Assembly: GCF_007997035.1 (NCBI RefSeq) | Contig: NZ_VOSS01000090.1 | Location: 1 to 64,000 of the forward strand | Length of the DNA: 64,000 nucleotides | Reading direction: 5' to 3' | Source of the DNA: Ralstonia sp. TCR112 | GTDB lineage: Bacteria > Pseudomonadota > Gammaproteobacteria > Burkholderiales > Burkholderiaceae | Part shown: piece after piece, positions 1 through 64,000 of the stretch | How the letters are laid out: each line of letters opens with the position of its first letter | Numbering within the stretch: the first letter of the stretch is position 1 | The notes under the pieces: model-generated | What the model saw: the letters and a program-made list of their open reading frames with translations, nothing else | The model's database searches: none | Told to the model about the DNA's origin: nothing | Made by a program: the position numbers and the translations under genes

Positions 1-1684
<1,684 letters not shown>

Positions 1685-1727
1685 GCGGGTTCTCCTGGAG
1701 GGGGTAGGTCCGGGCGGGACGGAATGC

Positions 1728-1742
1728 TGTAATTTTCCTACA
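1728..1742. promoter_or_regulatory. Probable HexR operator, edd side
   Basis: TGTAATTTTCCTACA fits the published HexR consensus TGTARTWWWAYTACA with one mismatch (C instead of A at position 10). It lies 44 bp upstream of the edd start, a position suited to repression. Assignment to HexR rests on the motif and on a hexR gene 3.5 kb away. Confidence 0.72.
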
Positions 1743-1915
1743 AATGGGCCGGATGTGGTGCAGGGTTTTCCACAGGTACCGCATCCGACGCAGCGCCGGT
1801 AACACGGCCGAGCACGCGAATTGCGTGCCAGAAGGCGCGCGGGAGGCCATGCTTCGGCGCAAAAGATTTGCCGGAAACGCTTGCCGGGGCAGTTTCACGA
1901 ACGTCTTGCTCGCGA

Positions 1916-1930
1916 TGTAGTAATACTACA
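1916..1930. promoter_or_regulatory. HexR operator, zwf side (perfect palindrome)
   Basis: TGTAGTAATACTACA is a perfect inverted repeat (TGTAGTA-A-TACTACA) and matches the HexR consensus TGTARTWWWAYTACA at every position. It lies 75 bp upstream of the preferred zwf start. HexR dissociates from such sites when 2-keto-3-deoxy-6-phosphogluconate accumulates; that effector is known for the family and is not visible here. Confidence 0.88.
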
Positions 1931-2005
1931 AAATGAGCTGAAAAGACGTGGCTTTGCTAGTCAGCTAGGCTAGCCTAATCGATGGCTCACACACAGGAGA
2001 TGACG

Positions 2006-3474
<1,469 letters not shown>

Positions 3475-3475
<1 letters not shown>

Positions 3476-4179
3476 TGGCGATGCGCTGGCACGCAGTTCC
3501 GGACGCCGCCGCGCAGGTGCAAGCGCTGGCTGCGGCCATTGCCAACACGCTCACGCATGTGATCGAGGAACAGGGCAGTGCGTGCCTGGCTGTGTCCGGG
3601 GGGCGTTCGCCCATTGCGCTGTTTGCTGCCTTGCGCGTGTTGCCGCTGCGCTGGGCCGACGTGTCGATCACCCTGGTCGACGAGCGTGCGGTGCCGCCCG
3701 GGCATGCCGACAGCAACGCGCGGCTCGTGCGCGAGCACCTTTTGCAGGATGCGGCGGCAGCGGCGCGTTTCTTTCCCCTGGTGTTGTCACCGCATGTGCA
3801 TGGCGATTCGGTTGACGTGGATGCATGCGTGGCGACGGCCAACGATCCGTTTCAGCAACCCGACGTAGTGATTCTCGGCATGGGCGACGATGGGCATACC
3901 GCATCGTTGTTTCCCGACGCGCCTGAATTGGAAGAGGGCATCGATCGCACGCATGCGCCGGCGTATCTGCCGGTGCGGCCCGGCGCAGCGCCGCATCGGC
4001 GCATCAGCCTGAACCTGTCTGCGCTGTGTGCGGCGCGGCGGCTGTTTCTGTCGATCTCGGGGCCGGTCAAGCGCGGTGTGTTCGACGAGGCCGCGCAAGG
4101 CGGGGCACAGCGCGCGCTGCCGGTGAGCTATGTCATTCATCAGCGGGAGGTACCGCTCGATGTCTATTGGACTGCATGA
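3475..4179 (+). CDS. pgl: 6-phosphogluconolactonase
   Basis: Hydrolyses 6-phosphogluconolactone to 6-phosphogluconate, linking Zwf to Edd. The 234-residue protein has the NagB/Pgl features: an early SGGRSPIALFAAL loop, VDERAVPPGHADSNARLVRE, and the phosphate-binding GMGDDGHTASLFP segment at about residues 135-147. The ATG at 3475 shares one base with the zwf stop and glk starts inside its last 20 bases, so zwf-pgl-glk is one operon. A longer open frame upstream of 3475 overlaps zwf and is not used. Confidence 0.95.
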
Positions 4180-5215
4180 CGTGAACGCGGGCACCGTGGC
4201 CGACACGCTGGCCTACCCGCGGCTGGTCGCCGACGTGGGCGGCACCAACGTGCGCTTTGCGCTCGAGATGGCGCCCATGCGCCTGGCCCACATCGGTGTG
4301 CTGGCCGGCGATGATTACCCGTCGCTCGAAGCGGCCATGCGCGCGTACCTGGCATCGCTGCCGCCGGAAATCGCGGCGGCTGGCGTGCGGCATGCCGCCA
4401 TCGGCATCGCCAATCCGGTGCTGGGGGACCAGATTCGCATGACCAACCGCGACTGGGCGTTCTCGATCGAGGCGATGCGCCAGTCGCTGGGTTTCGACAC
4501 CTTCGTCGTGCTCAATGACTTTGCAGCGCTGGCGCATGCGTTGCCGTATCTGCCTGCAGATGAGCTGGAACAGGTTGGCGGCGGCGCCAGCCTGGCCGAT
4601 GCGCCGCGGGCGCTGCTCGGCGCCGGCACGGGCCTGGGCGTCGCGTCGCTGCTGCCGACGGCGGAGGGCCGCTACATTGCCGTGGCCGGCGAGGGCGGCC
4701 ATGTCGCCTTTCCGCCGATGAATGACGAGGAGGTCGTGATCTGGCGCTTCGCGCGTGAGCGCTTCGGCCATGTGTCGGCCGAGCGGTTGATTTCTGGCAT
4801 GGGCCTGGAGTTGATCTACGAGGCGCTCGGCGCGTGCTTCGATCTCTGGCAGCAAGGCCCCACGTTGCGCCGCGCCGCCGACATCACTGCCATCGCATTG
4901 GGCGAGATGGAAGATGCTGCGGGCGACCACGCACGCTGCCGCTACGCCGTCGATACGTTCTGCGCGTTTCTCGGCACCATCGCGGCCAACCTGGCGGTCA
5001 CGCTGGGCGCGCGCGGTGGCGTGTACATCGGCGGCGGCATCGTCCCGCGTCTGGGGCCGGCGTTTGCCAACTCGCCGTTCCGGCGGCGTTTTGAAGACAA
5101 GGGCCGTTTCTCGGCCTATGTGGCATCAATGCCGGTGTACGTGATTCATTCACCGTACCCGGGGCTGATCGGCCTCTGTGCTGCCATGGACCACGCGGTG
5201 GCCCAGGGACACTGA
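4160..5215 (+). CDS. glk: Glucokinase
   Basis: Phosphorylates glucose with ATP to supply Zwf. The 351-residue protein has the bacterial glucokinase fold: phosphate-1 motif ADVGGTNVRFAL near the N-terminus, TNRDWAFSIEAMRQSLG, the NDFAALAHALPYL sugar-binding segment, GAGTGLGVASLL and GGIVPRLG. The ATG at 4160 overlaps pgl and has GGGAGG about ten bases upstream. In several Burkholderia the glucokinase is fused to a C-terminal RpiR/HexR domain; here it ends at the kinase and HexR is a separate convergent gene. Confidence 0.95.
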   Translation: MSIGLHDVNAGTVADTLAYPRLVADVGGTNVRFALEMAPMRLAHIGVLAGDDYPSLEAAMRAYLASLPPEIAAAGVRHAAIGIANPVLGDQIRMTNRDWAFSIEAMRQSLGFDTFVVLNDFAALAHALPYLPADELEQVGGGASLADAPRALLGAGTGLGVASLLPTAEGRYIAVAGEGGHVAFPPMNDEEVVIWRFARERFGHVSAERLISGMGLELIYEALGACFDLWQQGPTLRRAADITAIALGEMEDAAGDHARCRYAVDTFCAFLGTIAANLAVTLGARGGVYIGGGIVPRLGPAFANSPFRRRFEDKGRFSAYVASMPVYVIHSPYPGLIGLCAAMDHAVAQGH

Positions 5216-5230
5216 CGCCGCGTCGGCGTC
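5214..5230. terminator. Possible hairpin between convergent glk and hexR
   Basis: GACGCCG-CGT-CGGCGTC forms a perfect 7-bp stem with a 3-base loop, overlapping the glk stop and lying just past the hexR stop. There is no T tract on either side, so it may be a weak bidirectional terminator or a transcript-end structure. Confidence 0.35.
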
Positions 5231-5240
5231 GGCATTGGCG

Positions 5241-6074
5241 TTATTCAGGTTGATCGGCGTGTTGGGGCGCGCTGCCCTTGCGCAGCGCAACTTCCAGCAC
5301 CAGCGCATCGAGCAGCGCCAGGTGCAACAGGCGCGCGACCATCGAGCGGTCCGCCACGGCATCGTCCACGTCGGCGGGCAGCACCACATCGGCCAGTGCC
5401 GCGAGCGGGCTGCCAGGCGTGGTGACGGCAATCACGCGCACGCCGAGTTCGCGCACGCGTTCCACCGCCGTCTGCAGTTCGGGCAACGCGCCCGATTTTG
5501 AAATGGCGATCACCACGTCGCCCGCCTGCAGCACGTTCAGCGACATCGACACCAGATACGGATCGCTATACGCATTCGCGGGAATGCCGTAGCGGAAGAA
5601 CTTCGTCTGCGCATCGAGCGCCACCACGCCGGAGCTGCCGAAGCCGTACAGGTCGATGCGATGTGCGCTGTCGACCAGCGCCACCGCCGCATCGAGCGTG
5701 CGAGCGTCGAATCGTTCTTGCAGCGTGGTGAGCGAATCGATGGCGTTCCGCAGGACGCGCGTGCCCGAGGGCGACGCGCTGCGCGCCGGTGCGGCATCTC
5801 GGGCGACGTTGCCTTGTGCGAGCCGCAGCTTGAAATCCGACAGGCCATGGCAGCCCATCGAGCGGCAGAAGCGGATGACGGTCGGCTGGCTGACGCCGGC
5901 CTCACGCGCGATGGCGGCCACCGGCAGGCTCAGCACTGTTCCGGCCTGGCGCAGCACCCAGTCGGCCACTTGGCGTTCGGCCGGAGAGAGCGACGGGCGC
6001 GCCGCGCGAATGCGCTCGCGCAGGTCGGTCGGTGCATCGGGTGTGGCGGAGGAAGTGGCTTGCTGGGCGCTCAT
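5241..6074 (-). CDS. hexR: HexR, RpiR-family repressor of glucose catabolism
   Basis: DNA-binding repressor of the Entner-Doudoroff genes. Domains: an N-terminal RpiR helix-turn-helix (LRERIRAARPSLSPAERQVA, then SLPVAAIAREAGVSQPTVIRFCRSMG) and a C-terminal SIS sugar-phosphate-binding domain (RIDLYGFGSSGVVALDAQTKFFRYG, VVIAISKSG, VRVIAVTTPGSPLAALADVVL). It is about 277 residues from the ATG at 6074. The frame extends upstream to 6134 with other ATGs and no start has a strong ribosome site, so the N-terminus is uncertain. It faces glk convergently; its probable operators are at 1728 and 1916. Confidence 0.9.
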   Translation of the reverse strand: MSAQQATSSATPDAPTDLRERIRAARPSLSPAERQVADWVLRQAGTVLSLPVAAIAREAGVSQPTVIRFCRSMGCHGLSDFKLRLAQGNVARDAAPARSASPSGTRVLRNAIDSLTTLQERFDARTLDAAVALVDSAHRIDLYGFGSSGVVALDAQTKFFRYGIPANAYSDPYLVSMSLNVLQAGDVVIAISKSGALPELQTAVERVRELGVRVIAVTTPGSPLAALADVVLPADVDDAVADRSMVARLLHLALLDALVLEVALRKGSAPQHADQPE

Positions 6075-6289
6075 CTGCGCGCGGGTTCGAATGGCGGACC
6101 GCATCACGATAAAGGCAAGCGCAGCCGTGCGCAACCGCCCGGCGAGGGGTTGCTAGATGCCGCGCGCTCCGACTGCAACTGACTGTTTTTGCACTGTTGC
6201 GAGGCGAGCGCGTTGGCTACGGTGAACGACGCCCACGTCGCCACAAGCGGCGTGGTCCTGCAACGTCGTACCCCTCAAAAGGACATCCG

Positions 6290-8014
6290 ATGCTCCGTAC
6301 TGCTCTCCCCCTGCAGCGCTTTTCCACGCTGTGCCGTCATCTGGCGTATGCCTGGCCGCTGGTGTTCGCGGCTGGGCCGCTGCATGCCGCCACCGACTGG
6401 GTCGATACCCACACCAAGGCGTTCGTGACCGGCCCGCAGCTCATGGCCCGCGGCGCCGCCAACGAGGTCGCACCTGGTCAGACCACCGATGTGCTGGTCA
6501 GCCTCAAACTGCGCAACGAGGCCACGCTGAAGGCGCTCGCGCACGATGTGAACGATCCGCGCAGCCCGCGCTACCGCAAGTACCTGACCAGCGAGCAGTT
6601 CATGGCCGACCACGCGCCCACGCAGGCGCAGGTGGACGCCGTGGTGGGCTATCTGCGGCAGAACGGCTTTATCGATATCGATGTGGCGCCCAACCGGCTG
6701 CTGGTGTCGGCGCGCGGTACGGCCGGCACGGTCAAGGCGGCGTTCAACACGCCGCTGGTGCATTACCAGTTGGCCGGCCGCAGCGGATTTGCGAACAGCG
6801 GCAAGGCGCAGGTGCCGCGCGCGCTGGGCGGCATCGTCGGCTCGGTGCTGGGTCTGCAGAACGTGGTGCGCGCGCGTCCGCTGCTGCGTGTGGGCGATGT
6901 GGCCGAAGCGCGCACGCTGGCAGCGGGCACCGCGACGGGCCACTACCCGAAGGAATTCCCGGCGCTGTATGGCGCGACCGGTGTGCCGACGGCGGCCGGC
7001 ACCACAGTGGGCGTCATCACCATCGGCGGGGTATCGCAAACGCTGCGCGACTTGCGCACGTTCACGAGCAACAACGGTTACGCCACGGTGTCCACCACCA
7101 CGATCAAGACGAACGGCACCAGCGGCAACTACACCGATGATCAGGAAGGCCAGGGCGAGTGGAACCTCGACAGCCAGTCCATCGTGGGCGCGGCCGGCGG
7201 CGCGGTCGGCAAGCTGGCCTTTTACATGGCCGATCTCAACGCGCCGGGCAACACGGGCCTGACCAAGGCGTTCAACAAGGCGGTGACCGACAACACGGCC
7301 AAGATCATCAACGTGTCGCTCGGCTGGTGCGAGAACGACGCCAGCGCCGACGGCACGCTCGATGCCGAAGAGGCCATCTTCACCACGGCCGCCGCGCAGG
7401 GGCAGACGTTCTCCGTGTCTTCCGGCGACGAGGGCGTCTACGAGTGCAACAACCGCGGCTATCCGGACGGCGGCAACTACAGCGTGTCGTGGCCGGCATC
7501 GTCGCCGCACGTGCTGGCCATTGGCGGCACCACGCTCTATACGAGCGGATCGAGCTTCGCCAGCGAGACCGTGTGGAACGAGGGCCTCGACGGCAACGGC
7601 AAGCTGTGGGCCACCGGCGGCGGCATCAGTCAGATCCTGCCGGCACCGAGTTGGCAGGGCGGCAATGCGCGGCTCTTGCCCGATGTGTCGTTCGACGCGG
7701 CGCAAAGCACCGGTGCCTACATCTACAACTACGGGCAGCTGCAGCAGATTGGCGGCACGAGCCTGGCGTCGCCCATCTTCGTCGGCTTCTGGGCGCGGCT
7801 GCTGGCGGCCAACGGCAACCTGGGCTTTCCGGCGGCGCGCCTGTACAGCGCCATTCCGGCCAACGCGTCGCTGCTGCGCTATGACGTGGTGTCGGGCAAC
7901 AACGGCTACCAGGGCTACGGTTACAGCGCCGCCAAGGGCTGGGACTACCCGACGGGCTGGGGCAGCCTGAACATCGGCGCGTTGAACCAGTTGATCAAAT
8001 CGGGCGGATTCTGA
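6290..8014 (+). CDS. Secreted S53 serine-carboxyl peptidase (sedolisin/kumamolisin type)
   Basis: Acid-acting secreted endopeptidase made as a proenzyme. The 574-residue product has a signal peptide ending near PLHAATDW, a pro-kumamolisin activation domain (about 40-200) and an S53 catalytic domain. The visible catalytic set is Glu290 and Asp294 (GEWNLDSQS), Asp380 (SSGDEG) and Ser491 (GGTSLASP). Spacing matches sedolisin (Glu80, Asp84, Asp170, Ser287). The C-terminal AAKGWDYPTGWGSLN is the usual calcium-site end. The ATG at 6290 follows AAAAGGA. It is monocistronic; neighbours give no functional clue. Confidence 0.93.
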   Translation: MLRTALPLQRFSTLCRHLAYAWPLVFAAGPLHAATDWVDTHTKAFVTGPQLMARGAANEVAPGQTTDVLVSLKLRNEATLKALAHDVNDPRSPRYRKYLTSEQFMADHAPTQAQVDAVVGYLRQNGFIDIDVAPNRLLVSARGTAGTVKAAFNTPLVHYQLAGRSGFANSGKAQVPRALGGIVGSVLGLQNVVRARPLLRVGDVAEARTLAAGTATGHYPKEFPALYGATGVPTAAGTTVGVITIGGVSQTLRDLRTFTSNNGYATVSTTTIKTNGTSGNYTDDQEGQGEWNLDSQSIVGAAGGAVGKLAFYMADLNAPGNTGLTKAFNKAVTDNTAKIINVSLGWCENDASADGTLDAEEAIFTTAAAQGQTFSVSSGDEGVYECNNRGYPDGGNYSVSWPASSPHVLAIGGTTLYTSGSSFASETVWNEGLDGNGKLWATGGGISQILPAPSWQGGNARLLPDVSFDAAQSTGAYIYNYGQLQQIGGTSLASPIFVGFWARLLAANGNLGFPAARLYSAIPANASLLRYDVVSGNNGYQGYGYSAAKGWDYPTGWGSLNIGALNQLIKSGGF

Positions 8015-8109
8015 TGCGGAGGTGAGTTTGCGGGCGGTTTCGCACAAAGCGCGAGCCGCCCGCGCGGCGGTTCTACAATGAGCCTTCCCCGGCTTATTTT
8101 TGATTCGTC

Positions 8110-8844
8110 ATGCGCGTACTGCTCGTGGAAGACGACGACATGATCGGCGACAGCGTGCGCAAGGGTTTGCGCCACGACGGTTTCGCCATCGATTGGGTGC
8201 GCGACGGCGAGGCTGCCGTGCACGCCGTGACCGCCCCCGGTGCCGCGGGTGCGGAACCGGGCACCACCATGTTCGACCTCATGCTGCTCGACCTCGGCCT
8301 GCCCAAGCGCGACGGGCTCGACGTGGTGCGCGAGCTGCGCCAGCGCGGCATCTCCATCCCCATCCTGATCCTGACCGCGCGCGATGCGGTGGCCGACCGC
8401 GTAGCCGGGCTCAATGCCGGCGCAGACGATTACCTCGTCAAGCCGTTCGACCTGCAGGAGCTGGCTGCGCGCATGCACGCGCTGCTGCGCAGACAGGGCG
8501 GCCGTGCCGATCCGCTCATGCGCCACGGCGAGGTGCTGCTCAACCCCGTGACCCGCGAAGTGCTGCGCGCGGGTGTGCCGGTCAAGCTGTCGGGCCGCGA
8601 GTTTGCGGTGCTGCATGCGCTGCTCGCGCGGCCGGGCAAGGTGTGGTCGATCGCGCAGCTGCAGGACAACCTCTACGGCTGGGATGAAGAGGTCGGCAGC
8701 AACACGGTCGAGGTCTACATCCATGCGCTGCGCAAGAAGCTCGGCAGCCATTTCATCCAGAACATCCGCGGCGTGGGGTATGTGATTCCACGTGAGGCGC
8801 CGACGTCGCCTGCGGAACCTGCCGGCGGCGACGCGCACCAATAA
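8110..8844 (+). CDS. OmpR-family response regulator (PmrA/QseB type)
   Basis: The 244-residue regulator has a receiver domain (acidic EDDD near residue 7, phospho-acceptor Asp61 in LLDLGLPKRDG, Lys in YLVKPFDL) and a winged-helix DNA-binding domain (about 150-230, ending RGVGYVIPRE). The receiver has a short Gly/Ala/Pro-rich insertion before the phosphorylation site. The stop is three bases before the histidine kinase start, so the two are one operon. A PmrA-box-like repeat upstream of the following htrA gene suggests a local target. Confidence 0.93.
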   Translation: MRVLLVEDDDMIGDSVRKGLRHDGFAIDWVRDGEAAVHAVTAPGAAGAEPGTTMFDLMLLDLGLPKRDGLDVVRELRQRGISIPILILTARDAVADRVAGLNAGADDYLVKPFDLQELAARMHALLRRQGGRADPLMRHGEVLLNPVTREVLRAGVPVKLSGREFAVLHALLARPGKVWSIAQLQDNLYGWDEEVGSNTVEVYIHALRKKLGSHFIQNIRGVGYVIPREAPTSPAEPAGGDAHQ

Positions 8845-8847
8845 TCC

Positions 8848-10164
8848 ATGCAATCCATCCGTAAAACCCTGCTGTGGTGGCTGGCCGGCGGCCTTCTGGC
8901 GGGCATCGTCATCGCCACCGGCCTGATCTACGCGCAGGCGCGCCAGGAAGCCAACGCGCTGTTCGACTACCAGATGCAGCAGGTGGCCGCCGCGCTGCCG
9001 AGCCAGTGGATCGACCCGCCGCCCCCGGCGCTCGCCGGCATTGCGCGTGACGACGACGTCGTGATCCGCATCTGGGACGGCACAGGCCGCAGCCTGTACC
9101 TCTCGCACGCGCGCCCCAATCTGCCGGACCAGGCCGAGTTGGGCTTTTCCGACGCGAATACGCCCGAGGGCCCGTGGCGCATCTACAGCGTTGCGTTCGG
9201 GCCTGCCGTGGTGCAGATCGCCCAGCCGTATAGCGCGCGGCACGAGGTGGCGGCGCGCATGGCGTTGCGCACCGTGGCGCCGTTGCTCATCCTCTTGCCG
9301 CTGCTGGGCTGGATCCTCTGGCTGGCGGTCGGGCGCGGGTTGGCGCCGCTGGGCTCCGTGGCCAAGCAGGTGCAGGCGCGCGACGCGGCCGCGCTGTCGC
9401 CGTTGCCCACGCACGATTTGCCGGACGAGATCCGGCCGCTGACGAACGCATTGAACGATCTGCTGGCGCGCCTCGGCACCGCACTGGCGCACCAGCGCGC
9501 GTTTGTCGCCGACGCCGCGCATGCGCTGCGCACGCCACTGGCTGCGCTCAAGCTGCAATTGCAGGTGGCCGACCGCGCCGAGAACGAAGATGAACGCCGC
9601 GCCGCGCATGCCGATCTGCATCGCGGTGTGGAGCGCATGATCCGTCTTGTTGGTCAGTTGCTGACGCTGGCGCGGCAGGAGCCGGGCGCTGCCGATACGC
9701 AGCGTGCAACGGTTGCGCTCGACGCCGTGGCGGCCGACGTGGTGGCCGAGCTATCGCCAGCGGCAGTGCAAAAGCGCATTGACCTGGGGATCGCGCCGGA
9801 GTCGCAGCCCGCATCCGTGATCGGCAATGCCGATGCGCTGCGCGTGCTGCTGGTCAATCTGGTCGACAACGCGCTGAAGTACTGCCCGGCCGGGGCGCGC
9901 GTCGATGTGTCGACCGCGCATACGCCAGACGGTGGCGCGCAGCTCGTGGTCGAAGACAACGGCCCCGGCATCCCCGCAGACGAACGCGAACGCGTGCTGG
10001 ATCGGTTCTATCGGCCTGCGCAAGCGCCCACCGGCGGCAGCGGCCTGGGGCTCGCCATCGTCCGGGAAATCGCGCAGGCGCATGACGCAACCCTCGCACT
10101 GGAAGCGCGTGAAGGCGGCGGCTTGCGCGTGGTGTTGCGCTTTCCCTTCAAGGCCAACGCGTAG
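8848..10164 (+). CDS. Membrane sensor histidine kinase (QseC/PmrB type)
   Basis: Partner kinase of the preceding response regulator. The 438-residue protein has two membrane segments (about 8-28 and 145-165) bracketing a periplasmic sensor of about 115 residues, a HAMP-like linker, HisKA with phospho-acceptor His225 in AHALRTPLAALK, and HATPase boxes LLVNLVDNALKY, EDNGPGIP and GGSGLGLAIV. Ala follows the His where HisKA proteins usually have Glu; this is common in QseC-like kinases. The signal is not predictable from the sequence. A 15-base inverted repeat GAAACA-CTT-TGTTTC directly follows the stop. Confidence 0.93.
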   Translation: MQSIRKTLLWWLAGGLLAGIVIATGLIYAQARQEANALFDYQMQQVAAALPSQWIDPPPPALAGIARDDDVVIRIWDGTGRSLYLSHARPNLPDQAELGFSDANTPEGPWRIYSVAFGPAVVQIAQPYSARHEVAARMALRTVAPLLILLPLLGWILWLAVGRGLAPLGSVAKQVQARDAAALSPLPTHDLPDEIRPLTNALNDLLARLGTALAHQRAFVADAAHALRTPLAALKLQLQVADRAENEDERRAAHADLHRGVERMIRLVGQLLTLARQEPGAADTQRATVALDAVAADVVAELSPAAVQKRIDLGIAPESQPASVIGNADALRVLLVNLVDNALKYCPAGARVDVSTAHTPDGGAQLVVEDNGPGIPADERERVLDRFYRPAQAPTGGSGLGLAIVREIAQAHDATLALEAREGGGLRVVLRFPFKANA

Positions 10165-10205
10165 AAACACTTTGTTTCATGTGATGTCGGTGTGCGGCGC
10201 CGACC

Positions 10206-10222
10206 TTTAAGTCTCGATTAAG
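10206..10222 (+). promoter_or_regulatory. PmrA-box-like direct repeat upstream of htrA
   Basis: TTTAAG-TCTCG-ATTAAG: two hexamers separated by five bases, giving the 11-bp period of PmrA/QseB-type sites (consensus YTTAAK-N5-YTTAAK). It lies 92 bp upstream of the htrA start, directly after the genes of an OmpR-family pair. The longer identical core TTAAGTCT occurs at 10207-10214 and 10218-10225. Confidence 0.6.
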
Positions 10223-10313
10223 TCTGCCCGCCTACGATGCCCTCAACCGATGGGCACGGCAGGCGACTCCGCAGGCCGTGACCCTCGCGCTCAGCAAGAG
10301 AGAGGACACGACA

Positions 10314-11795
10314 ATGACGCGTCAAACCCTGGCACGCAGTGCGGCTGGCCTGGCCGCCGTGGTCGCCGTTGCAGGCGGCTATGCCTATCTTCAGAAAGAC
10401 ATGATCTCGCGCGCCGTGGCGGCACCCGTGGCCACCGCGACGGCAACCACCGCGGCAGCCCCGAGCACGGCGCCGATGGCTGTGGCGACGCCAATGGATT
10501 TCTCCGGCATCGTCGATCGCTACGGCCCCGCGGTGGTCAACATCAGCACCACCGCGCATGCACAGCGCACCAGCATGCAAGGACTGCCGCCCGGCATGAG
10601 CCCGGATGATCCGTTCTCCGAATTCTTCAAGCGCTTCATGCCGCAGATGCCGCAGCAGCGGGGCGACCAGATCGTGCGCGGTCTGGGCTCCGGCTTCATC
10701 GTCTCGGCCGATGGGCTGATCCTGACCAACGCCCACGTGGTGGACGGCGCCCAGGAGGTCAATGTCAAGCTGACTGATCGCCGCGAGTTCAAGGCCAAGG
10801 TGCTGGGCGTCGACAAGCAATCGGACGTGGCAGTGCTGCGCATCTCGGCCAAGAACCTGCCGGTGGTGCAGATCGGCAGCCCCGCCAACACCAAGGTGGG
10901 CGAGCCGGTGCTGGCGATCGGTTCGCCGTACGGTTTCGAGAACACCGTCACGGCAGGCATCGTGAGCGCCAAGTCGCGCTCGCTGCCGGACGACACCTAC
11001 GTGCCGTTCATTCAGACCGATGTGGCCGTGAACCCCGGCAACTCGGGCGGCCCGCTGTTCAACCAGCGCGGCGAGGTGATCGGCATCAACTCGCAGATCT
11101 ACAGCCAGACCGGCGGCTACCAGGGCCTGTCGTTTGCCGTGCCGATCGATGTGGCGATGAAAGTGGAGCAGCAGCTTGTGTCCACCGGCAAGGTCACGCG
11201 CGGCCGCTTGGGCATTGCTGTGCAGGAGGTCGACCAGTCGCTGGCCGATTCCTTCAAGCTGCCCAAGCCGGAAGGCGCGTTGGTGAACTCGGTGGAAGAC
11301 GGCGGCCCCGCGGCCAAGGCCGGGCTGCAACCGGGCGACGTGATCCTGCAGATTGGCGATGCACGTATCGACCGGTCGGGCGACCTGCCCGAGCAGGTGG
11401 CCGACATCAAGCCTGGCACCACTGTGCCGCTGCAGATCATTCGCCAGGGCAAGCCGACCACGCTGACGGTGACCGTCGGCGCCGCCAAGGACACCAAGGT
11501 GGCAGCCAGCGAAAAGGCTGCCCCGGACCAAGGCCGCCTGGGCCTGGCTGTGCGCCCGCTGCAACCGGAAGAAAAGCGTCAGAACGGTTTGCCCGGCGGC
11601 CTGGTGGTGATGGACGTGACCGGCCCGTCGGCCAAGGTCGGCATCCAGCCGGGCGACGTGATCCTGTCGCTCAACGGCACGCCGGTGTCGTCGGTGCAGG
11701 AGTTGCGCACGCTGGTGGATCGCGCCGGCAAGCACGTCGCCCTGCTGGTGCAGCGTGACGATACGAAGATCTTCGTGCCGGTGGACCTGGGCTGA
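10314..11795 (+). CDS. DegP/HtrA (Do family) periplasmic serine protease
   Basis: Periplasmic quality-control protease and chaperone for misfolded envelope proteins. The 493-residue protein has an N-terminal membrane or signal segment (about 5-25), an Ala/Thr-rich linker, a trypsin-like domain with triad His141 (TNAHVV), Asp171 (QSDVAVLRI) and Ser244 (GNSGGPLFN), and two PDZ domains (about 290-380 and 400-490). The ATG at 10314 follows AGAGAGGA; the in-frame GTG at 10278 lacks a site. MucD and DegP are the closest named relatives. Control by the preceding two-component pair is inferred from position and from the repeat at 10206. Confidence 0.95.
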   Translation: MTRQTLARSAAGLAAVVAVAGGYAYLQKDMISRAVAAPVATATATTAAAPSTAPMAVATPMDFSGIVDRYGPAVVNISTTAHAQRTSMQGLPPGMSPDDPFSEFFKRFMPQMPQQRGDQIVRGLGSGFIVSADGLILTNAHVVDGAQEVNVKLTDRREFKAKVLGVDKQSDVAVLRISAKNLPVVQIGSPANTKVGEPVLAIGSPYGFENTVTAGIVSAKSRSLPDDTYVPFIQTDVAVNPGNSGGPLFNQRGEVIGINSQIYSQTGGYQGLSFAVPIDVAMKVEQQLVSTGKVTRGRLGIAVQEVDQSLADSFKLPKPEGALVNSVEDGGPAAKAGLQPGDVILQIGDARIDRSGDLPEQVADIKPGTTVPLQIIRQGKPTTLTVTVGAAKDTKVAASEKAAPDQGRLGLAVRPLQPEEKRQNGLPGGLVVMDVTGPSAKVGIQPGDVILSLNGTPVSSVQELRTLVDRAGKHVALLVQRDDTKIFVPVDLG

Positions 11796-11812
11796 CGGGG
11801 CCTGCTGACGAC

Positions 11813-13048
11813 CTACTTTGACATGCCGCCCTGGCCGGAAGGGCGTAACGGCAGACGCCAGAGGTCGTAACGTTCTTCGCCGGCCTTGACCATGCCCGCG
11901 AAGTGCAGGTTCAGGCGGCTGGCAGTCACCACCAGAGCGCCGTCGGGAGCGATCGTCGGCGTATCGGGCCAGGAGACGTCTTCATCGGTCGCTACCAGTG
12001 CCATCGCCTTCGTGGCAGGGTCGTACCGCACGATGCCGTTGCGTGTGACGTCGGTGATGTACAGCCGGCCGTCGGCGCCGGTGGCAATGCCATCCGTGTT
12101 GCCGCCCACGTCGCCAAGGTGTTGCACGGCGGCGGCGACCTCCGCGCGATTGGCCTTCGGGTTGCGAAGCACGTGCGTGGCAATCGCATGCGCGTGCCGG
12201 CCCGTGGTGACGGTCCAATACAGCGTGCGGGCATCGGGCGAGAGCGCGATGCCGTTGATGCCCAGGACCAGCGGCTTGCCTGGCCAGACTTCCGTGCCGT
12301 GCGACATGACCTTGGCGCCCGGTTCGGGCATCAGACTCGGATGCCGATCGAGCAGGCGGCGCGCACGGCCCGACGTGAAATCCACGACGATCAGCGCCGC
12401 CTGGTTGGCGGGTGCACTGCGCAGGCCGCTGTCCGACACGTAGGCGACCTTGCGGGCTTCATCGACGACGATGTCATTGAGGAAGCTCGCCTTGCGGTCT
12501 GCCACGGAATCGAGGCCGATACGCTTGATCAGGCGGCCGGTGTCGAGGGCATACACCATGATCTTCTGCGCGCCTGCGGGGGCTTCGGTCTCGCCGGCCA
12601 CGAAGCCCTGGTCCAGGGCCCACAGCCAACCGTTGCGCCGATCGATGTAGAAGCCGAGCACGTTGCGAAGGTGCTGGTCCGGCGCACCGGCCACGGCATT
12701 GCCCTCGGTGGACGGAAACGCCGTCAGCCGTGCCGGCCCCGAGGCGGTGCGGGTGTCCAGCACGCTCAACGTGGCCGGCGCATCCGCAGACACCAGCCGT
12801 GGCGTGCTGACAAACGCGCGTCCTTGCACGTCGAAGTGGATGCCTGCAATCGGTGCGTTGACCGAGCCTGCATCGGCTGCGGCGTTGCCCTCGTCGTCGG
12901 CAGCGGCCCAGGTCACGCCCGTATAGCTGCGCCAGCGTTCAAGCGATGCACGCTCGGCCGCCTGCGCGGGCTGCACCGCCGCGGCTGCCGTGCTGCAGGC
13001 GAGCGCTGCCAGCAGCGCGGCAGCCAGGGTGAGGCGATAGCGATTCAT
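11813..13048 (-). CDS. Secreted L-dopachrome tautomerase-related (royal-jelly-type) propeller protein
   Basis: A 411-residue exported protein with a signal peptide (LTLAAALLAALACSTAAAA) and a single six-bladed propeller resembling the major royal jelly protein / L-dopachrome tautomerase-related family. Typical segments are GIHFDVQGRAFVSTPR, GFYIDRRNGWLWALDQG, LNDIVVDEARKVAYVSDSG, GINGIALSPDARTLYWT and GNTDGIATGADGRLYITD. SMP-30/gluconolactonase is the alternative fold reading. Substrate unknown. It is the last gene of a leftward cluster (DJ-1, SDR, this) facing a LysR regulator. Confidence 0.8.
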   Translation of the reverse strand: MNRYRLTLAAALLAALACSTAAAAVQPAQAAERASLERWRSYTGVTWAAADDEGNAAADAGSVNAPIAGIHFDVQGRAFVSTPRLVSADAPATLSVLDTRTASGPARLTAFPSTEGNAVAGAPDQHLRNVLGFYIDRRNGWLWALDQGFVAGETEAPAGAQKIMVYALDTGRLIKRIGLDSVADRKASFLNDIVVDEARKVAYVSDSGLRSAPANQAALIVVDFTSGRARRLLDRHPSLMPEPGAKVMSHGTEVWPGKPLVLGINGIALSPDARTLYWTVTTGRHAHAIATHVLRNPKANRAEVAAAVQHLGDVGGNTDGIATGADGRLYITDVTRNGIVRYDPATKAMALVATDEDVSWPDTPTIAPDGALVVTASRLNLHFAGMVKAGEERYDLWRLPLRPSGQGGMSK

Positions 13049-13082
13049 GTTCGATATCCAGGAATGGGTGGGTGGGGGGCGT

Positions 13083-13877
13083 TCAAAGAATCGAGCGGAA
13101 GCTGCCGCCTTCTACACGCACCGCCGCACCGTTGGAGGCCGCGCCCAAGGGGCTCGCAAGCAACGCCACCATGGCCGCCACTTCATCTGCCTCGATCATC
13201 CGGGCGATCAATGAACTCGGGCGGTACGTCTGGAAGAAATGCGCCTCGATCTGTGCGTCGGTCATGCCGGGGCGCGGCGCGGTCTGGCGCAGGTACTCGA
13301 CGATGCCGTCCGAGCGGGTCGCCGCAGGCAGCACGCTGTTGACCGTGACGCCGGTGCCCTTCGTCAATTCGGCCATGCCGCGCGACACCGCCAGCTGCGC
13401 AGACTTGGTCACGCCGTAGTGCACCATGTCCGGCGGCGTGAATGCGCCGACCTCGCTGGAGATGAAGATCACCCGTCCCCAGTTCCGTTCCAGCATGCCG
13501 GCAAAGTAATGGCGCGACAGGCGCACGCCTGACATGACGTTGATTTCGAACATCTGGCGCCAGTCTTCGTCGCTGATTTCTGCGAAGGCCTTGGCTTCGT
13601 ACATGCCCAGGTTGTTCACCAGAATGTCTGCGTTCGGCTGCGCTTGTATGACCGCGGCGGCGCCCTCAGCCGTGCTCAAGTCGGCGATGACCGGCGTGAG
13701 CTGGGCGCCCGGCACGGCGGCAACGATGTCCGCGATGGCGGTATCCAGCTTGTCGCGGTTGCGGCCCGTCATGGTGACGGCCACGCCTTCATTGGCCAGG
13801 GTGCGGGCGATTGCCAAGCCGATACCGGCCGTGGCCCCCGTCACGATGGCGGTTTTTCCCTTCAACTGCAGATCCAT
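13083..13877 (-). CDS. Short-chain dehydrogenase/reductase
   Basis: A 264-residue classical SDR oxidoreductase. The cofactor motif TGATAGIG is at about 13-20, with Arg residues following (GRNRDKL) that favour NADPH. NNLGMYE follows, and the catalytic Ser/Tyr/Lys set is FISSEVG...HYGVTKSA. The substrate cannot be inferred. It is the middle gene of the leftward cluster, 35 bp from the downstream propeller gene and 43 bp from the upstream DJ-1-like gene, so probably co-transcribed under the LysR gene at 14726. Confidence 0.92.
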   Translation of the reverse strand: MDLQLKGKTAIVTGATAGIGLAIARTLANEGVAVTMTGRNRDKLDTAIADIVAAVPGAQLTPVIADLSTAEGAAAVIQAQPNADILVNNLGMYEAKAFAEISDEDWRQMFEINVMSGVRLSRHYFAGMLERNWGRVIFISSEVGAFTPPDMVHYGVTKSAQLAVSRGMAELTKGTGVTVNSVLPAATRSDGIVEYLRQTAPRPGMTDAQIEAHFFQTYRPSSLIARMIEADEVAAMVALLASPLGAASNGAAVRVEGGSFRSIL

Positions 13878-13919
13878 CTCTTGTTTTCCTTGTGAGTGAG
13901 CGCGCTGTGGCGCGTGGTG

Positions 13920-14624
13920 TCATTGCTGGCCGTGCGGGCGAAGCAGGAGGTCGCGCATGGCCGCACCCACGCCCGCGGCGGACTGCGGGTTCTGGCCGGT
14001 GACGAGGCGCCCGTCCACGACAACGTTGGCCGTCCAGTCCGGCGCCGGGTGGTGCGTTGCGCCGCGCTGCACGAGCGTGCTCGCGAGCAGGAAGGGCACC
14101 ACGTGGTCGAGTTCAACCGCGCGCTCTTCGTCGTCGGTAAAGGCGCTGACGTTCTTGCCTGCCACGAGGTAGGCACCGTCGCCGAGCTTGACGTTGACGA
14201 GTGCCGCGGGGCCGTGGCAGACGGCGCCCACCACACCGCCCGCCTCGTAAATTGCGCGCGTGACGCGCGACACGGCGGGGCTGTCCGGGAAGTCCCACAT
14301 CGCCCCATGGCCGCCGGCAAAGAAGATGGCCGAATACCTGCTCGGCTCGACGTCGCCCAGGCGCCGGGTCTGGCGGACGGCGCTGCGGAAGGCCGTGTCG
14401 TTCCAGTAGCGGGCGTTGACGGGATCGTTCAGGTCGAGGCCGTCCACCGGCGGCTGGCCGCCCTCGATCGAAGCGAACTCCACGGCAATGCCGGCGTCCT
14501 GGAGTTCCGCCAGCGGGTGCGTGACTTCGCCCAGGTAATAGCCGGTCGGCTCGCCCGTGCTCCCCTTGGTTCCGTGGCTGGTAAGCACGAAGAGGACGGG
14601 CCGGATGGCGGGGTGAGTGTGCAT
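13920..14624 (-). CDS. DJ-1/PfpI superfamily class I amidotransferase-like protein
   Basis: A 234-residue DJ-1/PfpI-fold protein. The nucleophile elbow GAVCHGPAAL carries the reactive Cys, with the acidic partner early in the chain (GYYLGEVTHPLAEL) and an AIFFAGGHGAMWDFPD loop, as in HchA/YajL-type glyoxalases and chaperones. Such proteins often act on reactive carbonyls, and the neighbouring SDR could serve the same detoxification. The ATG at 14624 has an AGGA nine bases upstream; an in-frame ATG at 14645 is possible. It is the first gene of the leftward cluster. Confidence 0.88.
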   Translation of the reverse strand: MHTHPAIRPVLFVLTSHGTKGSTGEPTGYYLGEVTHPLAELQDAGIAVEFASIEGGQPPVDGLDLNDPVNARYWNDTAFRSAVRQTRRLGDVEPSRYSAIFFAGGHGAMWDFPDSPAVSRVTRAIYEAGGVVGAVCHGPAALVNVKLGDGAYLVAGKNVSAFTDDEERAVELDHVVPFLLASTLVQRGATHHPAPDWTANVVVDGRLVTGQNPQSAAGVGAAMRDLLLRPHGQQ

Positions 14625-14725
14625 GGTTTGAGTCCTGGCTTGCATGGGTTGGATCACACTGTATTGCTGACCCACATGGCGATAAACTGCCGGCACTGAC
14701 AATCATTTGTTCTTCAAGAGACAAA

Positions 14726-15640
14726 ATGGGCCGGAAGTTTGATTACCTGGGCGATGTCGAAGCGTTCCTGGCGGTCGCCGAACACGGGTCGTTTACGGCG
14801 GGAGCGGTGGCGCTGTCGACCACGCCGTCGGTGCTGAGCCGTGCCGTCACCCGGCTGGAGGCGCGCCTCGGCAACCAGCTGCTGCGCCGGACCACGCGTC
14901 GCATCGGGCTGACCGATGCGGGCAGGCAATATCTGGAGCAGGCACGCGCCGCCTTTACGCTGCTCGACGAGGCCGAGCGCGAGGCCCAGGGGGAGGAAGG
15001 CGAACTCAAGGGCCGTGTGCGGCTGAGCGTGCCGACCACGTACGGGCACTACCGCCTGCCGCCGTTGCTGGCCCGGTTTGCGCAGAAGCACCCCCGCGTC
15101 CGTGTCGAACTGAACATCACGAACCGAAACGTCGACCTCGTTGCCGAGGGGTTTGACCTGGCCATCCGGCTCGGCCATCTGCCCGACAGCGGGTTGGTAG
15201 CGCGCAAGCTGGAAGATGCGGCCTTGTGCCTGGTGGCTTCGCCGGGTTACCTGCGGCGCTCAGGCTGGCCCCAAAGCCTGGATGCGCTCCAGCAACACGT
15301 CTGTCTGCCGTTCGTGATGCCGAGTACCGGCCGCATCGCGCCGTGGGTGTTCAAGGATGGGGGGCAGGATGTCGAATGGCTACCGCCCTCCACGCTTCAG
15401 GTTTCAGGCGACGTGTTGGGCGTCGTGTCGCTGGCGGCGCAGGGCGTGGGCATCTGCCAGAGCTACGACTTCGTCGTCCGCCAACAGCTCGAGCAGGGCA
15501 GCCTGGTCGAACTGCTGCCGGCGCTACGTGGGCGGACACGTCCCTTCTCGGTCGTCTACGCGCCGCATCGCAGGCAATCCGCTGCGACACGTGCGCTGAT
15601 CGATCTGCTGACTTCGGGCGACCCGCATCGCGGCGCCTGA
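14726..15640 (+). CDS. LysR-family transcriptional regulator
   Basis: A 304-residue LTTR. The N-terminal winged helix-turn-helix (about 8-66: FLAVAEHGSFTAGAVALSTT, RLEARLGNQLLRRTTRR) is followed by a periplasmic-binding-like effector domain of the CrgA/DsdC-like subgroup (RVRLSVPTTYGHYRLPPLLARF, VARKLEDAALCLVASPGYL). It is divergent from the DJ-1/SDR/propeller cluster with a 101-bp gap, the standard layout for an LTTR controlling its neighbour. The effector is unknown. Confidence 0.93.
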   Translation: MGRKFDYLGDVEAFLAVAEHGSFTAGAVALSTTPSVLSRAVTRLEARLGNQLLRRTTRRIGLTDAGRQYLEQARAAFTLLDEAEREAQGEEGELKGRVRLSVPTTYGHYRLPPLLARFAQKHPRVRVELNITNRNVDLVAEGFDLAIRLGHLPDSGLVARKLEDAALCLVASPGYLRRSGWPQSLDALQQHVCLPFVMPSTGRIAPWVFKDGGQDVEWLPPSTLQVSGDVLGVVSLAAQGVGICQSYDFVVRQQLEQGSLVELLPALRGRTRPFSVVYAPHRRQSAATRALIDLLTSGDPHRGA

Positions 15641-15671
15641 ATGGATGCGCGACGGGCGCCGGCGCGCGGGC

Positions 15672-16250
15672 TCACTGCTTGACGCACAGCCGCGCTGTCG
15701 CGCGGTCCAGTGCAATGCGATGCAGCGTGTCGAGCGACTGCTCCCGCGTGACACGCTCGACTTCCTTTGCCACCTGCACCGGGCAATCCGCGCGGCCGCG
15801 TGCCGGGGCCGCGTCGCGCAGCGCCTGCAGGATGGATTTCTGCAAGCCGTCCAGCCTGGGCCGGATGACGTCGCGCAGGCTCTGCCGCTGCGCTTCGGGT
15901 GCGGCCCCGGCCCGGCGCCAGTCATTGAGCAGGGCGTACTGCACTTCCTTGTTGGCTTCGATCTGGTCGGCAAATACGTTCCCCACATCGGCGGGCGCCA
16001 GCCCGTATGCCGGCGCTTCGCCCGAGACATTGGCAATGACCTGCGCTTCGCGTGCCCCGTCGTAGACGGGTTGGCCGCTGTCCCATTTGCTCAGCGCGAC
16101 CTGGTCTGCGGTGACCAGGCGATCGGCCAGATGGCGGAGCAGTGGCGCGAAGGCGCCTTCCTGGGCGTGGACCTGGGTCGCGCAGCTTGCCGCCAGCAAC
16201 AGGGCGCAGGCGATTCGGGGTGTCATCAACGTGTTAAAGGCGTTCTTCAT
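15672..16250 (-). CDS. Periplasmic chorismate mutase (AroQ-gamma type)
   Basis: An exported monofunctional chorismate mutase of about 192 residues. After a signal peptide (ACALLLAASCATQVHAQ) the all-helical AroQ pattern appears: LLRHLADRLVTADQVALSKW, then VYDGAREAQVIANV, and a later helix-rich region with paired Cys (ADCPVQ and RLCVKQ) expected to form a disulfide in the periplasm. It converts chorismate to prephenate outside the cytoplasm; why is unresolved in the family. Starts at 16250 or 16226 are both possible, neither with a strong ribosome site. It is convergent with the LysR gene. Confidence 0.8.
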   Translation of the reverse strand: MKNAFNTLMTPRIACALLLAASCATQVHAQEGAFAPLLRHLADRLVTADQVALSKWDSGQPVYDGAREAQVIANVSGEAPAYGLAPADVGNVFADQIEANKEVQYALLNDWRRAGAAPEAQRQSLRDVIRPRLDGLQKSILQALRDAAPARGRADCPVQVAKEVERVTREQSLDTLHRIALDRATARLCVKQ

Positions 16251-16458
16251 GCTGGGTAACGGTCGATTGCCGCGTGTCATGAGACTGGGAGCGGCAATCA
16301 TACCGAAGCGCGTGGTGTCGGGCGTGCGCAATGTTGTTCCGATGCCCGCCGTTAGGCCGTTTGCACGTGCCGTCTGCCATAAACCCAGGTATCATGCGGC
16401 CTACGCGCCGTGTTTGTCCGCAAAGCCTGCGGCGGCGCGGCTAGCTGAGCATACGACG

Positions 16459-16809
16459 ATGGATTTCTACCCCGATCTGGAAGGTTTGCCGCTGTTTGCC
16501 AAACCCGCTTTCGGCTGGGAGGAACCGGCGTCGGCATCGTCGGCCGACAACGCCCCCACCAAACCCCGCCGCTTGCGCCGATGGCGCGGCCCAATCACCC
16601 ATTGGGAACGCGGCTACCGCTCCCACTATTACCGCGACAAGCGCGGCAAGAAGCTCGGTGAAATCCACCTGAGCCCGCGCGGTCAGGCACCGCTGCTTTA
16701 CCGCTGGCTGGCCGGTACGCTCTCCGGCATCGAGGGGTCGCTCACGCACGCTCGCATGCGGGTGGAAGAGGCGATCGGGTTCGGGATGCGCCAGATGGCG
16801 TTGTTCTGA
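16459..16809 (+). CDS. Hypothetical protein (116 residues)
   Basis: Unrecognised. A soluble, Arg/Trp-rich protein of 116 residues, with an acidic N-terminus (MDFYPDLEGLPLF), a central basic stretch (KPRRLRRWRGPITHWERGYR, KRGKKLGEIHLSP) and an amphipathic C-terminal helix. There is no signal peptide or membrane segment. Codon third positions are GC-rich, which supports it being real against the longer but featureless frame on the opposite strand. The ATG at 16459 has no strong ribosome site. Confidence 0.55.
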   Translation: MDFYPDLEGLPLFAKPAFGWEEPASASSADNAPTKPRRLRRWRGPITHWERGYRSHYYRDKRGKKLGEIHLSPRGQAPLLYRWLAGTLSGIEGSLTHARMRVEEAIGFGMRQMALF

Positions 16810-16881
16810 GCGGCCCCCGTCCGGCGTGTCGCCGGGCACGGCCGATGCGTCAATTCTGGGTTCACCACGAGCAGAACCCCC

Positions 16882-17208
16882 ATGCCGACCATCGTCCGCA
16901 TCTTCACAGACCATGCTGCTGCCGAGGCAGCCCGCCAAGCCGTGTTGAACACCGGCCTCACGCTGGAGCGCGTCGCGCTGTCGCACCAGGGTGACGAGGC
17001 AGGTGCCTTGTGCGGCAACTTCCTCTGCGGCGACTACGAGCCCGGCGGCGAAAACGCCGAGACCTACGAGCGCAAATTCCAGAACGTCGTGATCGGCGGG
17101 CGTTTCCTGCTGACCATCGAAGCCGAGCCTTCGGAGGTGGATGCCGCCGAAGCAGCGCTGCACTCCACCGGCGGGCGCGCCGTCGACGACTTGGGCCCGC
17201 AGCGCTGA
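16882..17208 (+). CDS. Hypothetical protein (108 residues)
   Basis: Unrecognised small protein. It begins MPTIVRIFTDHAAAEAARQAVLNTG and looks like a single alpha/beta ferredoxin-like domain: a predicted first strand VRIF, a helix, then a GGRFLLTIEAEP strand and a last helix VDAAEAALHSTGG. Two Cys (ALCGNFLCGDYE) lie in the middle. There is no export signal. It sits 72 bp after the preceding hypothetical gene in the same direction, so the two may share a transcript. Confidence 0.65.
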   Translation: MPTIVRIFTDHAAAEAARQAVLNTGLTLERVALSHQGDEAGALCGNFLCGDYEPGGENAETYERKFQNVVIGGRFLLTIEAEPSEVDAAEAALHSTGGRAVDDLGPQR

Positions 17209-17272
17209 GGGCGGGGCGGCGGCGCCGGAGTGCAGCGATCGCACGAGACTGCCGCGAGCGCTGCGGCCGCTG

Positions 17273-17890
17273 CTACAAGGCCAGCAAATCCTCCGGCCGG
17301 CCGAGCAGCGGCGCCCCCGCGTGTCGCTGCAACGCGTCTGGCGCCGTGTATCCCCAGGCCACTCCCCGGAACGCGATGCCTGTGGCGCGCGCTGCATCGG
17401 CGTCGCGTATTTCGTCACCCACATACAGCACGTCTTCCGGGCGCACGCGCGTCGAGGCCGTGAGCGCCGCCAGCTTGCGCGCCTTGCCGAATACCGAGAT
17501 GCCGCAGCTGTAGTGGTGGACCCACCGTGTTGCCGGGCCCAGCACGGCCCGCACGTTGTCCTCGGCATTGGATGTGGCGATGGCCAGACGCACACCACGC
17601 CCTGCGAGTGCTTCCAGCGTTTCGGCAACGCCGTCGAACAGCTGGGTTTGAGCGATACGCTCGCGCATCTGCTGGCGCATCTCGAGGGTGATGGCGGGGG
17701 CCTTCCACACCGGCACATCCAGCAGGCGCATGACGTCGCGCGCCGATGCTCCGCGCGCCTGCGCCAGCCGGGCACCTTCGAGCCGGTGGAATCCGTGTTT
17801 CGTCGCTGCCGCATTCAGTGCATCAACGAACGCGTCGAAGGAGTCAGCCAGTGTGCCGTCAAAGTCGAAGGCGATGAGTCGGTAGGGCAT
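17273..17890 (-). CDS. HAD-family hydrolase (phosphoglycolate-phosphatase-like)
   Basis: A 205-residue HAD phosphatase. Motif I is FDFDGTLADSFDAF at the extreme N-terminus, motif II IATSNAED, the motif III Lys is in VFGKARKL, and motif IV is YVGDEIRDADAA; the cap lies between motifs I and II (four-helix C1 type). Gph-like phosphatases are the nearest named group; the true substrate is unknown. The ATG at 17890 begins MPYRLIAFDFDG. The frame is open upstream to 18007 but motif I sets the start. Confidence 0.9.
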   Translation of the reverse strand: MPYRLIAFDFDGTLADSFDAFVDALNAAATKHGFHRLEGARLAQARGASARDVMRLLDVPVWKAPAITLEMRQQMRERIAQTQLFDGVAETLEALAGRGVRLAIATSNAEDNVRAVLGPATRWVHHYSCGISVFGKARKLAALTASTRVRPEDVLYVGDEIRDADAARATGIAFRGVAWGYTAPDALQRHAGAPLLGRPEDLLAL

Positions 17891-18041
17891 CCGTGCCGGT
17901 GTGAGAAAAGGCGGACGCCGATTGTAGCGGCCAAGCATGCGCTTGTGCGACGGCGTCCGTTGCGCCTCAGCCGATCTAAAACTTGCGCGCTGCCGATCCC
18001 GTAGCATTGCGTTCCCTCAAACAACAACGAGAGCGCATGCC

Positions 18042-18602
18042 ATGTCCAAGACCCAGTACTACGCCGCCACCACCCTGGACGGCTTCATCGCCACGACGGA
18101 TCACTCGCTCGATTGGCTGATGCAGTTTGGCTCGCTGGAAGGCACAAGCTACGACAGCTTCATTCGCGACGTCGGCGCGCTGGCAATGGGTGCGTCCACC
18201 TACGAATGGCTGCTGCGCGAACTGGCCAAGCCCGGCCCCGCGGGCGAAGCCCAGCCATGGCCTTACGTGCAGCCCGCGTGGGTCTTCACATCGCGCACGC
18301 TGCCGGCGGTGCAAGGTGCGGAGATCCGCTTCGTGCGGGGCGATGTGCGGCCAGTGCACCGCGACATGCTGGCCGCAGCCGGTGGGCGCAATCTCTGGAT
18401 CGTTGGTGGCGGTGAACTCGCTGGCAGGTTTCTCGATGCGGGGCTGCTGGACGAACTGATCGTGCAGGTGATGCCCGTCACGCTAGGTACGGGCCTGCCG
18501 CTGTTGCCGCGCCGCATCGTGCAGCCTGCGCTGAAGCTGACTTCCGCCGTGCCCTACAAGAACACGTTCGTCGAGATGCGCTACGAGGTCGTGCGCGGCT
18601 AG
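18042..18602 (+). CDS. Dihydrofolate-reductase-like (RibD C-terminal domain) protein
   Basis: A 186-residue NADPH-dependent reductase-fold protein of the DHFR/RibD superfamily. Characteristic segments are YYAATTLDGFIATTDHSLDW at the N-terminus, ALAMGASTYEWLL, LWIVGGGELAGRFLDAGLLD and the C-terminal VMPVTLGTGLPLLP. Standalone members have no settled function and are not the housekeeping folate enzyme. The gene is divergent from the HAD phosphatase. Confidence 0.88.
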   Translation: MSKTQYYAATTLDGFIATTDHSLDWLMQFGSLEGTSYDSFIRDVGALAMGASTYEWLLRELAKPGPAGEAQPWPYVQPAWVFTSRTLPAVQGAEIRFVRGDVRPVHRDMLAAAGGRNLWIVGGGELAGRFLDAGLLDELIVQVMPVTLGTGLPLLPRRIVQPALKLTSAVPYKNTFVEMRYEVVRG

Positions 18603-18801
18603 TGCGGTTTGGCGCCAAACGCTCGCACGGGCGACCGAAGCATCGCCGCGCATCAGCAAGTTGCTTGCCCACAGAGCCCGATATGGCGCCATTCCTGCCG
18701 CTTGGGTATGCCGCCCTTTTGCGCAAAACCTGTCGATTTGACAACGCTGTCGGCGTCTCCTTTTCTGGACTGGCTTTCCGTCAACCAGGCAGGAGATGAC
18801 G

Positions 18802-20414
18802 ATGCATCGACAGGCTCACTTTTTGATCCGGCGCCGTGTGGCGAAGGTTGCCGCATGGCTCGCGTTTGGTTTGGCGGCCTCGTCGGCGTTGGCCGATGTG
18901 GGCGTGGGTGCCGCGCTGCCGCCGTCGCCCGACAAGCTCTACGGCGACTTGTTCGTGGCGGTGCAGACCGCGCAGGTGTATCCGGACCAGAAGACGTTTG
19001 TCGATGCGGTGCCCAAGGCCGCGCCCGCGGTCATCCTGCAGGCGTATCAGGCACAGAAAGGCGTGCCCGGCTTCTCGCTCAAGGCGTTTGTCGACCAGTA
19101 CTTCACGCCGCCGGTCGATACGCCCGTGACGCCGCCCGCGGGCAGTCCTTGCGCGCGCACATCAACTGGCTGTGGCCGGCGCTCACGCGCACAACGACCA
19201 CCGCGCCGGACAACAGCTCGCTCATTCCCCTGCCCAAGCCGTACGTGGTGCCGGGCGGCCGCTTCCGTGAGGGCTATTACTGGGATACCTACTTCACCAT
19301 GCTCGGCCTGCAGGAAGCGGGCCGCGAAGACCTGGTCGATAACATGCTCGACAACTTCGCCTATGCCATCGACCAGTTCGGCCACATCCCGAACGGCAAT
19401 CGCACGTACTACCTGAGCCGCTCGCAGCCGCCGTTCTTTGCGTTGATGGTGGAGCTGGCCGCTCAACAAGAGGGCGACGCGGCGCTCAAGCGCTACCTGC
19501 CGCAGCTGCGCAAGGAGTATGCGTACTGGATGCGCGGCGCGGCCACCACGCCTGCCGGACAGGCGAGCAGCAACGTCGTCGTCATGCGCGACGGCACTGT
19601 GCTCAACCGCTACTGGGACGACCAGGACACCCCGCGCCCCGAGTCGTATCTGCAAGACGTGACCACCGCGCAGCAGACACCCGCACGCCCCGCCAACGAG
19701 ATCTGGCGCGACCTGCGTGCGGCGGCCGAAAGCGGCTGGGATTTCAGCTCACGCTGGTTTGGCGACAACGCTACGCTGGGCACCATCCGCACGACGTCGA
19801 TCGTGCCGGTGGATCTGAACAGCCTGATGTTCCAGCTTGAGAAGACGATCGCGCGCGGTTGCACAGCAGCGCGCGATTTTGCGTGCACGGTCGAATACTC
19901 CGTGCGCGCCGGAAAGCGTGCCGTCGCCATCGAGCGCTACCTGTGGCACCCCGCCGGCTACTACGCCGATTACGACTGGCAGCTCGGCCGCGTGCGCGAC
20001 AACAAGTCCGCCGCGATGACGTATCCGCTGTTTGTGGGTGCCGCCCGCCCCGACCGCGCGTGGAAGACATTGCAATGGACGCAGCAGGCGCTGCTGCAGG
20101 TGGGCGGGTTGTCCACCACGACCTTCAAGACCGGCCAGCAGTGGGATGCGCCCAACGGCTGGGCGCCGCTGCAATGGATCGCGTTGCGCGGCGCGCAGCG
20201 CTACGGCTGGCAGCCGCTTGCCCAGGCGATTGGCGAGCGCTTTCTCGGCAGCGTCGAGCAGCTCTATGCCAGCCAGCAGAAGCTCGTCGAGAAATACATC
20301 GTCGATGGAACGGGCACCGGCGGTGGCGGCGGTGAGTATCCGTTGCAGGACGGCTTCGGCTGGACGAACGGCGTCACCCTCAAGCTGCTGGATGCGTATG
20401 GCCGCGGGCAGTAA
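18802..20414 (+). pseudogene. treA: Periplasmic trehalase, single-base frameshift near 19140
   Basis: GH37 trehalase that cleaves periplasmic trehalose to glucose. The signal peptide and first ~115 residues ([26 protein letters not shown]..., ending [11 protein letters not shown]) are in one frame. The rest, from [16 protein letters not shown], is in another and is very close to E. coli TreA: signature [20 protein letters not shown], signature [10 protein letters not shown] and [17 protein letters not shown]. One G added to the GGG run at 19140 restores a continuous protein of normal length. The ATG at 18802 has AGGAG six bases upstream. It is either a real loss or a consensus error; everything else is intact. 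Confidence 0.9.
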
Positions 20415-20449
20415 GCTGGTGGCCTTGTCCGCCACCCCGAGCCCTGCGC

Positions 20450-20713
20450 ATGCCCATCGAACTTGACCGCGACGTCCGCGAAGCGGCCGTCCAATCCATC
20501 CAGCGCTACTTCACCGAGCAGTTGGACGAGCGCATCGGCAACATTCAGGCCGGTGCGCTGCTCAGTTTCTTTCTTGAAGAGATCGGCCCCGCGGTCTACA
20601 ACCTCGCCGTGCAGGAGGCGCAGGAACGTCTGCAGACGCGCGTGGCCGAGCTGGACTACGAGTGCCACCAGGAGCCGTTCGGGTACTGGAAGAAATTCGA
20701 CAAGCGCCGATAG
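20450..20713 (+). CDS. DUF2164 domain protein
   Basis: An 87-residue protein that matches the DUF2164 family from end to end: MPIELDRDVREAAVQSIQRY, FTEQLDERIGNIQAGALLSF, FLEEIGPAVYNLAVQEA, and a C-terminal ECHQEPFGYWKK. Function unknown; it is helical and probably soluble. It lies 35 bp after treA and 12 bp before the oxygenase gene, so possibly one transcript. Confidence 0.88.
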   Translation: MPIELDRDVREAAVQSIQRYFTEQLDERIGNIQAGALLSFFLEEIGPAVYNLAVQEAQERLQTRVAELDYECHQEPFGYWKKFDKRR

Positions 20714-20725
20714 TTCCCGGCTACC

Positions 20726-21130
20726 ATGCCCGGATTCCATTCCGGCCGCTTCGTTTCCATGTCTTCCTTGCGCGCATTCTTCAGCACCGCCTTTCGCTGG
20801 CAGCGCGGCCGTCAGGGCACGGGCTACGACAAGATGCTGCTGGCCACCGCGCCGTGGCCCATCCCGTTCGACAGCTACCTGATCCGCTATCCGGAGGGTT
20901 CGGAAATTCCACCGCATACCGACCCCGTTGCCAACGGCCGGCACTATCGGCTGAACATCGTGCTGAAGTCGCCACGCGCGGGCGGCGAGTTTGTCTGCGC
21001 GAAGCCGATCTTCCAGACACGGCGCATCAAGCTGTTCCGCCCCGACGCGTGCGAGCACAGCGTGACGCGCGTGGTGGGCGGCAGTCGATATGTGTTGTCG
21101 GTGGGTTGGGTGTTAGGCCGCCGGGGCTAA
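20726..21130 (+). CDS. 2-oxoglutarate/Fe(II) oxygenase superfamily protein
   Basis: A 134-residue minimal double-stranded beta-helix protein. The iron facial triad is readable as His and Asp in EIPPHTDPV and a distal His in DACEHSVTRV, with an Arg for 2-oxoglutarate in GGSRYVLSVGW. It is shorter than most family members, close to the core domain only. Starts at 20726 or 20759 (MSSLRAFFST) are both possible. The substrate is unknown; the DUF2164 neighbour gives no clue. Confidence 0.75.
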   Translation: MPGFHSGRFVSMSSLRAFFSTAFRWQRGRQGTGYDKMLLATAPWPIPFDSYLIRYPEGSEIPPHTDPVANGRHYRLNIVLKSPRAGGEFVCAKPIFQTRRIKLFRPDACEHSVTRVVGGSRYVLSVGWVLGRRG

Positions 21131-21146
21131 GTGCGGGAACTGAATC

Positions 21147-21839
21147 GTGACGAACGCATTCGCCGCCAATCCGTGGTTCAGGAGCCTCCCTCCGCACGTT
21201 GCCGACGCGCTGCTCGAAGCGACGGCGCCGGTGCGCATCGGCGCGGGAGCATTTCTCTTTCGACAGGGCGATCCGATGGACGCCGGTTCGCATGCGTTCT
21301 TTGGCGTGGCGAGCGGTGCGCTCAAGCTTTCCGTCTTCAATGCCGAGGGCGACGAGGCGATCCTCACCTTGGTGGAGCCGGGCAACTGGTTCGGCGGGGT
21401 CTCGACGCTAGATCAGCAACCGCGCGGCCATTGCGCAATCGCACTGGAAGATTCGGACGTGCTGGCCGTGAGCGTGGCGCAATTTGAAGCACTGATGCGC
21501 GATGCTGCATTTGCCGGCGCAATCGCGCGGCTGGTGGCAACGCGCCTTCGCCTAGCGTATGGCTCGCTGGCGAGTGCGGCGCTGCACGGCACGCGGGCGC
21601 GCGTGGCGCGGCGTATTGCTTCGCTCGCGCACGGCGATGTGTCGCTTTCGGCAGAGGGGCGCGCGAGCATCTCGACCTCGCAAGACGCGTTGGCGATGAT
21701 GCTGGGCATCAGCCGGCAGACGCTCAGCAAGGAGCTGCAGGCGCTGGTCAAGCTCGGTGCGATCCGCCTGCGCTATGGCCACATCGAGATTCAGGACATG
21801 GCCCAGTTGCTGGCTGCCAGCGAAGCCGGCGCCGACTAA
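21147..21839 (+). CDS. Crp/Fnr-family transcriptional regulator
   Basis: A 230-residue regulator with a cyclic-nucleotide-binding fold (about 18-135: RIGAGAFLFRQGDPMDAGSH, VEPGNWFGGVSTLDQQPRGH) and a C-terminal Crp winged helix (about 150-222: STSQDALAMMLGISRQTLSK). It has no N-terminal Cys cluster, so it is not an Fnr oxygen sensor. The start is GTG at 21147. Its stop overlaps the convergent panE stop by four bases. The target and ligand are unknown. Confidence 0.9.
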   Translation: MTNAFAANPWFRSLPPHVADALLEATAPVRIGAGAFLFRQGDPMDAGSHAFFGVASGALKLSVFNAEGDEAILTLVEPGNWFGGVSTLDQQPRGHCAIALEDSDVLAVSVAQFEALMRDAAFAGAIARLVATRLRLAYGSLASAALHGTRARVARRIASLAHGDVSLSAEGRASISTSQDALAMMLGISRQTLSKELQALVKLGAIRLRYGHIEIQDMAQLLAASEAGAD

Positions 21840-22849
21840 CCCGCCGCCCGCAACTCTGCCAGCAGATCGTTGCCCGACCAGCTCGGGCGTGTGGTGGCGG
21901 ATTCGGCGGCATGCACTAGCGCACACAGTTGCGCATTCACCGTTGCGCGTTGCCCGAGGCGCTCCGCCAGGCGCACAACTTCTCCGTTGATCCAGTCGAC
22001 CTCGGTCATGCGCCCGGCGGCCAGATCGTCAGACATGGACGATCGCGCGAGCGGATCCATGGCGAGCATCTTTCCGCCCAGTAGCGCAAACACCGCATCG
22101 GGCGTGGCGAGCAGGCGTGGAATCCAAGCGGGCGCTATCGGCGTCAGCTTGGCAGGCCGAATGCCCGCACGCGCCAGCAGCCGGAGCGCTTCTGTTTGTG
22201 CCAGCGCGAGGCAACGCCGGTACGCACGCTGCGACAGCTCTTCCTTCAGCGGCCGGTTGGCCAGTGCATTGATGGCGTTGTTCAGGTTGAGCAGCAGCTT
22301 GGCCCATTGCACGGCTGCCATGTCGGTGCGTTCCATGAGCGGCAGACCTGCGCGGCGGAAGTCATCGAGAAACGGTTGCAGCGCGGGCGATGCCGCCACT
22401 TCCAATTCACCGGCCGTGCCTTGATGAAAGGCGCCGGGCCCGGGCTGCATCACGTTGAAGGGCACCATGCCGGCCAGCACGATCTGCTGCGGCAGGGCGG
22501 CGCGCAGCACGTCGGCATTGCGCAGGCCGTTCTGAAAGCTGATGACGATAGCGCCCGCGCGCAGCACGGGCTTCAGTTCATCGGCGACAGATTGCGTGGC
22601 GGCGGATTTGACGGTCACCAGCACGAGATCGGCATCGGCGGCGGCGCTGGGCTCGGCCATGTAGCGGATCGCCGAAGGCGGCACGTGCCACCGGCCGTTG
22701 CGGTAGTCCGTCAAGGTCAGGCCGTGCGCGCTGAGTTCGTTGCCGATGCGTGCGCGGCCCACGAGCGAGACATCGGCACCGGCCGCCAGCAGACGGCCGC
22801 CCAGATAACAGCCGATCGAGCCGGCCCCCACGATGCAGATTTTCGCCAT
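21836..22849 (-). CDS. panE: 2-dehydropantoate 2-reductase (ketopantoate reductase family)
   Basis: NADPH-dependent reduction of ketopantoate to pantoate, for coenzyme A synthesis. The 337-residue protein opens with a Rossmann motif IVGAGSIGCYLGGRLLAAG. It contains the family segments VLVTVKSAATQSVADEL, SFQNGLRNADVL and WAKLLLNLNNAINAL (with the catalytic Lys), and a C-terminal ApbA helical domain with RSSMSDDLAAGRMTEVDWING. Several genomes carry paralogues with other substrates, so the symbol is a family-level call. It lies upstream of, and in the same direction as, the PhoD gene (27-bp gap). Confidence 0.88.
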   Translation of the reverse strand: MAKICIVGAGSIGCYLGGRLLAAGADVSLVGRARIGNELSAHGLTLTDYRNGRWHVPPSAIRYMAEPSAAADADLVLVTVKSAATQSVADELKPVLRAGAIVISFQNGLRNADVLRAALPQQIVLAGMVPFNVMQPGPGAFHQGTAGELEVAASPALQPFLDDFRRAGLPLMERTDMAAVQWAKLLLNLNNAINALANRPLKEELSQRAYRRCLALAQTEALRLLARAGIRPAKLTPIAPAWIPRLLATPDAVFALLGGKMLAMDPLARSSMSDDLAAGRMTEVDWINGEVVRLAERLGQRATVNAQLCALVHAAESATTRPSWSGNDLLAELRAAG

Positions 22850-22876
22850 GCGTCTCCTTGTTGTTGTGCTGACGCA

Positions 22877-24541
22877 TCACGCCAGGCGCGGCACTTCGTA
22901 CACCAAAGCCGGCTGCAGCGTATCGATGGCTTCCACCGGTTCCGGCGGGCGCCACATGAACAGCGAGAACGTCATCTTCTCGGGCGTCACGTCGATGATG
23001 GTAAAGCCGTTTTTCTCCGTCGGGCGCAACGCTTCCTGCATGGCGACCGACAACGCAGGCGTGGTTTCGATGCTGCGGAATGCCGAAGGGAAGGCGAGGT
23101 CGCCGGTGCCGAGTGTGCCGGTCATGACTGTGTGCACCGGGTGCGCGAACGCCAGATCGCCCGAACGCGACATCGACCCAGCCGCCGAAGCATGGAAGTC
23201 GCCCTGCACGATGACGGCTGCGCGTTGTTTCTGATCGGCGAGCGCAGCCACTAGGCGCTGGTGCTGTGCATGCCAGCCGCTCTGCCAGCCAGCCTTGGGC
23301 TCGTTGGCGATGAGGCGGCCGGTCTTCCTGTCGAGCAGGTCCGGATACCAGTCACCCAGCTTGCCTGACGAATACGCAAACGGCAGCGACGGCACGTGGA
23401 AGAAGTGCGTGGTGTCTTCAGCGCGGGTGCGCGCGACTAACCAGTCTTCCACCCATTGCGGGACCACGCGTGCGTGCACGCCCTTGTTGTCGAGAAAGCG
23501 TCGGCAGTCGTACAGCACGGCTTCGAGCAGCGCGCCGTAGCGCAGCGTGCCGAAGGCGCTGTTGGTGTCGCTGGGCATGCCGGCTTTGTCGCCACCAGGC
23601 AGCCACACGGGCCGGTTGGCGTCGGGCAGGAACTCCGGGTAGTAACGATGCTGTGTCAGCTCTGCGCCGACCAGGCCGTACGGCTCCGGCGGCAGGGTGG
23701 CGACCTTGTCGTCGAACTCGTCGTTCTCGAAGGTGTCGTGGTCGTCGGTCAGGAAATACGCGGGCGTGGAGCGCAGGGTGGTGCCGTACAGCCCGCTGAT
23801 CTGGTAGTCGCACACGCGCGTGAAGATGGCTTCGTTCTTCGGGTGCGACATCGGCACCGATGTGTCGAGCGCGCCGCCAAACTTCGCCCACATCAGTTCG
23901 CGCACCTGGCGTGCGAACGGCTTGTTCTGCGAGGTTTGCAGATCCCAGTAGATGTGGTCGCCGTTGGCGATGACGGTGTTGGGCGCAAACGACATGCCGC
24001 GCGCGAGCAGCCGCCGGCGTGCGGTCATGTCGAGCCACGCGGTCTTGCCGGCCAGCGGCGGGCCGTCATAACCGCCGGCACAGGTGTAAGCCAGGATGCG
24101 CAGTCGCGCGGGCGTCGCATCCGGTGCCGGAAAGGTGCGCAGCGGCCAGGCGTCGGCCAGCGGCTTGCCGCCTGCGTCGACAATGCGCAGCGTGTATTGC
24201 GTGGCGGGCTGCAGGCCACGCGCATCGAAGCGCCAGAAGCGGCCTGCGGCATCGGTTTGCTCGCCGGCGACGCGCTTGCCGTTGACCATCAGCCACGGTG
24301 CACGCGCAAGCGGTGCCTGGAACGACGCCTTGATGAGAAGGCGGTCGTGGCTGGCGGCTGGGATCAGGTGCGCGAGCTGGCCGGCATGCCAGTTGGCGTC
24401 GGCGGTATGCGCGGCGGCTTGAGCGCCTTCCGGCAGGCTCAGGCCCAGCGCGCCCAGGCCAGCGGCGGCGGTGCCAAGCGTCAGGAAATCGCGCCGGCTC
24501 ATGCCGTGCGAAGGGGTGTTCGGTGGTGTGCGGGAGGGCAT
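22877..24541 (-). CDS. PhoD-family alkaline phosphatase/phosphodiesterase, Tat-exported
   Basis: A 554-residue exported metallophosphoesterase. The N-terminus is a twin-arginine signal (SRRDFLTLGTAAAGLGALGL). A PhoD N-terminal beta domain precedes the metal-binding motifs ANGDHIYWD, FLTDDHDTFENDEF and VQGDFHASAAGS. Ca/Fe-dependent phosphate-ester hydrolysis in the periplasm is expected for PhoD proteins. The ATG at 24541 is preferred: AGAGG directly abuts the upstream in-frame ATG at 24547 and is correctly spaced only for 24541. It is shorter than no known family norm and appears complete. Confidence 0.88.
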   Translation of the reverse strand: MPSRTPPNTPSHGMSRRDFLTLGTAAAGLGALGLSLPEGAQAAAHTADANWHAGQLAHLIPAASHDRLLIKASFQAPLARAPWLMVNGKRVAGEQTDAAGRFWRFDARGLQPATQYTLRIVDAGGKPLADAWPLRTFPAPDATPARLRILAYTCAGGYDGPPLAGKTAWLDMTARRRLLARGMSFAPNTVIANGDHIYWDLQTSQNKPFARQVRELMWAKFGGALDTSVPMSHPKNEAIFTRVCDYQISGLYGTTLRSTPAYFLTDDHDTFENDEFDDKVATLPPEPYGLVGAELTQHRYYPEFLPDANRPVWLPGGDKAGMPSDTNSAFGTLRYGALLEAVLYDCRRFLDNKGVHARVVPQWVEDWLVARTRAEDTTHFFHVPSLPFAYSSGKLGDWYPDLLDRKTGRLIANEPKAGWQSGWHAQHQRLVAALADQKQRAAVIVQGDFHASAAGSMSRSGDLAFAHPVHTVMTGTLGTGDLAFPSAFRSIETTPALSVAMQEALRPTEKNGFTIIDVTPEKMTFSLFMWRPPEPVEAIDTLQPALVYEVPRLA

Positions 24542-24670
24542 CGTCATCCTCTGGCGTGGTGCGGAGACGCCATCGTGCCGAGCCCTGCGCAGGCTGAATG
24601 TTCAGCTTTTGACAATCTAGGGGTAGGTCCCGATGCGGGCCGCGCATCGACCGCATGACCAATGAGAAAC

Positions 24671-24697
24671 GCCCCGATGGCCGAAGCCACCGGGGCG
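24671..24697 (-). terminator. Probable rho-independent terminator of the propeller-discoidin gene
   Basis: On the minus strand GCCCCGGTGGC-TTC-GGCCATCGGGGC pairs with one G-T wobble, then GTTTCTC follows. It lies 38 bp past the stop of the gene at 24735-26153. Confidence 0.7.
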
Positions 24698-24734
24698 CTG
24701 TCATGTCATGCGATGCTGATGCGGATACCGTCGC

Positions 24735-26153
24735 TTAGTAGCCCCACACCTGCATTTCGTCCAGCGAGTAGCCCCACTGCGTGGCTCGCTGCGTGCCGTA
24801 CATGCGCACATAGCGGCCGCTGCCCTTGAGGTTCGCCAGCGATGCATGGCCCCACGAAGCACCGCTCGACGTCGAGTAGATGTTCGTCCACGTCACGCCA
24901 TCGTTCGAGGTCTGGATGTAGTACACCTTGGCGCCTGCATCCCAGTACAGGTCGACGCCGGTGATGGTGCGGGTCGAGCCCAGATCGACCATCAGCCATT
25001 GCGCGCCGGCCACGCCTTCCACCGAATCCCAGCGCGTGTTGGTCGTATTGCCGTCGAACGCGTAGGCCGGGCCCAGGCTGGCGCTGTAGCTGGACGACGC
25101 GCTGGCCGGCTTACCCTGCGAGAGCAGCGTCACCGCCTGCGCAGCGGCCGTCGGCGTGCCGGCGTAGTAGTTGGAACCAAGCTTCGCCTTGGTCGTGTCG
25201 GAGTTCACACCAAACTGCGACAGGCTCCAGCGCTGGCCCGTGCTCGCGTCGCCCAGGTAGAGCTGGTAGCCGCCGGCGCTCGTCGACGAGAAGAACACGT
25301 AGTTTGTGTTGTTCACGGGCGACGGGTCGGAGTTGTTGCTGTTGCAGTCGTTGAGCGTGAGCTGGTTGGGCGTGTCGCTCGGGTTGACCTTGGTGTAGAT
25401 CTGGTCGGCCTGGCTCGTGGCGTCGTGCCAGCGGGCGTAGAAGACGGTGCCGTCGGCGCGCACGATCGGGTAGTACGTTGCCAGGCCCGCCGGCGTGTCG
25501 AACGCCACCTTGGTGGTGCTGCCCACGGTCTGCTTGTACAGGCCCATGCCCGAGCCGGTGCCGGTGGTGTAGAAGACCGCCGTGCCGTCCGGCGTGGCAA
25601 ACGGCATCGAGTTTTCCAGCGTCGGCGCCGTGCGCGTGAGGTTCACAGTCGAGGTGAAGACGGGGCCCGAGCTGGTGTACGACAGCGCGGCCTGGATGAC
25701 ATCGCCGTTCTGCTTGAAGAACAGCGATTTTCCGTCGGTGCTGAACTTCGGGTCTTCATTGCGCGTCTGGCCGGTGCTGTTGGTCAAGTTGATCGGCATG
25801 CTGGTCGAACCGACTTGCCAGAAGAACACGTTCCACGCGTTGTTGGTGATGCCCATGAAGGCGATCCACTTGCCGTCGGGGCTGAACACGGCGTTCATCG
25901 GGTCCTTGATGCCCCAGGCCGCCTTCGACACCTGTTGCAGCGTGCGGGCAGAAAAGTCGTAGATGAAAATCTGGCTCGTGCCATCGCCGTAGCTGACGTA
26001 GCTGTGATACGCGAGCTTGCCGGTCAGGGTGGCGGGGAAGGTCGTGTTGGATTGCGTGGGCGGATTGGCAACGCAGTTGGCCTGGGCGCCGGCCGAGAAC
26101 AAGCCGAGTGCGGCAGTGGCGACGAGACCAAGAGACATCAGAGTGGAGCGCAT
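24735..26153 (-). CDS. Secreted WD40/TolB-like propeller protein with C-terminal discoidin (F5/8 C) domain
   Basis: A 472-residue exported protein. Order: signal peptide (STLMSLGLVATAALGLFSAGAQA), a propeller of PD40-like blades (about 40-320; for example NAVFSPDGKWIAFMGI, EDPKFSTDGKSLFFKQNGDV, NSMPFATPDGTAVFYTTGTG), then a discoidin-type carbohydrate-binding domain (about 340-470: SSYSASLGPAYAFDGNTTNT, WLMVDLGSTRTITGVDLYW, SGRYVRMYGTQRATQWGYSL). It probably binds an extracellular glycan or surface; no catalytic residues are seen. The ATG at 26153 has AGGAAG nine bases upstream. It has its own terminator and a palindrome-bearing promoter region. Confidence 0.78.
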   Translation of the reverse strand: MRSTLMSLGLVATAALGLFSAGAQANCVANPPTQSNTTFPATLTGKLAYHSYVSYGDGTSQIFIYDFSARTLQQVSKAAWGIKDPMNAVFSPDGKWIAFMGITNNAWNVFFWQVGSTSMPINLTNSTGQTRNEDPKFSTDGKSLFFKQNGDVIQAALSYTSSGPVFTSTVNLTRTAPTLENSMPFATPDGTAVFYTTGTGSGMGLYKQTVGSTTKVAFDTPAGLATYYPIVRADGTVFYARWHDATSQADQIYTKVNPSDTPNQLTLNDCNSNNSDPSPVNNTNYVFFSSTSAGGYQLYLGDASTGQRWSLSQFGVNSDTTKAKLGSNYYAGTPTAAAQAVTLLSQGKPASASSSYSASLGPAYAFDGNTTNTRWDSVEGVAGAQWLMVDLGSTRTITGVDLYWDAGAKVYYIQTSNDGVTWTNIYSTSSGASWGHASLANLKGSGRYVRMYGTQRATQWGYSLDEMQVWGY

Positions 26154-26255
26154 GAAACGGGACTTCCTAAACAAGTGGGTCAGTGGGGCGGAGCAACCGC
26201 CGCATTAAGTCCGCGTCACTTTTCTGAATTTGGGCAAAGCTCCGCCAATTCCGGG

Positions 26256-26267
26256 AAATCCGGATTT
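26256..26267. promoter_or_regulatory. Perfect 12-bp palindrome upstream of the propeller-discoidin gene
   Basis: AAATCCGGATTT is self-complementary and lies about 103 bp upstream of the ATG at 26153. It may be an operator; the binding protein is unknown. Confidence 0.4.
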
Positions 26268-26396
26268 GAAAAAGCGCCACAAACCGGGGGAGTGACGAGG
26301 ATGGAGACGCGCCAAAAACCCTGTTGCTTCGTACCGTCGTGTTTCTTGTCGGGGTCTCGACTACATCGAGAGGGCGAGTCGCGGACCAGACTGTAA

Positions 26397-26421
26397 GGGT
26401 TTCGCTGACACTGTGAAACCC
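26397..26421. repeat. Inverted repeat GGGTTTC-N11-GAAACCC
   Basis: A perfect 7-bp dyad with an 11-base loop in the non-coding region. It could be an operator or an RNA hairpin; there is no adjacent T tract. Confidence 0.35.
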
Positions 26422-27083
26422 CAATAAGAAAGCCGTTCTTGCCCTAATTCTTTGCCGTGGGGGCAAATCGGCACACGTGCGTGTAAATCTGACACGTCAA
26501 TTTTTCCGGACGTTGATTAACCTGCACGTACACCACCGTGATTGTTATTTTTACTGCGGCGTTTTGTCGCGCGACGGCGGTGCAATCCTTGCTGGCTGTC
26601 GCGTTCTCGCACCAGGCCAATGTGGCGTCGGCGCACGCTTTGCGGCGTATTCGGCACCGCACGCGCGGAGGCGCACCTATCGAAGAAGACCGGGCCATGA
26701 TAGAAGCCGCTCATACGAATTCCGCCTACGTGGCTCTGTAAGAAAAGACACCTCGCCGTAGAGAAGTTGCAATGATGGCGGCAGGCATGCCGCGCATAGG
26801 CGGAATATTTAAATACTGGTTGAGTATTTGCGTAAAGCGGATTGAATTATCAATTTATTTAGTTCTGTGTTTCGGCATTCCGGTATTCGAGAAACTCTAC
26901 TAATTGCATTCACTATGCGCGGCATGCAATTCGTTTCGGATTATGTATAGTTCGAGCACGCCAACGATTGCCCTCAGCAAAACGCAAGACTGATCAGGCT
27001 TTCTATCCCTTTGGAAATCAGGAGAGCTGCTGAGCGGGTGGAGTCGGCATGGCGAATCAGCGTGTGTTCTGGAGGCCGAGGGG

Positions 27084-27836
27084 ATGGGCACTCACAACCA
27101 ATTGCCGCATGACCGCGCCACGTCTTGGCGCGCGGCATTGCTACGCGAGTTGAATGCCTTGCGCGATGCCGATGCGGTATTCCGTTGCCTGCAACCTGCG
27201 GTGGCGCTGCTCGGTTTCGACTATTGCGCTTATGCCCTACGTGCAGCCGTTCCCATCACTCGCTTCAATACCCTCTGTTGGAGCACCTATCCGGAGCACT
27301 GGTGTGAGCACTACCGCGCGCGCGGCTATCTGGCCATCGACCCGGTGCTGCAGTTTGGGCAGCGCTGCGTCAAGCCGATGCTCTGGTCCGGCATCGCCAC
27401 GGCAGACGCGCCTTTCTGGAGGGATGCGCGTCAGCACGGGCTCAATCACGGGTGGTCACACACGATTCGGGATCACACCGGCATCTTTGGCACCTTCAGC
27501 CTGGTGCGCCGCGCGATGCCCATCACCGAAGACGAACTGGCGGCCAGCGAGCCAGAAATGATCTGGCTCAGCCAGCGTGCGCACACCAGCATCAGTACGC
27601 TGATGGCCGAGAAGGTGCTGCCCGATGCCGCCACGCACCTCAAGGAGGTGGAACGCCGGACATTGCACTGGACGGCCGAAGGCAAGACGGCGGCCGAAGT
27701 GGCGGCCATCCTGGAGATGACCGAGCGCAACGTGAACTTCCACATCCGCAACGCCATCACGAAGCTCAACGCCGCCAACAAGACGCATGCCGTGGTGAAG
27801 GCCGCGCTGATGGGGCTGATACCCGCGATGCTGTAG
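27084..27836 (+). CDS. LuxR-family quorum-sensing regulator without adjacent LuxI (LuxR solo)
   Basis: A 250-residue regulator with an N-terminal acyl-homoserine-lactone-binding domain and a C-terminal GerE-type helix-turn-helix (TAEGKTAAEVAAILEMTERN, then HIRNAITKLNAANKTHAV). The four ligand-contacting residues of TraR/LuxR are present with exact spacing: Trp73, Tyr77, Asp86 and Trp101, so it probably binds an AHL. No luxI-type synthase lies in the 37 kb to the right or 27 kb to the left. The ATG at 27084 follows GGAGG with an 8-base gap. It is convergent with the EAL-GGDEF gene. Confidence 0.92.
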   Translation: MGTHNQLPHDRATSWRAALLRELNALRDADAVFRCLQPAVALLGFDYCAYALRAAVPITRFNTLCWSTYPEHWCEHYRARGYLAIDPVLQFGQRCVKPMLWSGIATADAPFWRDARQHGLNHGWSHTIRDHTGIFGTFSLVRRAMPITEDELAASEPEMIWLSQRAHTSISTLMAEKVLPDAATHLKEVERRTLHWTAEGKTAAEVAAILEMTERNVNFHIRNAITKLNAANKTHAVVKAALMGLIPAML

Positions 27837-27854
27837 CGGCGCAGTCGCAGCGGG

Positions 27855-29669
27855 TCAGGCCATGGCGCGCATGGGGCCGGCAGGGTGCATGGCTTCCAGG
27901 TAGAAACCGTTGTCGCTCTGCTTGGCACGGCGCTTGGCCAGGGCGGCGGCCGTGCCGATGTCGTCGCTGTTGTGGGCAGCGCCGGGGTGCACGTGCAGTG
28001 CGCCCACCGCCATCGTCACGAAGCGGAAGAACGCCGGCAGGCCCTTGCGGTCTTCCGCATGGATGCCGCCCGCTGTGCGGTCAGCCGGCGTGTACATGGC
28101 GAGCGCGTTGGCATTGAACGCCGCCATGGCCTGCGTGATGCGCGCCTCCCAGTCGGCGCTCTGGAACAGGATCAGGAAATCGTCGCCGCCCACGTGGCCG
28201 AGAAAATCGCGCGTGGGCTCGCATGCGGTGGCCAGTACGGCAGCGGCCATCTTCAGCATCTCGTCGCCCTGCCAATAGCCGTACTGGTCGTTGAAGGGCT
28301 TGAAGTGGTTGAGGTCGACATAGCAGGCGTAGAACTCCGCGCGCGCTTCCAGCAAGCGTTCAATGTGCAGGTTCAGCGGAATGTTGCCCGGCAGGAATGT
28401 GAGCGGATTGGCGTAGCGTGCGGCCTCGATGCGGATCTCGGTCACAGTGCGCACCAGCTCCTCGCCCGTGCCCAGGCCCAAGTAGCGGCCGTGCTCCGTG
28501 ATGATGAAACCGTCGGTCAGGTAGCGCTGGTCGTCGCTCATCAGCAGCGCAGACATGTCTTCCAGCGAGGCGGATTTTTCCACCAGCACCGGCTGCCGGT
28601 TGGCAAACGCCAAGGCCGGTTTCTTGCCGTACAGCTCGCGGTGATACGGCATCGCATAGCGGTCGATGAACGCGCGGCGCGCGATGAGCGCGAGCGGGCG
28701 TTCGTCTTCGTCGAGCAGCGCCACGGCGTGCAGATCGGGGTGGCGGTTGAACAGATGCAGCACGTCGTCGTTGCTGCTGCGCAAGGGCAGCGTGGGGGCG
28801 ACGCGCAGCAGCTTGCTGGCCGTGATGGCGCGCCAGCCCACGCGCACGGCCTGCGGAAACACCGCAATCTGCGAAGACTGCAGCACGCGCGCTGCCTGGC
28901 TCGACATGTCGCTGGCGGGTTTGTCCTGCGGGCGCGCAAGAAAGAAACCCTGGCCGAAGCGGATGCCCAGGTCGCGCACCACGCCGAGTTCGTCTTCGGT
29001 CTCCAGCCCTTCGGCAATGATGCTGGTGGCGCCGCCCTTGAGGGTCTGCTGCAGCGTGCGCGCCATGTCGAGCTTGGCCGGATGCTTGGCAATGTCACGC
29101 AGGAAATACTTGTCGAGCTTGATGAAGTCGGGCGTGAGTTCGATCAGCAGGTTCAGGTTGGCATTGCCAGTGCCGAAATCGTCCAGCGCGCATTGCAGGC
29201 CGAAGTCGCGTGCCACCGACAGGGCGTCGGCAAAGCTGGCCAGATCGTCGATGGGCGTCTGCTCGGTCAGCTCGATGACGATGCGCGAGGGATGCAGGTC
29301 GTGATCGGCAATCGCATGCAGCAGGCGGGCATGGTCTTCCAGCAACTGCCGTACGCCCTGCGCGCTGAAGTTCAGGAACAGCTTGCCCGGCAGGCGCATC
29401 GCCGAGAAATTGGCAATGGCCAGACGCGCCGCGGTGGTCTCCAGCGCAATCGTGCCAGCGGTGTCCGAGGCTGCGGCAAACAGCGCCGCCGGCGACTCCA
29501 TGGCCGAGCCCACCGGCCCGCGCAGCAGGGCTTCGTAGCCGAGCACCTCGGTGGTGGACAGTCGGAAGATGGGTTGGAACACCGTGCGCAGCATCTCGGG
29601 CGCAATGCCCGCAGGCAAGGGGAGCGGCGAAAAAGTCATGACGTTGGCGGCAGACGCAAGATCGGACAT
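27855..29669 (-). CDS. EAL-CBS-GGDEF-like cyclic-di-GMP signalling protein
   Basis: A cytoplasmic protein of about 604 residues. Domains: EAL (about 15-255) with EALLRG, IELTEQ, DDFGTGNANL, the KLDKYFLRD Lys and EGLETEDE, all consistent with an active phosphodiesterase; a CBS-pair region (about 290-410); and a GGDEF-like domain (about 430-590) with LPGNIPLNLHIERLL, DLNHFKPFND and GHVGGDDFLILF. The signature reads GGDDF rather than GGDEF, so the domain may bind GTP or be catalytically weak. The likely net role is c-di-GMP hydrolysis. The start at 29669 or 29639 is uncertain. Confidence 0.9.
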   Translation of the reverse strand: MSDLASAANVMTFSPLPLPAGIAPEMLRTVFQPIFRLSTTEVLGYEALLRGPVGSAMESPAALFAAASDTAGTIALETTAARLAIANFSAMRLPGKLFLNFSAQGVRQLLEDHARLLHAIADHDLHPSRIVIELTEQTPIDDLASFADALSVARDFGLQCALDDFGTGNANLNLLIELTPDFIKLDKYFLRDIAKHPAKLDMARTLQQTLKGGATSIIAEGLETEDELGVVRDLGIRFGQGFFLARPQDKPASDMSSQAARVLQSSQIAVFPQAVRVGWRAITASKLLRVAPTLPLRSSNDDVLHLFNRHPDLHAVALLDEDERPLALIARRAFIDRYAMPYHRELYGKKPALAFANRQPVLVEKSASLEDMSALLMSDDQRYLTDGFIITEHGRYLGLGTGEELVRTVTEIRIEAARYANPLTFLPGNIPLNLHIERLLEARAEFYACYVDLNHFKPFNDQYGYWQGDEMLKMAAAVLATACEPTRDFLGHVGGDDFLILFQSADWEARITQAMAAFNANALAMYTPADRTAGGIHAEDRKGLPAFFRFVTMAVGALHVHPGAAHNSDDIGTAAALAKRRAKQSDNGFYLEAMHPAGPMRAMA

Positions 29670-29836
29670 TCCGCTAATCGACCCACTGAACACAGAGTTG
29701 AATGAACTTTTTGTGACGCACGCAGCGGTGCGGGTTGGCGAGGCGTGTTCCCCACCACAGAGGGGCGTGGTTCAGAATGCACGATGCGCCTGGGTCTTCC
29801 CCGGGCGCTGCCTATTGCCGTCCATTCATGCCGCGC

Positions 29837-29867
29837 TTGACCCTCACACAGTGTGAGGTCCTAGCCT
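29837..29867 (+). promoter_or_regulatory. MerR-type promoter with 17-bp operator dyad
   Basis: A -35 TTGACC (29837-29842) and -10 TAGCCT (29862-29867) are separated by 19 bp, the over-long spacing typical of MerR-controlled promoters. The spacer contains a perfect inverted repeat CCTCACACAGTGTGAGG (29842-29858). It lies 29 bp upstream of the MerR gene, so autoregulation is likely. Confidence 0.82.
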
Positions 29868-29895
29868 GTGTCCAAGCCAGAAGACAGGAGCCACC

Positions 29896-30924
29896 ATGTT
29901 GTTGAAAGTGGGCGATCTCGCCAAACGCTGCGGCCTCTCGGTGCGCATGCTGCATCACTACGACACCATCGGCCTGCTCACGCCTTCGGCCCGCTCCGAC
30001 AGCGGTTACCGGCTGTACGACAAGGCTGACGTCGCCCGCCTGCACAAGATCCAGGCGTTGCGGCGCTTCGGCATGTCGCTGGCCGATGTCGGGGCTTTCC
30101 TGGCCAATCCGGACATCCCCTTCACCACGATCGTGGAACGGCAGATTGCGATGCTCGATCAGCAGATCACGCAGGCCAGCGTGCTGCGCGATCGGCTGTC
30201 GCGGCTGCACGGCCAGCTTGTGCGCGAGGAGGAGCCCGAATTGACCGAGTGGCTCACAACCTTGGAATGGATGACCATGTACGACAAATATCTCTCGCAG
30301 GAAGAACGTGCCCGCGCCGAACGCATGGATGCCGATACCGCCCGTCATGCGCGGTGGGCGGCGCTGGTGTCGACCGTGCAGGACGCGATGACGCGCCAGG
30401 TGGCCTTACGCAGCAGCGAGGCGCAAGCGCTCGCCAGACAATGGATGGCGCTGCTCGCGCAGGACGCGGCGCTCGACCCGGTGCTCTCGGCCAAGCTGCA
30501 CAAGATGCACATCAACGAACCGGCGTTGCAGGAGCGCACCGGTATCAGCTTGGAGATGCTCGACTTCATCATGGAGGCGGCCAACGAAACCAAGCTGGCG
30601 ATCTACGCGAAGTATCTGTCGGCGCGGGAGCTGCAGTTCATGCGCGAGAACTTCGGCAAGCGCGCCAACGAGTGGCCGACCTTGATTGCAGAGGTGCGAC
30701 AGCATCTGGCCAACGGCACACCGGCACATGCGCCTGCCATGCAGCAGCTTGCGCGGCATTGGATCGAATTGTTCCGCTCCTATGCGGGGGACGATCCGCA
30801 GACTCAGGCGAAGGTGCGCCTGGCGATGGAGCAGGAGCCCGAGCTATCCGCCAGCCCGTGGATGGGCCCGGACCTGATCGCCTATGTGCGTGAGGCGATG
30901 GAAGGTTTGAAGGCCGCAGCGTAA
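29896..30924 (+). CDS. MerR-family regulator with long TipAS-like C-terminal region
   Basis: A 342-residue activator. The N-terminal MerR winged helix (LLKVGDLAKRCGLSVRMLHH, GLLTPSARSDSGYRLYDKAD) and dimerisation coiled coil (about 75-115) are followed by about 220 residues that contain two copies of a TipAS-like antibiotic-binding helical module (around MDADTARHARW...ARQWMALL and ATLIAEV-like...ARHWIELFRSY). TipAS domains bind hydrophobic ligands. No effector gene follows directly; the next gene is on the other strand. The promoter operator at 29837 supports self-control. Confidence 0.9.
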   Translation: MLLKVGDLAKRCGLSVRMLHHYDTIGLLTPSARSDSGYRLYDKADVARLHKIQALRRFGMSLADVGAFLANPDIPFTTIVERQIAMLDQQITQASVLRDRLSRLHGQLVREEEPELTEWLTTLEWMTMYDKYLSQEERARAERMDADTARHARWAALVSTVQDAMTRQVALRSSEAQALARQWMALLAQDAALDPVLSAKLHKMHINEPALQERTGISLEMLDFIMEAANETKLAIYAKYLSARELQFMRENFGKRANEWPTLIAEVRQHLANGTPAHAPAMQQLARHWIELFRSYAGDDPQTQAKVRLAMEQEPELSASPWMGPDLIAYVREAMEGLKAAA

Positions 30925-31027
30925 GCCGCCGCGTGCGCAACCTGGGGCCGTCTCCTGCTCAGACAAGTGCCTCGGGTGCGCATTGCTGTGCGTGCGAGAG
31001 GCGATCATCAAGCGCCAGCGTCTGGGC

Positions 31028-31327
31028 TCACACACCGCAGATCGAACAGTGCTTTCCGCCGCAGACATGGAGGACGCTGTTGCGGCGGCCGGAGCCACCC
31101 GCGCTGCCCGGCCCGGTGATTGGTTTGCCCGCCAGCTGCTCATGCAGCGAACTGGGTTGCCAGCGTGAAACTGACTTCAATGCAACGCGCCCACCGGTCG
31201 GCATTGGCGCGGCGGGTGTGTCTTCGTCGCAGTAGGGGCAGGGTGTGGGCGCGTGCAGTTTCGCAGCCGGAATCAGCCGTTCGAAAATGCCGTCGCAAGC
31301 GGTACAGCGGATGTCGTATAGCGGCAT
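31028..31327 (-). CDS. fmdB: FmdB-family zinc-ribbon protein
   Basis: A 99-residue small regulator-like protein. It opens MPLYDIRCTACDGIFERLI, with a zinc ribbon built from CTAC and CPYC pairs as in FmdB/CxxC_CxxC_SSSS proteins. A second Cys/His-rich tail (VCGGKHCSICGV) is at the C-terminus. FmdB was described as a regulator in the formamidase operon of Methylophilus methylotrophus. It is the last gene of the leftward urt-amiE-fmdA-fmdB operon; the ATG at 31327 has GGAGG. Confidence 0.85.
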   Translation of the reverse strand: MPLYDIRCTACDGIFERLIPAAKLHAPTPCPYCDEDTPAAPMPTGGRVALKSVSRWQPSSLHEQLAGKPITGPGSAGGSGRRNSVLHVCGGKHCSICGV

Positions 31328-31393
31328 GCATGCCTCCGTTGCCGCGCCGGCCGTAGCGATGCCGCCATGGCCGGCGCGTATTGGTCATCAACG

Positions 31394-32575
31394 TCAAGCG
31401 GGCTTGCGGCCCCAGTGCGATTTGTCGTTCAGCATGCCCTTGGGGGTGATGTCCTGGTCGAAGATCGCCGTGGGAATCGACACCGTGCACGCGCAGTTCG
31501 GGATGTCCACGATGCCGCCGATGCGCCCCTCTACCGGCGCGGCCGTCAGCAGCATGTAGGCCTGGCTGGCGCTGAAACCAAAGTGCGTGAGGTAGTCGAT
31601 GGCTTTCAGGCACGCCTGCCGATACGCGACGGTGGCATCCAGGTAGTAGTTGGTGCCGTTTTCCACGCTGATGCCCTCGAAGGTCAGCCATTGGTCGTAG
31701 CGCGGCTTGACGGGGCTGGGCATGAAGATCGGCGCGCTCAAGTTGTACTTGGCCATGCCGCCCTTGATGAGGTCGAACCCGACGCGCGTGGCGCCGTCCA
31801 TTTCGATCGCGCCGCAGAAGCCGATTTCGCCGTCGCCCTGGGAGAAGTGCAGGTCGCCCATCGAGAAGCCGGCCCCTTTGACGTACACCGGGAAGAAGAT
31901 GCGGGTGCCGATCGACAGGTCCTTGATGTCGGTGTTGCCGCCGTGCTCGCGTGGCGGCACCGTGCGCGCGGCCTCGCCTGCCATGCGATCGAATTCCGCG
32001 CCGGACACGCCGCGCAGCACGGCGGTGCGCGGGTCGGGCGGCTGGGCCAGGCCCTTGGCGGCCAGCGGTGCTTCACGGCGGTTCCATTCATCCAGCAGTT
32101 CGCGGGAGGGCAGGCAGCCCATCAACCCAGGGTGCGTCAGGCCTGCCAGCCGGACGCCGGGAATATGGCGCGACGTGGCATAGACGCCTTTCAAGTCCCA
32201 GATGGCCTTGTCGGCATCGGGAAAGTAATCCGCCAGGAAGCCGCCGCCGTTGGATTTTGCGAACACGCCCGAAAAGCCGATCGGCGTGACGGGCTTGATG
32301 TCGAGCAGGTCTACCACCAGCAGGTCGCCCGGCTCCGCGCCTTCAATGTAGAAGGGCCCCGTGAGTGGATGCGCGCGGGTCAGGTCGACATTGCGCACGT
32401 CGTCGACCTTGTCGTCGTCACGGATCTGCGCGTCGAGAAAATCCAGCGATTCGATGATGATCTCTTCACCGGGCTTGACCTTGGAAAGGAACGGGATGTC
32501 CGGATGCCAGCGGTTGTGGCCGAGTTCGGCCTGCTCTGCCAGCGGCTTGCCGGGCTGGATCTTGAAATGCTGCAT
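31394..32575 (-). CDS. fmdA: Formamidase
   Basis: Hydrolyses formamide to formate and ammonia. The 393-residue protein belongs to the acetamidase/formamidase family: QPGKPLAEQAELGHNRWHPD, LTGPFYIEGAEPGDLLVVDLL, HPGLMGCLPSRELLDEWNRR, MGDLHFSQGDGEIGFCGAIE, and a C-terminal NCACTVSIPTAIFDQDI. The ATG at 32575 follows GAGGAG. It sits between amiE and fmdB and is co-oriented with the urea/amide ABC transporter, so it uses imported amides as a nitrogen source. Confidence 0.95.
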   Translation of the reverse strand: MQHFKIQPGKPLAEQAELGHNRWHPDIPFLSKVKPGEEIIIESLDFLDAQIRDDDKVDDVRNVDLTRAHPLTGPFYIEGAEPGDLLVVDLLDIKPVTPIGFSGVFAKSNGGGFLADYFPDADKAIWDLKGVYATSRHIPGVRLAGLTHPGLMGCLPSRELLDEWNRREAPLAAKGLAQPPDPRTAVLRGVSGAEFDRMAGEAARTVPPREHGGNTDIKDLSIGTRIFFPVYVKGAGFSMGDLHFSQGDGEIGFCGAIEMDGATRVGFDLIKGGMAKYNLSAPIFMPSPVKPRYDQWLTFEGISVENGTNYYLDATVAYRQACLKAIDYLTHFGFSASQAYMLLTAAPVEGRIGGIVDIPNCACTVSIPTAIFDQDITPKGMLNDKSHWGRKPA

Positions 32576-32601
32576 GGTGGTTTCTCCTCAGGGAAGTGGC
32601 G

Positions 32602-33624
32602 TCAGGCGTGGGGGATGCCATCGATGGGGCATTCGGGCGTGCCGGCGGTGCGGCGGGTGAGGGCCTCGACCTGCGCGCGCGCGGCGGCCGGATCGTTCAC
32701 CCAGGTCTTGTAGAAATCGAAGGGGCAGGCGGCCACGCCTTCCGGTGCTTCTCCGGAGTTGATGGTGCCGGTGTAGCCGCGGTGCAGCAGCTTATAAAGA
32801 TGGTTTTGCGATTGCAGGTGCTTGCGCGCATCGCGGATCAGCCCGACCGACAGCTCGGCGTACTGGATGCCCATCTCTTCGGTGCCGCATTCGCCCAGCG
32901 TGCGGCCGTCGAATCCGACGATGGCCGAGTGCCCGAAGTACGAATACACGCCGTCGAAGCCGGCCGCGTTCGCCACGGCCACGTAGACGTTGTTCATCCA
33001 CGCCATGGCTTTGGACACCATCACCTGCTGCTCCTTGGCCGGATACATGTATCCCTGGCAGCGGACGATCAGCTCGGCGCCCTTCATGGCGCAGTCGCGC
33101 CAGATCTCGGGGTAGTTGCCGTCGTCGCAGATGATCAGGCTGATCTTCAGGCCCTTGGGGCCTTCCGATACGTAGGTGCAGCCGCCGGGGTACCAGCCTT
33201 CGATGGGGCACCACGGCATGATCTTGCGGTACTTCTGCACGATTTCACCCTGGTCGTTCATCAGGATGAGCGTGTTGTAGGGCGCCTTGTTGGGGTGGTC
33301 TTCATGGCGCTCGCCGGTGAGCGAGAACACGCCCCACACCTTCGCCTCGCGGCATGCCGCGGCAAAGATGGCGGTCTCGTCGCCGGGGATGGTGGCCGCC
33401 GTCTCGTACATCTCCGCAGCGTCGTACATGATCCCGTGCGTGGAGTATTCGGGAAACACCACGAGGTCCAGCCCGGGCAGACCTTGCTTCATGCCGACCA
33501 GCATCCGGCCGATGTTGCGCGCGTTCTCCAGCACCTCGGCGCGCGTGTGCAGGCGCGGCATCTTGTAGTTGACGACGGCCACGCCAACGCAGTCCTGGCT
33601 GCTTGAAATGTCCCCGTGACGCAT
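32602..33624 (-). CDS. amiE: Aliphatic amidase
   Basis: Hydrolyses short-chain amides such as acetamide to acid and ammonia. The 340-residue nitrilase-superfamily enzyme carries the triad at the same numbers as P. aeruginosa AmiE: Glu59 (VFPEYS), Lys134 (YRKIMPW) and Cys166 ([10 protein letters not shown]). The ATG at 33624 ([10 protein letters not shown]) has TAGGAG six bases upstream; the frame is open further upstream but the family begins here. It is 26 bp downstream of urtE in the same operon. Confidence 0.96.
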
Positions 33625-33649
33625 GCTTGCTCCTATGGTGTGAGATGAG

Positions 33650-34339
33650 TCAAACCGAGAGGTATCGGCTGATGGTGGCGGCATCGACCTTGTCGCGCGT
33701 TTCTTCGTAGACGAAGCGCCCTTTGTCGATGACGAGAAAGCGGTCGGCGATATCGAGGGTGAAGCTGAGCACCTGTTCCGACACGACGATGGTGAGCTGG
33801 CGGAGCTTGCGGATCTCCTTCAACGCCCGTGCGATGTCCTTGATGATCGACGGCTGGATGCCCTCGGTCGGCTCGTCCAGCAGCAAGACCTTCGGGTTGG
33901 TGGCCAATGCACGCGCAATGGCGAGCTGCTGTTGCTGGCCGCCGGACAGGTTCCCGCTCTTGCGCCCGCGCATGTCGTACAGCACGGGGAAGAGCGCATA
34001 CAGTTCGTCCGGCACGCGACCGCCCGCGGAGGCCGGCAGGCCGGTCTGGATGTTCTCCAGCACCGTCATGCTCGAGAACATCATGCGGCCCTGCGGCACG
34101 TAGGCGATGCCGCGCGCCACGCGCTGGAACGAGGGCAGGGCCGTCAGTTCCTGGCCGTCGATCGACACGCTGCCCGAGCGCGTCGGAAGAATGCCCATCA
34201 GGGTCTTGAACAGCGTGGTCTTGCCCATGCCGTTGCGGCCCATCACGGCCACGATCTCCTGCGGCGCCACCTGCAGGTTGAGGGCATGGAGCACCTGGCT
34301 CTGGCCGTATCCGGAAACGAGGTCGGTCACGTTGAACAT
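33650..34339 (-). CDS. urtE: Urea/amide ABC transporter ATP-binding subunit UrtE
   Basis: One of two ATPases of a branched-chain-type (HAAT family) importer. The 229-residue protein has Walker [10 protein letters not shown], signature [15 protein letters not shown], Walker [13 protein letters not shown] and a His switch region modified to VVSEQVL, as in LivF/UrtE proteins. It is 15 bp downstream of urtD. The operon context with amiE and fmdA makes short-chain amides as plausible a substrate as urea. Confidence 0.94.
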
Positions 34340-34354
34340 GTTCGGCTCCGGGGC

Positions 34355-35116
34355 TCAATGGCCCAGATAGACTTCAATGACTTTCGGGTCGGCCTGCACC
34401 GCATCCATGCTGCCTTCGGCCAGCACCTTGCCCTGGTGCAGCACCGTCACGCGGTGGGCGATGCTCTTGACGAACTCCATGTCGTGCTCGATGACGAGCA
34501 CCGAGCGCCCCTGGCTGATGCGGCCGAGCAGTTCGGCTGTCTTCTCGCGTTCCGACACGCTCATGCCGGCAACGGGTTCATCGAGCATCACGAGTTCCGG
34601 CTCCTGCATGAGCAGCATGCCGATCTCCAGCCACTGCTTTTGCCCGTGCGAGAGCAGGTCCGCCTGCTGGTGCAGCAGCTCGTGCAGGAAGATGTCGCGG
34701 GCCACGGCTTCCACGCGTTCCACCACGTCGGGGGTGCGGCGGAAGGCGAGTGCGCCGAGCACCTTACGCCCGCGTGGAAACGACATCTCCAGGTTCTCGA
34801 ACACCGTCAGGTTTTCGTAGATGGACGGTGTCTGGAACTTGCGGCCGACACCCGAGCGCACGATGTCGTGCTCGCGCATCTTTGTCAGTTCCAGGTTGTT
34901 GAAGCGGATGCTGCCGGAGGTGGCGCGCGTCTTTCCGCAGATCAGGTCCAGCACCGTGGTCTTGCCCGCGCCGTTGGGGCCGATCACCACGCGCACTTCG
35001 TTGCGGTCTACGTACAGGTTCAGGCTGTCCACCGCCTTGAAGCCGTCGAACGACACCGTCAGGTCTTCGATCGCCAGCACGGGCTTGGGCATTTCCACGC
35101 CGATCGGTTGGGTCAT
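34355..35116 (-). CDS. urtD: Urea/amide ABC transporter ATP-binding subunit UrtD
   Basis: The second ATPase of the importer, LivG/UrtD type, 253 residues. Walker A is GPNGAGKTT, the signature is LSHGQKQWLEIGMLLMQEP (the LSHGQKQWLEIG form is diagnostic of UrtD), Walker B is LVMLDEPVAGMS and the switch His is in LVIEHDMEFV. The ATG at 35116 begins MTQPIGVEM; the same frame is open upstream through urtC but that is antisense-like noise. It lies 14 bp after urtC. Confidence 0.95.
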   Translation of the reverse strand: MTQPIGVEMPKPVLAIEDLTVSFDGFKAVDSLNLYVDRNEVRVVIGPNGAGKTTVLDLICGKTRATSGSIRFNNLELTKMREHDIVRSGVGRKFQTPSIYENLTVFENLEMSFPRGRKVLGALAFRRTPDVVERVEAVARDIFLHELLHQQADLLSHGQKQWLEIGMLLMQEPELVMLDEPVAGMSVSEREKTAELLGRISQGRSVLVIEHDMEFVKSIAHRVTVLHQGKVLAEGSMDAVQADPKVIEVYLGH

Positions 35117-35130
35117 GATGGTCTCCGGGT

Positions 35131-36267
35131 TTAGCCTTGCGCGGTGGCGCCGGGCGCCGGTTTTGCCGCCGCGCGGCGGCCTTGCAGCAGCCGTGCGATC
35201 CATTTGCGGCCGTGGCTGTCGTACAGGCCGGCCAGGCCGTTGGGGAAGTACATGACCACGGCGATGAACAGGCCGCCCATCAGGAACAGCCACAGCTGCG
35301 GGAAGGACTCGGAGAAATACGTCTTGCCGAAATTGACGAGCAGCGTGCCGTACACCGCGCCCAGCAGCGAGAGGCGTCCGCCCACCGCGGCATAGATGAC
35401 CATCTCGATCGACGGCACGATGCCGACGAACGACGGCGACATGAAGCCCACCTGCAGCGTGAACATCGCCCCGCCGATGGCCGACATGGCCGCCGCCACG
35501 CAGAACACGAACACCTTGAAGCTGGCGACGTCGTAACCGGAAAAGCGCACGCGCTCTTCCTTGTCGCGCATCGCCATCAGCAGGCGGCCGAGTTTGGAAC
35601 GCAGGATGAAGCGTCCGAGCACGATGCAGCCCACCAGCAGGCCGGCGGTGACGAAGTACAGGATCAGCTTGGCGGAGTCGGTGCGGATGTCCCAGCCGAG
35701 CAGCGTCTTCAGGTCGGTGATGCCGTTGACGCCGCCCGTCCAGCCCTGCTGCCCGATGATGAGGATCGACAGGATCGCCGCGATGGCCTGCGTGACGATG
35801 GAAAAATACACATCGCCCACGCGCCGCTTGAACATGGCGATGCCGATCAGCAACGCAAGCAGCGTGGGCACCAGCACCACCGCGACCACCGCGAAGCCGA
35901 AGTGGCGGAACGGCTCCCAGAACAACGGCAGGGCGGTCAGCTGGTTCCAATCCATGAAGTCGGGAATGCCGGGCGTCGACTGGATCTTGGTGCTGACCGG
36001 GTCGGAGGCTTCCAGCTTGAGGAACATCGCCATGCAATAACCGCCGAGCCCGAAGAACACGCCCTGGCCGAGGCTCAGGATGCCGCCGTAGCCCCAGCAC
36101 AGCACCAGGCCGACGGCCACGAAGGCGTAGCTGAGGTACTTGCCGATCAGGTTCAGGCGGAACACGTCGAACGCCAGCGGCATGACGACGAAGATGACGG
36201 CGCAGAGTACGGCCAGGCCGAGCCAGTCGCGCCTGCGCTCTAGCCATGAGTGAAGCGTGGGGTTCAT
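35131..36267 (-). CDS. urtC: Urea/amide ABC transporter permease UrtC
   Basis: A 378-residue LivM-type permease with about ten hydrophobic segments (for example WLGLAVLCAVIFVVMPLAFD, FVAVGLVLCWGYGGILSLGQ, VFFGLGGYCMAMFLKL, LILYFVTAGLLVGCIVLGRF, LWLFLMGGLFIAVVMYFPNG). The EAA-like loop follows RLLMAMRDKEERVRFSGYDV. It ends with a basic cytoplasmic tail. It is 10 bp downstream of urtB. Confidence 0.95.
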   Translation of the reverse strand: MNPTLHSWLERRRDWLGLAVLCAVIFVVMPLAFDVFRLNLIGKYLSYAFVAVGLVLCWGYGGILSLGQGVFFGLGGYCMAMFLKLEASDPVSTKIQSTPGIPDFMDWNQLTALPLFWEPFRHFGFAVVAVVLVPTLLALLIGIAMFKRRVGDVYFSIVTQAIAAILSILIIGQQGWTGGVNGITDLKTLLGWDIRTDSAKLILYFVTAGLLVGCIVLGRFILRSKLGRLLMAMRDKEERVRFSGYDVASFKVFVFCVAAAMSAIGGAMFTLQVGFMSPSFVGIVPSIEMVIYAAVGGRLSLLGAVYGTLLVNFGKTYFSESFPQLWLFLMGGLFIAVVMYFPNGLAGLYDSHGRKWIARLLQGRRAAAKPAPGATAQG

Positions 36268-36277
36268 GTCGGACTCC

Positions 36278-37195
36278 TTATTTGCGGACCTTGACCGAGA
36301 ACAGCCCCTGGGGCCGCATCATCAGGATCAGGATCACGGCCGAGAGCGTCAGCACCTTGGCCATCGAGCCTGTGAGGAAGAACTCGGTGGTCGATTGCGT
36401 CTGGGCGATGGTGAAGGCCGACGCGATGGTGCCCAGCAGGCTTTGCGCGCCGCCGAACACCACCACCAGGAAGGTGTCGACGATGTACAGCGACCCCGAA
36501 GTCGGGCCGGTCGAACCGATGGTGGTAAATGCGGCTCCCGCCACCCCGGCCACGCCGCAACCCAGGGCGAAGGTCATGCGGTCGACGCGCCGTGTGTCGA
36601 TGCCCACCGCACCGCTCATCACGCGGTTCTGCACCGTGGCACGCACCTGAAGACCCCAGCGCGAGCGGAACAGCAGCAGGAACAGCGCCCCGGTCAGCAG
36701 CGTGGTCAGCGCCATCACGAAGAGGCCGTTGATCGGGATATCGATGCCGCCGCCGGGCGAGAACGATCCCATCAGCCAGTCGGGCAGCGCCGGGCTGACT
36801 TCCTTGGCGCCGAAGATGGAGCGGAAAGCTTGCTGCATGGCCAGGCTCAGGCCCCAGGTGGCGAGCAGTGTGTCGAGCGGGCGGTTGTAAAGCCGCGAGA
36901 TCATCAACCGCTCGACTGCGTAACCGATAGCCGCTGCCAGGACGAACGACAGCACCACGGCCGCGAAGAAGTAGTAAGGCTGCAGTGCCGGCGCGTAGCT
37001 CGCGGTGAGCGTTGACAGTAGGTACGTGGTGTACGCGCCGATGGTGAGAAACTCGCCATGGGCCATGTTGATCACGCCCATCTGCCCAAAGATGATGGCC
37101 AGGCCGAGTGCCATCAGCAGCAGCACGCAGAAGAACGACAGGCCGTTGAAGCCCTGCATGGCGAAGATCGCCCCGAATTCCGACAACGAGGTCAT
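36278..37195 (-). CDS. urtB: Urea/amide ABC transporter permease UrtB
   Basis: A 305-residue LivH-type permease with about eight membrane segments: FNGLSFFCVLLLMALGLAII, MGVINMAHGEFLTIGAYTTY, a TWGLSLAMQQAFRSIFGAKE loop, TLLTGALFLLLFRSRWGLQV, then ATVQNRVMSGAVGIDTRRVD. It is the short form; many UrtB proteins carry an extra N-terminal periplasmic domain that is absent here. The ATG at 37195 (MTSLSEFGAI) follows GGAGCC. It is 87 bp from urtA. Confidence 0.93.
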   Translation of the reverse strand: MTSLSEFGAIFAMQGFNGLSFFCVLLLMALGLAIIFGQMGVINMAHGEFLTIGAYTTYLLSTLTASYAPALQPYYFFAAVVLSFVLAAAIGYAVERLMISRLYNRPLDTLLATWGLSLAMQQAFRSIFGAKEVSPALPDWLMGSFSPGGGIDIPINGLFVMALTTLLTGALFLLLFRSRWGLQVRATVQNRVMSGAVGIDTRRVDRMTFALGCGVAGVAGAAFTTIGSTGPTSGSLYIVDTFLVVVFGGAQSLLGTIASAFTIAQTQSTTEFFLTGSMAKVLTLSAVILILMMRPQGLFSVKVRK

Positions 37196-37282
37196 GGCGG
37201 CTCCACGAAGACGATGGATGCGGTGGGAAGCGGTCCGTCCGGCTTGCAAACCCTGCTGCGGCCGGACCGCGTCTGCGGCGGG

Positions 37283-38518
37283 TTACTGGTAACCCTTCGG
37301 GAACGGATTCGGTTCGATCAGACCGGACTCGTAGACCACCTTGAACTGGCCGTCCGTCTGCACTTGCCCGATGCGCGTCTTGCTCCACAGGTGGTGGTTG
37401 GCGTGCACCTTCACGTAGCCTTCCGGCGCGGTGTTCAGCTCGATGCCGGGCGAGGCCGCGACCACCTTGTCGACGTCAAAACTGCCGGCCTTTTCCACCG
37501 CCGCCTTCCACAGCCACGGGCCGAGGTAAGCCGCCTGCGTGACGTCGCCGATGACGGCCTTGGCGCCGTACTTGGCCTTGAAGGCCTCGACGAATTTCTT
37601 GTTGTTGGGGTTGTCCAGGCTCTGGAAGTACTTCATGGAGGCGTAGAAGCCGGCCATGTTCTCGCCGCCGATACCGAGCAGTTCATCCTCCGTGACGGAC
37701 AGCGTCAGCAGCGTCTGCTTGTCGGCGGTCACGCCCGCTGCCTTCATCTGCTTGTAGAAGGCCACGTTGGAGCCGCCCACCACAGCGGCAAAAATCACGT
37801 CAGGCTTCTTCAGCTTCATCTTGTTGATCAGCGAGCCAAACTGCGTGTTGCCGAGCGGGTAGTACTCCTCGCCGACCACCTCGCCGTGCAGCACGTTTTC
37901 GATGTGCTTGCGCGCGATCTTCATCGACGTGCGCGGCCAGATGTAATCGGAGCCGACCAGATAGAACGTCTTGGCCTTCTTCTCCTTGGCCACCCAATCC
38001 AGCCCGGCCAGGATCTGCTGCGTGGCTTCCTGCCCCGTGTAGATCACGTTCTTGGATTGCTCGAGCCCCTCGTAGAACGTGGGGTAGTACAGCAGGCCGT
38101 TGTCTTTCTCGAACACCGGCAGCACGGCCTTGCGCGAGGCCGACGTCCAGCAGCCGAACACGGTGGCGACACGGTCAGCTTCGAGCAGCTTCTTCGCCTT
38201 CTCGGCGAAGGTCGGCCAATCCGATGCGCCGTCCTCCTGGATGATCTTGATCTTGCGCCCCAGCACGCCGCCCGCAGCATTGATCTGGTCGATTGCCAGG
38301 CGCTCTGCCTGGATCGATCCGGTCTCGCTGATCGCCATGGTGCCGGTGGCCGAATGCAGTTGGCCCACGGTGACCTCGGTGTCGGTCACGGCAAGCTTGG
38401 TGGCATTGACCTTGGCGGTCGGGTACGACTGCGCGAGCGCGGCGAGCGGCGCCGCCAGCAGAGGCGTGACGGCAAGACACAAGGCGAGGCGCCGAAGGCG
38501 CGAGGGGTGGCGTGACAT
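37283..38518 (-). CDS. urtA: Urea/amide ABC transporter substrate-binding protein UrtA
   Basis: A 411-residue periplasmic binding protein. The signal peptide (RLALCLAVTPLLAAPLAALA) is cleaved before QSYPTAKVN. The mature part has type I periplasmic-fold segments typical of UrtA/FmdD: VGQLHSATGTMAISETGSIQ, FGCWTSASRKAVLPVFE, LLYYPTFYEGLEQSKNVIYT, and the C-terminal NHHLWSKTRIGQVQTDGQF. It is the first gene of the leftward operon, with GGGAGAAACCACG before the ATG at 38518. Urea versus small amides cannot be separated from sequence alone. Confidence 0.94.
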   Translation of the reverse strand: MSRHPSRLRRLALCLAVTPLLAAPLAALAQSYPTAKVNATKLAVTDTEVTVGQLHSATGTMAISETGSIQAERLAIDQINAAGGVLGRKIKIIQEDGASDWPTFAEKAKKLLEADRVATVFGCWTSASRKAVLPVFEKDNGLLYYPTFYEGLEQSKNVIYTGQEATQQILAGLDWVAKEKKAKTFYLVGSDYIWPRTSMKIARKHIENVLHGEVVGEEYYPLGNTQFGSLINKMKLKKPDVIFAAVVGGSNVAFYKQMKAAGVTADKQTLLTLSVTEDELLGIGGENMAGFYASMKYFQSLDNPNNKKFVEAFKAKYGAKAVIGDVTQAAYLGPWLWKAAVEKAGSFDVDKVVAASPGIELNTAPEGYVKVHANHHLWSKTRIGQVQTDGQFKVVYESGLIEPNPFPKGYQ

Positions 38519-38599
38519 CGTGGTTTCTCCCGGTTGCGGATGGTGGTCGGTGTGAACAGGCATGGAGGCAAGCCTAGGCGGGGGCCTCGATTGCCGGAA

Positions 38600-38615
38600 T
38601 ACGTCAACCGACGTA
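38600..38615. promoter_or_regulatory. Inverted repeat TACGTC-N4-GACGTA in the urtA / sensor-kinase divergent promoter
   Basis: TACGTCAACCGACGTA is a perfect 6-bp dyad with a 4-base centre, 82 bp upstream of urtA and 167 bp upstream of the kinase gene. TAC...GTA half-sites suit NarL/LuxR-type response regulators, and one is encoded downstream of the kinase at 42160. The link is inferred. Confidence 0.6.
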
Positions 38616-38781
38616 CAACGCGGCCGCATTGCACGGCGCAGCCATCCGCAATCAAAAACACAGCGGCATCACGACAGTGAACCGGCCGAGTGCGAGGGCG
38701 GAACGGAACTTGCATCGCCCGCCGCGCCTACTCGCCTAGAGCACGAAGCTCAGGCGCGGTTCACCGAAACGGGGAGCGTTC

Positions 38782-41700
38782 GTGCACCAATCCGGCACCC
38801 AGCGCATCGTCAAGATCCGTCGTGACTACAACACGTGGGTCGCCGACGAGACGCTGGAAGACTACGCATTGCGCTATACGCCGCGCGGATTCCGCAAATG
38901 GTCGGAATTCCGCGTGGCCAACACCGCGCTGGGAGCCACGTCGTTCCTGGCGCTGGAGGCCATTGGCGGTTCGCTCGCCATCAACTACGGCTTTACCAAC
39001 GCGTTCTGGGCGATCGTGGTGGTGAGCGTGCTGATCTTCTTGACCGGCCTGCCGATCAGCTATTACGCAGCGCGCTTCGGCGTCGACATGGATTTGCTCA
39101 CGCGCGGCGCCGGCTTCGGCTACATCGGCTCGACGGTCACCTCGCTTGTGTATGCGACCTTCACGTTCATCTTCCTGGCGCTGGAGGCGGCCATCATGGC
39201 GCTGGCCGTGCAGCTTTACGTCGGGCTGCCCCTGCCCATCGCCTATGTGCTGTGCTCGCTGGTGATCATCCCGCTGGTGACGCACGGCATCACGGCCATC
39301 AACAAGCTGCAGAGCTGGACCCAGGTGCTGTGGCTCGTGTTGCTGGTGCTGCCCTACGCTGCGGTGCTGCTGCGCAATCCGCGCGCGTTTGCCGACTGGC
39401 CGAGCTTTGGCGGCCTGTCGGAATCGGGCCGCGATTTCAACCTGCTGGCCTTTGGCGCCGGCTGCACCGTGGCCTTTGCGCTGATCGTGCAGATTGGCGA
39501 GCAGGTCGACTACCTGCGCTTCCTGCCCGAAAAGACGCGCGCCAACCGCGGCAAGTGGTGGCTGGCACTGCTGGCGGCAGGCCCCGGTTGGGTGGTGCCT
39601 GGCGCGCTGAAAATGCTGGGCGGTTCCTTTCTGGTCTTCCTCGCCGTTCAGCACGAGGTGGGCACGGCGCGCGCGTGGAGCCCACGCAGATGTACCTGGT
39701 GGCCTATCAGTATGTGTTCGGCTCGCCTGCATTGGCGATGGCGGCCATGGCGTTGTTCGTGGTGGTGTCGCAGATCAAGATCAACGTCACCAACGCCTAC
39801 GCCGGTTCACTGGCATGGTCCAACTTCTTTGCGCGCCTCACGCACAGTCATCCGGGCCGGGTGGTGTGGCTCGTCTTCAACGTACTGATCGCACTGCTGC
39901 TGATGGAGCTGGGCGTGTTCGAGGCGCTGAGCGAAGTGCTGGCGCTGTACGCCAACGTCGCCATCGCCTGGATCGGCGCGCTCGTGGCGGACCTCGTCAT
40001 CAACAAGCCGTTGGGATACAGCCCCGCACACATCGAGTTCAAGCGCGCTTACCTGTACGACGTCAATCCGGTTGGCGTGGGCGCCATGCTGATTGCCTCG
40101 GTGGTCGCGACGCTTGCTCACCTCGGGTTGTTCGGTGCCGTGACCGAAGCGCTGTCGCCGTTCGTCGCATTGGGCATGGCGTTCCTTTGCGCGCCGCTCA
40201 TCGCCGTGGCCACGCGCGGGCGGTTCTACCTCGCCCGCAAGGTGCACGCGCCCGCCGACGCCGAACATGCGCACGCCGGCGCCATGCGTTGCGTCATCTG
40301 CGAGAACGTGTTCGAGCGAGAAGACATGGCGCATTGCCCCGCCTACGCCGGCAGCATCTGCTCGCTGTGCTGCTCGCTGGACGCGCGCTGCGGCGATGCC
40401 TGCAAGCCGCACGGCCGACTGTCTGCGCAAATCGCACAGGCTTGGCGGCATTGGTTTCCAAACACTGAACTGCCGCGACTGCACGTGCGTGTGGCGCAGT
40501 ACGCCGCCGTGCTGCTGATCGTGCTGGGCTTGTTGGCAGGCGTACTGACGCTGATCTACTACCAGACCGCCGTCACGCTGAGCGCGGACCAATCGCCGTT
40601 GCAATTGCTGGCGCGCGGTTACATCAAGGCGTTCTTTGCGCTGGCGCTGGTCGGCTGCGTGGGCGCCTGGTGGCTGGTGCTTGCCAAGGAAAGTCGCAAG
40701 GTCGCGCAGGAAGAGTCCAACCGCCAGACCATGCTGCTGATGCGCGAAATCGAAGCGCACCGCAAGACCGACGCCATGCTGCAGCAGGCCAAGCAAGCCG
40801 CCGAGTCTGCCAACCGGGCCAAGAGCCGCTACGTGACTGGCTTGAGCCACGAACTGCGCACGCCGCTCAACAGCATCCTTGGCTATGCGCAACTGCTGAT
40901 GCGCGATCCGTCGATGGCACCGGCGCGCCGCGAAGGCCTGGCCACCATCTTCCGCAGCGGCGAGCACTTGCTGGCCCTGGTCGATGGGCTGCTGGACGTG
41001 GCACGCATCGAGGCCGGCAAGCTGCAACTCGACGTGAGCCAGGTGGCGTTTCCAGCGTTCCTCACGCAGATCGAAGCGATGATGGAGCCGCATGCCTCGG
41101 AAAAAGGACTGGCCTTCCGCATGGAGCATGTAGGCCGCATTCCCGACGCGGTGCGCATGGACGAAAAGCGTGTGCGCCAGATCCTGATCAATCTGCTGGG
41201 CAACGCGGTGCGGTTTACCGAGAGCGGCACGGTGTCGCTGCGTGTGGCCTACGCGCGTGAGCTGGCGACCTTCGAAATTCTCGATACCGGCATCGGCATT
41301 GCCTCGGACGAGCTGGAACGCATCTTCCTGCCCTTCGAACGCGGCGCCGCAGCGCACGCGCAGGACAACGGCGCCGGCCTCGGCTTGACCATCTGCCGCA
41401 TGCTCACCACGCTGATGGGCGGCCAGCTGAGCGTGGACAGTGTGCCCGGCGAAGGTACGCGCTTTACCGTGCGGTTGTTCCTGCCGGAGGTGCGCGAGCC
41501 CCGCGCGGTCGACCGCATCCGTCATGTCAGCGGCTATCGCGGTGCGCGGCGGACCGTGCTGGTGGTGGATGACCAACGCGAGCAGCGCCGTATCGTGGTG
41601 GGCGCGCTCGCGCCGCTGGGCTTCACGCTCGTCGAAGCCGCCAGCGGGCCCGAGGCGATGCGCCAGCTCGGCACGCTGCAGGTCGACCTGATCGTGATGG

Positions 41701-42179
41701 ACGTGTCGATGCCATCGATGGACGGCTTCGAGGCCAGCCGGCTGATCCGCAGGCAGGCACTCAGTGTTGCGCCGATCCTGGTGTTGTCGGCCAATGCGTT
41801 TGCGGGTGACCGCGCGCGCGGTGCCGCCGCCGGCTGCGATGACTACCTTGCCAAGCCCGTCCACCTGCCGCATCTGCTCGACAAAGTGGGCGAGTTGCTC
41901 AACCTCGAATGGATCGTCGACAGCGAAGCAGGTGCGGAAGCGCCGCCGCCGGCACGCTCGCACGCGCCGCTGCCGGCCGAGCTGGTCGCACAGTTGCGGC
42001 CGTTGCTCGAGATCGGTTACATCCGCGGGCTCATCGAATTGCTGGACGAAGCCGAACATCGCCATCCTGACCTTGCCGGCGCGCTGCAACCTGTGCGATC
42101 GGCCGCGCGGCGCTTCCGATTGACTGAACTGGATAGGTTGCTCAAAGGAGCCCCTTCAGATGAACACAGCGTGGATTGA
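38782..42179 (+). CDS. NCS1-permease / Cys-rich / hybrid histidine kinase fusion, apparent frameshift near 39675
   Basis: A very large sensor of about 1,132 residues once one base is restored. Residues 1-~300 read in one frame: an NCS1 (nucleobase-cation symporter-like) permease, with NTWVADETLEDYALRYTPRG and many membrane helices. After the GC-rich run at 39667-39675 the permease continues in another frame (VEPTQMYLVAYQYVFG, VSQIKINVTNAYAGSLAWSN). Then come a Cys-rich cluster (bases 40290-40405: CVICENVFERED, ICSLCCSLDARCGDACK), two more helices, a coiled coil, HisKA (His in LSHELRTPLNS, codon 40848), HATPase, a receiver (Asp in VMDVSMPSMDG, codon 41700) and a C-terminal helical domain. The start is GTG with GGGGAG. 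It pairs with the regulator it overlaps. Confidence 0.85.
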
Positions 42180-43146
42180 CCATGGCAGCGCGGCGGCGCT
42201 GCATCTGCCATCGGCTCCGCAGACGATCGGTGCGGCCGCTGGGGGTTCCGGCGTCGTGCTCATCGTCGACGATACGCCGGACAATCTGGCGTTGCTGTCC
42301 GATGCGCTCGACGCCGTCGGCTACACCGTGCTGGTGGCGCTGGACGGCCCCAGCGCACTCGATCGCATCGAGCGTCTGACGCCCGACATCATCCTGCTGG
42401 ACGCCGTCATGCCCGGCATCAGCGGCTTCGAGACCTGTGAGCACATCAAGGCCAATGCGCGCCACGCGCAGATTCCCGTGATCTTCATGACGGGACTGAC
42501 GGAGAGCGAGCATGTTGTGCGCGGCTTCCGTGCCGGCGGGATCGACTACATCACCAAGCCGATCCGCCCCGAAGAGGTGCTCGCGCGCGTCGCCGCGCAT
42601 CTGGAGCGCGCCCGTGCGCACCGGCAGGCAGACGAAATCGTTGGCCTGGGCGGCCGTGCGGCGCTGGTGGCCGATGTGCACGGCGCGATCCACTGGCGCA
42701 GCTCGCGGGTCGCGCCGTTGTTTGCGCGCTTCTATCCGGACCACGGCGACATGCAGCGGCTGCCGCCGGTATTGCAGCAGTGGCTGGCGCAGAGCGTGCG
42801 GCCCGTCGGCGTACCCGAAGCCGGCCGGATGGCGGAAGACGGTGAGGGCGTGCGGCTGGTGGCAAGGCTGGCTGGCCCCGCGCCGCACAGCGCATGGGTC
42901 ATCCAGTTGGAAGAGCACGACGACCGCAAGGTGAGCGATCGCCTTTGCGCAAGGTTTCGTCTGACCGCACGCGAGGCCGAGGTGCTGCTGTGGATTTCAC
43001 GCGGCAAGACCAACCGCGACATCGGCGACATCCTCGGTATGCGGCCGCGTACCGTCAACAAGCATCTCGAGCACATCTTCGAGAAGCTTGGTGTGGAAAC
43101 GCGCGCGGCTGCTGCTGCGCTGGCTTTGCAGGCTCAGCCGGGTTGA
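42160..43146 (+). CDS. Response regulator with NarL/LuxR-type DNA-binding domain
   Basis: A 328-residue regulator: receiver (about 32-150, LIVDDTPDN, phospho-acceptor Asp81 in LLDAVMPGISG, Lys in YITKPIRPEE), a linker domain of about 100 residues, and a GerE helix-turn-helix (about 262-322: LTAREAEVLLWISRGKTNRD, MRPRTVNKHLEHIFEKLGVE). Its start overlaps the kinase gene by 20 bases, so the pair is co-translated. The probable target is the divergent urt-amidase operon through the dyad at 38600. Confidence 0.93.
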   Translation: MNTAWIDHGSAAALHLPSAPQTIGAAAGGSGVVLIVDDTPDNLALLSDALDAVGYTVLVALDGPSALDRIERLTPDIILLDAVMPGISGFETCEHIKANARHAQIPVIFMTGLTESEHVVRGFRAGGIDYITKPIRPEEVLARVAAHLERARAHRQADEIVGLGGRAALVADVHGAIHWRSSRVAPLFARFYPDHGDMQRLPPVLQQWLAQSVRPVGVPEAGRMAEDGEGVRLVARLAGPAPHSAWVIQLEEHDDRKVSDRLCARFRLTAREAEVLLWISRGKTNRDIGDILGMRPRTVNKHLEHIFEKLGVETRAAAAALALQAQPG

Positions 43147-43192
43147 GGGTCCGTCGGGCTGCGCCGGCTTCGTGGCGGGCACGCTTGTAGCG

Positions 43193-44086
43193 CTAGCCCT
43201 GACCACGCACGTAGCGCCATTCGAAGCCGTCTCCTGAGCGCTGCACCTTGCCCGCGGACGTTTCCGGAAAATGGGCGGCGAAGACCGTCGCGTCGGTTTC
43301 AGCCGCCCGGTCCAAAAGCCAGCGCCGCGACTCACGCGCCTGCGCCTGATCCAGGCAGAACACCGAGTTCCACGCCGGCTGGTACACCTGGATCGCGCTG
43401 TGCATGACGTCGCCGGAGAAGAGCGCCGTTTCGCCACACGATCTCACCTCGATCGCCATATGGCCGAAGCTGTGCCCGAACGTGGGCACGAAGCGGATGC
43501 CGTCAAGAATCTCTTCGCCCGCGTCGCGCACCGCGCGGGCCTGCCCGGCTTCAATCAGCGGCAGCACGCTGTCTTCAAAGACCATCCGCCGCGGCTGGCC
43601 TTCCGGCATCGCGAAGAAGTCCTGCTCGCGCTGGCCGAACACATAGGTCGCGTTGGGAAAGACGGGCACCCATCGCCCGTCCTGCCAATGCGTGTTCCAG
43701 CCGACATGGTCGACATGCAGGTGCGTCAGCAGCACGTAGTCGACGTGTTCCGGCTGGAAACCCGCGGCCGCAAACCGCTCCAGCACGGGATTGTCGAGCC
43801 GGTCAAACAACGCGTTGAACGGCCGCGACTTGCCGTTGCCGATGCCGGTATCGACCACGATGGTGAGCCCGTTGGCCTGCACTACCCACAGATGGGTTTT
43901 CAGCGGTATCCGCCGGTTGGTCAGGTCAAGGCTGGCCGTGGCAAAGCGCGCTTCGAGCGTGCGGCCCGCCTCTTCGGTCCAGAGCGGAAACAGCTGTTCG
44001 GGCGTCAGCGCAAAATCGGTTTCGTCGACGCGGGTGATGGTTGCCGCGCCAACGCGATGGGCAGGGGAGGCAGATTTCACCGGCAT
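43193..44086 (-). CDS. Metallo-beta-lactamase-fold hydrolase
   Basis: A 297-residue MBL-fold enzyme. The di-zinc motif is THLHVDHVGWN, followed by TFGHSFGHMAIEV and FSGDVMHSAIQVYQPAW with the bridging Asp, and a C-terminal AAHFPETSAGKV His. The layout resembles lactonases and other COG0491 hydrolases, but the substrate is not evident; AHL-lactonase activity is possible and not shown. The ATG at 44086 (MPVKSASPAH) follows GGAGACC. It lies downstream of the broken MFS gene in the same direction. Confidence 0.87.
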   Translation of the reverse strand: MPVKSASPAHRVGAATITRVDETDFALTPEQLFPLWTEEAGRTLEARFATASLDLTNRRIPLKTHLWVVQANGLTIVVDTGIGNGKSRPFNALFDRLDNPVLERFAAAGFQPEHVDYVLLTHLHVDHVGWNTHWQDGRWVPVFPNATYVFGQREQDFFAMPEGQPRRMVFEDSVLPLIEAGQARAVRDAGEEILDGIRFVPTFGHSFGHMAIEVRSCGETALFSGDVMHSAIQVYQPAWNSVFCLDQAQARESRRWLLDRAAETDATVFAAHFPETSAGKVQRSGDGFEWRYVRGQG

Positions 44087-44102
44087 GACGGGTCTCCGAA
44101 AA

Positions 44103-45464
44103 TCACTGTGTGCTGGCAAGCGGCACCCGCCGCGTTGCGATGGTGTACAGGACCGCGCTGGCAAGCGCAGACACGCCGCCGACCAGCGCTAGCGCCATGC
44201 CCAAACTGGTGCCAGTTTGCCCCAGGCGCTCGTTCAGGTAACCGACCGACAGCGGCCCGACGCCACCGCTGATCGCGTTGGTCATGAACACCAGCAAGGC
44301 GAGCGACCGGCCGCGCATGCGGTTTGGCATGGCGATTTGCAGCGGCACGGGCGCCAGGCCCATCGCAATGCTGGCGGCAAACGCGCAGGCGCCGTAAAGC
44401 ACCACGGCCACACTGCTCTCACCCACCAGCGGCATCGCGATGGCCGCAGGCACCAAGATCGCAACAGCGCAGGCCGAGAAGGCCAATACGCGCCGCAAGG
44501 CCGTCTCGTCAGTCACGCGCGTGGCCAGCATGCCGGCGCACGCGACCCCGAGCATGCCACCGATCATGTAAGCGGGCGCCGCCATCTGGCCGACCACATT
44601 GGGCGCGAGATGAAACCGGCGCATCAGCAGTGTCGGAAATCATGCAGCGTGCGAATAGAACAGCGTGATCAGCGCGACATACGCGGCAAAGTACGCCAGA
44701 CAGAAGCGGTTGCGCACGAACAGCTCGCTCAGCACGTCTTTGAGCGATGGCACCTCGTCTTCGGCGCGCGCGGCGTGGGCCTGGACTTCGCGCCGCTGCG
44801 GCTCACGTACGGTCAGGGCGACGAGCGCAGCGAGCGCGAGCCCGGGGAGGCCCACCGCGATGAACACGGCCTGCCAGGGCGCGATGTCGTGCGCCGCCAG
44901 CCAGGCGCTTCCGCTGCCGGCCGCGGCCGCCGACAACAGCATGCCGCCGCCAAACAGCGCCAGGCCGCCGCCCACGTACGGCCCGAGCATGAAGACGCTG
45001 CTGGCACGCGCGACGCGGCGCGGCGCAAAGATGTCGCTGAAGATCGACAGTGCAGCGGGGCTTAACGCCGCTTCGGCAATGGCGGTGCCGGCACGCGCTA
45101 CGAGCAGCTCCGGAAAGTTCGTCGCGAACCCGCATGCGGTGGTCGAGATCGCCCAGATGGCGATGCACGCCGCGATCAACTTGACGCGATTGGCCCGGTC
45201 GACAAGTCGCGCGACAAACACGCCCGCCGTCGCATAGCACATCGTGAAGGAGAAGCCTTGCAGCAAGCCGATCTGCGTGTCGCTCAGCGCAAGCGACTGT
45301 TTGATCGGCTGCACGAGGATGCTGACGACCTGCCGGTCCAGGTACGAGAAGGCAAAGCACACAAAGAACAGCAGGACGATGTAGACGGGGTGGCCGACAT
45401 TGCCGGCCGCACGCAGCGGCGCAACGTCGTCGGGCGGCTCCGTTGAAAGGGTCTGGGTACGCAT
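44103..45464 (-). pseudogene. MFS transporter (spinster-like) interrupted by an in-frame TGA
   Basis: The major-facilitator gene would encode 453 residues with 12 helices. The first 274 (HPVYIVLLFFVCFAFSYLDR, QGFSFTMCYATAGVFVARLV, and on to LITLFYSHAA) end at TGA (bases 44642-44640). The same frame continues FPTLLMRRFHLAPNVVGQMA to 44103 with the last five helices. The family has Trp at this point (SHAAWFPTLL), so one C-to-T change on the plus strand (TGG to TGA) explains it; there is no length change. The product as read would be non-functional. The ATG at 45464 follows GGAGACC. Confidence 0.85.
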
Positions 45465-45513
45465 CGTGGTCTCCGTATTGTTATGTGGCGAGGTCAACCG
45501 AATGGTTGCCCGC

Positions 45514-46530
45514 TCAATCGAGATGGGCTTCCGAGGCGAGCAGGGCGATGCAGTCGCCCGGCTCCACGCGTGCAAACGTGCGCATGCACATGACCGTGCC
45601 GTCGCCGGCGAACGTGATGTTCTCGGGGGCTGCCCACGGGCGGTGCGGATCGAAAAGCCGCCCGGCGAGTTGACCGGCGCGGACTTGGTCGCCCAGGGCG
45701 AAGGTCGGCTCGAAGACGCCCGCATGCGGTGCGTACACGTAATGGCGCGCGCCTTCCACGCGCAGGAAGCGCGTCTGTTTTGGCGCTGGCACGGCCGGCT
45801 CCGGCATCACGCCAAGCCGATGCAGCACGCGCTGCAGGCCGGCTTCGACGATCGCAAGGTTGCCGGCGTCGCAGCCGGCATGGCCGCCAAACTCTCCGCA
45901 GAAGAACAACTTGCCGTGGCGCTCGGCGGCAGCGGCGAAGGTCCGGTCTTCGCCAAGCAGATCCATGATCATGGTGTGCGGTGCGCCAAAGTCGCGCACC
46001 AGATCCAGGTACAGCGCGCGTTGTTCACCGTGCGCCGGCGGGGACGCCAGCAGCGTTGGCAGGTGATCGAACGATGCGCCGCCCGCATGGAGGTCGATCA
46101 CGACATCTGCACGCGGCAGCAGTTCGGTCTCGACATAGTGCGCAATCATTTCGGTCGGCTGCCCGTTGCGCGCACCAGGAAACATGCGGTTCAGGTTGCC
46201 CCGGTCGACGGGGGACGTGCGCGAGCCGTTGAGGAAGGCCGGGAAATTCAGCCCCGGAATCACGATCAGGCGGCCGCGCGTCGCCATGGACGGCAGCCGC
46301 TGCAGTAACTTCATCAGGGCGACGGGGCCTTCGTATTCGTCTCCATGATTTCCGCCAGTCAGCAGCACAGTCGGGCCGGTCCCTTCGCCGGCATTGCACA
46401 CCGCAATGGGGATCGGAATATGCCCGTAGGCGGAGCGGTCATGTGACCACGGCAGGCGCAGCGTTCCGGTCTGGAAGCCGACGCGTTCGAAGTCGATGTC
46501 GGTGGCGATGAGCGAGGCAGACGTTGTCAT
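45514..46530 (-). CDS. Succinylglutamate desuccinylase/aspartoacylase-family deacylase (DoeB-like)
   Basis: A 338-residue zinc hydrolase. Metal ligands are His and Glu in GGNHGDEYEG and a later His in VIDLHAGGASFDHL; SRTSPVDRGNLNRMFPGARN is the substrate loop shared with DoeB (N-alpha-acetyl-diaminobutyrate deacetylase of ectoine breakdown) and related enzymes. A biotinyl-like C-terminal strand region (FEPTFALGDQVRAGQLAGRL, VEPGDCIALL) follows. No other ectoine gene is nearby, so the substrate stays open. It is upstream of, and co-directional with, the broken MFS transporter, its likely uptake partner. Confidence 0.83.
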   Translation of the reverse strand: MTTSASLIATDIDFERVGFQTGTLRLPWSHDRSAYGHIPIPIAVCNAGEGTGPTVLLTGGNHGDEYEGPVALMKLLQRLPSMATRGRLIVIPGLNFPAFLNGSRTSPVDRGNLNRMFPGARNGQPTEMIAHYVETELLPRADVVIDLHAGGASFDHLPTLLASPPAHGEQRALYLDLVRDFGAPHTMIMDLLGEDRTFAAAAERHGKLFFCGEFGGHAGCDAGNLAIVEAGLQRVLHRLGVMPEPAVPAPKQTRFLRVEGARHYVYAPHAGVFEPTFALGDQVRAGQLAGRLFDPHRPWAAPENITFAGDGTVMCMRTFARVEPGDCIALLASEAHLD

Positions 46531-46647
46531 GGCGGCAAGCGTGAAGACGAGGTGTCTTCACTATCGCCGACGCCGGAAAGCGCGGCCAATGCCGATTTCT
46601 GCGGCGGCCGATGCCTTGCAGGCATCGCGCCCGGAACGCGCCCGGGT

Positions 46648-47523
46648 CTACTGCAACTGCGCGATAAAACGCTGGAGTGCCGCGTTGGTGTGCGCCGAAA
46701 GGAAACAGAATTCCAGGGGCAGCGGCACCGACAGATCGCGCAGTTCGACAAAGCGCACGCGGGCCGGTGGCCGATGACGATTGGCGGCGTTGACGATGGC
46801 CGCGCCCATGCCGGCAGATACAAGCGACAGGATGGCGGTTTCCGTCGATGCTTCCTGGCGGATATCGAGCGTGAGTCCGCGTTCGGCACAGGCTGACAGG
46901 AGCCGGTCGTAGTAGGCGGGATAAATGCGGCGCGGAAACGCGATGAAGGGCGTACCGACAAGCTCGCTGGCGAGGACCGCGTCCTCGCTGCCAAGAGACC
47001 ACGACTGCGGCACCGCCAGCACGACGTTCTGTTCCAGCACGGGCACGCCGGCGATGCCCTGCGGCAACGCGCCGAGGCGATAACAGAAGCCGCCGTCGAG
47101 CTGGCCCGCTGCAATCGCGTCAAATTGCTCCGGCGTATTCATGGGTGTGAGTTCGAGCGCGACGTCGGGCGCGGTCTGCTGAAAGGCGCTGAATGCCTGC
47201 GAGACGATGCCGATCCACGCGGCGTTCTCGACAAAGCCGAGCCGCAACTGGCCATGCACGCCATCTGCAATGCGCCGCGCCAGGCGGTTTGCTGCATCGA
47301 CGCGCGTGAGGATGTCGCGCGCTTCATCAAGGTATGCAGTGCCTGCCGCCGTCAGCTTCAGGCCGCGTGGCGTGCGCTCGAACAGCGCTGCGCCGATGGC
47401 GTCTTCAAGGTCCTGGATCTGGCGCGAGATGGCCGGCTGCGTGACGTGCAACTGCTCGGAAGCCGCCCGCACGCTGCGCAGCTCGGCAACAGCGATGAAA
47501 TAGCGAAGATGCCGAAGCTCCAT
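46648..47523 (-). CDS. LysR-family transcriptional regulator (BenM/CatM-like)
   Basis: A 291-residue LTTR. Winged helix: MELRHLRYFIAVAELRSVRA, LHVTQPAISRQIQDLEDAIG, ALFERTPRGLKLTAAG. The effector domain is of the CatR/BenM type (LRLGFVENAAWIGIVSQAF, FCYRLGALPQGIAGVPVLEQ). It is co-oriented with the DoeB-like/MFS/MBL genes downstream (117-bp gap) and probably controls them. It ends with LQRFIAQLQ. Confidence 0.92.
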   Translation of the reverse strand: MELRHLRYFIAVAELRSVRAASEQLHVTQPAISRQIQDLEDAIGAALFERTPRGLKLTAAGTAYLDEARDILTRVDAANRLARRIADGVHGQLRLGFVENAAWIGIVSQAFSAFQQTAPDVALELTPMNTPEQFDAIAAGQLDGGFCYRLGALPQGIAGVPVLEQNVVLAVPQSWSLGSEDAVLASELVGTPFIAFPRRIYPAYYDRLLSACAERGLTLDIRQEASTETAILSLVSAGMGAAIVNAANRHRPPARVRFVELRDLSVPLPLEFCFLSAHTNAALQRFIAQLQ

Positions 47524-47622
47524 GATGGTCCCGCGCAGTCAGGTCGTCGGCAATGATAGTGCAGCCCCTGAGTCGAATCGACGGGGTGCTGCTGACATTG
47601 CGCGGCGCCGCCATGCGCAGCA

Positions 47623-48507
47623 TCACGCCGCCTGGTGCGAGGCATGTGCGACGGCGTCGAGTTCGCGCATCGCGTCTTCCGGCAACGTCATCGCCGCCGC
47701 GCCCAGATTCTCGCGCAGGTGGGCGACCGACGAGGTGCCCGGAATCACCAGGATGTTCGGCGACCGGTGCAGCAGCCAGGCGAGTGCGGTCTGCATCGGT
47801 GTTGCACCCAGTCGCGCTGCGACATCGTTGAGCGTGGACGACTGCAGCGGGCTGAACCCACCCAGCGGGAAGTACGGGACATATGCAATGCCGTCGCTGG
47901 CCAGTGTGTCGATCAGCGCGTCGTCGTTTCTGTGGGCGAGGTTGTAGTGGTTCTGCACGCAGACGATCTCGCAGATCCGCCGTCCTTCTGCGATCTGGTT
48001 GGCCGTGACGTTGCTCAGCCCGATATGCCGCACCAGCCCCTGACGTTGCAGTTCGGCCAGGACCGTGAGGGGCGCCTCGATCGATCCTTCGGCGGGGCCG
48101 TGCGTGTCGAACATGATTCGCAGGTTCACCACGTCCAGCACCTCCACGCCGAGGTTGCGCAGGTTGTCGTGCACTGCTTCGGTCAGCGCCTGCGCAGAAA
48201 ACGCCGGCAGCCACGCGCCCTTCGCGTCACGCCGGGCACCGATCTTGGTGACGATGAGCAGGTCGTCGCGATACGGATGCAACGCTTCGCGGATCAACTG
48301 ATTCGTGATGTGCGGGCCGTAGAAATCGCTCGTGTCGATATGGTTGACGCCCGAGGAAACGGCCTCGCGCAATACGGCAAGCGCCGCGTCGCGGTCCTTG
48401 GGTGGGCCGAAGACGCCCGGGCCGGCGAGCTGCATGGCGCCATAGCCGAGACGGTGCACCTGGTGCCCGCCGATGGAGAACGTGCCGGACTGAACGATGA
48501 GAGACAT
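47623..48507 (-). CDS. Aldo/keto reductase
   Basis: A 294-residue TIM-barrel NADPH oxidoreductase. Catalytic Asp and Tyr are in HIDTSDFYGPH and Lys in LIVTKIGAR; the fourth tetrad position, normally His after the beta-4 strand, falls in VVNLRIMFD, where no His is visible. Cofactor loop IPGTSSVAHLRENLGAA and ALAWLLHRSPNILV are standard. The ATG at 48507 follows AGGAGTG; the open frame continues upstream antisense to the LysR gene and is not used. It is divergent from that regulator. Confidence 0.92.
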   Translation of the reverse strand: MSLIVQSGTFSIGGHQVHRLGYGAMQLAGPGVFGPPKDRDAALAVLREAVSSGVNHIDTSDFYGPHITNQLIREALHPYRDDLLIVTKIGARRDAKGAWLPAFSAQALTEAVHDNLRNLGVEVLDVVNLRIMFDTHGPAEGSIEAPLTVLAELQRQGLVRHIGLSNVTANQIAEGRRICEIVCVQNHYNLAHRNDDALIDTLASDGIAYVPYFPLGGFSPLQSSTLNDVAARLGATPMQTALAWLLHRSPNILVIPGTSSVAHLRENLGAAAMTLPEDAMRELDAVAHASHQAA

Positions 48508-48622
48508 GGTCACACTCCTGTGTCGAAGATCGAAGAAGAACAGCGCATGACGGCAGAGTAGGCGCAAGCGCGGTGCGCGATAAGAGGACATAATCCGCAC
48601 GGGTTGTACGAAAAGGCGAACA

Positions 48623-49525
48623 ATGAAAGTCGATCTGGGTGACCTCAATGCCTTCGTGGCGGTGGCGCAGGCCAAGGGCTTTCGCGAAGGCGCAAGGCTG
48701 ATGGGCGCGAGCGCATCCGGGCTGAGCGAGGCGGTGCGGCGGTTGGAGACGCAGCTCGGTGTGCGCCTGCTGAACCGCACGACGCGCAGCGTCTCACCCA
48801 CTGAAGCTGGGCAGCGTCTGTTGGGCCGGCTGCGGCCCGCCTTGAGCGAGGTGGAAGCCGCGCTCGATGTCGTCAACAGCTTTCGCGAAAGGCCCGCCGG
48901 CACGCTCAAGCTCAATGTGCCGATGAGCGCCGCGCGGCTGGTGCTGCCTGCCATCATCCCGGGCTTTCTCGACGCCTATCCCGAGATACAGCTGGAGGTC
49001 GTGGCCGAAGAGAGCTTTGTCGACATCCTGGCTGCAGGCTTTGACGCAGGCATCCGTTATGACGAGCGGCTCGAACAGGACATGATCGCCGTGCCGATCG
49101 GGCCGCGATCGCAGCGGTTCGCAACGGCAGCGGCGCCCAGCTATCTTGATCGACACGGCCGGCCTGCGCATCCGCGCGACCTGCTCGACCACGCCTGCCT
49201 GCGCGGCAAGTTCGCAAGCGGTGCGATGCCGCCGTGGGAATACGAGCGCGATGGTGAAGTGGTTCGGGTGGAGCCGTCGGGCCCGCTGCTCGTTCGCATT
49301 GGCGGCGCGACCGATCTTGTCGTGGACGCGGCCTTGGCCGGCGTGGGCGTTGTCCATCTGTATGAAGACTGGCTGCGTGCGCACCTGGCGAGCGGTGCGC
49401 TCGAACCCGTGCTCGAGGATTGGTCGCGGCCGTTCCCGGGGCCGTATCTCTACTATCCGGGGCGGCGCCTTGTTCCGGCGCCGCTCAGGGCGTTCATCGA
49501 TTTCATCAGGGCCAGTTCAGACTAA
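48623..49525 (+). CDS. LysR-family transcriptional regulator
   Basis: A 300-residue LTTR of the AaeR/PtxR-like subgroup: LGDLNAFVAVAQAKGFREGA, ASASGLSEAVRRLETQLGVR, LLNRTTRSVSPTEAGQRLL, then LKLNVPMSAARLVLPAIIPG and AGIRYDERLEQDMIAVPIGP. It is divergent from the aldo/keto reductase across 115 bp, which it probably regulates. A CTGCTG-TTTCG-CAGCAG hairpin without a T tract follows the stop. Confidence 0.92.
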   Translation: MKVDLGDLNAFVAVAQAKGFREGARLMGASASGLSEAVRRLETQLGVRLLNRTTRSVSPTEAGQRLLGRLRPALSEVEAALDVVNSFRERPAGTLKLNVPMSAARLVLPAIIPGFLDAYPEIQLEVVAEESFVDILAAGFDAGIRYDERLEQDMIAVPIGPRSQRFATAAAPSYLDRHGRPAHPRDLLDHACLRGKFASGAMPPWEYERDGEVVRVEPSGPLLVRIGGATDLVVDAALAGVGVVHLYEDWLRAHLASGALEPVLEDWSRPFPGPYLYYPGRRLVPAPLRAFIDFIRASSD

Positions 49526-49893
49526 GGCGGAGCCTGCTGTTTCGCAGCAGCGTCGCCTGACTGCTCGCGCAAGACTGCGCCACGCCAGGTCGCGCGCCAC
49601 CGCAGCGATGTTCGGGGGCCGTGCGTTCCATCGAGTTTCCGTGATGGCTTCGTAGCACCTGCCAGCCGTTCCCCCAATCCACGTAGTACGCGGTGCCTGT
49701 CATGGCTCTCACACTGAGGCCGTTGCCTGGCGTGCACCGCATGTGTCCCGAGAAGCCGTGCCTGCAGGCACCACCGGGCGCAGCGGCATACGCCCGCCCG
49801 TAGTTGCCGGGTGCCGCCGCGTTTCGATACTGAAGCGACAGACGTTTTCCCAATCCCCCCAACACGACGCCACTCCGGCGTCAGGAGACGGTC
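49526..49893. other. 368-bp intergenic region
   Basis: Nothing firm. A minus-strand frame at 49506-49865 (119 residues from a non-standard context, Cys-containing, with GTAYYVDWGNGWQVLRS) has some secreted-protein character but no clear start site or recognised family. It could be a gene remnant. Confidence 0.5.
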
Positions 49894-50904
49894 ATGACAA
49901 TTGCGTCAGTGGCATCGGTATCGGTCAGCGGCCCGAGCTGGTCCGGCGATTTCCTGCGCACGCTGCAGGCCCCCGCGAGCGATGTGGGGCGGGTGCGCGG
50001 CGATGCGTGGTTGCGGGTCGAGCAAGGTCGCGCCGATGCGCCGCGTGCCGACGAAATCGTCGTCAATGACGTGATGTTCGCGGTCGATGACGTTGCCGTC
50101 GCGCATGGCCGTGCCGTGCGTGCAGGCGCTGCCGATCTTGCACCGCCGCACTGGGACGTCGTGTCTACGCCGGCTGGGGAGCGCCCTGTGCGCATGGCGC
50201 GTGTGGGCGGGATCGGCCATGTCACGCACACGTTTGTCGAGCACGATCCAGCGGCCGGCGATGCTGCCTTCGATGGAGCGCAGGGGCTGGACCACCTCGC
50301 GCTGTGCCTGCCTTGCGGCACCATGGGCGCAACGGTTGCGCGTTACGAAGCGGGCTTTGGCCTGCATGTCACGCAAACGGAGCATATCCAGACGCGCAGC
50401 CTCGGCATGATCAACACAGTGCTGCAGAACGCCAGCGGCAGCGTGAAGCTCGTGCTCTCTGCGCCTACAGCCAGCAGCCAGAGGACGCAACTGCACCGCT
50501 TTGTCGACGTGCACGGCGGTGCGGGCATCCAGCACCTGGCGCTGCGTGTGCCTGCACTGTTGGCGCATAGCCTCGGGCTCAAACGCCACGAGGTGAACTT
50601 CGCGGGCTCCATGCCCGAAGTGTTTGACGCCATGCTGGCGCGCATCGGCCATTGCCCGGTTCCGCGCGACGCGGCGCTGGCGCTTGGCATCATGGCCGAT
50701 CGCGATGCCGATGGCCTGCTGTTGCAGTCATTCCTGGCGCCATCTCGCACGGCGGAGCCGGTGTTCTTTTTTGAGCTGATCGAGCGCCAGGGCGCGCGTG
50801 GGTTTGGCGCGGCAAACATCCGCGCCCTGTTCGAGGCGGTGGAGCGTGTGCAAGGTGCCGCCGTGGCGGTAGCCGAGCCGCAGGAGCAGCCGGCTACGGC
50901 CTAG
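49894..50904 (+). CDS. 4-hydroxyphenylpyruvate dioxygenase / hydroxymandelate synthase-like VOC protein
   Basis: A 336-residue double-VOC protein. The C-terminal half keeps the iron ligands of HPPD: His in GLDHLALCLP, His in GIQHLALRVP and Glu in FFFELIERQGARGFGAANIR, with the closing ALFEAVERVQ helix. The N-terminal half is reduced and divergent compared with ordinary HPPD (about 355-400 residues). No other tyrosine-degradation gene is adjacent, so it may be a specialised paralogue such as a hydroxymandelate synthase. The ATG at 49894 follows CAGGAGACGG. Confidence 0.8.
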   Translation: MTIASVASVSVSGPSWSGDFLRTLQAPASDVGRVRGDAWLRVEQGRADAPRADEIVVNDVMFAVDDVAVAHGRAVRAGAADLAPPHWDVVSTPAGERPVRMARVGGIGHVTHTFVEHDPAAGDAAFDGAQGLDHLALCLPCGTMGATVARYEAGFGLHVTQTEHIQTRSLGMINTVLQNASGSVKLVLSAPTASSQRTQLHRFVDVHGGAGIQHLALRVPALLAHSLGLKRHEVNFAGSMPEVFDAMLARIGHCPVPRDAALALGIMADRDADGLLLQSFLAPSRTAEPVFFFELIERQGARGFGAANIRALFEAVERVQGAAVAVAEPQEQPATA

Positions 50905-50919
50905 CGACCAATCGATGGC

Positions 50920-51759
50920 TCATTGGGTCGACTTGCGCTGGCGCCATTTGCGCCGCAGCTTGATGAACAGCGCCACCACGATCGACAGAACGATCGCCCA
51001 CGGCAGCAGGTAAGCCACCGCCTCGATCACGCTCGCACTCGCGCGCACCAGCGAAGGCAGGAATTCGCGGAACGCATTGCCGATGGGCGCCCACAGGCTG
51101 CGCGCTGCCGTCTGCCGCGTGCTGAGGTCGATCGACAGCACCTCGCGGTTCACGCGGTCCATGAGGTGCATGTTCTGGCCGGTGGCGGCCTCCAGCTCCG
51201 ATTGCGTTTCCGCCAGCTTTTCTGCGATCAGGATGAGGTCTTCCACCTTGGTCGCCTTGCGCTGCAGGTCGAGCAGGCTCGTGCGGTAGTTCTTCAGCAT
51301 CTCCAGGCGCTTGCCGACTTCGGCAATCGGCTGGCCGAGGTCGTCTACGTGGGTGCCCTGGCTGACGACGCCACCGCTGTCCGCCAGGCGTTTGCGCATG
51401 GTGCGCACGCCCTCCGGGCTGGCGCGCAGATTCAGATGGGCGGTACCGCCGCGCTGGTCCCGTTCGAGCTGGATGCTGGCATCCATGACCGTGCAGTGCC
51501 ATGTGGCTTCGTTCACGCAGGCGTCCTGCAATTCGCGGTACAGGCGCTCGAGTTGCGGCGCGTCGACTTCCAATGAGACGCGGTGTTCGTAGGCGAGAAA
51601 GCGCCGCTCGGCGCGATCGGCCATCTTGGCGCTTTCCGCAGCCGCGGGCGCGGCAGCCATCATCGCGGGCGATGCACCGCCGCCCGGGCCGGATTCTTCT
51701 TTCTTGCTGCAAGCGCTCAGGGACAGCGCGATCAGGATCAGGCCGAGGAGTCGAGTCAT
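50920..51759 (-). CDS. DUF4349 lipoprotein
   Basis: A 279-residue membrane protein. Lipobox LSACSKK at about 15-20 predicts lipidation; then an Ala/Gly-rich linker, a DUF4349 domain (about 50-215) with coiled-coil segments (EVGKRLEMLKNYRTSLLDLQ, KVEDLILIAEKLAETQSELE), a C-terminal membrane helix (VIEAVAYLLPWAIVLSIVVALF) and a basic tail. Function unknown. The ATG at 51759 is chosen from the lipobox spacing. It is downstream of the APC permease, from which it is separated by a terminator. Confidence 0.88.
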   Translation of the reverse strand: MTRLLGLILIALSLSACSKKEESGPGGGASPAMMAAAPAAAESAKMADRAERRFLAYEHRVSLEVDAPQLERLYRELQDACVNEATWHCTVMDASIQLERDQRGGTAHLNLRASPEGVRTMRKRLADSGGVVSQGTHVDDLGQPIAEVGKRLEMLKNYRTSLLDLQRKATKVEDLILIAEKLAETQSELEAATGQNMHLMDRVNREVLSIDLSTRQTAARSLWAPIGNAFREFLPSLVRASASVIEAVAYLLPWAIVLSIVVALFIKLRRKWRQRKSTQ

Positions 51760-51856
51760 GGGCAAATGAAATGGCGTGAGGTTGTACGCAAAGTCCGGGG
51801 GATTGCGGCGCAGTCTAGCGCACACAGCTGAGCAGATCTCACAGCCCGCAGACAAG

Positions 51857-51896
51857 AAAAAACGCCCGCCGGCAGAACCGGTCGGGCGTTTTTTTT
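51857..51896 (-). terminator. Strong rho-independent terminator after the APC permease gene
   Basis: ACGCCCG-CCGG-CAGAA-CCGG-T-CGGGCGT stem with A and T tracts on both sides (TTTTTTTT on the plus strand, AAAAAA before). On the minus strand the stem is followed by TTTTTT, terminating the gene that ends at 51916. Confidence 0.92.
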
Positions 51897-51915
51897 GCAG
51901 CGTGCAACCGTGGCG

Positions 51916-53562
51916 TCAGGCGCCTTGCGGGACTTCGCGTGCGGCGCGCTTGCGGTCACGCACTTCGGTTTCTTCGTGCACGCTGTCCACCTCGTCCAGG
52001 TAGCGCGTGTGCCAGCCGCTGGCCACGCCCCAGTGGTAGAAGAACAGCGAAAGCACTGCGACGATGCCCATGTCCCAGCCGTAGGGGATGTAGCCGTGGC
52101 CGCCGAACTCCGTGCTGCCGCAGTACGACAGCGCGGCGATGGTCGGCAGGTAGGCGATCATCCACCACGCGCCCTTGAGTTCCGTCTTGAAGTCGGGCCA
52201 GCCGGCCTTGGCCTGGTAGTAGAAGTACACGGGCAGGGCCACCAGCATCAGCACGATGATCTCGCCGGTCAGCGGCCACTTGGCCCAGTACAGGATGAGC
52301 GATGCGCACACAAACGCGAACGGCGCGACGAGCGAGAGCCCCGGCAGACGCAGCGGGCGATGCAGCTGCGGCGACGTACGGCGCAGCGACATCACGCTGA
52401 TCGGGCCGGTCAGGTACGAAATGACCGTCGCCACCGAAATGACCGCCGCCAGCGCACCCCAGCCGCGGAAGAAGAACAGGAAGATGAACGACACCGCCAG
52501 GTTGAACCACATGGCCGGGCGCGACACGCCAAACAGCGGGTGCACGCGACCGAAGATGGCCGGCATGGTGTTGTTGCGCTCCATCGCGTAGATCATGCGC
52601 GTGGTGGTGGCCATGTACGTGCTGCCGGTGCCCGACGGGCTCACGAACGCATCGATGTACAAGACGATCGCCAGCCAGTTGAGGTTCAGCGCAATCGCGA
52701 GCTGGGCGAACGGCGAGTGGTAGTCGATGCCGTGCCAGCCGTTGACGAGCGACTCGGGCGGCACGGCGCCCAGGAAGGCCACCTGCAGCGCCACGTAGAT
52801 CACCGCCGCCAGCAGGATCGAACCGATCACCGCGATGGGCACGTTGCGGCCCGGGTTGCGCGCCTCCCCCGCCAGGTTGATCGGGCTCTGGAAACCGTTG
52901 AACGCAAACACGATGCCGCTCGTGGCAATGGCGGTCAGCACCGCAGACCAGCCGTACGGCGCAAAGCCCTGTCCCGCCACATTCGCGGCCGAGCTGCCAC
53001 CAAAGTTGCCCGGGTGAAAGCCTGCTGCAACAAGCGCCACCGCCGTTGCGGCCGGAATGATGAACTTGAAGATCGTGATGGCGTTGTTCGCCTTGGCAAA
53101 CACCTTCACGCCCCAGTAGTTCAGCAGGAAGTACACCACGACCAGCACCGCCGACAGCACCAGCCCGGGCGGCGTCAGCTCACCGTGCTGGAAGAGCGAC
53201 TGCGCCCAGGGCCACGGCCAGCTGCTCATGTACTGGATGGAAGCCTCGGCCTCGATGGGGATGACGGTGACGATGGCGATCCAGTTGGCCCAGGCCGCCA
53301 CGAAACCCACCAGCGAGCCATGCGAGTAGCGCGCATAGCGGACCATGCCGCCCGATTCCGGGAACATCGCGCCCAGTTCGGCATACGTCAGGGCAATGGC
53401 GAGGATGACGACGGCGCCGATGACCCAGGTGAAGATGGCAGCGGGGCCCGCGACCTTTGCCGCGTGGCCGGCGCCAAACAGCCAGCCAGAGCCGATGATC
53501 GAGCCCAAGCCGGTCAACATCAATGCCCAGGCGCCGAGATTGCGTTGTACGTTTTTTTCCAA
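51916..53562 (-). CDS. APC-family amino acid permease
   Basis: Inner-membrane amino-acid/proton symporter of about 548 residues, 12 to 14 hydrophobic segments. It begins NLGAWALMLTGLGSIIGSGW, where GSIIGSGW is the unwound helix-1 substrate site, followed by AGPAAIFTWVIGAVVILAIA, TYAELGAMFPESGGMVRYAR and GIVFAFNGFQSPINLAGEAR. A TTG start at 53562 with GGAG seven bases upstream gives the family-like LEKNVQRNLGAW; an ATG at 53604 (MPCRTSDSPG) is the alternative. Substrate unknown. It has its own terminator. Confidence 0.9.
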   Translation of the reverse strand: MEKNVQRNLGAWALMLTGLGSIIGSGWLFGAGHAAKVAGPAAIFTWVIGAVVILAIALTYAELGAMFPESGGMVRYARYSHGSLVGFVAAWANWIAIVTVIPIEAEASIQYMSSWPWPWAQSLFQHGELTPPGLVLSAVLVVVYFLLNYWGVKVFAKANNAITIFKFIIPAATAVALVAAGFHPGNFGGSSAANVAGQGFAPYGWSAVLTAIATSGIVFAFNGFQSPINLAGEARNPGRNVPIAVIGSILLAAVIYVALQVAFLGAVPPESLVNGWHGIDYHSPFAQLAIALNLNWLAIVLYIDAFVSPSGTGSTYMATTTRMIYAMERNNTMPAIFGRVHPLFGVSRPAMWFNLAVSFIFLFFFRGWGALAAVISVATVISYLTGPISVMSLRRTSPQLHRPLRLPGLSLVAPFAFVCASLILYWAKWPLTGEIIVLMLVALPVYFYYQAKAGWPDFKTELKGAWWMIAYLPTIAALSYCGSTEFGGHGYIPYGWDMGIVAVLSLFFYHWGVASGWHTRYLDEVDSVHEETEVRDRKRAAREVPQGA

Positions 53563-53924
53563 GAGGAGTCTCCGCCCCGGCGAGTCGGAAGTTCGACAGG
53601 GCATCGCGGTTTGCTTACCAGTCCGCTTAGTTCTACCGAGGCGACGCTGTTTGGGCGCCGCCCGCCGTCCTATGTGGTGGGTGTCACCAGCCCAGGACAT
53701 GCGTGTGCTGGCTGACGCGTAGCATCAACCGCACCCGTCCGGCCGCGATGAAAGACAGAACACGGTGTCTGCCTTCCGGGGGGATTCGCGTATAGTCATC
53801 GGCGACGTTGTGCGGGGTGCCGCACTTGCCGCCCGATTCCGGAGCCCGCAATGGGGCGCAATGATAGCGAAATCGTGAGCGGTTGCACCGCCTTTTTCAT
53901 CGTTCCTCGCAGTTTTTTCTCCCC
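53563..53924. other. Divergent gap between APC permease and MATE genes
   Basis: About 360 bp with no gene. A TATAGT at 53791-53796 could be a -10 element for the MATE gene, but there is no good -35 at 16-18 bp. A short GGTGCCGCAC-type dyad lies near 53817. No riboswitch fold was recognised. Confidence 0.5.
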
Positions 53925-55280
53925 ATGGAGTCCTCTTTCGCCACTTCGGTTGCACCTGCGTCACCTGCGCAGTGGCACCGGCGCGTGCTGACGCTGGCGT
54001 TTCCCATCGTGCTGGCCAACCTGACGCAGCCGATCCTCTCGGCGGTGGATACGGCCGTGGCGGGGCATCTGCCGGGGCCGGAATACATCGGCGGCGTGGC
54101 CCTCGGCGGGGTCTTCTTCAACTTCGTCTTCTGGGGGTTTGGCTTCCTGCGCATGGGCACCACGGGGCTGGTGTCGCAGGCGCACGGCGCGGGCGACACG
54201 CAGGCGTTGCGGGCGAGCGTGGTGCGCGCGCTGCTGCTGGCCCTTGCCATTGGCGCGGCATTGCTGGTGCTGCAGGTGCCGGCCATCCGCATCACGCTGG
54301 CGCTGCTGGGTGGGAGCGAATCCGTCACGCGCATGGCGGAGGTGTATTGCCATACGCGCATCTGGTCGGCGCCGTTTGCGCTGGCCAACTACGTGGTGCT
54401 CGGCACGCTCCTCGGCCGGCAGCAGGTGAGGCGGGCGCTTCTGCTGCAGGTGTTCATCAATGCCGTCAACATGGTTGCGGTGCTGAGCCTGGTGCTAGCC
54501 GCCGGGATGGGTGTTGCCGGTATCGGTGCTGCAACGGCGCTGGCCGACATTGCCGGGTTCGGGCTCGGCATGTTGCTGCTCTGGCTGCAGCGGCCGACGG
54601 GCCTGGCGCCGCTGACCCGCGCCGAACTCCTCGCCCGTGACGCCTGGCGCCGCCTGATGGGACTGAACACCGACATCTTCCTGCGCACGCTGTGCCTCCT
54701 GGCCGCCTTCGGCTGGTTTGCGCATGCCGGCGCCAAGCAGGGCGATGTGGTGCTGGCCGCCAACGCGCTGCTGCTCAACTTCCTCACTTTCATGGCTTAT
54801 GGGCTGGACGGCTTCGCGCACGCGGCCGAAGCGTTGGTGGGTGCCGCCATGGGCGCGCGCGACCGTGCTGCGCTGCGCATGGCCGTGCGCGTGTCGACGT
54901 TCTGGTCGGTGCTTGGCGCGGGGCTCTTTGCGGCCGTGTACGCGCTGGCGGGTGCCGGCATCATCGGCGTGCTGACCGATCAGCCTGCCGTGCGCGAAGC
55001 CGCGCGTCACTATCTGGTGTGGGCGGCGCTGCTCCCCGTCGTGTCGGTATGGGGCTTCCAGTTTGACGGCGTGTTCATCGGCGCGACGCGCACGCGTGAA
55101 CTGCTGGTGACGATGGCCGTGGCGGCGGCTGCGTTCTGGGGCTTGTCGGTCACGCTGCAGCCGCTGTGGGGCAACCAGGGGCTGTGGGTGTCGATGCTGG
55201 GGTTCATGGCGCTGCGCGGGCTGATGCTTGGGATGCTGCTGCCGCGCGTGTGGCGCGCGCCTGAAGTGCAGACATCCTAG
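53925..55280 (+). CDS. MATE-family efflux transporter (DinF type)
   Basis: Multidrug/toxin exporter, 451 residues, 12 membrane segments in two 6-helix halves: LTLAFPIVLANLTQPILSAV, DTAVAGHLPGPEYIGGVALG, FNFVFWGFGFLRMGTTGLVS, and in the second half LLNFLTFMAYGLDGFAHAAE. The helix-1 Asp of DinF-type MATE proteins is present (AVDTAVAGHL). The ATG at 53925 (MESSFATSVA) has a weak ribosome site. The substrate is unknown. Confidence 0.93.
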   Translation: MESSFATSVAPASPAQWHRRVLTLAFPIVLANLTQPILSAVDTAVAGHLPGPEYIGGVALGGVFFNFVFWGFGFLRMGTTGLVSQAHGAGDTQALRASVVRALLLALAIGAALLVLQVPAIRITLALLGGSESVTRMAEVYCHTRIWSAPFALANYVVLGTLLGRQQVRRALLLQVFINAVNMVAVLSLVLAAGMGVAGIGAATALADIAGFGLGMLLLWLQRPTGLAPLTRAELLARDAWRRLMGLNTDIFLRTLCLLAAFGWFAHAGAKQGDVVLAANALLLNFLTFMAYGLDGFAHAAEALVGAAMGARDRAALRMAVRVSTFWSVLGAGLFAAVYALAGAGIIGVLTDQPAVREAARHYLVWAALLPVVSVWGFQFDGVFIGATRTRELLVTMAVAAAAFWGLSVTLQPLWGNQGLWVSMLGFMALRGLMLGMLLPRVWRAPEVQTS

Positions 55281-55300
55281 GCGGCGTCAATCTGCGGCGC

Positions 55301-55900
55301 TTACTGCTGCGCGTATTCCACCACCAGCAATGCCGTCGCCATCGTCTTGCCGGCGTTGGAGATGGCGTGCTGCACATCCCCCGGGTAGCGCGCCGATTCC
55401 CCATGCCGCACCTTCTTCTCACTCGCGCCGGATTGCACCGTCACCGTGCCGCTCAGCACGGAGATGTGCTCCTTCGAGCCCAGCTCGTGCGGCTCTGACG
55501 CCAGCACGCCGCCGGGCTGAATCGCCAGTTCATACCATTCAAAGCGCGCCGCCAGGTCCACGGGGCCAAGAATCTTCAATTCGCACTTGCCATCCGGGCT
55601 TTTGATGACTGGGATGGAGTGTGCGGGGATGACTGTCACCGCGGGCGCCGCATCGGCCGCGCCGTCAGGCGAGAGGAAATCCGCGAGCCCGACGCCAAGC
55701 GCGGTGGCCAGGCGCCACAGCACGGCGACGGTGGGGTTGGCCAGGTTGCGCTCGACCTGCGAGAGCATCGATTTGGACACCCCCGCGCGCCGCGACAGTT
55801 CATCGAGCGAGAGCTTGCGCGCCTGGCGCAGCGCTTGCAGCTTGGCACCCACGGCGGGCGGGCCGTCGGCGAGGACATCGGTGGCGGGGGCTTGTGCCAT
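55301..55900 (-). CDS. XRE-family regulator with C-terminal cupin domain
   Basis: A 199-residue regulator: helix-turn-helix (about 22-75: [40 protein letters not shown]) and a cupin ligand domain (about 110-195: [34 protein letters not shown]). Such proteins commonly repress an adjacent amino-acid or amine catabolic operon. It is divergent from kbl-tdh; three palindromes lie in the 87-bp gap, so it probably controls threonine catabolism and itself. Confidence 0.9.
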
Positions 55901-55923
55901 CGGTTGGTATCTTGTAAATTGAA

Positions 55924-55962
55924 CGAATTATTCGATATATCGAACTTGTTCGATTTATCGAT
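55924..55962. promoter_or_regulatory. Clustered palindromic operators between the XRE regulator and kbl
   Basis: Three related dyads: CGAATTATTCG (55924-55934), the perfect TTCGATATATCGAA (55931-55944) and the near-copy TTCGATTTATCGAT (55949-55962). The last two are centred 18 bp apart. They are the AT-rich heart of an otherwise GC-rich gap and the obvious sites for the divergently encoded XRE-cupin protein. Confidence 0.75.
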
Positions 55963-55987
55963 CAACGCAGTCTACAGGAGCAGCATC

Positions 55988-57205
55988 ATGGGGACAACGC
56001 AAGCCAATGCTTCCACCGACGCCTTCTACGCGCACATCCGCCGCGAACTGGAGGCGATCGAGGAAGCCGGTCTCTACAAGACCGAGCGCATCATCACCTC
56101 GCCGCAGGGCGCTGTGATCCGCACGGCTGACGGCAAGGAGGTCATCAACCTCTGCGCCAACAACTACCTCGGCTTGTCGTCGCACCCGGAGGTGCTGAAG
56201 GCCGCGCACGAAGCGCTCGACACGCATGGCTTTGGCCTCAGCTCGGTGCGCTTCATTTGCGGCACGCAAGACCTGCACAAGACGCTGGAAGCGCGGCTGG
56301 CCAAATTTCTCGGCACGGAAGACACCATCCTCTACGGCTCGGCCTTCGATGCCAACGGCGGCCTGTTCGAAACGCTGCTGGGCGCGGAAGACGCCGTCAT
56401 CAGCGATGAGCTGAACCACGCGTCGATCATCGACGGCATCCGCCTGTGCAAGGCGCAGCGCTATCGCTACAAGCACAACGATCTGGAGGATCTGCGCGCG
56501 CAATTGCAGGCGGCCGATGCGGCGGGCGCACGCTTCAAGCTGGTGTTTACCGATGGCGTGTTCTCGATGGACGGCACCATCGCGCGGCTGGATGAGATCC
56601 GCGCCATCTGCGACGAATTCGGCGCGTTGCTGGGCATTGACGAATGCCACGCCACGGGCTTTCTCGGCAAGCGCGGTCGCGGGTCGCACGAGCACCGCGG
56701 CGTGTTCGGCAAGATTGACATCATTACCGGCACGCTAGGCAAGGGCCTGGGCGGCGCGTCGGGCGGTTTCACGAGCGCGCGCAAGGAAGTGGTGGCACTG
56801 CTGCGCCAGCGTTCGCGGCCGTATCTGTTCTCGAACACGGTGGCGCCGTCCATTGTCGGGGCGACCATCAAGGTGCTCGACCTGCTGGAAGCCGACACCG
56901 CGCTGCGCGACAAGCTGGAAGACAGCGCGCTGTATTTCCGCCGCAAGATCGTCGAGCTGGGTTTCGATATCAAGCCGGGCGACCATCCGATCGTGCCGAT
57001 CATGGTGTACGACGCGCAGAAGGCGCAGGCGCTGTCCAAACGTCTGCTTGAGCTGGGCGTGTACGTGGTCGGCTTCTTCTACCCGGTGGTGCCGAAGGGG
57101 CAGGCGCGCATTCGCGTGCAGATCAGCGCCGTGCACGAGCGCGCGCAACTCGATGCGGCGCTCAAGGCATTTGAGACCGCCGGCAAGGAACTGGGGATCA
57201 TCTGA
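55988..57205 (+). CDS. kbl: Glycine C-acetyltransferase (2-amino-3-ketobutyrate CoA ligase)
   Basis: Splits 2-amino-3-ketobutyrate with CoA into glycine and acetyl-CoA, the second step of threonine catabolism. The 405-residue PLP enzyme of the alpha-oxoamine synthase family shows [39 protein letters not shown], the [15 protein letters not shown] loop, and the PLP Lys in [14 protein letters not shown]. The ATG at 55988 follows ACAGGAG. Its stop overlaps the tdh start (TGATG), giving a coupled kbl-tdh operon. Confidence 0.96.
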
Positions 57206-58188
57206 TGAGCACTGGTACGAGCGCGAATGTTGGAACGGCGCCGCGCATCCTCATCATCGGCGCCAACGGGCAGTTGGGGACGGAGCTGGCCGCCGCGCTG
57301 GCCGAGCGCTACGGCAACGGCAACGTGGTGACGAGCGACATGGTGCCCCGCGGCCGCCATCCGCAGATTCGCCACGAAACGCTGGATGTGACCGATCGCG
57401 GCCAGTTGCGCGAGATCATCGAGCGCCACGGCATCACGCAGATCTATCACCTGGCGGCCGCGCTGTCGGCCGCAGCAGAGCAATCGCCCACCTGGGGCTG
57501 GGCGCTCAACATGAATGGCCTGCTGAACGTGCTGGAAGCCGCGCGCAATCATCAGCTCGAGCGCATCTTCTGGCCCAGCTCGATTGCCGCGTTCGGGCCC
57601 ACCACGCCCGCAGACAACACGCCGCAGAGCACGATCATGGAGCCCAAGACGGTCTACGGCATTTCCAAGCTGGCGGGCGAGGGCTGGTGCCGCTGGTATT
57701 TCGAGCACCACGGTGTGGACGTGCGCAGCCTGCGCTATCCGGGCCTCATCTCGTACAAGACTGCACCGGGCGGCGGCACGACCGACTACGCCATCGACAT
57801 CTTCCATTCGGCCGTGAAGGGCGAGCGTTATACGTGCTTCCTCGAGCACGACGAGGCGCTCCCCATGATGTACATGCCCGACGCCGTGCGCGCCACCCTG
57901 GAGTTGATGGAGGCCCCCGCCGAGCGCATCAGCGAGCGGGGCAGCTACAACCTTGCGGGCGTGAGCTTTACGCCGGAGCAGCTCGCGGCGGAAATCCGCC
58001 GGCATCGTCCGTCGTTCGAGGTGGCCTACGCGCCGGATTTCCGCCAGGCGATCGCGGCCAGCTGGCCCAATTCCATCGACGATTCGGTGGCCCGGCGCGA
58101 CTGGGGCTGGAAGCCCGAGTACGGTGTGGCAGAGATGACGGCCGACATGCTGGAAAACCTGGGGCACTTGGCCGCGCACACAGCCTAG
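57205..58188 (+). CDS. tdh: L-threonine 3-dehydrogenase, SDR (epimerase-like) type
   Basis: Oxidises L-threonine to 2-amino-3-ketobutyrate, the substrate of Kbl. The 327-residue extended SDR has GANGQLG at about 18-24 for NAD, YHLAAALSAAAEQSPTWGWA, catalytic SSIAAFG and YGISK, and the GTTDYAIDIFHSAVKGERYT substrate loop typical of the SDR-type threonine dehydrogenase (unlike the zinc MDR type of E. coli). The kbl context settles the function. Some annotators name it NAD-dependent epimerase. Confidence 0.93.
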   Translation: MSTGTSANVGTAPRILIIGANGQLGTELAAALAERYGNGNVVTSDMVPRGRHPQIRHETLDVTDRGQLREIIERHGITQIYHLAAALSAAAEQSPTWGWALNMNGLLNVLEAARNHQLERIFWPSSIAAFGPTTPADNTPQSTIMEPKTVYGISKLAGEGWCRWYFEHHGVDVRSLRYPGLISYKTAPGGGTTDYAIDIFHSAVKGERYTCFLEHDEALPMMYMPDAVRATLELMEAPAERISERGSYNLAGVSFTPEQLAAEIRRHRPSFEVAYAPDFRQAIAASWPNSIDDSVARRDWGWKPEYGVAEMTADMLENLGHLAAHTA

Positions 58189-58270
58189 GCAGCTTCAGTC
58201 AGGGGAATTGCGGGCATTGCACGGCGCTGTTTTCTGTTTCGCTTCGATCGGTTGTGTTCAACAATGCAGC

Positions 58271-58543
58271 ATGGCCATCACTTCCCGCCCCGCCCGCATG
58301 CCTTGTTCGACACCCGACCCCGCGCCGCGACATCGCGACGATCCGCCGCCCGCCAAGCGCGCCTGGTGGGTGCCGGTGGTGCGCATGTCGGTGGCCGCAG
58401 GCGCGGTGGCGGCCATTCCGCACACGTCGATCCAACTGCCGTTTGCTGACGGTGCCTGGATGCTGCACACGGCTGCCGGCCTCATCTTCATGGTGGGCGC
58501 CATCGACAGCCTCTTCCTTTTTGCCATGCGCCATAAGCCCTAA
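58271..58543 (+). CDS. Small hypothetical membrane protein (90 residues)
   Basis: Unrecognised. A Pro/Arg-rich N-terminus (RPARMPCSTPDPAPRHRDDP) precedes a basic KRAWWVP and two hydrophobic stretches (VVRMSVAAGAVAAIPHTSIQ; WMLHTAAGLIFMVGAIDSLFLFAM). It would be a two-helix inner-membrane protein with a short basic tail. It is co-oriented with and 82 bp from tdh. Expression is not proven; a longer start at 58208 is less likely. Confidence 0.5.
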   Translation: MAITSRPARMPCSTPDPAPRHRDDPPPAKRAWWVPVVRMSVAAGAVAAIPHTSIQLPFADGAWMLHTAAGLIFMVGAIDSLFLFAMRHKP

Positions 58544-59128
58544 AGCGGCGCATCGGTCATCTGCCCGCGTGCGGCGTCCCGGTGATGTGCCGCCTGCAGC
58601 ATCCGCTCGGTAAGTTTTAAAACAGGTTGTAAAAACGTTCAGTGGACAGCTGACGGCATGATGGGGTTGGTCGTCACACCCCCGCAGATTCGTAACTGAA
58701 TCGTTACAGAATTGCATCAATTTGCGGCATCGCACCAATTGTGGCGACTGCCCGGCGATCCTTTGCCACAGCGGGTTATGCCTCGGTTCTGCACCCCGGC
58801 GTTTGTGCCGCAAGTGTAAGCAGATGTTGCGCTGCACGGAGGTGGCCCGATGCTTGCTCTATGTCGTCCGGTCACTCTGCATGTGCAAGGCAGTCCCGCC
58901 ACGTGCAGAACAGTTTTTCCCATAAGCGGATCCGGAACCGGATTGGTCCCCACGACCCCACGGTCCCCACGGCATCCGCACTTCGCTTCTCCAGAGCCGG
59001 CACATCGCCGGTGGCAGGGCGCTTCTCTCGGACGGTCCCGGGGTTTCGACGGTCATTTGCGTGCTCGCCCGCAACGGCAGGCCTGTGCGCGCTTGACCGG
59101 AATCGCTTCACAAGAAAACGAGGAAACC
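58544..59128. other. 585-bp leader upstream of the pga regulator
   Basis: No firm gene. An AT-richer core at 58610-58740 (GTTTTAAAACAGGTTGTAAAAAC, GTAACTGAATCGTTAC) is the likely promoter of the response-regulator/pga locus, leaving a leader of more than 350 bases before the start at 59129. The regulator's frame is open over 58850-59128 but lacks a start with a ribosome site there. Confidence 0.6.
58692..58707. promoter_or_regulatory. Dyad GTAAC-TGAATC-GTTAC upstream of the pga regulator
   Basis: A perfect 5-bp inverted repeat with a 6-base centre in the AT-rich part of the leader, 437 bp upstream of the regulator start. It is a possible operator; the binder is unknown. Confidence 0.4.
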
Positions 59129-60640
59129 ATGAAAGCAGTCCTGCTGGAGAATCATCCGTTGCTACGAGCCGGACTTGCGCAGTTGCTCGCGCATCCCACC
59201 CTCGGCCTGGAGGTCGTCGCCCCGGCATTGCCTTCTGGCATCCCTGGCGAACTGCATGCTTGCGACGAGCGTGCCGACCTGCTCGTCATCGGCCTGGACG
59301 AGCCCGACGGCCCGATCGACGCTGGCCAACTCGCTGCTCAATTGCGCGAGGCCATCGACACGAGCGAGGCCAGCCGCGTGGTGCTGCTCGCCGCCAGCCT
59401 GTCTGCTGAAGAGGCGCACGTCGCCATGACGTGCGGTGTGGACGCCTACTGCGCCAAATCGCAATCGCCGGAAGTCCTGCTCGCAACGCTGCGGCTCGTG
59501 CTGGCCGGCGGCCAGTCGTATCCGGCCCTGATACCGCGCGCGGCCGGTGCGGCCATGCCGATGCTCTCGCTGGATGCATCGGAGGCGGCGCAGCGGCTGA
59601 ATGTTTCGCTACGGCAGTACGAAGTGCTGGTGCTGCTCTCGCGCGGGCACTCCGTGAAGGGCGTTGGGCGCCTGCTGGGCATTTCCGAAGCCACCGTCAA
59701 GACGCACGCGTGCACGCTGTATCGACGCTTGAACGTGCGCAACAAGAGCGAAGCGGTGTACGCCGCCATGCGCCTGGGTATTCCACTGGAACTGCAGGGC
59801 GGGGCTGCCGCCGCCATTGGCGCTGCATCCGCGCAGACATCGGTCCAGGTGTCTGGCGATGCGCAAGACGCAGACGTGTTCGTGCACACCGCTGCACGCA
59901 TACCGACCCCGCTCCAGGCCGGCGCACCGGCCCGCGACGCGGTGATGGCGTCTTCATCCCCCCAGACGGGAGCGTCCGACCGGACCACCGCATCGGTGGC
60001 CGCATCGGGCGCTGAACTGGGCGCTGAATCCCGCTGGGCCGCCATGACGCGCGCCTTTGGTGGCGTGAGCGGCAGCGTGACGCCTGCCAAGCCGTTGCGC
60101 GCCCCGGTGCGCACCGCCAACGGTACGGCGCGCTCGGCTGACTCAGCCCAGGCAGCCCTTCATGCAATGCGGATCGCGTGCGCTCGCACGCACCGCCCAC
60201 TGGACATGACAACAATGACAACCCACGAGCCACTCACCTGGAGCCTGCCGGCCGAGCGCACCAGCGCGGCCGCGGCATGGCATCCCCGCCGCTGCGCTAT
60301 TGCTGCCGCCACCGTTGTGGTGGTCGGCACGGTGCCGATGATCGCGCACGCCGCGGCCGACGATGCTTCCAACGCGGCCACGCGCCGCTTGATCGATACG
60401 CAGTTGACCGACGCCGCGGCCAAGGGCCCGGCCACCTTTGCCTCCACCACCGTCGTCGCCGGCAGCGGTGACGAGGTGCCGGCGTCTCCGGCGAACACGC
60501 TGCTGGTGCGCAACAGGCGGTGCCGCCTGCAGACGCGTCCGGCACGACGTCGCCTGCCGCGCCGGCCGCCGCATCGCCCATGCCTGTTGTTCAGGCCACG
60601 CCTTCGGCGCCCCCCTCTGCATCGCCGTCGCCTACGGTGA
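59129..60640 (+). CDS. Atypical LuxR-type response regulator lacking the phospho-acceptor Asp; frame runs into pgaA
   Basis: The receiver (1-~125) begins MKAVLLENHPLLRAGLAQLL, with Glu7-Asn8 where phosphorylated receivers have Asp-Asp, and has Gly55 where the phospho-acceptor Asp belongs (LLVIGLDEP); only Lys110 of the active set remains. A GerE helix-turn-helix follows (~150-212: LRQYEVLVLLSRGHSVKGVG, ISEATVKTHACTLYRRLNVR). Then a ~145-residue Ala/Ser/Thr-rich tail. No stop occurs before the pgaA signal-peptide codons at 60206, which share this frame; the open frame ends at 60640. The true C-terminus is therefore unresolved. The ATG at 59129 follows GAGGAAACC. It probably controls pga expression. 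Confidence 0.72.
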   Translation: MKAVLLENHPLLRAGLAQLLAHPTLGLEVVAPALPSGIPGELHACDERADLLVIGLDEPDGPIDAGQLAAQLREAIDTSEASRVVLLAASLSAEEAHVAMTCGVDAYCAKSQSPEVLLATLRLVLAGGQSYPALIPRAAGAAMPMLSLDASEAAQRLNVSLRQYEVLVLLSRGHSVKGVGRLLGISEATVKTHACTLYRRLNVRNKSEAVYAAMRLGIPLELQGGAAAAIGAASAQTSVQVSGDAQDADVFVHTAARIPTPLQAGAPARDAVMASSSPQTGASDRTTASVAASGAELGAESRWAAMTRAFGGVSGSVTPAKPLRAPVRTANGTARSADSAQAALHAMRIACARTHRPLDMTTMTTHEPLTWSLPAERTSAAAAWHPRRCAIAAATVVVVGTVPMIAHAAADDASNAATRRLIDTQLTDAAAKGPATFASTTVVAGSGDEVPASPANTLLVRNRRCRLQTRPARRRLPRRPPHRPCLLFRPRLRRPPLHRRRLR

Positions 60641-62676
60641 TCCTGCCGCCGGGCGCTCCGGCGCCGGAGCCTGCCGCACAGGCCCCGGCTGTGCCGTCTG
60701 GCCCGAGCGCTCAGGGCCCGGGCGCTCTGGAACCGCTGCAGGTGTCGCCGGAAGCGGCCAATGCTGCCGCCACACATACCGCCGGCAATGCTCCCGACAA
60801 CGCGCCCGTCGGCCCGATGCCGACCGATCGCCAGGCCTTTCACGACGAGGTCATGCGCGAGTCGCGCGAGGGCGCTGCCACGCTGGCGCAAGAGCACCTG
60901 CGCGAGCATCCTGACTGGTTCAAGGAAAGCGAATCGTGGCACGTCGACCATGCCGCCGCCGCACAGCGCATCCGCTGGGGGCGGCAGCAGTTGAAGGTGA
61001 TCAACGGGCCGGAGCGTTTCGTCATCATCGATCAGGCGGTGGCTGAGATCGAGGCGCTGCTCAAGAAGGTGCCCGATACGCCCGAGAACGCTGAGTTCCG
61101 CCAGGAGATCGTGGCCGATGAAGTGGTGGCGCTGGCTTCGCGCGGACGCATGAAAGACGCGGTCAAGCGCTACGAGGCCATGGCGCAGACGGGCAAGGTG
61201 CCGGCGTACACGCGCGTGGCCGCGGGCGATGCCTATGCGTATCTCGATAAGCCGGACAAGGCTGCCGATGCCTACGCCCGCGCGCTCAAGGACGCGAGCC
61301 CCGGCGAGATCGAAACCGGCGACGTCCAGGAAGGCCTGTTCTACGCCATGCTGGATACGGGCCGTTTTGAAGACGCCCGCGCGCTGCTCGACAAGATGAA
61401 GGCCGACAACCCCGAATACGTGCGCCTGGCGCCGGAAGCCGGCACGCCCAATCCCGATTACTCGCGCATCAAGCGCCTGGAAGCGCAGTACCTGATCCTG
61501 ACGGGCCGCACGCACCAGGGCATTGCCGAGCTGGACAAGTGGCGCCACGAAGCACCGTTTGCCGCCTCGCTCGTCAGCGCACGGGCCGACGGTGCGATGG
61601 TGCAGACCGAGCCGTATCGCTCGCGCGACATGTATAAGACGGCGCTGGCCGAGCACCCCGACGACCTGAGCGTGGTGGCCGGTTATGGCCGTGCGTCGCT
61701 GGCGGTGGACGACCTGAAGACGGCCAAGGATGTCGCCAACGGGCTGGACGAGCGCTTTCCGGAGAACGGCTCGGTGCGTGCGCTGCGCAAGGATCTCGAT
61801 GTCTACCAGAGCCCGCAGCTGATCATCGAATCCACGGCGGACAAGGGCAATTCGGTGTTCGCCAACAACGAATACGGCATCAACACCAAGGCTTACAGCG
61901 GACCGTTTGCCGATCACTATCGCCTGTTCTTCCACAACTTTGCGGGCCGTGCGCAGTTTGACGGCGCATCGCAGAGCCGCGTGCGCAACGGTGCGGGCCT
62001 GCAGTGGTTCGACACCGGCGTCGAAGTGAACGGCGAGGTGCACCAGTCCGTCGGCGCTGCAGGCAAGACCGGCGGCACGCTCGATGCCACGTGGATCCCG
62101 AGCGACCACTGGAAGGTGTCGGGCATGGTCACCAACGATGACCTCGAGGTGCCCTACAAGGCGTACCAGGTGGGCGTGACTGGAAAGACCTTGAGCGGCA
62201 ACGTGCGCTACACATGGGATGAAACGCGCTACGCATCCTTGACGTACGGCGTGTCGCGCTACACCGACGACAACCTGCGCAAGCGCTGGGCGGCGAACTT
62301 CTACCAGCAGGTGTTCACCTCGCCGCGCCATACGGTCGGTGTGCTGCTGGGGGCCGATACCAGCACCAACACCATGACCGGCCTGAATTACTTCACGCCA
62401 TCGCGCGACTACAGCGGCACGGCCACCGCCATCTGGTCGTGGACGCCCTGGCGCTATGCAGACAAATCGTTCACGCAGCGCCTGTACCTGACCGGCGGCG
62501 TGTACAACCAGCAGTCGTTCGGCAACAGCCCGATGATGGAAGCGCGGCTGGAACACGTGTGGCAGATCAATCGCAAGACGCAGGTTTCCTACGGCATCGG
62601 CTTTGGCCGCCATCGTTACGACGGCCAGCCCGAGAACCGCAAGTTCCTGTACCTGAACCTCAACATTCCGCTGTGA
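60206..62676 (+). CDS. pgaA: PNAG export porin PgaA, apparent single-base frameshift near 60507
   Basis: Outer-membrane export of poly-beta-1,6-N-acetylglucosamine. The leader (MTTMTTHEPLTWSLPAERTS..., hydrophobic AIAAATVVVVGTVPMIAHA) is in the frame of the preceding regulator; from AQQAVPPADASGTTSP the protein continues in another frame. Adding one G at GGTGCG (about 60507) joins them. The long frame carries a Pro/Ala-rich linker, a TPR periplasmic domain (about bases 60830-61850) and a 16-strand-type barrel ending NRKFLYLNLNIPL, with a terminal Leu rather than the usual aromatic residue. The stop overlaps pgaB by one base (TGATG). Confidence 0.85.
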
Positions 62677-64000
62677 TGCCCATGCAAGCTCTCCGACAAC
62701 CGTCGTTGCGACGATTCATCGCCTGGATGGCATTGACCGTGGCGCTGGCCATCGTGGCCGCCGTTCGCCCCGCCGGCGCCGTCCAGGTGGATTTCCTGCC
62801 CAAGCCCGATCCGGACGACGGCAAGACGTTCCGCGTGCTGTGCTTTCACGACATCCGTGACAACCTGCGCGCCAGCTTCGAGACGCTGCCCGACGGGTTT
62901 GCCGTCGACACCAAGATGCTGACGAACATGTTCAGCTGGATCCAGGCCAACGGTTATCACCCCGTCACGCTCGCGCAGATCGATGCGGCGCGCCACGGCG
63001 GCAAGCCGCTGCCAAAACGCCCGATCCTGCTGACGTTCGACGACGGTTATGAAAGCCACTACACGAAGGTCTTTCCGCTGCTCAAGCAGTTCCGTTTCCC
63101 GGCCGTGTTCGGACTCGTGACGGATTGGACCAATGCGCCGCAGGGGTCGAAGATCAAGCTGTCGAACACGCAGATCGTGCCGCGTGACTTCTTCATGAAC
63201 TGGAGCCAGATCCGCGAGATGCAGGCCTCGGGCCTGGCCGAGTTCGCCACGCACACGGCTGATATGCACCACGGCGCGCTGGGCAATCCGCAGGGCAACG
63301 AGATGCCGGCGGCCACCACGCACGAATATCTGCCCAAGCTGGGCCGGTACGAAACCGACGACGAGTACCGCAAGCGCGTGCGCGACGACCTGCAGCGCAG
63401 CATCGACCTCATCCAGAAAAATGTGGGCACCAAGGTGCAGACGGTGGTGTGGCCGTATGGCGCCCACAACCAGATGCTCGACCAGGAAGCCGCCAACGTG
63501 GGCCTGAAGTACATGCTTACGCTGGAGCCGGGCCCGAATACGCCGGATGTGCCGCTCACCGCCATCCGCCGGAGCCTGATGGGCTACGACACCAACACCG
63601 GCGATCTCGAGCGCTCGCTGCGCGAGCCTGTGACGCATCACGGCGAGATCAACCCCGTGCAGCGCGTGGTGCAGGTCGACATGGATTACATCTATGACCC
63701 GGACCCGAAGCAGCAGGAAGCCAACCTCGGCAAGCTGGTCGACCGCATCAAGGACCTCGCGCCGCGTGTGGTGTACCTGCAGGCCTTCGCCGATCCGAAA
63801 GGCAACGGCGCGGTGGACGCGGTGTACTTCCCGAACCGGCACATGCCGATGCGTGCGGACTTGTTCTCGCGCGTGTCGTGGCAGTTGAAGACGCGGGCCA
63901 AGGTGGAGGTGTACGCCTGGCTGCCGATGCTGTCGTACAAGCTGCCGGCCAATAACCCGGCGGCCACGCACCTGGTGCAGTCGCTGCCCGGTGCGCCGCA
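62676..64000 (+). CDS. pgaB: PNAG N-deacetylase PgaB (cut by right window edge)
   Basis: Periplasmic partial deacetylation of PNAG before export through PgaA. The first 441 residues are present. Signal peptide: FIAWMALTVALAIVAAVRPAGA, with no lipobox Cys, unlike lipid-anchored E. coli PgaB. The CE4 polysaccharide deacetylase domain has CFHDIRDN (His58, Asp59), LLTFDDGYESHY (Asp122, Asp123) and FATHTADMHHGAL metal ligands. The C-terminal glycoside-hydrolase-like domain begins about residue 325 (VVQVDMDYIYDPDPKQQEAN) and runs off the window. It starts inside the pgaA stop. Confidence 0.95.
   Translation, partial: MPMQALRQPSLRRFIAWMALTVALAIVAAVRPAGAVQVDFLPKPDPDDGKTFRVLCFHDIRDNLRASFETLPDGFAVDTKMLTNMFSWIQANGYHPVTLAQIDAARHGGKPLPKRPILLTFDDGYESHYTKVFPLLKQFRFPAVFGLVTDWTNAPQGSKIKLSNTQIVPRDFFMNWSQIREMQASGLAEFATHTADMHHGALGNPQGNEMPAATTHEYLPKLGRYETDDEYRKRVRDDLQRSIDLIQKNVGTKVQTVVWPYGAHNQMLDQEAANVGLKYMLTLEPGPNTPDVPLTAIRRSLMGYDTNTGDLERSLREPVTHHGEINPVQRVVQVDMDYIYDPDPKQQEANLGKLVDRIKDLAPRVVYLQAFADPKGNGAVDAVYFPNRHMPMRADLFSRVSWQLKTRAKVEVYAWLPMLSYKLPANNPAATHLVQSLPGAP

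What the first reader, a model, noticed from the sequence alone, without database searches (positions are those of the whole stretch)
38519..43146. Permease-Cys cluster-histidine kinase sensor divergently paired with a urea/amide uptake and amidase operon
The kinase uses a whole NCS1-type permease as its input domain, then a compact cluster of about nine Cys (40290-40405), two more helices and a full hybrid kinase. It is coupled by a 20-base overlap to a NarL-type regulator and faces urtABCDE-amiE-fmdAB. Carrier-kinase fusions are known (for example CbrA-type SLC5 sensors), but an NCS1 carrier plus a Cys cluster controlling amide/urea use is, as far as I know, little described. The carrier could report amide or nucleobase flux, with the Cys cluster as a metal or redox gate.
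Basis: partly seen in the sequence, partly recalled or inferred. Interest (0 to 1): 0.78.

Follow-up and report, generated by a model that had tools for sequence, protein, structure and literature searches.

The report
Carrier-like sensor for urea and amides
Many bacteria use a membrane protein built from a nutrient carrier, a cysteine-rich knot and a signalling kinase, apparently to detect urea or small amides and switch on the genes that take them up and break them down; the copy in this window is interrupted in its reading frame.

Summary

Urea/amide genes (urt, urease, amiE, fmdA) lie within 12 kb of the carrier in 41 of 50 (order), 11 of 18 (class) and 43 of 45 (phylum) loci, but 0 of 11 cyanobacterial loci. 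New: a palindrome, TACGTC-N4-GACGTA (window 38600-38615), lies between urtA and the kinase; its relaxed form is in 108 of 118 such regions against 14 of 590 random windows. Five of six kinase-free relatives of the carrier sit near formamidase, amidase or urease genes. In a 59-row tree all sensors lie on one side of a well-supported branch, with swapped outputs.

Best reading: a short-chain amide/urea carrier turned receptor ("transceptor") that induces its operon through that palindrome. Ligand, transport, metal and DNA binding are untested.

The parts
38782..39690 (+). 5' part of the sensor gene: N-terminus and roughly the first half of the NCS1-type carrier (frame 1); frame is lost about here
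   Evidence: single open frame in L010/L011; single-base gap near 39670 against both
39675..42179 (+). 3' part of the sensor gene in another frame: second half of carrier, Cys domain, TM hairpin, HisKA, HATPase_c, REC, conserved C-terminal tail
40290..40403 (+). eight-cysteine domain C-x2-C-x11-C-x7-C-x2-CC-x5-C-x3-C, predicted cytosolic
   Evidence: pattern in 203/203 distinct fused ORFs; topology by hydropathy and charge of 48 relatives
40490..40690 (+). two extra transmembrane helices (hairpin) before the kinase; limits approximate
   Evidence: hydropathy over 48 relatives; helices 558-591 and 597-669 in the L015 model
40818..41888 (+). HisKA (about 40818-41018), HATPase_c (41160-41483) and REC (41556-41888) domains
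   Evidence: Pfam
42160..43146 (+). NarL-type response regulator (REC + GerE), overlapping the kinase by 20 bases
   Evidence: a homologue within 12 kb in 47/50 order, 14/18 class and 43/45 phylum loci
38519..38781 (.). divergent promoter region between urtA and the sensor gene
38600..38615 (.). palindrome TACGTCAACCGACGTA, candidate operator of the response regulator
37283..38518 (-). urtA, urea/amide-type ABC substrate-binding protein (start chosen by eye at the signal peptide)
   Evidence: TIGR03407 over cut-off
36278..37195 (-). urtB permease (by position and by similarity to annotated urtB in relatives; start by eye)
35131..36267 (-). urtC permease (by position and similarity)
34355..35116 (-). 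urtD ATPase (by position and similarity; start by eye)
33650..34339 (-). urtE ATPase
   Evidence: TIGR03410 over cut-off
32602..33684 (-). amiE, aliphatic amidase (ORF limits; the true start may lie inside)
   Evidence: NF009802 aliphatic amidase, E 9e-215, over cut-off
31394..32575 (-). fmdA, formamidase/acetamidase
   Evidence: PF03069; NF045496 over cut-off
31028..31327 (-). fmdB-type zinc ribbon protein
   Evidence: TIGR02605 over cut-off

Best explanation
The intact form is a transceptor. A 12-helix NCS1-type (LeuT-fold) carrier of the short-chain amide/urea kind binds, and may or may not transport, its substrate. Its conformational change passes through the cytosolic eight-Cys domain and a two-helix hairpin, whose second helix runs on towards the kinase dimerisation helix. 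The hybrid kinase then signals to the adjacent NarL-type regulator, which binds the palindrome TACGTC-N4-GACGTA between the two divergent genes and activates urtABCDE-amiE-fmdAB (uptake and hydrolysis of urea, formamide and acetamide). Shown here: anatomy, fold class of a homologue, gene linkage, the palindrome and its association with the kinase, and kinase-free carriers near amide or urea genes. Inferred: ligand, direction of signalling, regulator binding to the palindrome, and the Cys domain as a zinc-type structural coupler. In the sequenced window the gene is interrupted, so the pathway is either inactive in that strain or the break is a sequencing error.
Against: No ligand, binding or expression data. 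9/50 order and 7/18 class loci have none of these genes within 12 kb (some lie on short contigs) and neither do 11/11 cyanobacterial loci. One sits by genes that look like nifHDK (L134), another by xanthine-dehydrogenase-family genes (L008). The window copy itself is broken. One kinase-negative genome (G040) has a very similar urtA without kinase or palindrome beside it, so the operon can run without it; the other ten kinase-negative controls have a more distant UrtA. Ten of 118 divergent regions lack even the relaxed palindrome, and only 1 of 7 urease-only loci has it. The palindrome could bind another protein. The cited growth and induction phenotypes were not tied to this kinase.
Confidence: 0.7

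Rival explanations
1. General nitrogen-status or nucleobase/allantoin sensor: the carrier recognises a cytosine-, hydantoin- or allantoin-like ligand and the urt-amide operon is one of several nitrogen targets.
For: Closest solved folds are the cytosine carrier CodB and Mhp1, solved with a hydantoin; some loci lie beside xanthine-dehydrogenase-family or nif-like genes; one kinase-free carrier is annotated 'allantoin permease'.
Against: In the proteobacterial samples the usual neighbours are urea/amide genes; five of six kinase-free carriers sit near fmdA, amiE or urease. The strict palindrome occurs 3 times in 5.4 Mb of the own genome, equal to its reversed control; the two other sites matched none of 12 local query proteins and were not annotated further, so a wide regulon is not indicated but not excluded.
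Confidence: 0.12
2. The eight-Cys domain is the main input (Fe-S or zinc redox/metal switch) and the carrier domain is a membrane anchor or transporter that modulates it.
For: Eight-Cys pattern in 203/203 distinct fused ORFs; the domain lies between carrier and kinase.
Against: Two of four kinase-free carriers keep all eight Cys and two keep a four-Cys core. The weak hints are zinc-finger-like (2 of 10 members touch Prok-RING_1, best E 0.018; PDB hits cover 12-16 residues). Long carrier stretches are also strongly conserved.
Confidence: 0.1
3. In this strain the locus is a decaying pseudogene: the kinase is dead and urt-amiE-fmdAB is unregulated or controlled by other nitrogen regulators.
For: Frame break near 39,680 absent from both relatives; an MFS gene at 44103-45725 also looks interrupted in the window; only 3 of 16 genus genomes, own included, carry the gene.
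Against: The rest of kinase, regulator, palindrome and operon look intact; a single-base gap in a GC-rich run of a 292-contig draft may be a sequencing error. Not in conflict with the general model.
Confidence: 0.35
4. The protein is chiefly a working amide/urea transporter and the kinase reports flux through it, so it is needed for uptake as well as sensing.
For: Carrier motifs, including the acidic DYLRF region, are kept in the sensors; in L326 a kinase-free paralogue is present and no urt gene is listed in the stretch shown.
Against: Most sensor loci sampled also carry an ABC transporter (38/50 order, 39/45 phylum); no transport data.
Confidence: 0.25

Closest known systems
CbrA and CrbS (SLC5/STAC sensor kinases)
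   Same: Solute-carrier domain fused to a histidine kinase; CrbR, the partner of CrbS, needs an imperfect inverted repeat in its target promoters (PMC5715377 passages; PMC9100948 passages; PMC13022988 passages).
   Different: The carrier here matches NCS1 folds (CodB, Mhp1) better than SLC5 folds; an eight-Cys domain and TM hairpin lie where STAC would be; different palindrome; urea/amide rather than acetate or histidine genes.
Ammonium sensor/transducer of Kuenenia stuttgartiensis
   Same: Ammonium-transporter domain fused to a histidine kinase (PMC5764959, search listing and abstract start).
   Different: Unrelated carrier family (my knowledge); ammonium rather than urea/amides.
CodB and Mhp1 (NCS1 carriers)
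   Same: Fold over about 390-434 aligned residues; about 12 helices.
   Different: 15-17% identity; plain carriers without kinase (my knowledge).
fmdCABDEF of Methylophilus methylotrophus and amiE-fmdA-fmdB-urtABCDE of Pseudomonas veronii
   Same: Same kind of uptake/hydrolysis operon; [quoted passage not shown]
   Different: 'Histidine kinase' does not occur in either main text.
UTS cassette (UrtABC/AmiF) of Klebsiella pneumoniae CG307
   Same: Probably the cassette of L329: formamidase-urtEDCBA divergent from a fused carrier-kinase (PMC13060141 passages).
   Different: 'Histidine kinase' and 'two-component' do not occur in that paper's main text; identity of the two cassettes was not tested.

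Membership tests
NCS1 (nucleobase-cation-symport-1) carriers | NCS1/LeuT fold | tested here: met
NCS1 (nucleobase-cation-symport-1) carriers | Sequence-profile relation over the whole carrier | tested here: met
   hhalign over 409-417 columns, E 6.9e-12 (kinase-free) and 2.9e-10 (fused), probability about 97%
NCS1 (nucleobase-cation-symport-1) carriers | Match to PF02133 over its cut-off | tested here: inconclusive
   0 of 48 fused members match; of 4 kinase-free carriers only L166 does, 31.8 against 23.5 bits
NCS1 (nucleobase-cation-symport-1) carriers | Cation-coupled transport of substrate | not testable with these tools
   needs uptake assays
SLC5/STAC sensor kinases | SLC5 (SSF) carrier domain | tested here: inconclusive
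SLC5/STAC sensor kinases | STAC domain between carrier and kinase | not tested
   no STAC profile was run by name; the place is taken by the Cys domain and hairpin
Hybrid histidine kinases | HisKA + HATPase_c + REC | tested here: met
   Pfam over cut-offs (for the window; L010)
NarL/FixJ-type response regulators | REC + GerE | tested here: met
NarL/FixJ-type response regulators | Binds the conserved palindrome | not testable with these tools
   association only
Urea/short-chain amide ABC operon | UrtA/UrtE with amidase and formamidase | tested here: met
   NCBIfam over cut-offs for UrtA, UrtE, aliphatic amidase, formamidase and the FmdB zinc ribbon

The most novel reading that the evidence does not exclude
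A widespread, unnamed class of transceptors. An ancestral short-chain amide/urea carrier of the NCS1 fold, already bearing its own zinc-type Cys domain, was captured once as a sensory module and then paired with different outputs (several histidine-kinase types and a GGDEF-EAL protein). In Proteobacteria it works with a dedicated NarL-type regulator and the palindrome TACGTC-N4-GACGTA, and would be the missing inducer sensor of urea/formamide/acetamide operons. The kinase-free carriers would be a new family of amide/urea carriers.
Probability: 0.6. Interest if true: 0.8.

Novelty: new variant of a known kind. Interest (0 to 1): 0.73.

Why it matters
It would supply a sensor for urea/formamide/acetamide operons that lack AmiC/AmiR, add a new carrier class to the few known carrier-kinase fusions, and give a natural series (free carrier, fused sensor, several outputs) to ask how a transporter becomes a receptor. 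The palindrome makes this directly testable with one promoter fusion. Forms of the locus recur on Paraburkholderia, Roseomonas, Methylovirgula, Sinorhizobium and Klebsiella replicons.

Tried and rejected
PDB sequence search with the sensor profile: nothing at E up to 1. The Cys-domain profile gave only short zinc-finger stretches and two weak Pfam families; its model region has pLDDT of roughly 50-65, so its fold is left open. A wide regulon in the own genome: not indicated (3 strict sites, as many as the control); relaxed sites were not counted there. Programmed frameshifting: rejected, because both relatives are in one frame. Loci from outside the window's class first seemed to lack the palindrome; several have TACGC-N6-GCGTA in the same region. 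Among 37 urtA genes not scored as divergent-adjacent, 16 had the relaxed form (some are ORF-start artefacts). Of seven urease-only loci (one kinase-free) only L147 had it anywhere in the stretch. A motif for the C-terminal tail was too loose to use (116 of 184). The Fisher test used wrong counts and is replaced. Literature: nine searches, of which I saw the capped listings, showed no paper on an NCS1-kinase fusion or on this regulator; subscription papers are mostly not held. Foldseek itself was not obtained.
Full report
What is in the window. The kinase region reads as two overlapping frames, not one. The first (38782 to about 39690) holds the N-terminus and first half of a carrier; the second (about 39675 to 42179) holds the rest of the carrier, an eight-Cys stretch (40290-40403), two hydrophobic helices, HisKA, HATPase_c and REC. 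Of 16 genomes of the genus (own included) 3 carry the gene; the two others have a single frame at the same locus, 99% identical in the carrier part searched. The window differs from both by a single-base gap there. Whether this is a true loss or an error in a 292-contig draft cannot be told. The regulator (42160-43146) overlaps the kinase by 20 bases and is REC + GerE. Divergently lie urtA to urtE, amiE, fmdA and fmdB; UrtA, UrtE, AmiE, FmdA and the FmdB ribbon pass NCBIfam cut-offs, while urtB, urtC and urtD are named by position and by annotated relatives.

Cys domain. The eight-Cys pattern is present in 203 of 203 distinct fused ORFs and 2 of 4 kinase-free carriers; the other two keep a CxxC...CxxC core. 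The domain has no convincing Pfam or PDB match. I favour a zinc-type structural coupler; this is inference.

Spread. Sampled genomes: 18 of 369 in the class, 50 of 300 in the order, 52 of 398 in the phylum (with a kinase-free query profile) and 12 of 292 in the phylum of Elainella saxicola, a cyanobacterium by my knowledge. I fetched surroundings for the order and class hits, for 45 further phylum loci (the remaining phylum positives were already held) and for 11 cyanobacterial loci.

Neighbours within 12 kb. Order sample: 41 of 50 carrier loci have urt, urease, amiE or fmdA (urt 38, urease 18, fmdA 26, amiE 12). Class sample: 11 of 18. Best-80 set: 79 of 81 carrier ORFs, a set biased to close relatives. 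Phylum set: 43 of 45, the two misses being at contig ends. Cyanobacteria: 0 of 11, although Elainella itself (L086) has fmdA near a kinase-free copy. Two sampled loci held kinase but no carrier and were not counted (L142, L175). The misses include a locus by genes that look like nifHDK (L134) and others with no clear theme. Outside these samples, Azospirillum ramasamyi (L008) has the kinase and regulator beside xanthine-dehydrogenase-family genes.

Co-occurrence. Among 150 order genomes searched with the window's UrtA, 53 match. Of the 19 with identity of 70% or more, 18 carry the kinase (the exception is G040). Of the other 34, 7 carry it (Fisher p 1.7e-7; genomes related by descent are not independent).

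Operator. In the region upstream of kinases with a divergent urtA, TACGT-N6-ACGTA occurs in 95 of 118 loci; of the spacings 2 to 11 tried, only one other hit was seen; letter shuffles average 0.15 of 118, and 3 of 118 random windows contain it. Relaxed to TACG-N8-CGTA it is in 108 of 118; other spacings from 2 to 14 have 0-2; 14 of 590 random windows. These loci include near-copies; among distinct loci of the genome samples it is 35 of 44. In 82 carrier loci without a divergent urtA, 13 have the strict and 18 the relaxed form. The window site is 38600-38615. Among 30 urtA loci kept, all 9 beside the kinase have the strict form, and none of 11 from kinase-negative genomes do; ten of those 11 have lower-identity UrtA, so G040 is the only close control. 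In S. meliloti pSymB, where the kinase is about 8 kb away, the relaxed palindrome is before urtA; in Methylovirgula pHY1 it is between fmdA and the kinase and again before amiE. Binding by the regulator is inferred.

Kinase-free carriers and other outputs. Six kinase-free carriers were looked at: L086 (fmdA nearby), L165 (fmdA and amiE downstream) and L166 (in a urease cluster); L326 (between the kinase/regulator pair and amiE, with fmdA across and no urt listed in the stretch) and L327 (divergent from fmdA); L159 has no such neighbour on its 8-kb contig. They are rare: none of the ORFs listed for the 398-genome phylum sample is shorter than 894 codons apart from the broken window copy. Other sensors carry a kinase without REC (L080, L085, L086, and the cyanobacterial ones read), a short kinase near fmdA (L243, L252), PAS-HK-REC-HPt (L125) and a similar HK-REC form read by eye (L126), PAS-HK-REC (L181) or PAS-GGDEF-EAL (L180). 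In a tree of 59 carrier domains the four kinase-free rows used lie on one side of a branch (99*) and all sensors on the other, with 7 changes for 8 architectures, the least possible (quick method, root chosen by me). This fits a single capture of the carrier followed by output changes.

Reading. These facts fit an amide/urea carrier used as the receptor of a dedicated two-component system. From papers: the M. [quoted passage not shown] a Pseudomonas veronii strain with the same kind of chromosomal operon and no amiC/amiR there uses acetamide and formamide, but it also has a plasmid amiE-amiC-amiR operon, so the phenotype cannot be assigned (passages only). A Klebsiella urea-transport cassette discussed for urinary isolates resembles L329; the words histidine kinase and two-component do not occur in that paper's main text. 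Nine searches of open papers, seen as capped listings, showed no description of this sensor. Ligand, transport, metal content and regulator binding remain to be measured.

Noticed in passing
window 44103-45725 (-): An MFS transporter gene appears as two ORFs in the window but as one 567-codon frame in the same-genus relative L010; one search shows no gap there against L010, so a substitution is likelier than an indel.
   Followed up: partly
L329:5885-15357 (Klebsiella pneumoniae IncFIB plasmid): Formamidase-urtEDCBA divergent from the carrier-kinase, relaxed palindrome at 11855. Of 521 plasmid records matching the carrier query, 340 are Klebsiella; only this one was opened, and no regulator is listed in its incomplete gene table.
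   Followed up: partly
L180:7352-11020 (-): The same carrier-Cys module fused to PAS-GGDEF-EAL, so the input may also drive cyclic-di-GMP turnover in some bacteria.
   Followed up: partly
L227-L237: Cyanobacterial sensors with the same carrier-Cys module and another kind of kinase, none near urea or amide genes by this test; their role is unknown.
   Followed up: partly
L134:4128-8209 (-): Genes that look like nifH, nifD and nifK directly beside one carrier-kinase (named by eye).
   Followed up: no
L326:11560: A second relaxed palindrome about 140 bases before amiE, suggesting a second target of the same regulator.
   Followed up: partly
window 41889-42176 (+): A C-terminal tail after REC with a conserved Gly-Tyr-x2-Gly (invariant in the six proteins); function unknown.
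   Followed up: partly
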